DNA from: a virus
Strand: one strand, 5' to 3'
Virus record (IMG/VR): IMGVR_UViG_3300037322_000244
Coordinates: 1-27,997 of that record
DNA length: 27,997 bases
How positions within the stretch are numbered: the first letter of the stretch is position 1; each line of letters begins with the position of its first letter. The notes under the pieces were generated by a model. It was given only the letters and a program-made list of their open reading frames with translations. It ran no database searches and was not told the DNA's origin. Both the position numbers and the translations under genes were made by a program. Below, piece after piece: positions 1 through 27,997 of the stretch.

Positions 1-30
1 TCCAGATCAGCGAATAATTTGGACAACACC

Positions 31-60
31 GACATTATAGCTGTGTGAGCGACATTCTAG
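31..60. repeat. Short direct repeat GACATTNTAG, period 20
   Basis: GACATTATAG (31-40) and GACATTCTAG (51-60) differ at one base and are 20 bp apart, about two helical turns, directly upstream of the putative promoter at 62. The spacing would place both copies on the same DNA face, as for an activator or repressor dimer, but two 10-bp copies could also be chance. Confidence 0.35.
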
Positions 61-61
61 C

Positions 62-90
62 TTGACACGTTAACCATTTTCGTTTACCAT
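62..90 (+). promoter_or_regulatory. Putative promoter before the tail tube gene
   Basis: TTGACA at 62-67 is followed by exactly 17 bp and then TACCAT at 85-90. The -35 hexamer and the 17-bp spacing match the four better promoters of this window, and the spacer carries a similar CCATTTTC run, but shifted by one base. The -10 is poor. It lies 80 bp upstream of the tail tube start, where a strong promoter would make sense for a high-copy structural protein. It may be a diverged member of the promoter family or a chance match. Confidence 0.4.
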
Positions 91-169
91 TGGCGTCTTA
101 ATTCCGCCCCTTTGGATGGGGCTGCGTTTAGACGCATCACTCCACCACAACTGAGAAGGGCAATTCCAA

Positions 170-1963
170 ATGGCAAACAAGCTGCTCGCCGATAGCAACC
201 GGGCTTCACTCCGCGAGATTATCGAATCCAACACTGCGTGGGGCGAGACCCCAGCCGCTGGTGTAACCCGCGCTCGCCGTTTCCGCACGTCCTCGATCAC
301 CGCGTCGAAGGAAACTGTTGAGTCGGAAGAAATCCGCGACGACCGGATGATCTCATCGGTCATCGAAACCGCTGCAATGTCAGGTGGGGAAATCGCTTGG
401 GAATTTGCAGCCGGCACGACCGACCTCGACTTCCAGCGCACCCTGATGGGTGCTTGGTCTCGTCCAATGGACTGGGACGTGTTCCGTGGTAAGACTGTTG
501 CGATCACTGCCAACAACAACATCCGCGTAAGCGGCGCTGATGTCGCAGCCTACTTCACCGTTGGGCGTCGCATCAAGACCAGCGGCTACCTGAACCCAGC
601 CAACAATGATTATCACCAGATCGTCAGCGTTGTCTTTGCCGGTGGTAACACCGATATTGTGGTTACTGGCACTTCGCTGGTCCCCGAAGTAGGTTCGCCA
701 AACACCACGGTTGCTGACGCGAATGATGTCATCATTCATCGCTCGACCGGACTGCGTTTTGGTAACACACCTAACGCTATCGATGGCGCTGGGACAAACC
801 CGTTCGCAACCGCGATCGCCGCTGGTCAGTTGAAGACCGGGCAGCGCATCTTTGTTGAAGGGATCGGCTACGAGACCGGCACGATCACGGCAGATACCGT
901 TGTGGCTGGTGATACCGTTACGCTCACGGATGGCGTGGACACTGTGACGCTCGAAGCTGATCTCGATTTCGACATCGGCGCGGATGACACAGAAACCGCA
1001 ACCAATCTGGCGGCCGCAATCAACGCACTACGCCCGACTGGAACGGTAGCTCTTGCGGCAACTTCGGCGCTTGGTGTTGTGACTGTTCGTAACCTCCTCA
1101 AGACTGGTGGTGTCCTCACCGAAGATGCAGCCACCCTAGCGGTCGTTGCCTTCGCTGGTGGGTCAGCAACCGATGGTGGTTTCTACACCATTGTCTCGCT
1201 GACCGACGACATCCTCGTTCTGGATCGTGCTGTTTCGGCAATCGCTGCTGGGGGTCGTATCACCATCAAGGGCTCGATGCTTCGTAATCCGGGCAGCAGC
1301 GTTGACATCACTCCCCAGTCGTCCTCGGTCGAAACTGGCTTCCAAGACGTGAGCCAGTATTTCACGGTTGACGGTCTGCGTTGCGGCAGTATCGAAATGG
1401 AAGTTTCTGCTGGCTCGATCGTCACCGGACAGTCCGCCCTCATGGGCCGCTCTACCAAGCGCGCGTCGGTCGAAAAGCTCTCGGGCCCGAGCTACACCGC
1501 GCTTGAAGCAGCAGCAACCGAAGTCGTTTCGGCGACTGCGAACGTTGGTGCTCTGACCGTAAACGGTGTCGAGCAGGCTACCGCGATCTCGTCGATCCAG
1601 TTCTCGATCGAAGGCAACCTCCGTAACCAGCAGGCCATCGGTTCGAAGTTCCCGGTCGGTATCGCTGCTGGTCGTCTTAACCTTACCGGGACGATCGAAG
1701 CCTACTTCGCTGATGGCACCATGTATGACCGCTTCATTGACCACGAAACGGTCAGCCTGACTTTCCCGATCATCGATCAGGACAAGAACACCTACTACTT
1801 CACCATCCCGGCATTCAAGGTCACCAGCGATCCGATCGCCCCCGGTGGTCTCGATCAGGATGTCATGGAGTCGCTGGAGTTCAGCGCTTTCCGCGATGCG
1901 ACCACGGCCTGCATGGTTCAGATCGATCGCTTCTCTTCCACTGCTCCGATTACTGCATTGTAA
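170..1963 (+). CDS. Major tail tube protein
   Basis: This 597-aa protein is best read as the major tail tube subunit that stacks into the hollow tail through which DNA passes. Support comes from the N-terminal segment (helix-rich, then a TSSITASKETVESEEI stretch typical of tube subunits), the C-terminal beta-rich region with SIQFSIEGNLRNQQAIG and LNLTGTIEAYFADG motifs, and its place directly before the frameshifted tail chaperone and tape measure. It is longer than most tube proteins. Residues about 240-334 (TVTLTDGVDTVTLEA through NLAAAINAL) look like an inserted beta domain of the kind found in phage structural proteins, splitting the otherwise continuous FVEGIGYETGT and GGFYTIVSL segments. 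The insert could project from the tube surface. The start has a good ribosome binding site (GAGAAGGG, 152-159). Assignment is from fold-like motifs and synteny, not a database match. Confidence 0.85.
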   Translation: MANKLLADSNRASLREIIESNTAWGETPAAGVTRARRFRTSSITASKETVESEEIRDDRMISSVIETAAMSGGEIAWEFAAGTTDLDFQRTLMGAWSRPMDWDVFRGKTVAITANNNIRVSGADVAAYFTVGRRIKTSGYLNPANNDYHQIVSVVFAGGNTDIVVTGTSLVPEVGSPNTTVADANDVIIHRSTGLRFGNTPNAIDGAGTNPFATAIAAGQLKTGQRIFVEGIGYETGTITADTVVAGDTVTLTDGVDTVTLEADLDFDIGADDTETATNLAAAINALRPTGTVALAATSALGVVTVRNLLKTGGVLTEDAATLAVVAFAGGSATDGGFYTIVSLTDDILVLDRAVSAIAAGGRITIKGSMLRNPGSSVDITPQSSSVETGFQDVSQYFTVDGLRCGSIEMEVSAGSIVTGQSALMGRSTKRASVEKLSGPSYTALEAAATEVVSATANVGALTVNGVEQATAISSIQFSIEGNLRNQQAIGSKFPVGIAAGRLNLTGTIEAYFADGTMYDRFIDHETVSLTFPIIDQDKNTYYFTIPAFKVTSDPIAPGGLDQDVMESLEFSAFRDATTACMVQIDRFSSTAPITAL

Positions 1964-1972
1964 TCGTGAGCC

Positions 1973-2026
1973 CCGGCGGGTTCCCCCGACCCGCCGGCGC
2001 GACTTGAGGTAAGGGCTTCGGCCCTT
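1973..2026 (+). terminator. Two consecutive GC hairpins after the tail tube gene
   Basis: The first hairpin pairs CCGGCGGG (1973-1980) with CCCGCCGG (1990-1997) around a 9-nt loop. The second pairs AAGGGC (2011-2016) with GCCCTT (2021-2026) around a TTCG tetraloop, a very stable loop. They begin 10 nt after the tail tube stop codon. Neither is followed by a clear T-run, so they may stabilise the 3' end of the abundant tube mRNA or act as a partial terminator that lowers expression of the downstream chaperone and tape measure genes. Confidence 0.6.
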
Positions 2027-2065
2027 GTCCTCCGCCACCCCGGTTAGCCGATAATAGTCCCCACA

Positions 2066-2083
2066 CACAGCCTAGGCTCTGTG
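2066..2083 (+). other. Small hairpin in the 1964-2197 gap
   Basis: CACAG (2066-2070) pairs with CTGTG (2079-2083) around an 8-nt loop; the centre AGCCTAGGCT is itself a perfect 10-bp palindrome, so two pairings compete. Function unknown. It is part of a run of at least five inverted repeats in this 234-bp gap, which holds no convincing gene. Confidence 0.4.
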
Positions 2084-2109
2084 CAGACGACGGGTGGAGT
2101 ATCCAGTTT

Positions 2110-2190
2110 CCCGACACCGATTTCGCTGGCGAAAAGGGGTGCAGCCTTGTCGGGAGGCTGCATCCCACCCCTCCCGACAACCGACAAGGA
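2110..2190 (+). promoter_or_regulatory. Structured leader with mutually exclusive hairpins before the tail chaperone
   Basis: Hairpin A pairs 2136-2146 (GGGGTGCAGCC) with 2156-2166 (GGCTGCATCCC), 11 pairs with one G-U, and a 9-nt loop. Hairpin B pairs 2147-2157 (TTGTCGGGAGG) with 2170-2180 (CCTCCCGACAA), 11 perfect pairs. The loop of A plus the first two bases of its 3' arm are the 5' arm of B, so the two cannot form together. The TTGTCGG segment at 2147-2153 can also pair with CCGACAA at 2181-2187, touching the AAGGA ribosome binding site (2186-2190), and its TGTCGGG (2148-2154) with CCCGACA at 2110-2116. A small hairpin sits at 2121-2134 (TTTCG/CGAAA). The arrangement looks like a translational or attenuation switch for the chaperone gene. 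The ligand or trigger, if any, is unknown. Confidence 0.55.
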
Positions 2191-2197
2191 ATACCCG

Positions 2198-2599
2198 ATG
2201 AACATCTACGAAGCATTCGAAACCAACCTCGAAGACACCCCCAAGGAGTTCCCGCTTTCGGACACGGCTGCGATCAGCCTGATGCCGATCGCTGGTGAAA
2301 AGTCCCGCCGCGCTTTTGAGCGGATGATGGAACCCTACAGTGTGCGCCTGAACGCCGGTGGTAAGCTGACTGATGAGGAAAACAAGAACCTCAACATCCG
2401 CTTCTATTCGGAGAACATCGTCAAGGGTTGGAAAGGCATCTTGGACCGCGATGGTAACGAGATCGAGTTCAGCCCTGAAAATGCCAAGCTGCTCTTCTCG
2501 GACGAAAAGCTCAACGGCTTCTTCGCGCTGATTATCCGGATGGCATCCAACGATGCTTCCTTCGAAGCCAAGAAGGCCGAAGCAGACGAGGGAAACTGA
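2198..2599 (+). CDS. Tail assembly chaperone, short form (lambda gpG-like role)
   Basis: This 133-aa acidic protein sits between the tail tube and tape measure genes, the fixed position of the siphophage tail assembly chaperone that coats the tape measure while the tail tube polymerises. The ATG at 2198 is chosen over an in-frame one at 2081 because AAGGA (2186-2190) precedes it at good spacing and because the upstream part would run through the hairpin-rich leader. The last sense codons read GGA AAC and are followed at once by TGA; together with the preceding G they form the slippery heptamer GGGAAAC, so a fraction of ribosomes should shift -1 and make the longer form. Sequence similarity to named chaperones was not recognised; the call rests on position, size and the frameshift. 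Confidence 0.85.
   Translation: MNIYEAFETNLEDTPKEFPLSDTAAISLMPIAGEKSRRAFERMMEPYSVRLNAGGKLTDEENKNLNIRFYSENIVKGWKGILDRDGNEIEFSPENAKLLFSDEKLNGFFALIIRMASNDASFEAKKAEADEGN
2590..2596 (+). other. Programmed -1 ribosomal frameshift site GGGAAAC
   Basis: In the zero frame the heptamer reads G GGA AAC, the X XXY YYZ form needed for tandem tRNA slippage, and the stop TGA follows immediately at 2597-2599. After the slip, reading continues CTG ATA GCC in an open frame to 3027. A hairpin GGACG (2615-2619) / CGTCC (2623-2627) lies 18 nt downstream and could be a weak stimulator, though the distance is larger than the usual 5-9 nt. Lambda uses GGGAAAG at the same place in its tail G/T genes. Confidence 0.88.
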
Positions 2600-3027
2600 T
2601 AGCCTACCTCAACTGGACGCAGCGTCCGACTTCTAAGAAGGCGGACTGGCTGCGCCAGATTGAGGCTGAGAAAGGCATCAAGATCAAAACCCTTGAGGAT
2701 GAGCCTACGCTCTCTCCTCATCTCTACTGGATATGGAAAGCCTTCACTGATCTCAACGGCCGCCGCCCGGTCGCAGGGATGGGAGGCTTCCTACCCTTCT
2801 CCTACACCGAGATCGAAGCCTACTGTAGGCTCAAGGGTATCTACTCTCTCGGTGAAAGAGAGCGCTTATTGCGTCTTCTCGAAGTCCTCGATCACGCTTG
2901 GATCAAGGCTTACGTAGAGCGCGAAGAAAAGAAGAATCCTTCTTCGAAAGGAACGCCGCCACCCCCATCTCACTCACCCCCACGCGGCGGCGGCCGAAAA
3001 GCACCCCCTCGAAAACAGGTAGAGTAG
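2596..3027 (+). CDS. Tail assembly chaperone, frameshift extension (lambda T-like part of the G-T fusion)
   Basis: This frame is open from the slippery site to TAG at 3025-3027 and encodes 143 aa beginning LIAYLNWTQRPTSKKADWLR when entered by -1 frameshifting at 2590-2596, giving a 276-aa fusion with the upstream 133 aa. There is no start codon with a ribosome binding site between 2600 and 2779; the ATG at 2779 lies deep in the domain, so independent initiation is unlikely. The C-terminus is basic and rich in Pro, Gly and Lys. By analogy with lambda, the extension binds the tape measure protein while the common part recruits tube subunits. The tape measure ATG follows after 3 nt, so the genes are probably translationally coupled. 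Confidence 0.82.
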   Translation: MIAYLNWTQRPTSKKADWLRQIEAEKGIKIKTLEDEPTLSPHLYWIWKAFTDLNGRRPVAGMGGFLPFSYTEIEAYCRLKGIYSLGERERLLRLLEVLDHAWIKAYVEREEKKNPSSKGTPPPPSHSPPRGGGRKAPPRKQVE

Positions 3028-3030
3028 CCA

Positions 3031-6000
3031 ATGGATACCCATGGCATGAAGTTTGTCGTTGACACGACTGGAGTCGCGAAAGGTTTTCGCGACTACAAGT
3101 CGGCCGTCGATGGCATCTTCGCTTCTCTGACCAAGTTCGAGGCCCACGTCGATAAGACGATGAAGGGTGTCGCCAAGGCTTCGGCAAACCCACAAGCACT
3201 CAATGCTTTCAAGAAGGCTGTCAGCGCCTTTGCGAAGGTGGACATCGACACGTCGGCAGCCCGCAAGCTGTCGGCGTTGTCGGCTGCCATGCAGGGCTTC
3301 AAGGCCCCCTCTGCTTCACAGACGGCCAACACCACCAAATTCTTTAAGTCCCTAGCAAACGGGATGCCAGACCTGACGAACGCTTATCGTTCAATCAAAG
3401 CCATGAATGACATCAAGGCTGCGATGGCTGGTTTCAAAGCCCCGCCGGCTTCTGCTTCAAAGAACCTACTCGCGTTCGGGAAGGCGATGTCGGCTGCTGC
3501 TCCCGGATTCTCCAAACTAAAGAGCATAGCTGGAATTTCCGGGATCGCGAATGAATTGGCGTCGATCTCGATTGCCATGTCACGGCTTAAGGCTCCGACC
3601 GCGAGCCAAGCTACCAACATCCAGAGCTTGGCTGTAGCCTTGCGTTCGTTCCGGACGGGCAATCTCGGAAACGGGACTGTCTTGTTTAATGCGTTGAACG
3701 CAATTTCCAAGTTCAAAGCACCCTCAGCGGCTCAGAGCAAGAACCTCCAAACCTTTGTGACCGCATTGGGGAACCTGAGAGTTCCTTCCAACGCTGATGC
3801 TCTTGCAAATTCCCTGTTTAAGATCGCCAACGCGGCTACCACTACGAGCGGATCACTTGGCCGTCTACGTGGTCAGGTCGGACCTCTGGGAGGTCAATTT
3901 AGAAACCTCGGCGGACAGGCGCGTGGCGCTTCGCTCCAGATGATGGGGCTCCAGAACGCATTCTCCGGAACGTTCCAAGTTGGTTCTGTGCTTCGCTCGC
4001 TGCTGGGTTCGCTCACCATCGCTGAGCTTGGTCGTAGCTACTTCGAAGCCACAAATGGGGCGCTTGCATTCCAAGCCCAGATGAGTGTTATCAGTAAGGA
4101 AGCTGGTTTTGCCAACACCCAGCTTACCTATGTGAATGAGACCGCGAATAAGTTCGGTATCGACTCGCTGGCGGCGGCTGCTGGTTTCGCTAAGGTTTCG
4201 ATCGCGGCACACAAGTCCGGCCTGTCGGTCATGGACACACGCCACATCTTCGAAGGCTTCTCGACTTCTATGGCCGTTCTGGGAACGACCACATCAGGTC
4301 AGCAGGATGTCTGGCTCGCTCTGCAACAGGTGATGAACAAGGGCTACCTGTCGGCCGAAGAACTCAACCAACAGCTTAACGAAAAGCTGCCGGGTGCGAT
4401 GGCTTATGCCACTGAGTTTGCTAACAGCCTCGGCTTGTCGCTCGAAAAGGGCTTGAAGACTAAGGCGCTGGATGCTGCTGGTGTTCTGGCTCACATCGCC
4501 AAGCGAATGAAGGAAGACTTTGGTCCGGCGGTTACAGAAGCATTGAAGCGTCCTCAGAATCAGATGACGATACTGCGTAACAACTTCCGCACCTTGTTCC
4601 AAGCCATCGGCGAAGCTGGTGGTAATGAAGCCTTCGCCAGCCTTCTCAGCAACATCAACGATAAGATGTCGCCGGAAACTATTCAACGCTACGCTCAGGC
4701 ATTGGCTGTTGGGCTCAAGCGGGCCGTAGATAGTGTTTCTGCGGCATTCAACTGGCTCTATGAGAACTGGGATTCGATCAAAGGCCCGCTTGCTACTACG
4801 CTTAGCTTGATCGGTAAGTTCATGATCGTTTCGGCCGGTCTCCAAATTGTCAACTACATCGTATCTCCATTGATCTTGGCAGGACGTGCGGCTTTTGCTG
4901 CTGGTCCCCTTATCATGCAAGTGGTTGCTGCAAGCCGGGCGCTTGCGGCTACGAATCTCGCTGCTTATTATGCCCAACTGGCGTTGATCAGCAATCCCCG
5001 GATCGTAGCTGGGGTTCAGGCTCTGTCGATTGCTCTCGGCCGAGTAGCAGCGACCCGGATTGGTGCTGCTGCGCTAAACGGCCTGACTAGCATCCCCGGA
5101 CTGGCGCGTGTCGCTACTGTAGCCACAACAGGACTGGCTGTCGCTGTTGGTGCTGGTCTAGCGGCTGCTTGGGGTATTGCAACACAAGCCGCATTTGATT
5201 CCACCGGTAAAACTGTGCAGATTAACTACACAGCCGGAGAGATCATTTCCGGCATCTGGCAGACCATGACCGAATGGATCAGTGAGAAGTGGGACATCGC
5301 GATGACCTACGTCGATGCTGGTGCTAAGTGGCTGGGCGATCAGTTGTCGTTCAAGGTCGAAGGCATCGGTTCGATGTTCGCGAAGCTTGCCTTCGGTATT
5401 TACTACGGCCTGACCAAGGCGCTTGAAGGTGTTCTTCGGGCCGCTACCGGATTCGCAGCCGGTATGTATAGCACCATCTCCAGCGTTGGTGGGGCTCTTT
5501 CCGATCTGTTAGATGGGAACTTCTCTGGAGCAGCAGCGAAGGCCAAGGGCGCTGCGCTGGGCGAAGGCATGGTGGCCGGTTTCAAGGCTTCGTTCGGTGG
5601 TTTTCAACTCGGCGGAGGGGACTTCGAAGCTCAATATGCTAAGCTCGGAAGAGGTGCGAGCGTGGTTGCTGAATGGGCCAACACTATGGGTGCGAAGGGA
5701 CGTGGCGCACCTAAGCTACCAGCGAAGTCTCGCGCCGAGATGGATGCTGATCAGATCGCGGCAATGCTTGGCGAACCACAAGCACCTAATCCAGACTCCG
5801 AAGGCGGTAAAAAAGGCGGCTCCGGTAAGAGCAGCGCCGCACGCGACGCTGAACGTATTGCTAACTCGGTTGACCAGATCATGGGAACCTTGATGGAGCA
5901 TGACCCGATCGGGAAGCTCTATCAGGATTTCGTAGAGACTCTGGATGACCAAGCCAAGGTTCTGCTCAACGATAAGGGCTACGCACAGTTCGTAGCAAAC

Positions 6001-7785
6001 GTCAAGGCGCAGAACAAGGATGGTGTGGTCTCAGTCGATTCACTCATCTCTGTCATGCAGCAGAGCGGAATGACAGCGGCTGAGGCATTAAAACTGATCG
6101 AAGACAAGTATGGCAAAACAAGTGGTCAAATCGTCAGCTTACTGAAAGAACAGCAGACGGCACTGGAAGAAGCCTACCAAGAAGCGGCCATTAAAGAGCT
6201 TGATAAAGCATTCCGGGGCCTTGCTAAGGGACTCGATCTGGTCGGAGATTCTGTTCCAGAAGTAGCCACACTAAAGGCTAATATCGACGACCTAACCGGG
6301 TTGGCGCGCTTAGTCATGCCTTCTGATGCGGGCTTTACTGCATTCCTTACGGACGTGCGGACTGGTGCCCTGTCAGCCACTGATGCACTTGCGCAGCTTC
6401 GCGCCATTATGGCTGATCCGAGCAAGATGTCTGAACAGGGCCGCCAATTTTTTGAAAATGGACCTGCGAACGCCAGTGAAGTTGCTGACGGAGTTCAACG
6501 TCGCCTCAATGCATCCAAAAACACCGAGCGTGAATCAAATATCGATCTTCAATTTGGTGAACGACTGCTCACTCAGCGTAAGGATGAACTGACTCTTCTG
6601 AAAATGACTTCTCAAGAAGCCGAAGTTTACGGAACGGTGATGGAAGAAGTTAACCGTGTCCGAGCCGCCGGTAACCCGGCGTCGCAGGAAGAGATTGAAC
6701 TGCTTCTCAAGAAGGTGACCGCGCAACAGGCACTAGGTAATCAGTTACAGCGTAATCGTGAGTTCTTCGAGAACAACGGGGTTCGTAGCTATATCAACGA
6801 CATCAAGAGTGTTGGCGAGTCTATCAACGAGTTAGATAAGAACGTCCTCCAGTCTCTGGAAGACCAGTTGTTTAACCTTGGGACTACTGGCTCTTTCAGC
6901 TTCAAAGCTATTTTTGACACCCTCCAGCAGGGCTTGGTCCGTTTCGCTTCCCAAAACATCCTCAAAGAAGGGCTTGGAAAGCTCTTCGGAGGCGAGGTGG
7001 AGGGCGGGGCACCGAGCTTACTTGGCGGTCTGTTCAAGATGATGGGCTTTGATCATGCTGCTGGGACTACCGATCCCCTCGGTAGCAAGGGCAAGCCGAT
7101 GCATGTCATCATCGATTCGCTTACTGGTAATCTCCTCGGTGGTAGTCGAGAAATCAGCGTAGATGGTGGTAGCCCTGAGGATGTTGTTGGTAACGCTGTT
7201 AATGGCTTGCTCACCGGAACCACGCAAGTCGGGGACATCATCCGTGACAAATGGGGCAACGAAGTCGATGGTATTGGTGGCGTTCTCGGACAGATTGCGA
7301 GCAGGCTTGCCGGGGGTGCTGGTGGCGGCGGCGGCTTAGGCGGCCTGCTGGGTGCCGCCCTCAATATCGGTATGGCTGCTATTGGAGGCCCCTCTGCTGG
7401 TGTAGTAGCTAGTCTTTCTGGTAGCGCTGCTGCAACGATCTCAGCTAATCCCGGTATCTTCAAAGAAGGTGGTTTCCCCGGATCGCCTGTGGCTCGGACT
7501 TCGGTCCACCCCTCTGCGTTCACGAATGCCCCTCACTATGCAGAGGGCACTCCGAACACCAGCGGCGGACACCCAGCGATCCTACATGACAACGAAGCGG
7601 TGATCCCACTCAGCCGTGGGCGCAAGGTCGCTGTGGAGATGGCCGGGGGAAGCCGTGGTCAGGTGATCAACAACAACTTCACCGTAAACACACCCGACGC
7701 GAACTCGTTCCGCAAGAGCAAGCAGCAGATCGCAACCGACATGCACATGCAGGCAGGCCGCGCCTATCGCCGTAACCACGGCTAA
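3031..7785 (+). CDS. Tail tape measure protein
   Basis: At 1584 aa this is the longest gene, and it follows the frameshifted chaperone. It sets tail length and is ejected ahead of the DNA. Residues 90-235 hold four copies of an (F/L)KAP(S/T/P)AS(Q) motif (residues 90, 135, 186, 228) spaced 42-51 residues apart in a helical repeat region. Residues about 310-560 resemble the conserved N-terminal tape measure domain (tryptophan/QQVMNKGYLSAEELNQQ region with LPGA). A hydrophobic Ala/Gly-rich stretch lies at about 592-720, followed by long helical and coiled-coil segments. A Gly-rich hydrophobic run lies near 1427-1475, and the end (HPAILHDNEAVIPLSRG) is the usual tape measure C-terminus. At about 0.15 nm per residue the length suggests a tail of roughly 200 nm or more. 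The ATG at 3031 has GGTAGAG upstream; an in-frame ATG 15 nt later is possible. Confidence 0.93.
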   Translation: MDTHGMKFVVDTTGVAKGFRDYKSAVDGIFASLTKFEAHVDKTMKGVAKASANPQALNAFKKAVSAFAKVDIDTSAARKLSALSAAMQGFKAPSASQTANTTKFFKSLANGMPDLTNAYRSIKAMNDIKAAMAGFKAPPASASKNLLAFGKAMSAAAPGFSKLKSIAGISGIANELASISIAMSRLKAPTASQATNIQSLAVALRSFRTGNLGNGTVLFNALNAISKFKAPSAAQSKNLQTFVTALGNLRVPSNADALANSLFKIANAATTTSGSLGRLRGQVGPLGGQFRNLGGQARGASLQMMGLQNAFSGTFQVGSVLRSLLGSLTIAELGRSYFEATNGALAFQAQMSVISKEAGFANTQLTYVNETANKFGIDSLAAAAGFAKVSIAAHKSGLSVMDTRHIFEGFSTSMAVLGTTTSGQQDVWLALQQVMNKGYLSAEELNQQLNEKLPGAMAYATEFANSLGLSLEKGLKTKALDAAGVLAHIAKRMKEDFGPAVTEALKRPQNQMTILRNNFRTLFQAIGEAGGNEAFASLLSNINDKMSPETIQRYAQALAVGLKRAVDSVSAAFNWLYENWDSIKGPLATTLSLIGKFMIVSAGLQIVNYIVSPLILAGRAAFAAGPLIMQVVAASRALAATNLAAYYAQLALISNPRIVAGVQALSIALGRVAATRIGAAALNGLTSIPGLARVATVATTGLAVAVGAGLAAAWGIATQAAFDSTGKTVQINYTAGEIISGIWQTMTEWISEKWDIAMTYVDAGAKWLGDQLSFKVEGIGSMFAKLAFGIYYGLTKALEGVLRAATGFAAGMYSTISSVGGALSDLLDGNFSGAAAKAKGAALGEGMVAGFKASFGGFQLGGGDFEAQYAKLGRGASVVAEWANTMGAKGRGAPKLPAKSRAEMDADQIAAMLGEPQAPNPDSEGGKKGGSGKSSAARDAERIANSVDQIMGTLMEHDPIGKLYQDFVETLDDQAKVLLNDKGYAQFVANVKAQNKDGVVSVDSLISVMQQSGMTAAEALKLIEDKYGKTSGQIVSLLKEQQTALEEAYQEAAIKELDKAFRGLAKGLDLVGDSVPEVATLKANIDDLTGLARLVMPSDAGFTAFLTDVRTGALSATDALAQLRAIMADPSKMSEQGRQFFENGPANASEVADGVQRRLNASKNTERESNIDLQFGERLLTQRKDELTLLKMTSQEAEVYGTVMEEVNRVRAAGNPASQEEIELLLKKVTAQQALGNQLQRNREFFENNGVRSYINDIKSVGESINELDKNVLQSLEDQLFNLGTTGSFSFKAIFDTLQQGLVRFASQNILKEGLGKLFGGEVEGGAPSLLGGLFKMMGFDHAAGTTDPLGSKGKPMHVIIDSLTGNLLGGSREISVDGGSPEDVVGNAVNGLLTGTTQVGDIIRDKWGNEVDGIGGVLGQIASRLAGGAGGGGGLGGLLGAALNIGMAAIGGPSAGVVASLSGSAAATISANPGIFKEGGFPGSPVARTSVHPSAFTNAPHYAEGTPNTSGGHPAILHDNEAVIPLSRGRKVAVEMAGGSRGQVINNNFTVNTPDANSFRKSKQQIATDMHMQAGRAYRRNHG

Positions 7786-7792
7786 TTTTCCC

Positions 7793-7821
7793 TTGACAGT
7801 CACCGCTATTTTGAATATACG
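7793..7821 (+). promoter_or_regulatory. Promoter P2 (TTGACA-N17-TATACG) before the tail-tip operon
   Basis: TTGACA (7793-7798), 17 bp, TATACG (7816-7821). The spacer carries ACCGCTATTTT, shared with the promoters at 13306, 17336 and 25435. The start of transcription would fall near 7828, about 16 nt before the distal tail gene, whose ribosome binding site is AGAAGGA at 7831-7837. The site lies in the short gap after the tape measure stop codon. Confidence 0.82.
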
Positions 7822-7830
7822 GTGACTGTC
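7795..7830. repeat. Perfect 11-bp inverted repeat spanning promoter P2
   Basis: GACAGTCACCG (7795-7805) and CGGTGACTGTC (7820-7830) are perfect reverse complements 14 bp apart, covering the end of the -35, the spacer and the -10. Only this copy of the promoter family has the palindrome. It could be an operator for a dimeric regulator or, transcribed from upstream, a terminator-like hairpin after the tape measure gene (no T-run follows). Confidence 0.6.
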
Positions 7831-7843
7831 AGAAGGACCCCTA

Positions 7844-8446
7844 ATGGAAATTACAACCTTTCACGATGTCCGATTTCCGGAGGACATCAGCTATGGCTCG
7901 TCCGGTGGGCCCGGCTTTAACACGAGTGTGATCGATCTGGCGTCTGGCCACGAGCAACGCAACATCAATTGGTCGCTGGCCCGTGCCAAGTATGACGCAT
8001 CTTACGGCGTCAAAACTCGCGAGCAGATGGAGGAAGTCCTTGACTTTTTCTATGCACGGCGCGGTAAGGCATTTGGTTTTCGCTTCAAGGACTGGATGGA
8101 TTATATCCTAGAACGGCAATCAATCGGTATTGCCGGTGGGACCAACATTCTGCAAACCTTCAAGCGTTATGAACCCCTGACCAGCTATTTTTATGACCGA
8201 CCGATCATGAGGATTGTCCCGGACAGTGTTCAAGTATGGACAAACGGGGTTGAGCGTTCACCGCTCTTGGTGAACACTGGAACAGGTATTGTCAACACAA
8301 CCGGATACGCCGGTCAGACGATCGAAGTGGCTTGCGAGTTTGATGTGCCTGTCCGTTTCGACACCGATGACATTAGTATCACCCACGATGACTGGGAACT
8401 GATGTCGTGGCCTTCCATCCCCCTCATTGAACTGCGTCCGCGATAA
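7844..8446 (+). CDS. Distal tail protein, DUF2460 family (GTA gp12-like)
   Basis: This 200-aa protein matches the DUF2460 pattern: an N-terminal FPEDISYGSSGGPGFNTSV segment, then QRNINWSLARAKYDASYGV, then FFYARRGKAFGFRFKDWMDY, and a C-terminal PVRFDTDD...WPSIPLIEL. In alphaproteobacterial gene transfer agents the equivalent forms the ring that joins the tail tube to the baseplate hub. Its length is normal for the family. AGAAGGA precedes the ATG. It is the first gene of a unit that continues with the hub, peptidase and tip genes (gaps of 3 nt or overlaps). Confidence 0.92.
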   Translation: MEITTFHDVRFPEDISYGSSGGPGFNTSVIDLASGHEQRNINWSLARAKYDASYGVKTREQMEEVLDFFYARRGKAFGFRFKDWMDYILERQSIGIAGGTNILQTFKRYEPLTSYFYDRPIMRIVPDSVQVWTNGVERSPLLVNTGTGIVNTTGYAGQTIEVACEFDVPVRFDTDDISITHDDWELMSWPSIPLIELRPR

Positions 8447-8449
8447 ACC

Positions 8450-9304
8450 ATGAAAGCCATCAGCATTGAGCTATCGAACCACCTCGACGGCGAGGTCACC
8501 ACCCTAGCCTCGTGCTGGCGGGTGGTTCGCCGCGACGGCCGGGAGTTTTATTTCACGGATCACGACCAAGACATCGTGTTCGAGGGTAACACCTACGAAG
8601 CGGAATCAAGCTACGACCGAACAGCCGTGTCTAACGGATCGGACCTGAGTGTCGATAACATGGACGTTTCCGGCATCCTTGATTCCGAGAAGATCAGCGA
8701 AGAGGACATGCGCAACGGTTTGTTCAATCGGGCCGATGTCTATATCTTCATCGTGAACTGGGCAAATCCGGAATATGGGCCGCTTAAGGTGCGACGCGGT
8801 TGGTTCGGCGAAGTGACTATTACCGACATTGGTATGTTTACAACCGAAATTCGTGGCCTTGCTCAAGCACTGTCGCACAACTTCATTGAAGTTTATTCAG
8901 CCGAGTGCCGGGCCGACTTCGCAGATTTCAGATGTAAGCTGAACATCGCCGATTACGAGATCGCTACCACCGTGTTAGTGGCGTTCCAGCGTGACTCTTT
9001 CATCCTCCCCGTAGGTTTTGTCCCACCTTCCCAAGGACTCGCGCCGGGCACCGTTCGCTTTGTCAACGGAGCAAACGCAGGTCGGACGGTCGAGATCACA
9101 GGCTATAACCCAAGCACACGGACTGTCGAGTTGTTCGAAAGCGTGGGTTACGAGATCATTGAAGGCACGGCAATTATGGTCGCCCCCGGCTGCGACGGAT
9201 CACTCGTGCGCTGTAAGCTCTACAATAACGTCATCAATCGCCGGGCAGAAGATTACGTTCCCGGCAACGACGAGTTCATGAAGTATCCCGATGCCAACCA
9301 GTAA
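8450..9304 (+). CDS. Tail hub protein, DUF2163 family (GTA gp13-like), possible Fe-S site
   Basis: The 284-aa protein has the DUF2163 layout: N-terminal half with RDGREFYFTDHDQDIVF and a SDLSVDNMDVSGIL segment, then FTTEIRGLAQALSHNF, then the two-part cysteine region CRADFADFRC and, near the C-terminus, PGCDGSLVRCK, ending YVPGNDEFMKYPDANQ. Four cysteines in this arrangement recall the C-terminal cysteine domain of lambda gpL, which binds an iron-sulphur cluster; that these do the same is inference. Together with the distal tail protein it would form the hub between tube and tip. It starts 3 nt after the DUF2460 stop and overlaps the peptidase gene by 14 nt. Confidence 0.9.
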   Translation: MKAISIELSNHLDGEVTTLASCWRVVRRDGREFYFTDHDQDIVFEGNTYEAESSYDRTAVSNGSDLSVDNMDVSGILDSEKISEEDMRNGLFNRADVYIFIVNWANPEYGPLKVRRGWFGEVTITDIGMFTTEIRGLAQALSHNFIEVYSAECRADFADFRCKLNIADYEIATTVLVAFQRDSFILPVGFVPPSQGLAPGTVRFVNGANAGRTVEITGYNPSTRTVELFESVGYEIIEGTAIMVAPGCDGSLVRCKLYNNVINRRAEDYVPGNDEFMKYPDANQ

Positions 9305-9707
9305 CGACTTCATCGCAGCGGCGCGCTCCTACATGGGCGTCAAGTGGCGTCATCAGGGCCGCAACCAGATGGGGGTTGATTGCGTTGGTCTGGTGTTATG
9401 CTGTCTCGACGAAATTGGCATACCTGCTCCTGACATGCAAGGATACCGGCGGACACCTGATCCGATATTTGTTGAACATATCCGGAACAACTCGCTATCA
9501 TCCACAACAACCGATCCGGGTATGCTGGGCATCTTCCGCGACGGAACCCAACCATGCCACGTCGGAATCTTTGCGACCATGTATGGTCAAACTTCACTGA
9601 TCCACGCCTATGCTGGCACCGGGATCGTCATGGAAGAAGTCTTCATCCACGACTGGCCGAATAAGCTGGTTGAGGTCCGCGCATTCAAGGGACTTGAATA
9701 CATCTAA
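9291..9707 (+). CDS. NlpC/P60 tail peptidase (GTA gp14-like)
   Basis: This 138-aa protein has the NlpC/P60 cysteine peptidase signature: GVDCVGLV with the likely nucleophile Cys31, then HVGI with His90 and LIHAYAG with His105. In GTA-like and lambda-like tails this enzyme (compare gpK) opens the peptidoglycan, probably cutting peptide cross-links, during tail tip insertion. Its start lies within the end of the DUF2163 gene and its TAA stop overlaps the next ATG as TAATG, so the three genes are translationally coupled. Confidence 0.92.
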   Translation: MPTSNDFIAAARSYMGVKWRHQGRNQMGVDCVGLVLCCLDEIGIPAPDMQGYRRTPDPIFVEHIRNNSLSSTTTDPGMLGIFRDGTQPCHVGIFATMYGQTSLIHAYAGTGIVMEEVFIHDWPNKLVEVRAFKGLEYI

Positions 9708-12700
9708 TGGGACAACTTGCGACCACCATTGCTGGCGGTGTCATCGGCTTCGCGATCGGCGGGCCTTTCGGGGCTCAGGTCGGGATGATGCTTGGCGGCA
9801 TGATCGGTGCCACGTTGTTTGGTCCCACGGTTCATGGCCCCCGTCTGAACGATCTCAAGGTGACAGCCTCGACTTACGGTGTAGCTATCCCAGAAATCTA
9901 TGGCACCGTCCGATTAGGTGGTAACCTGATCTGGACAAGCGGGATTCGGGAGAACAGGAAATCTTCACGCCCCGGAAAGGGCGGCCCTAAGCAGGTTACC
10001 TATTCTTACGACGCCACATTCGCTATGTCCTTGTGCAAAGGGGAGATCGAGGAAATTCTCCGCATATGGGCTGATAGCAAGATCATCTACGACAAGACCG
10101 GGGGCACAACTAGAACACCCACACCTGCGGGAGGCAGTAGCGTATTCCAGACAATTATTGTTGAACTACTCTCCTCTAAAAAGAAGAAGAAGAACGTTAA
10201 CCTCAGGTTTTACCGTGGTGATGAAAATCAACTCCCCGACTCGCTAATCGAAGCGAAGGAGGGGGTAGGTAATGTATCCGGCCACCGTGGGTTGGCTTAT
10301 GTCGTGTTCGAAAGACTTGAACTAGAGAACTTCGGCAACCGTATCCCACAGATGACCTTCGAAGTCACCAAGGCTCGCACCCGTGGTTTGTCTGCTCTCC
10401 CGGTGCGTGATCGTAGCGGACTTGTGGAAGATACCAGCAACCGTGATTGGCTACCTGATTTTGCGTCGGGACGTTTACTGAGCTTTGATCGGGCGGGGAA
10501 TGGTGTGAAGCTCTACACGAGTGCAGATAATACATTGGTCGCTGAAAACGAGGCTATGACCTTTGACCTGACGGACAAGTCCTACAGCCTCGTTGAGGGG
10601 CAAAACTCATTGATTGTGGCTAATTTCCCAAGCGGGGTCGGTTTCTCATATTACAACACAGCCATCCTGACCAAAATCAACGAATATAATTCCTCCAGCG
10701 GGACAGACAACGTTTGGGACCCGGCTACACAACAGATCACACTTTCCACCGCAGGGAAGATTGGCCACGGTCGGTTTGTATCGGGCTCATCTGGTAGCTT
10801 ACACATTCTTCACAGCGACGCAGCCGGCAAGACCTTTTTGATGGACAGCGGCGGCCGCTTACTCGATGAGTTTACAGCGCCATTCCAGCCGGACGTGTTC
10901 CTCGAAGGTCGCCGCGATGCGACTAACTCCCAGATTATCGGTTGGCGTTTCGCCAACGATCGCCTCGAAATGTTTGAGGTCAAAACCAAAGCGTCTGCCC
11001 TGTATACCACGATCCTAGAGGGAGCGAACGAGGTCTGGTTTCCGACAACCGAATATGAGATGCGGGTCATCAATCTCAAGCCCTACCCGGACTCGAAGTT
11101 CCAGCCGCTTGTGCTGCTCTACGATCCGACCGATGATCATTTCTTCTGTCTAGGTGTCGATCCAGACAAATATAATGACACGGGAGCGTTCGGGAACGGT
11201 GGCGGCGTCGTCGTGTTCAAATATTCCTTGGCAACAAACAGCTACAAGTTCTTGGTGAGCCACCCCGGCACTCCAGTTCCTCGCGACCTCGCACAGAATA
11301 TGCGGGTTTCCCGCCTCGCTGGCAGCTCTTTCGGGTGGGTGGGTAAGCCGGCGGTTGGGTCCCCGACCGTAAATCAAGTAAGCTTGCAGACGGGGAGTCT
11401 CGAAAATCTCTTCGAGGCCCAAGACGATTTCGGCTCTGGACTCACAGGCGGAGGGGATCAGTATTGGGATGACGAAACGGACAGCATTTTTGCAGAGCGC
11501 ACAGTAGCTGGTGTGACCAACAGCTACCGAATCCGCCTGAGTGATAGCGTTTCTCAGGTCACAGTGCCAGAGATCGTGGCAGACATCTGCCTCCGGTCAG
11601 GCGTGCTATTACCGCAGGACATCGATATAACCGAGTTGGAATCACGCCAGCTTGTAGGTTATTCATTGGACCGGCTGACCACTGCTCGGGACGCCTTGAA
11701 GCAGTTGGCGACCGCGTTCCTTTTCGATGCCTTTGAAAGCGATTACAAGCTCAAGTTCCGTTCACGTGGTGGTGATTCCGTGGTTAACATCACAGAAGAT
11801 TGGTTGGCGCGCGACGGGCAGGATGGTATTATCAAAGAGACCATCACGCAAGAGCTTGAGATGCCGCTCAAGGTGACAGTGAACTACTACGACATAGACC
11901 GCGACCACCAGCAAGGATCACAATCTTCGAGACGCAATTCCGGACCGTTCCCAACTATGTGGACGGCCAAGGAAGACCTGATCGATTTGCCCATCACATG
12001 GGATGCAGACTCGGCTAAGCAATCGGCTGACAAGCTGCTCAAGATGGCATGGGCCAACCGGATTGGACACCAGTTCAGCTTACCTTGGCGCTATCTGCAA
12101 TATGATCCTACGGATGTCGCTACCATCACGCTGGAAAATGAGACAACCTACAACCTCCGTCTTACCGAGGCGAACATCGGCTCCAACTTCTCGATCGAGG
12201 CTACAGCAGTCAGCGAAGTTGCTACTGCCTATGTCTCAACTGCTACCGGTGCCAAATCGCCGGCTCCCATCCAGACCCTACCGGATGATGGAAGTGCCTT
12301 CCCGATTGTTATCAATACGCCGCTGCTGCGTGATGTCGATTACGATACCACCGGCTCTTCGACGTGTTATTTCTCCGCTGGGACCAACGAGGTGTCTTTC
12401 AATGGCGCGGCGGTCTATATCGACGACGGAAGTGATTATCAGGTGGTAGGTATCATCGATGGTCAGACCACCACCGGCTACGTCATCGACGCATTACTAC
12501 CGACAAATAGCTACGAAGCGACCGATGAGACTACCATTATACGGGTGCGGTTGACTGATCCCACTATGGAACTGGAATCGGTAACCCAGAACGACATTCT
12601 CAACTTCGAAGCTAACTCCGCTTTGGTGGGTAATGAGATTATCCAGTTCCGGGATGCTACCCTACTTCCAACAGGTGAGTGGGCTCTGTCTGGCATCCTT

Positions 12701-13309
12701 CGCGCGCGCCGAGGCACTAACTACGCGGTCATGGATCACCAACCGGGGGAGACCTTCTTGCTGGTCAATACCACTTCGACTGGGAAATTCACAAGACCCC
12801 CTGAGAGCTACTTTACGACTCGCTTGTTCAAGGCTGCCCCTATATCGGTGTCGTTGTCGGATGTTGTCCCTGTCTCTGTGGTCTTGACCCCACGCGACCT
12901 TATGCCATACACACCTGAGGCTGTTAAGGTGACCGATGACGGAACCGGTGCAGTAATCAGCGCTGAACGTCGTTCACGCGTCACAGCGGGCCTGAGAGAC
13001 GGTGTGGGCACCATTCATTACAGAGAAGGGGACATGCTCAGTGCCCGGATTGTGACCAAGGTCTGGTTCGGTAAGGGGATCGCAGATGTTGGCACGATAG
13101 GTGAACCGGATGTAACCTCGACGAACTATTTGTTTGACGCCGCTGGACAGGATATTCCCATTGAAGCCAGCTTCCCGGTCGCCTCGTTGGGAGCAGAAGA
13201 CACGATCCTGATCAAATTGGCTGAGATTGGTGAGGTGGAGGGAACGCCCAAATGGGTGCAAGCCATTCGCTATGGGACAGACCTGTGGGACCTCCGTGAA
13301 TTGTATTGA
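9707..13309 (+). CDS. Tail tip / central hub protein 1 (megatron-like), copy 1 of two
   Basis: This 1200-aa protein is the largest tip component and holds the position of GTA gp15 or lambda gpJ. Residues 1-40 form a Gly-rich hydrophobic segment (IAGGVIGFAIGGPFGAQ), which could insert into a membrane or pack in the hub channel. Residues 41-222 are a conserved structural domain ending NFGNRIPQMTFEV. Residues about 225-615 form a beta-rich, propeller-like central region. Residues about 620-690 (VPEIVADICLRSGV, then FDAFESDYKLKFRSRG) resemble the Phage-tail_3 domain, and residues to about 1040 include LRARRGTNYA and PRDLMPYTPEAVKV, usual in this family. It is paralogous along its length to the protein at 13779-17339. 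A lysine run (residues 158-162) lies in the N-terminal domain. Its TGA stop (13307-13309) lies inside the -35 box of the next promoter. Confidence 0.9.
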   Translation: MGQLATTIAGGVIGFAIGGPFGAQVGMMLGGMIGATLFGPTVHGPRLNDLKVTASTYGVAIPEIYGTVRLGGNLIWTSGIRENRKSSRPGKGGPKQVTYSYDATFAMSLCKGEIEEILRIWADSKIIYDKTGGTTRTPTPAGGSSVFQTIIVELLSSKKKKKNVNLRFYRGDENQLPDSLIEAKEGVGNVSGHRGLAYVVFERLELENFGNRIPQMTFEVTKARTRGLSALPVRDRSGLVEDTSNRDWLPDFASGRLLSFDRAGNGVKLYTSADNTLVAENEAMTFDLTDKSYSLVEGQNSLIVANFPSGVGFSYYNTAILTKINEYNSSSGTDNVWDPATQQITLSTAGKIGHGRFVSGSSGSLHILHSDAAGKTFLMDSGGRLLDEFTAPFQPDVFLEGRRDATNSQIIGWRFANDRLEMFEVKTKASALYTTILEGANEVWFPTTEYEMRVINLKPYPDSKFQPLVLLYDPTDDHFFCLGVDPDKYNDTGAFGNGGGVVVFKYSLATNSYKFLVSHPGTPVPRDLAQNMRVSRLAGSSFGWVGKPAVGSPTVNQVSLQTGSLENLFEAQDDFGSGLTGGGDQYWDDETDSIFAERTVAGVTNSYRIRLSDSVSQVTVPEIVADICLRSGVLLPQDIDITELESRQLVGYSLDRLTTARDALKQLATAFLFDAFESDYKLKFRSRGGDSVVNITEDWLARDGQDGIIKETITQELEMPLKVTVNYYDIDRDHQQGSQSSRRNSGPFPTMWTAKEDLIDLPITWDADSAKQSADKLLKMAWANRIGHQFSLPWRYLQYDPTDVATITLENETTYNLRLTEANIGSNFSIEATAVSEVATAYVSTATGAKSPAPIQTLPDDGSAFPIVINTPLLRDVDYDTTGSSTCYFSAGTNEVSFNGAAVYIDDGSDYQVVGIIDGQTTTGYVIDALLPTNSYEATDETTIIRVRLTDPTMELESVTQNDILNFEANSALVGNEIIQFRDATLLPTGEWALSGILRARRGTNYAVMDHQPGETFLLVNTTSTGKFTRPPESYFTTRLFKAAPISVSLSDVVPVSVVLTPRDLMPYTPEAVKVTDDGTGAVISAERRSRVTAGLRDGVGTIHYREGDMLSARIVTKVWFGKGIADVGTIGEPDVTSTNYLFDAAGQDIPIEASFPVASLGAEDTILIKLAEIGEVEGTPKWVQAIRYGTDLWDLRELY

Positions 13310-13334
13310 CAACCACCGCCATTTTCACTATACA
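13306..13334 (+). promoter_or_regulatory. Promoter P3 (TTGACA-N17-TATACA) before the short fiber gene
   Basis: TTGACA (13306-13311), 17 bp containing ACCGCCATTTT, TATACA (13329-13334). The predicted start near 13341 lies about 17 nt before the ATG at 13358. The stop codon of hub protein 1 is the TGA within the -35 hexamer. Confidence 0.82.
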
Positions 13335-13357
13335 CTCTCCTCAATTTAGGACGGATA

Positions 13358-13759
13358 ATGCCCAACACACCGCTTCTCAATATCCCGCAAGTTTCGGCTT
13401 CCCAGAACAACAAAGAAATCACCATCAACGATTCCATCCTCGCACTGGAAAATGCGACGAATGCAAATCTCTCGGTCTCGTTCGCAGGTGGGAGCACTGT
13501 CACCCTCACAGCGACACAAGCCACCCGGAACTTCGTCTATACCGCCACCGGGGCGTCCGGTGCAAGCACGCTGCGCTTCCCAAACACGATCGGTGCCACC
13601 CTCTTTAATCGCGCGGTATGCGTCCGTAACACCAGCGGTGCCGTCTTGACAGTCAGCTTTCAGACAGGAACTGGTGCATCTGTGGAAATCCCAGATGGAC
13701 AAGCTCGTTTGATCTTGGCCGTCAGCGGAACTGACATGATCGTGGTTTCCGCACCTTAA
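13358..13759 (+). CDS. Short fiber-anchor protein, paralog of the long fiber N-terminus
   Basis: The 133-aa protein aligns along its whole length with residues 1-132 of the 1284-aa fiber at 17388: both begin MP-TP-L, share QVS-SQN-KE-TINDAILALENA-like text, then TRN, FNR/YNR, VRN and IPDG(Q/E)(A/S)RLI. I judge roughly half the residues identical. The QxxKExTxNxAxxxL pattern near the start resembles the N-terminal motif of DUF2793-type tail fiber proteins, which attach a fiber to the tip. Here the distal fiber part is absent and the gene ends cleanly with TAA, so it could be a tip-binding cap, a competitor of the long fiber or the remnant of a second fiber. AGGACGG (13348-13354) is a good ribosome binding site. 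Confidence 0.75.
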   Translation: MPNTPLLNIPQVSASQNNKEITINDSILALENATNANLSVSFAGGSTVTLTATQATRNFVYTATGASGASTLRFPNTIGATLFNRAVCVRNTSGAVLTVSFQTGTGASVEIPDGQARLILAVSGTDMIVVSAP

Positions 13760-13778
13760 TTTCAGATAGTCAAAACTC

Positions 13779-16700
13779 ATGGGACAACTTGTAACCACCA
13801 TTGCTGGCGGTGTCATCGGCTTCCTGATCGGTGGCCCTATGGGCGCGTCTATCGGTATAGCGCTCGGTGGTATGGTTGGGGCAACTCTGTTCGGACCGAC
13901 GATCAAAGGCCCGCGCCTCAATGACCTTAAGGTCTCTTCTTCGACCTACGGGATTGCGATTCCCGAAATCTACGGGACCGTTCGGATCAGCACGAACTTG
14001 ATCTGGACCAGCGGGATCAAGGAAACTAAGAAGACGCGCCGCGCCGGCAAGGGAGGTCCCAAGGTAGAGACCTACGCCTACGACGCATCGTTTGCACTCG
14101 GGCTGTGTAAGGGCCCGATCCGACAGATACTACGAATCTGGGCGGACAGTAAACTCATCTATGATGTCAGCAACAACGCGACTCGCAATCCAGTTAACGC
14201 GGGGCAGTCAGGAATCTTCGCACCTGACTTGTTGTCTTTTGGAACCGGCAGCAATAAAAAGAAAAGAGTCAATCTTCGTATCTACTTAGGTAACGAAGAG
14301 CAGCTTCCGGATTCCTTGATCGTATCGGACAGGGGAGTCGGTAATGTATCGGCGCACCGTGGGCTGGCTTATGTCGTGTTCGAGCGGCTACAGCTTGAGG
14401 ACTTCGGTAACCGTATTCCTCAGTTCACCATGGAAATAACTAAATCACCCTCCGAGGCGTTCCCTTCCGTTGTGGTTAAGGAAGGCCCAGCAGGAACAGC
14501 TTTACAAGCAGATGCACGAAACTGGTTCCCTGATTGGGAAAATGGAAAAGTATATTCCAGCATCATCTCTAACTCTGTGCAAGACAGCTACACCGAAGTG
14601 TTTGATCTAAACACTATGCAAGTGACACAGCGTTGGAATAGTTCCAGTATGTGGTTCACAGGGCGTTATGGCTTTGCTCCATGGGCTGGGGTATTCCTTA
14701 AAGATGATGGTTCTGGTAACTCACGATTTCTGGAAGTTTATAGTCTAAGAACAGGCAGCCGAACTAGTCAGTTTGGACTACAATCGCGATCACTTTCCGG
14801 TTTCTACGTAGAGAGTGGTCCAGCTAGAGGGGCGCTGGCTTTATCAGCCAATTTTGGTAACCAAGCCACAATAACACGCGATGGTAAGTTTATTGTTCTT
14901 GCGGGCTGGGCCCGTGACAACTGGATACTATCAAGTGGGGGCACACCTCTTGGGTGGTATAAAGGCGCGTGGTCCCCTCAACACCTTCTCCCCGCACTTG
15001 GATCAGTGTGGGGTTGGCGCAACGGTAATAACGGACTACAAATCGCTGACTTCCTCTCAGGGGGTATCGGGCAAAATGGCAGGGCCCCGCCCGACAGCAG
15101 TGGTAACGTTTTCTGGACGCAAGGCGGGAGCCTAGCGTTCAACACAACTTTGCAGCCTCTATCCGGAGAAAGCTACCAAGCATCGATTTGCCTCTTCGAC
15201 CCCTCGGATGGTCATTTTTTCAGCATCGGTAGATCGAGCAACGGCGTTCGATCGATTCCTGTTGCGTTCAAATATAACCCATTGAATGGGATATACAAAT
15301 TCATCAAAAGCAACCCTGAAATTCTGGTCCCTAACGGTCCTATGCAATGGACCCGTTTGAATGGGGGAACTTTTGGGTATATTGCTGATAGACTCAATAG
15401 AAATATCAAAGCAAATTTACAACAAATTAACCTGCAAACAGGTGATATTGTAAAGGATACACCTTATGGTAATACGTGGGGCGGTCCTCTTTGGGTGCGT
15501 AGTGAACAGCACTGGGATGATGTTAGCGCAAGTATTATTACAACCACACTAGACACTTTTCGTCGTATCTGGTTCAACGACAATGCGAAGGCGGTGAGAC
15601 TGTCTGACGTTGTTAGAGATATTGCTACCAAATCAAATGTATTAGTCACATCTGATGTCGATACAACCGGTTTGTTCAACGAGGAGATCATTGGTTTTGC
15701 CATTGATCGTCAATCATCAGCGGCTGACGCTCTGAAACTACTGGCTACCGGATTTATGTTCGATGCCTTTGAAAGCGATTACAAACTCAAGTTCCGCACG
15801 CGTGGGCGCGACTCCGAAGTCGTGATCCCGCAGGATTGGCTTGGTCGGCCCGATGAAGAAATCATTAAGGAAAACATTGTCCAAGAGCTTGAGATGCCGC
15901 TCAAGGTGACAGTGAACTACTACGATACTTCTCGGGATCACCAGCAAGGATCACAATCTTCGAGACGCAATTCCGGACCGTTCCCAACTATGTGGACGGC
16001 TAAGGAAGACATTATAGACTTACCACTGGTGTGGTCACCAGACATGGCTAAGCAATCGGCTGATAAGCTTCTCAAGATGGCGTGGGCCAACCGGGTCGGC
16101 CTGCAATTCAGCTTGCCTTGGCGCTATCTGAAATATGACCCCTCAGACACTATCACGATCACTACTGACAAAGCGGTTTATTTCACCCGCCTGACTGAGG
16201 TTCGGATCGGTCAAGATTTTTCGATCGAGGCTTCCGGGGTCACTGACAAAGCTAGTGCTTATGTCTCTACGAAAGTAGGGAGCCGGGTAGAGCCGCCTGC
16301 ACAGATTATCGCGGAAGGTTATCCGGCTTTTCCGATCGTTATCAACACTCCTTTACTGCGTGATGAAGATTACGACACGAGCGGTGCCTCTGCCTGCTTC
16401 GTATCAGCGGGGACCGACGCGTTCACGTTCAGCGGAGCCTCTATCTACGTTTACGACGGCATCGAAGATCAGCAAGTTGGCTTCATCGGAGCCGACACGG
16501 TGCGCGGTCGTGTCATAAACGAACTACCCTACACGACTGCATACGAATCGACCGACGAATCCACAGTTCTCCGGGTAGTCCTGAGCAATCCAAACGATGA
16601 ACTTGAATCAGTAACCCAACTTGATATGCTTAACTTTGACATGAATGCAGCATTGGTGGGTGAAGAAGTTATTCAGTTCCGTGACGCCATCCTCCAGTCC

Positions 16701-17339
16701 AATGGTGAGTGGTGGTTGTCTGGACTGCGCCGGGCAAGACGCGGGACTAACTACGCGTTGCGAACACACATCCCGAACGAAATCTTCTTGTTGTTGGAAC
16801 CAGAAGCGACCACCTCATTTGTGCGTCCGCCAGAGGCTTACGTGACGACCACAGAAATCCGGGCTGTAGCAGCCGGGCAGGACAGCGTGGATGCGCTCCC
16901 GACAATAGCTTCGCTCCAGCCTCGTGATCTTATGCCTTACACACCAGAGGACATCAAGATCGACGACGATGGGACGAACGTGACCATCGAGGTTCAGCGA
17001 CGGTCGCGGATCATTGCCCCGCTCCGAGACGGGATCAGCAACATCCATTTCAAAGAAGGGGCAAAACAGACTTCAAAAATAGCTTGCCAAGTGTGGCCGG
17101 GTCGCGGCTTTGAAGTGATTGACACCACCCTGCCCCCGGCTTTTGTCCAGCATGTTCCGATATTCGATTCGAACGGCCAAGACCGGACTTTGGAAATCAC
17201 ATTCCCCCTCACGTCCCTTGGGGCTTCTACGCAACTCGTAGCCCGCATCACCGAACAGGGGGTGGTAGATGGTATTGCTAAGTGGCTTCGTTTCGAGCGG
17301 GTCGGTGAAGGACGTTGGAACCAGACCGAATTTTATTGA
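13779..17339 (+). CDS. Tail tip / central hub protein 2, copy 2 of two
   Basis: This 1186-aa protein is a full-length paralog of hub protein 1: MGQL(A/V)TTIAGGVIGF start, YAYDASFALGLCKG, GVGNVSAHRGLAYVVFERL, FDAFESDYKLKFRTRG, ELEMPLKVTVNYYD, LRRARRGTNYALR and PRDLMPYTPEDIKI. N- and C-terminal thirds are close; residues about 225-600 are strongly diverged but still alignable in places (LFDPSDGHFF versus LYDPTDDHFF). The DNA of the central part is AT-rich: 42 G+C of 120 bases at 15361-15480. The ATG at 13779 has no clear ribosome binding site, unlike copy 1, which is coupled to the peptidase by TAATG. The TGA stop (17337-17339) again lies inside the next -35 box. It likely forms an alternative or second tip hub. 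Confidence 0.88.
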   Translation: MGQLVTTIAGGVIGFLIGGPMGASIGIALGGMVGATLFGPTIKGPRLNDLKVSSSTYGIAIPEIYGTVRISTNLIWTSGIKETKKTRRAGKGGPKVETYAYDASFALGLCKGPIRQILRIWADSKLIYDVSNNATRNPVNAGQSGIFAPDLLSFGTGSNKKKRVNLRIYLGNEEQLPDSLIVSDRGVGNVSAHRGLAYVVFERLQLEDFGNRIPQFTMEITKSPSEAFPSVVVKEGPAGTALQADARNWFPDWENGKVYSSIISNSVQDSYTEVFDLNTMQVTQRWNSSSMWFTGRYGFAPWAGVFLKDDGSGNSRFLEVYSLRTGSRTSQFGLQSRSLSGFYVESGPARGALALSANFGNQATITRDGKFIVLAGWARDNWILSSGGTPLGWYKGAWSPQHLLPALGSVWGWRNGNNGLQIADFLSGGIGQNGRAPPDSSGNVFWTQGGSLAFNTTLQPLSGESYQASICLFDPSDGHFFSIGRSSNGVRSIPVAFKYNPLNGIYKFIKSNPEILVPNGPMQWTRLNGGTFGYIADRLNRNIKANLQQINLQTGDIVKDTPYGNTWGGPLWVRSEQHWDDVSASIITTTLDTFRRIWFNDNAKAVRLSDVVRDIATKSNVLVTSDVDTTGLFNEEIIGFAIDRQSSAADALKLLATGFMFDAFESDYKLKFRTRGRDSEVVIPQDWLGRPDEEIIKENIVQELEMPLKVTVNYYDTSRDHQQGSQSSRRNSGPFPTMWTAKEDIIDLPLVWSPDMAKQSADKLLKMAWANRVGLQFSLPWRYLKYDPSDTITITTDKAVYFTRLTEVRIGQDFSIEASGVTDKASAYVSTKVGSRVEPPAQIIAEGYPAFPIVINTPLLRDEDYDTSGASACFVSAGTDAFTFSGASIYVYDGIEDQQVGFIGADTVRGRVINELPYTTAYESTDESTVLRVVLSNPNDELESVTQLDMLNFDMNAALVGEEVIQFRDAILQSNGEWWLSGLRRARRGTNYALRTHIPNEIFLLLEPEATTSFVRPPEAYVTTTEIRAVAAGQDSVDALPTIASLQPRDLMPYTPEDIKIDDDGTNVTIEVQRRSRIIAPLRDGISNIHFKEGAKQTSKIACQVWPGRGFEVIDTTLPPAFVQHVPIFDSNGQDRTLEITFPLTSLGASTQLVARITEQGVVDGIAKWLRFERVGEGRWNQTEFY

Positions 17340-17364
17340 CAATAACCGCTATTTTAGATATACA
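17336..17364 (+). promoter_or_regulatory. Promoter P4 (TTGACA-N17-TATACA) before the long fiber and lysis genes
   Basis: TTGACA (17336-17341), 17 bp containing ACCGCTATTTT, TATACA (17359-17364). The predicted start near 17371 is about 17 nt before the ATG at 17388, the same leader length as P3. No other member of the family was found until 25435, so this promoter may drive the fiber, surface and lysis genes together. Confidence 0.82.
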
Positions 17365-17387
17365 GTGACACCCTTATAGAGAGGCTT

Positions 17388-20300
17388 ATGCCAACCACCC
17401 CCATCCTCGGTATTACGCAGGTTTCAACTTCCCAGAACGGGAAAGAGACCACGATTAACGACGCCATCTTGGCGTTGGAAAACGCGTCCAACGCCAAGTT
17501 GGCTGTGTCGCTGGCTGCTGGGAATGTGACACTGAGTGTCCCAGAATCCACCCGAAATTACATTTTCACAGCCGCTGGTGCTTTAGCAGCTAGTGAATTG
17601 ATTTTCCCGACCTCCGTGAATGGGAATCCATACAATCGGGTTATTGTCGTTCGGAACGTAAGCGACCACGGACTCACAGTTCGGTTTGCCTCTGGTGGTG
17701 GTTCTTCCGTCACGATCCCGGACGGGGAGTCGCGGCTAATCAGCGCTTCCGAAGGTATGGACATGACCGTGGCCGCTGAGCCGCCGAGCGTCATTACTTT
17801 CCTGTCTTTGACGGATGCTCCCGACACTTTCACTGGCCAGACTGGGCGTTTCCTATCGGTAAACGTAGCAGAAGATGCTTTGGAATTTGTAGACGCGGCT
17901 GTCTTCCCTACCCTAACAGACAACGCCAATCGGTTCCTCCGCGTCAACTCCGGCGCAACCGGCGTTGAGTGGGCTGTGGTTGATTTCGCAGGAGCCTTTA
18001 CCGAACTTACTGATACACCCAGCAGCTTCGCCGGACAAGGTGGTAAACTCGTTAGGGTAAACAACCTCGCAACCGGGCTGGAGTTTGTTGAAGCAACGGA
18101 CGCGGAAGCAGTTAACTTCCAGCAAGCCAGTCGCTGGCGCATCCTCCTGCTTGAGCCGGGTGACTGGCCGGCAAATCCTCCGGGGACTTTGCCGGGCGAT
18201 CCTGATTATATCCAGCAGACCGATCAGGTTGGCTTTGGTGAAGTCGAGTTTCTAGACCAAGATGGAATCGACTTGGCCGTTGGTGGAACGGCATATGCGT
18301 CAAACTTCCTTACTGGTAATGAGCCGTCGCGTGCGTTCAACAACAACACGGACCCAGCAGACGGGTGGCTGACAGAAGACACCTACACCGGGAACGTGTG
18401 GCTCGAATACGACTTTGGGTCTGCTGTGACGCCGCGCCGGGTCCGCTTGACTTCGATCAACACGTTCCCTCAGTATGGCACAACTCGCTTCCTGATACAG
18501 TATTGGGACGGTAGCGCTTGGATCAGCTTAGGTGACCGGTCACCAGCTCCTTGGGAAACCGGTGTTGCACAGTCTTTTAAGATCAATGGCATTCCACTAG
18601 ATTTTCTGGAAGAAGCTCCATCAAATGGTTCTCTCTACGGGCGCATCAACGGTGAGTGGTTAAAGATAAATGCCGAAGTTGTTTCGGTCAACACCACTTC
18701 GTATAATCTTGCATCTACAGATACTTTCCAATATCGCAGGTTCACGAACGCCGGGACTAAAACCCTCAACATCCGGACAAACACCGACCACTCGATGCCA
18801 TCGGACGGCGAGTGGTATATCTATAATGCCGTAGGCGCTGCGTTGAACATCACCCCCGCTGTGGGTGTGACGGTGAACGCGCCGGCTGGGGGTTCTTTGA
18901 CTGTGCCCCTCAACGGCACTATCCGGATCAAGCGGGTCGCTGTGGATGTTTATGATGTCTTCGGGGACACTGTGTCGTCAGAGGCTGGTGGTGCTGGTGA
19001 CATTCCATCAATCATTGGTAATGCCAGTAAAATCCTTGCTGTAAAAACAGACGCAACCGGCATCGAGTGGATTACACAACCAATACCATACACCGACGAA
19101 CAAGCTCGTGACACAATCGCAGCGGCTTTGGTGGCTGGGACAAACGTCACTATCACAAACAACGACGTTGCAAACACAATCACGATTTCTGCTGCTTCAA
19201 TCGGATTGAATGCTGAGGAAGTTCGCGACACCATTGGAACTGCCCTCAGAGGCAGTGGCAATATCGCAGTGTCCGTAAACGACGTTGCAAACACAATCAC
19301 GATCTCGACCAGTGCTTTGGATGCCGAAGGCGTCCGGGACACTATCGGTGCCGCTCTGGTGGCCGGTTCGAACATGGCTATTAGCGTAAACGATTCGGCG
19401 AACACCATCTCGCTCGCGGCTACGATGAATGTGGAAGTTATTCAAGACATCGTGGCTACTACCTTGGTGGCTGGTTCCAACGTTTTGATCACTTACGATG
19501 ATGTAGCTAACACAATCACCATCGATTCACTAGGAGGCGGTGGTGGGGGTGGCCTAGATTCAGAACAGGTTCGAGACGTTATTGGCGCAGCCCTTGTGGC
19601 TGGTAGCAACATCACGATCAACGTTAATGATGCGGCCGACACGATCACAATTGACGCAGCGACTGATCCTGAGGTGGTGCGGGACACCGTAGCATCCGCG
19701 CTGGTGGCAGGGACGAACGTAACCATCAACAACAATGATGGGGCCAACACGATCACGATCTCGGTCGCGATGGATCAAGAGGTAATCCGTGACACAGTAG
19801 CCGCCACTTTGGTAGCTGGGACTAACATAACGATCACCCCAAATGATGCCGCTAACACCATCACGATCGCATCCACCGGAGGAGGAGGCGGGTCTACCGA
19901 CCCGGAAGTCGTGCGCGACACTATGGCAGCCGCTCTGGTGGGAGGCACCAACGTCACGATCACACCTAATGACTTGGGCGACACGATCACGATCTCAGCA
20001 ACAGGTGGGCTTGACGCCGAAGCTGTTCGAGACACGATCGGAGCCGCGTTGGTGGGCGGCACTAACGTCACTATTGATGTCAACGATGCTGCCAACACGA
20101 TCACCTTTAGCGCGGCGACCAACCCTGAGACAATTCGAGATACAATGGGAACCGCGTTGGTTGCCGGCTCGAACATTGGTATTTCGGTTAACGATGGTGC
20201 TGACACCATCACCATCTCAGCTACTACCGACCAAGAGGTAGTCCGAGATACGATCGCTGCGGCTCTGGTGGCCGGCACTAACGTGACTATCAACCATGAC

Positions 20301-21242
20301 GACGTAGCCAACACTATAACGATCGCGGCACCAACCGATACCGAGACCGTGCGTGACACCATCGCGACAGCTTTGGTAGCTGGTTCTGGTATCACCATCA
20401 CAGTAGACGACGCGGCTAACACCATTACGATCAGCACCGACGGGGCTGCTAGCCTGTCTGAATTGTCAGATGTCGATACGACTACCGCGCCTCCACTAGG
20501 TGGGCAGGCGTTGATCTTCAACGACATCACTGACAAGTGGGAACCGGGCACTGTCTCAGGTGGTGGGGGTGGGAGTGCCTACCTACCTATCACGACCGAG
20601 TCTGGGACAACCTACGACCTACCTGCATCGACGGCTGGTCGTTATACCCGCTTCACTGCGGTGACGACCAAGACCGTCAATATCCGTCCAGAGGCTGATG
20701 AAGCCCTACCGAGTGATGCTGAGTGGCATTTCAAGAATGTAGGGGCTGGTAACTTGTTATTGTCGGCTGTGTCCGGCGTCACGATCAATGCCCCAGCCAG
20801 CGGTTCTTTGATTGTGCCTCCGGGTGGTGTTGTTACCTTAAAAAGGACTTCGGCCGATAATTTTGATTTGTTCGGCACCACCATCGATAGCTCCGGAACT
20901 TTCCCTTATTCCTTACCGTTTGGATTCGTGTCTAAGCCTCTGGGTAATGAGACACTTCTTATCCATGTTTTCGCTGAGGATGTTACTTTCTCAGGAAATT
21001 TTAGTCTGTCGCGAGGATCGATCGGAACTAACCCAACAGCAACAACGGATATGTTGGTAAAAAAGAATGGAACAAACGTCGGCGCAGTAAGCGTATCAAC
21101 CGCTGGTATTGTTTCATTCTTCACAACAGGGGGCACGCCTGTGTCTTTTGTAGTGGGCGACGTTTTGACTGTTGTGGCGCAAGACCCAGCAGATGAAACG
21201 ATAGCTAATTCTGCTTTCACGCTCAGAGGAGCTAGAAACTAA
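17388..21242 (+). CDS. Long tail fiber / receptor-binding protein with 12 tandem repeats
   Basis: The 1284-aa protein is modular. Residues 1-132 are the anchor domain shared with the 133-aa protein upstream. Residues about 138-245 hold three LTD-P-F-GQ-G-LRVN-TGLEF-type repeats. Residues about 300-385 (PSRAFNNNTDPADGWLTED, then WLEYDFG and RVRLTS) look like an F5/8 type C (discoidin) sugar-binding domain. A roughly 100-aa domain occurs twice, at about 430-529 and 1066-1165 (MPSDGEWYIYN versus LPSDAEWHFKN; VNAPAGGSLTVP versus INAPASGSLIVP), bracketing twelve repeats at 571-1017. Residues 1170-1284 (LLIHVFAEDVTFSGNF, NGTNVGAVSVS, FVVGDVLTVVAQDP) match a C-terminal domain common in phage fibers. 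It probably trimerises and binds the host surface. The start is preceded by AGAGAGGC. Confidence 0.9.
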   Translation: MPTTPILGITQVSTSQNGKETTINDAILALENASNAKLAVSLAAGNVTLSVPESTRNYIFTAAGALAASELIFPTSVNGNPYNRVIVVRNVSDHGLTVRFASGGGSSVTIPDGESRLISASEGMDMTVAAEPPSVITFLSLTDAPDTFTGQTGRFLSVNVAEDALEFVDAAVFPTLTDNANRFLRVNSGATGVEWAVVDFAGAFTELTDTPSSFAGQGGKLVRVNNLATGLEFVEATDAEAVNFQQASRWRILLLEPGDWPANPPGTLPGDPDYIQQTDQVGFGEVEFLDQDGIDLAVGGTAYASNFLTGNEPSRAFNNNTDPADGWLTEDTYTGNVWLEYDFGSAVTPRRVRLTSINTFPQYGTTRFLIQYWDGSAWISLGDRSPAPWETGVAQSFKINGIPLDFLEEAPSNGSLYGRINGEWLKINAEVVSVNTTSYNLASTDTFQYRRFTNAGTKTLNIRTNTDHSMPSDGEWYIYNAVGAALNITPAVGVTVNAPAGGSLTVPLNGTIRIKRVAVDVYDVFGDTVSSEAGGAGDIPSIIGNASKILAVKTDATGIEWITQPIPYTDEQARDTIAAALVAGTNVTITNNDVANTITISAASIGLNAEEVRDTIGTALRGSGNIAVSVNDVANTITISTSALDAEGVRDTIGAALVAGSNMAISVNDSANTISLAATMNVEVIQDIVATTLVAGSNVLITYDDVANTITIDSLGGGGGGGLDSEQVRDVIGAALVAGSNITINVNDAADTITIDAATDPEVVRDTVASALVAGTNVTINNNDGANTITISVAMDQEVIRDTVAATLVAGTNITITPNDAANTITIASTGGGGGSTDPEVVRDTMAAALVGGTNVTITPNDLGDTITISATGGLDAEAVRDTIGAALVGGTNVTIDVNDAANTITFSAATNPETIRDTMGTALVAGSNIGISVNDGADTITISATTDQEVVRDTIAAALVAGTNVTINHDDVANTITIAAPTDTETVRDTIATALVAGSGITITVDDAANTITISTDGAASLSELSDVDTTTAPPLGGQALIFNDITDKWEPGTVSGGGGGSAYLPITTESGTTYDLPASTAGRYTRFTAVTTKTVNIRPEADEALPSDAEWHFKNVGAGNLLLSAVSGVTINAPASGSLIVPPGGVVTLKRTSADNFDLFGTTIDSSGTFPYSLPFGFVSKPLGNETLLIHVFAEDVTFSGNFSLSRGSIGTNPTATTDMLVKKNGTNVGAVSVSTAGIVSFFTTGGTPVSFVVGDVLTVVAQDPADETIANSAFTLRGARN
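19098..20440 (+). repeat. Twelve in-frame tandem repeats of about 36 codons in the long fiber
   Basis: Each unit follows the pattern E-(V/A/T)-(V/I)-RDT-(I/V/M)-(A/G)-x-ALVAG(T/S)N, then (V/I)-x-I, then ND-(A/V/G)-ANTITI. Most units are 35-37 residues (about 108 bp); two are lengthened by glycine-rich linkers (after units 4 and 7). The DNA copies are diverged, so this is an old array kept by selection on protein sequence. Such repeats are expected to build a beta-helical or fibrous shaft whose length changes by unequal recombination. Confidence 0.9.
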
Positions 21243-22288
21243 TGATACTTAATTTCGAGCATTTTGATCTTTATGGTTTAGATGAGCCTTCCCTGTATTT
21301 GAGAGGATACTCTGCTAGTGGCAATAATCCTCTCCTAATCAATACAGTATCAAGAACAGGAACACACTCTTTACGTATGAGCTCCTCTGGGGGTGTTTTT
21401 TCTTTTATTACGTATGCCCTTCCGGGGACTGCGCGCACCACTTGTGGGCAGGGTTGTGGTTTTCAAGTTACCTCAAGTCCAAATGCCACTTCACCTAGCG
21501 GAACGCCCGGTCTTTTCTTTGGTGATGCGTCGAGCATCAGCGCTATCAGATGCATTATTGGGCAGAATAACACGCTATGTGTTTACCAAGGAGCAACCTT
21601 AAGAGGAACCAGCTCTGTTAATGTATTCACATTCGGAGCTTGGTTCTGGCTTGAGGCAAAAGTTATCATTGGAGCAGGTGCAACTTCTTCGGTCGAAATT
21701 AGAGTAAATGGTGCATCCGTTCTGCTTGTAACTGGTTTGACTATTGCATCTAATATCACACGTTGCTCGTTTGGAACCGCTGGATCGAATAGCGGTTGGG
21801 GCCTAATGTATGTGGATGACTGGGTTATCTGGGACACCGCTGGTAGTGTTAACAACGATTGGCTTGGTGATACTTTTGTGATCGTATCAGACCCTGAATC
21901 CGATGCTACAGCAAACGACTGGGTGGCATCAACAGGAACCACAAAATGGCCTTTAGTTGATGAAAGAACCCCATCTGATACGGACTTCATCACTGGTAAT
22001 GCTGTCAACGACACACAAGAGCTTGAGATGGCTAGTGTAAGCCTCCCAAGCACAGGTGGGATTATCGGCGTCGCTTCCCAAGCGCGGGCTTTCAAGTCCG
22101 ATGCTGGTTCGTCAACGATCACGATAGGCGTTGCCAGTGCTAGCTCAAATAATTCCAGTGCAGGTATCAACCTAGGGACCGGGGCGCAGGTATTCTCTCA
22201 TCTAGCTGAGGTAAACCCTGACGGGGGTATCGGTTGGACAGTAAGCACAGCCCAAGCAGCCCGCTTTAGGGTCCGTCGGACCGCATGA
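21242..22288 (+). CDS. Predicted surface/tail protein with lectin-like fold
   Basis: The 348-aa protein is beta-rich, low in charge and without a signal peptide. Residues about 1-200 (GTHSLRMSS, then GFQVTSSP, LFFGDASS, WFWLEAKVIIG, VEIRVNGASVLLVTGLT, MYVDDWVIWD) have the strand pattern of concanavalin A/LamG-like domains. Residues about 200-348 (FVIVSDPESDATANDWVASTG, YxxVDE-like KWPLVDERTPSDTDFI) match a tail-associated segment seen in other phages. It begins in TAATG overlap with the fiber stop and ends in ATGA overlap with the next gene. The first part is AT-richer than the tail genes. It is probably a minor tip or decoration protein that contacts surface sugars; this is inference from fold pattern and position. 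Confidence 0.65.
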   Translation: MILNFEHFDLYGLDEPSLYLRGYSASGNNPLLINTVSRTGTHSLRMSSSGGVFSFITYALPGTARTTCGQGCGFQVTSSPNATSPSGTPGLFFGDASSISAIRCIIGQNNTLCVYQGATLRGTSSVNVFTFGAWFWLEAKVIIGAGATSSVEIRVNGASVLLVTGLTIASNITRCSFGTAGSNSGWGLMYVDDWVIWDTAGSVNNDWLGDTFVIVSDPESDATANDWVASTGTTKWPLVDERTPSDTDFITGNAVNDTQELEMASVSLPSTGGIIGVASQARAFKSDAGSSTITIGVASASSNNSSAGINLGTGAQVFSHLAEVNPDGGIGWTVSTAQAARFRVRRTA

Positions 22289-22500
22289 GCAATACGCGGG
22301 TAACCCAAGGTCACAAGGTTATCATTGCTGGTGGTGGTGCCGCCCCAGCAGTGATCTCCCAAGGACATAAGGTCATCCTCGCCGGGGGCGGGGCTGCCCC
22401 AGCTATTGTCTCGCAAGTTCATAAAGTGATTTTGTTTTGCCCGAATAATGTGGAACCAGAAACCCCACGCCGGCAGAACTTCATGTCCTCCGTTCCTTAG
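22285..22500 (+). CDS. Small repeat protein (71 aa) of the fiber region
   Basis: The protein is built of two and a half copies of QGHKV-IIAGGGAAPA-V-IS (residues about 8-25, 26-43 and 44-50), then a short Pro/Arg-rich tail with one cysteine. Its ATG overlaps the previous stop as ATGA, and the next gene follows closely, so it is translated as part of the operon. Short proteins made of repeats like this often occur between tail fiber genes of siphophages, but no function is known to me. Confidence 0.65.
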   Translation: MSNTRVTQGHKVIIAGGGAAPAVISQGHKVILAGGGAAPAIVSQVHKVILFCPNNVEPETPRRQNFMSSVP

Positions 22501-22507
22501 GATAATT

Positions 22508-23962
22508 ATGACTCCCGGTATCATTTCTTCTCCTGTTGTGTTTGGTCAGTTACAAGAACTGCCTGTAAATCCCACACCTGTGGCGATCGAATCGATCTAT
22601 AGCGCACCGGTTGATTCAGGAGATACAGGGACTCTGACTTTAAGTCTGGGTGATGACTTCCTTGGAAGATTCTTTCTAATTTCGTGGGCGGCAACAAGAG
22701 GAGCTACTACAGGAAGTCCAAGTAGTATTTTTTTAGAAGTAAACGGAGAAAATCATTCGTTAGAGGCAGTTTCTGGGAACAACTTCGGATTCGTATATCA
22801 AGCGTTCGTTTTTGTTTCTGGAACAAGTATGACAATCAAATCTACGATTGTTAATGCAACTATCAACCGCTTCAACGTGTGGAAAATCGGAACAGAAGAT
22901 GCTCCGGGCCAAATTGTTGCAGAATCTGGTGTAAGCGAATTTACAGCTTCAAGTGTTTCTGTTCCTCTTAGGTCATCAACCCTTACACGGGATACTCAGA
23001 TCATCGCTGTGACTGGCGCTAGGCCACAATCTTCTGGTAATACTTTTGTTGAGTCTTGGTTAATTAACCAAAACACTGATCAAGAAAATCACAGATCAGA
23101 GGATTCTCGGATACAGTATTCAAAAGGAATTGTCCCAGTAGGGATTTCATCTTTTACACTACCAGACAGCAGCCCAAGTTCATTGAGAAAAGCTGGGAAT
23201 TATTACCAAATTCGTCGTCTCCCTGCTTTTGCAAGCCCAGTCGATTACTCTTATGAAAATTTGAAGTATCGATTCAATGCCGAAGATGGTTGTTTCAGAG
23301 ACATTGATGGTATCATACCTTGCTACAATGGTGATAGAGTAGCTTATTGGCGAAACACCGGTTTGTTAAGTAATGCGAAGCAAACCGTGAGATCGCGCCG
23401 TCCTATTTTTAATACCGGAGGTGCCAACGGTTACCCGTATATTGAGTGCAATCGAGATGACAAACATTATTTCGAAAATCTTTTAGACTTAGGGCAAAAC
23501 TCTGGCTTCACTGGTTGGAATCCTCTGACTGTAACTATGGTAGTTCAATTCTACGATTTGGATAGTAGTAATCCAATTCTGGGAGATGGTGAAAATTCAT
23601 ATAAAGGAAGTATTATACTTGCTACAAATGGAAATCTACGTGTCCACAAACTAATTACTACAACAATCACACCTCCTATAGATGAAGTTGTTGTTATAAC
23701 TGCCCGAATACGTAATAACACTAACATTGATTTTATGATGAATGGAGTTTTCAGTTCAGCCAATGGTTCTGGGAACTCCCCCCCGCCCGGACAAACAGAA
23801 ACACAATTTCTAAGATCAACTGGAACATTTGGTGAAGTGTATTTCAATGGTCGCTTATACGAGATCATGATCCACCACGACGACCCGGCCTTAGAAATAT
23901 ACGACTATGAGTCGTCCCATCGATACTTGATGCAGAAGTATGGCATCACCCTTCCATTTTAA
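22508..23962 (+). CDS. Receptor-binding / tail protein with C-terminal LamG-like domain
   Basis: The start ATG at 22508 (MTPGIISSPVVF) is preferred over one at 22448, which lies within the 71-aa gene and would add 20 unrelated residues; AGGA at 22499-22502 precedes it. The 484-aa product has an N-terminal beta domain (residues about 30-250), and from about 255 a concanavalin A-like domain: YRFNAEDGCFRD, VAYWRNTG, RPIFNTGGANGYPYIEC, LTVTMVVQFYDL, IDFMMNGVFSS, FGEVYFNGRLYEIMIHHDD, then SSHRYLMQKYGI. That order is typical of LamG/Con A-like tail proteins that bind glycans. The DNA is AT-rich (40 G+C of 120 at 23581-23700, against 32 of 60 in thyX at 25861-25920), suggesting acquisition by recombination. 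Confidence 0.75.
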   Translation: MTPGIISSPVVFGQLQELPVNPTPVAIESIYSAPVDSGDTGTLTLSLGDDFLGRFFLISWAATRGATTGSPSSIFLEVNGENHSLEAVSGNNFGFVYQAFVFVSGTSMTIKSTIVNATINRFNVWKIGTEDAPGQIVAESGVSEFTASSVSVPLRSSTLTRDTQIIAVTGARPQSSGNTFVESWLINQNTDQENHRSEDSRIQYSKGIVPVGISSFTLPDSSPSSLRKAGNYYQIRRLPAFASPVDYSYENLKYRFNAEDGCFRDIDGIIPCYNGDRVAYWRNTGLLSNAKQTVRSRRPIFNTGGANGYPYIECNRDDKHYFENLLDLGQNSGFTGWNPLTVTMVVQFYDLDSSNPILGDGENSYKGSIILATNGNLRVHKLITTTITPPIDEVVVITARIRNNTNIDFMMNGVFSSANGSGNSPPPGQTETQFLRSTGTFGEVYFNGRLYEIMIHHDDPALEIYDYESSHRYLMQKYGITLPF

Positions 23963-23970
23963 GGACTAAC

Positions 23971-24804
23971 ATGAAAATTTCCAATCACTTTCTCGAAGGT
24001 GTCGCCGTGCGCCGCTCCCCCAACATTTCAGGCATGATGACTCCAACTGGAGCTATCATGCACTATACAGCCAGCAGCACAGCAGCAGGGGCGATCGACA
24101 CGCTCTGCAACCCGACCGCCAAGGTATCAGCGCATATCGTGATCGACACCGATGGGACGATCACACAGCTTGTCCCATTCAACCGCGTCGCATGGCACGC
24201 CGGTCCTTCGAAACTCGCTGGCCGTAACGGGTGCAACCTCTTCACTATTGGATTTGAGTTCGTCAATCCGGGTTTCTTCCGCATCGCGAGCGATGGGACG
24301 ATCATGGACTGGACTGGTAAGAATCGAGTTCCCAAGGCGACCTTGGATCGCTTTGATCTAAGTCTGCGTGCGTCGAACCGTAAGATCGGTGGCGGAACTT
24401 TCATCTGGCCGGGATATTCCAAAGCCCAGATCGATGCTGGGCTTGCAGCCCTCAAGGCTGTCAAGGAGGCCTACGGGATTACACTGATTGCTGGTCATGA
24501 GGATGTCGATACGCGTGGTTGGAAGACTGATCCGGGCCCAGCCTTCCCTATGGCTGCTTTCAAGGCTGTCATCCACGGCGGTGAGGACCGCTCCGATGGT
24601 ATGCAACCAGCCAAGAGCCGTTTCCTTGTGAACACCCCACGCCTCAACGTCCGAGCAGCCCCGAACGGTTCTGGGGCAATCTTGACAACACTATCCGGTG
24701 GCTCCGAGGTCGTCGTAATCGAAGACCTCGGTGCTTGGAGCCATGTTGAATATGCACCCGGCAAACGCGGCTACCTCGCCGACCAATTCCTTAAGAAAGG
24801 GTAA
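23971..24804 (+). CDS. Endolysin: N-acetylmuramoyl-L-alanine amidase with SH3-like C-terminal domain
   Basis: The 277-aa protein has the Amidase_2 (T7 lysozyme/PGRP) layout: IMHYTA with His31, SAHIVIDTDG, WHAG, then TIGFEF, and AGHEDVDTRGWKTDPGPAF with His176 and Asp187. His31, His176 and Asp187 are the expected zinc ligands (Asp in place of the Cys of T7 lysozyme), and Lys185 matches the T7 catalytic lysine. Residues about 215-277 (RLNVRAAPNGSG, GSEVVVIEDLGAWSHVEY, GYLADQFL) form an SH3b cell-wall-binding domain. No signal peptide or membrane anchor is seen, so it should need a holin to cross the inner membrane. AAGGA at 23961-23965 overlaps the upstream stop. Confidence 0.95.
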   Translation: MKISNHFLEGVAVRRSPNISGMMTPTGAIMHYTASSTAAGAIDTLCNPTAKVSAHIVIDTDGTITQLVPFNRVAWHAGPSKLAGRNGCNLFTIGFEFVNPGFFRIASDGTIMDWTGKNRVPKATLDRFDLSLRASNRKIGGGTFIWPGYSKAQIDAGLAALKAVKEAYGITLIAGHEDVDTRGWKTDPGPAFPMAAFKAVIHGGEDRSDGMQPAKSRFLVNTPRLNVRAAPNGSGAILTTLSGGSEVVVIEDLGAWSHVEYAPGKRGYLADQFLKKG

Positions 24805-24807
24805 GCC

Positions 24808-25242
24808 ATGGTTTTTCCAGCACTCCCAGCATGGGCAGGTATCAAGCTGTTCCTCCGGAGCAAGAAGTTCCTAATTCCTTTGGCTATCGTCACCCTGCTC
24901 TTGTCGGTGGGGGCAGGCACTTATTTCTATCTCAACCACCAACAAGAACAAGCCGTGGCGGCGGCCGTAAAAACGGCCGACGACAAGGCCACGATCCAGA
25001 CCTACGAAACCAAGGAAATCATCAACACCCGCACGATCGAAGTGGACCGCCGGTTCGACGATCTCCAGCGCCAGACAATCAAGGATTATGCCAATGTCCG
25101 TAATCAAATCGAAGCTGCCCCTGTCGAAGAGCGGGATGCTCAAGCCCCTGCTCTTATCATTGATACTCTCAATGAGCTTGACCGCTTGCGCCAGAGACGC
25201 AACGAGGGTGGAGTTCCTGACGCCGACGTTCCGGTCGGATGA
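24808..25242 (+). CDS. Inner-membrane spanin (Rz-like)
   Basis: This 144-aa protein has one N-terminal membrane segment (about residues 21-42, FLIPLAIVTLLLSVGAGTYF) after a basic stretch (RSKK), giving N-in, C-out topology. A long charged helical periplasmic part follows (DRRFDDLQRQTIKDYANVRNQIE), then a flexible tail. This is the standard i-spanin form. It lies directly after the endolysin (3-nt gap) and contains the start of the o-spanin gene in another frame. With the o-spanin it would span the periplasm and fuse inner and outer membranes at lysis, which implies a Gram-negative host. Confidence 0.9.
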   Translation: MVFPALPAWAGIKLFLRSKKFLIPLAIVTLLLSVGAGTYFYLNHQQEQAVAAAVKTADDKATIQTYETKEIINTRTIEVDRRFDDLQRQTIKDYANVRNQIEAAPVEERDAQAPALIIDTLNELDRLRQRRNEGGVPDADVPVG

Positions 25243-25438
25243 ACTGGTTTGTATGGATGCACCAGCCGGGCAATTACCGACCACCGCAACCAACGGAACG
25301 GTAAGTGATCGGATCGCAGGGATCGACGAATCCGGGGAGGACTGCCGGCAGCGTCTGGGACGGGTGAAGACCAAGATTGAAATCTTCAACGAGGTGGTGG
25401 CCACCATTAATGCAGGCAAGGAACCGAAAAAGGATTGA
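25136..25438 (+). CDS. Outer-membrane lipoprotein spanin (Rz1-like)
   Basis: The ATG at 25136 gives a 100-aa lipoprotein precursor MLKPLLLSLILSMSLTAC with lipobox LTAC and Cys18 as the acylated residue; an in-frame ATG at 25088 would put 16 extra residues before the signal and is less likely. The gene starts inside the i-spanin gene in a different frame and runs 196 nt past its end, the overlapping Rz/Rz1 type. Two further cysteines (in LVCMD and EDCRQRL) could form disulphide-linked dimers. The 3' end reads ERK-like KKD then TGA, which is part of the next -35 hexamer. Confidence 0.88.
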   Translation: MLKPLLLSLILSMSLTACARDATRVEFLTPTFRSDELVCMDAPAGQLPTTATNGTVSDRIAGIDESGEDCRQRLGRVKTKIEIFNEVVATINAGKEPKKD

Positions 25439-25463
25439 CAACCACCGCAATTCTTAATATACA
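25435..25463 (+). promoter_or_regulatory. Promoter P5 (TTGACA-N17-TATACA) before thyX
   Basis: TTGACA (25435-25440), 17 bp containing ACCGCAATTCT, TATACA (25458-25463). The predicted start near 25470 leaves a leader of about 84 nt before the thyX ATG, longer than for P3 and P4. The o-spanin stop codon TGA (25436-25438) lies in the -35. Confidence 0.82.
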
Positions 25464-25484
25464 GTCCATCTTGCAAGAGCGAAC

Positions 25485-25527
25485 GGCGGGAGAACGTCAA
25501 TCACCTTTCGGGGTCACACGCCCCGCC
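25485..25527 (+). other. Hairpin-forming leader of thyX
   Basis: GGCGGG (25485-25490) can pair with CCCGCC (25522-25527), and CGGGG (25509-25513) with CCCCG (25521-25525); the two share the 3' arm and are mutually exclusive. The ribosome binding site AGGAAA (25544-25549) lies further downstream and is not in either stem. It could affect mRNA stability or translation of thyX; the short stems make this uncertain. Confidence 0.35.
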
Positions 25528-25553
25528 AAGTAGCTCACGTCCTAGGAAACCTA

Positions 25554-26423
25554 ATGACTCAAGCCATTCTCTCGCCGCTGATTAGCGCGACAATTCTTGC
25601 TGACTCCCTCTCCCCCGCCGGCGTCCGACTCACTACGATGGAGTTGGTCTATCCGCGCTTTATTCACTCTGAACTGATGACCCACCGCGTGTTCTCCCGG
25701 AACGCTTCATCGAGCCGCGCTATCCCGACCAAGCGTGCGATCAAGATGATCCGGGAGAACCCGGCCGTGCCTGCCTCGTGGCGCATGAACCAGCCCGGTA
25801 TGCAGGGCTACGAAGTGGCTTCGGAAGAAACCACGCTTGCTGCTCAAACGATCTGGCTCGCTGCGATGGAAGATGCGATCCGCCATGCCGAAGCAATGGA
25901 TGAACTGGGTATCCACAAACAGGTGGTCAATCGTATCACCGAACCCTTTGCTCACATCAAGGTGGTTGTCACAAGCGTCTATTGGGGCAACTGGGATGGC
26001 CTACGCCGGCACGGGGCAGCCGACCCCACAATCTGCGCGTTAGCTGAGGCGATCCACGGAGCGCGGTCTGCTTCCGAACCCAAGAACTTACCGTGGGGCG
26101 AGTGGCATCTTCCCTACATCACCAGTGAAGAGCTTGCTATCCACGGGATCAACCTTTGCAAGAAGATCAGCACGGCGCGGTGCGCTCGCGTAAGCTACAA
26201 CAATCATGATGGCTCAAAGACGGACCCAGCAGCGGACCTCAAGCTGCATGATATGCTACTGGTTGATCAGCCGATCCATGCAAGCCCAGCCGAGCATCAG
26301 GCAACTCCGGATAGAATGATGTGGGATGGTTGGGAAAAACCCAGCCTGCACGGCAACCTTGCCGGATGGATTCAATATCGCAAGACTTTGACAGGCGAAA
26401 ACATGGACGCCATTATCGGTTAA
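25554..26423 (+). CDS. thyX: FAD-dependent thymidylate synthase ThyX
   Basis: The 289-aa protein converts dUMP to dTMP using methylenetetrahydrofolate and NADPH with FAD. Residues 43-55 (THRVFSRNASSSR) carry the ThyX signature HRxxSxNxxSxR; the canonical first Arg is Thr here. Other family landmarks are the C-terminal-half segment STARCARVSYNN, followed by HASPAEHQATPD and NLAGWIQYRK, in the order usual for ThyX. Phage ThyX supplies dTMP for replication of the phage genome. AGGAAA precedes the ATG. The gene has its own promoter and a terminator-like hairpin after it, so it may be regulated apart from the lysis genes. Confidence 0.94.
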   Translation: MTQAILSPLISATILADSLSPAGVRLTTMELVYPRFIHSELMTHRVFSRNASSSRAIPTKRAIKMIRENPAVPASWRMNQPGMQGYEVASEETTLAAQTIWLAAMEDAIRHAEAMDELGIHKQVVNRITEPFAHIKVVVTSVYWGNWDGLRRHGAADPTICALAEAIHGARSASEPKNLPWGEWHLPYITSEELAIHGINLCKKISTARCARVSYNNHDGSKTDPAADLKLHDMLLVDQPIHASPAEHQATPDRMMWDGWEKPSLHGNLAGWIQYRKTLTGENMDAIIG

Positions 26424-26447
26424 GCAGTGCGATTCTGGATTGACAGT

Positions 26448-26479
26448 AAGGCCCGTTCCCGTCATAGGGTGCGGGCCTT
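26448..26479 (+). terminator. Terminator-like hairpin between thyX and ligA
   Basis: AAGGCCCG (26448-26455) pairs with CGGGCCTT (26472-26479), and after a two-base mismatch CCC (26458-26460) pairs with GGG (26467-26469), giving an imperfect long stem. A short T-rich tail (TTTCTAATT) follows. It lies 25 nt after the thyX stop and 20 nt before the ligA start, fitting a rho-independent terminator, possibly leaky because no other promoter for ligA is obvious. Confidence 0.65.
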
Positions 26480-26495
26480 TCTAATTGGAGACTGA

Positions 26496-27997
<1,502 letters not shown>

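Follow-up and report, generated by a model that had tools for sequence, protein, structure and literature searches.

The central tip protein caps the phage tail and opens the host cell, and siphophages are generally taken to have one obligatory homotrimer as their central tip. Why, then, does one siphophage locus hold two full-length genes for this protein, and what might the second be for? We addressed this in a 28-kb virus record holding a siphophage tail module, analysed over its whole length of 27,997 nucleotides (the window). The virion of a relative, R4C, contains exactly three megatrons, as the central tip protein is known in this family, and nine fibres (PMC10276861). The preliminary description of the locus had reasoned that such phages usually need one central tip trimer, and R4C bears this out; two genes for one socket are thus a real puzzle. 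The genes concerned are:

7844..8446, plus strand: distal tail protein Dit, Rcc01695 family (TIGR02217, 2e-51; PF09343); once in the window.
8450..9304, plus strand: baseplate hub, Rcc01696 family (TIGR02218, 2e-48; PF09931); once in the window.
9291..9707, plus strand: NlpC/P60 tail peptidase (PF00877, 5e-9); once in the window.
9707..13309, plus strand: megatron (central tail-tip protein) copy 1, 1200 aa (PF13550, 2e-30; PF23666 Rcc01698_C, 4e-19).
13358..13759, plus strand: stand-alone fibre-anchor protein A1, 133 aa (55.6% identical to fibre residues 1-132, E=3e-43).
13779..17339, plus strand: megatron copy 2, 1186 aa (PF13550, 2e-27; PF23666, 2e-15; 45% identity to copy 1).
17388..21242, plus strand: tail fibre, 1284 aa, comprising by sequence comparison anchor A2 (1-132), a repeat-rich shaft and a C-terminal tip domain.

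These genes are preceded by tail tube, tail assembly chaperone and tape measure genes, and followed by further tail proteins, an amidase, a thyX-like gene and a DNA ligase; the order Dit, hub, NlpC peptidase, megatron occupies 7844-13309. DNA comparison gave 79% identity to Erythrobacter phage XM05 over 27% of the query, with Sphingobium phage Lacusarx as a further relative. The source phage is of marine type, and the window comprises its tail module; it belongs with the Lacusarx/XM05-like (phiCbK-related) siphophages of alphaproteobacteria. A gene transfer agent was ruled out, this being a virus record, with phages of 104-152 kb (complete genomes) as its nearest relatives. Separately, a canonical slippery site (GGGAAAC, 2590-2596) lies just 5' of the stop of the tail assembly chaperone frame, which ends at 2599, and the -1 frame is open to 3027, predicting a G/GT-type frameshift product.

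The duplicated protein is the megatron, the central tail tip of RcGTA-like siphophages, and not the baseplate hub; the hub label first given to it was wrong, the hub homolog (TIGR02218) being the single gene at 8450-9304. Both copies exceed the gathering scores of PF13550 (Phage-tail_3) and PF23666, and match NF048004 (GTA_megatron) at 391.6 bits (E 8e-117) for copy 1 and 367 bits for copy 2, short of the equivalog cut-off of 800 bits; on these profile scores they are relatives of the GTA megatron, not its equivalogs. Megatron 1 matches the RcGTA protein (6tba/6teh, E 4e-70) and that of R4C (8gtc) by profile. In Foldseek the top match of its AlphaFold model is 8gtc_M, and the model core matches the siphophage central tip proteins of R4C, JBD30, Chi, RcGTA, T5 and lambda, the model being of moderate confidence (mean pLDDT 73.7, pTM 0.42) and poor over much of the central domain. 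Residues 1-40 are glycine-rich and hydrophobic in both copies, a candidate iris or penetration helix, and a helix is predicted at 2-38 of megatron 1; in a 2026 preprint the central helices of RcGTA are attributed to the tape measure protein instead. As to the true hub, its length varies from 284 aa in the window and 283 aa in Microcystis phage Mwe-JY26 to 464 aa in XM05 (window 8450-9304 compared with L004 27891-29285), and in L02 the annotation of the homolog is F5/8 type C domain protein; an insertion thus differs among relatives.

The two paralogs had been described as full length and about 4.07 kb apart, and the reading frames confirm this: their starts lie 4,072 bp apart and their products are 45.4% identical over 1235 columns (blastp, E=0). 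An assembly artefact is rejected, since the copies are only 45% identical and the same order recurs in XM05 and other assemblies. Nor is this phage alone in having the duplication. Orthologs of both copies occur in XM05 and in the IMG/VR contigs 3300009424_11, 3300049198_21, 3300025839_30 and 3300000271_10, arranged each time as tip, anchor, tip, fibre. We left 3300025839_30 out of the genome count because its proteins match those of 3300009424_11 in every listed score, which gives five two-copy genomes: the window, XM05, 3300009424_11, 3300049198_21 and 3300000271_10. Records searched whole held two megatrons in the latter four and one in RXM, L02, Lacusarx and four viral contigs, these being the single-copy relatives that the preliminary description had proposed to look for; some relatives escape the alignment-query scans, and the shortness of many contigs prevents a count of copies in them.

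Both megatrons are open and full length in 5/5 two-copy genomes, and across these genomes copy 1 and copy 2 each form a 100/100 clade, so that the split predates XM05. A recent duplication is rejected, the copies having separated before the XM05 and window lineages parted. The grouping of the two copies together, to the exclusion of RXM and L02, has support of 82/86, and an older duplication with later loss was not rejected (AU p 0.06 and 0.17); on these trees the split likely postdates RXM and L02. Within-copy dN/dS is about 0.04-0.07 for both copies, with dS saturated. The pair is thus old and both copies are maintained, as distinct orthologous groups of intact genes. A second megatron pair exists in the giant Dolichocephalovirinae (Gurke, CcrSC, Colossus, CcrPW), there as adjacent genes followed by anchor and fibre; Gill et al. 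reported the duplicated phiCbK gp99 homolog of Colossus in 2012 (PMC3556154). A single duplication common to the window lineage and Colossus is rejected, the two pairs falling into separate 100-supported groups, and the giant-phage duplication is accordingly independent in the tree.

How much was duplicated is a harder question, and it turns on the junctions between tip and fibre genes. Each had been said to carry the same promoter, and the same promoter-like sequence is indeed present at both, with two more copies elsewhere in the window:

7793..7821, plus strand: further copy of the motif, 5' of Dit, hub, peptidase and megatron 1.
13306..13334, plus strand: putative junction promoter J1, TTGACA-N17-TATACA, 5' of anchor 1 and megatron 2; its -35 box overlaps the megatron 1 stop.
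17336..17364, plus strand: putative junction promoter J2, TTGACA-N17-TATACA, 5' of the fibre; its -35 box overlaps the megatron 2 stop.
25435..25463, plus strand: further copy of the motif, 5' of the thyX-like gene.

The overlapped stop is TGA at both junctions, and place and spacing are identical in 5/5 two-copy genomes (the -35 box being TTGACT in XM05). Every tip gene of the clade has TTGACW-N17-TATAC overlapping its stop codon, and so have the single ones of RXM, L02 and v7987; this arrangement therefore predates the duplication. The clade of the window and XM05 also conserves the spacer (CACCGC-N-ATTYT), and the resulting 28-bp motif, TTGACW-N2-CACCGC-N-ATTYT-N3-TATAC, occurs 2-4 times per clade record examined, at 7793, 13306, 17336 and 25435 in the window; a reversed control pattern had 0 matches in 6 records, and XM05 has no match to the longer motif upstream of Dit. 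A generic sigma-70 scan showed no excess (17 found vs 15.9 expected) and omitted both junction sites because TATACA fails its last-base rule. We infer from sequence that the junction motifs act as promoters, and an activator, from the phage or from its host, may bind the conserved spacer.

The anchor is shared as first described, the 133-aa protein aligning with residues 1-132 of the fibre, and an anchor follows the tip gene in most loci. The AlphaFold model of A1 (pLDDT 90.6) is a compact helix plus beta domain with weak Foldseek matches to phage tailspikes (best E 3.6e-3); sequence searches of the PDB for anchor relatives gave chance matches only. In XM05, A1 has 244 aa and consists of the anchor plus a 111-aa fibre-tip domain, the latter 43% identical to the C-termini of the XM05 and window fibres (E 3e-22 and 2e-19). 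This layout suggests that a whole tip-plus-fibre unit was duplicated and that copy 1 then lost its shaft. The fibre gene is itself variable: its shaft in the window (17388-21242) has repeats of about 35 aa (RDTIGAALVAGTNVTI...DAANTITI), orthologs range from 1051 to 1909 aa, and the single-megatron contig L030 has two anchor-bearing fibre genes about 6.5 kb apart (13635-17225 and 20135-21658), a fibre duplication without megatron duplication.

The strongest competing account, which we consider unlikely while taking it more seriously than the others below, places the stand-alone anchor outside the duplicated unit, as a short fibre gene of old standing that CbK-like phages have retained. A 280-aa protein of anchor plus tip is encoded by phiCbK, which has a single megatron, and a similar one by Colossus and CcrSC; nor does the anchor tree join A1 with A2 (co-duplication not rejected, AU p=0.10). 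Against this, A1 sits exactly between the two megatrons under the same promoter motif, the tip domain of XM05 A1 resembles the fibres of XM05 and the window more closely than it does the fibre of phiCbK or the short fibres of Colossus and CcrSC (26-36% identity to these), and the giant-phage anchors form a separate clade (99/97). Duplication of the whole unit, as the preliminary description had it, is thus plausible from XM05, and the anchor tree neither supports nor rejects it; the promoter and the short anchor, which had been read as its marks, also occur apart from it, one in single-copy RXM, L02 and v7987 and the other in phiCbK.

Divergence between the megatrons is strongly uneven along their length. 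From the N-terminus, identity is 68% (aa 1-222), 20% (223-620), 64% (621-870), 54% (871-1110) and 33% (1111-1200). The earlier picture of a diverged centre between close ends holds for the N-terminal region and for aa 223-620, and fails for the last 90 residues. Nor is the central divergence peculiar to the pair, since copy 1 and the single-copy RXM protein give a similar series over the same regions (70/27/57/55/41%). A profile like that between single-copy orthologs is no argument for diversification by itself, and fast change of the peripheral domain is a trait of the megatron family. Two features of copy 1 bear on what is specific to the pair:

10373..11566, plus strand: copy 1 peripheral domain, aa 223-620, a predicted copy-specific beta-propeller (AlphaFold all-beta repeats and Foldseek).
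11867..11956, plus strand: gene-conversion tract, copy 2 to copy 1, codons 721-750, central domain (segment score and local tree).

The peripheral domain matches WD40/YVTN propellers such as BBS1 and RACK1 (target TM about 0.5-0.6). Either copy is 39% identical to its XM05 ortholog there and 22-24% identical across copies, so that each has held on to a distinct propeller type from the XM05 split onwards. The iris/adhesin and central regions are 64-68% identical between copies, and the central region of copy 1 is 64% identical to copy 2 and likewise to XM05 copy 1. Within the conversion tract, of at least 90 nt, window copy 1 matches its own copy 2 and not the other copy-1 genes; the best segment score of 23 was reached by 0/20,000 permutations, and the segment tree sets the window copy 1 apart from the other copy-1 rows (bootstrap 99). 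Its placement in the central domain follows from the domain order of RcGTA. XM05 copy 2 has a weaker signal (16/2000 permutations), possibly an older event; a single tract could be neutral.

We propose that megatron, promoter and fibre gene were probably duplicated together in tandem before the lineage split from XM05. The first fibre copy would then have lost its shaft, XM05 retaining anchor and tip domain and the window lineage losing the tip too. Both megatrons keep what would be the parts for building a three-fold tip (iris helix, adhesin-like, central and fibre-binding regions) and differ in the peripheral beta-propeller and the last 90 residues. In RcGTA the binding partner of the central domain is Dit, and the fibres are attached to the fibre-binding domain (PMC7296036). 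Exactly three megatrons in the relative R4C, together with one Dit and one hub gene, point to competition of the two megatrons for one three-fold socket. If both are expressed and assembled, the trimers would be mixed or the virions of two types, so that the tip would offer two kinds of propeller, which might bind receptors and affect host range. The megatron homolog of phiCbK, gp99, is a virion protein by proteomics (PMC3556154); the literature searched held no proteomics or structure of a two-copy phage, and the last 90 aa of the megatron showed no special co-divergence with the downstream anchor (rho 0.35), both of which count against the proposal. We give this reading, unit duplication with competition for one socket and mixed or alternative tips, an even chance. 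Its more specific form, in which the paralogs co-assemble in one C3 socket and display two propeller types on the protein that gates DNA exit, conversion keeps the assembly core alike, the propellers remain distinct, and the arrangement arose twice independently, we hold somewhat more tentatively.

Rather less probable is positional specialisation, with both megatrons in every virion at different fixed positions of a composite tip, for example as a second distal or outer trimer. This would fit the retention of both copies in each of the five genomes and, as an independent case, in giant Dolichocephalovirinae, and also the strongly different C-terminal 90 aa and the separate downstream anchor gene of each copy. 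However, the window has one Dit and one hub gene, R4C has three megatrons, iris and central domains are present in both copies, and conversion in the central domain suits an interface that the two share better than one private to each. A switch of tip type, one megatron being used at a time or under given conditions, could draw on the separate promoter-like motifs 5' of megatron 1 (7793) and of A1 and megatron 2 (13306) and is improbable: one motif common to all sites would predict co-regulation, XM05 lacks the match upstream of Dit, and no inverter, regulator or variable repeat was seen nearby, the window proteins scanned including no DGR reverse transcriptase with template/variable repeats and no DNA invertase with inverted repeats. 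That one megatron is a dispensable duplicate, kept for redundancy or dosage, is equally improbable, for although the single-copy relatives RXM, L02 and Lacusarx are viable phages, the low dN/dS of both copies (with dS saturated), the full-length frames in five genomes and the copy-specific propellers conserved since the XM05 split all argue against it.

Among known systems the closest is Erythrobacter phage XM05 (PV416404), which has a cultured host, Erythrobacter sp. JL475. It shares the arrangement of megatron, anchor protein, megatron and fibre with the promoter in the same position, is orthologous copy by copy (54% and 53%), and differs in the longer A1 with its fibre-tip domain (244 aa), in the fibre (1909 aa) and in the hub (464 vs 284 aa). 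CcrColossus gp122/gp123 (PMC3556154) and the pairs of CcrSC, CcrPW and Gurke are likewise two paralogous megatrons, there duplicated independently and adjacent, with no anchor gene between. A duplicated tip protein was hence already known from Colossus; what is new is the independent second case, the fibre gene between the copies and the evidence of conversion. Literature on Bertelyvirus and Colossusvirus tails and tip duplication offered nothing useful beyond Gill et al., and the literature searched held no functional account of either duplication. RcGTA Rcc01698 (6tba/6teh) and the R4C megatron (8gtc) share family, core domains and the order Dit, hub, peptidase, megatron, and unlike the window have a single copy. 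The peripheral domain of the RcGTA megatron is a TIM barrel (PMC13420450), in contrast to the beta-propeller predicted here.

Phages such as K1-5 and CBA120 carry several receptor-binding proteins. If tips alternate, the window phage would resemble them in having more than one receptor-binding option, although their extras are peripheral fibres or spikes and not the central tip that gates DNA exit. Two lineages independently keeping divergent tips would show that the central tip, too, can be diversified, as side fibres are.
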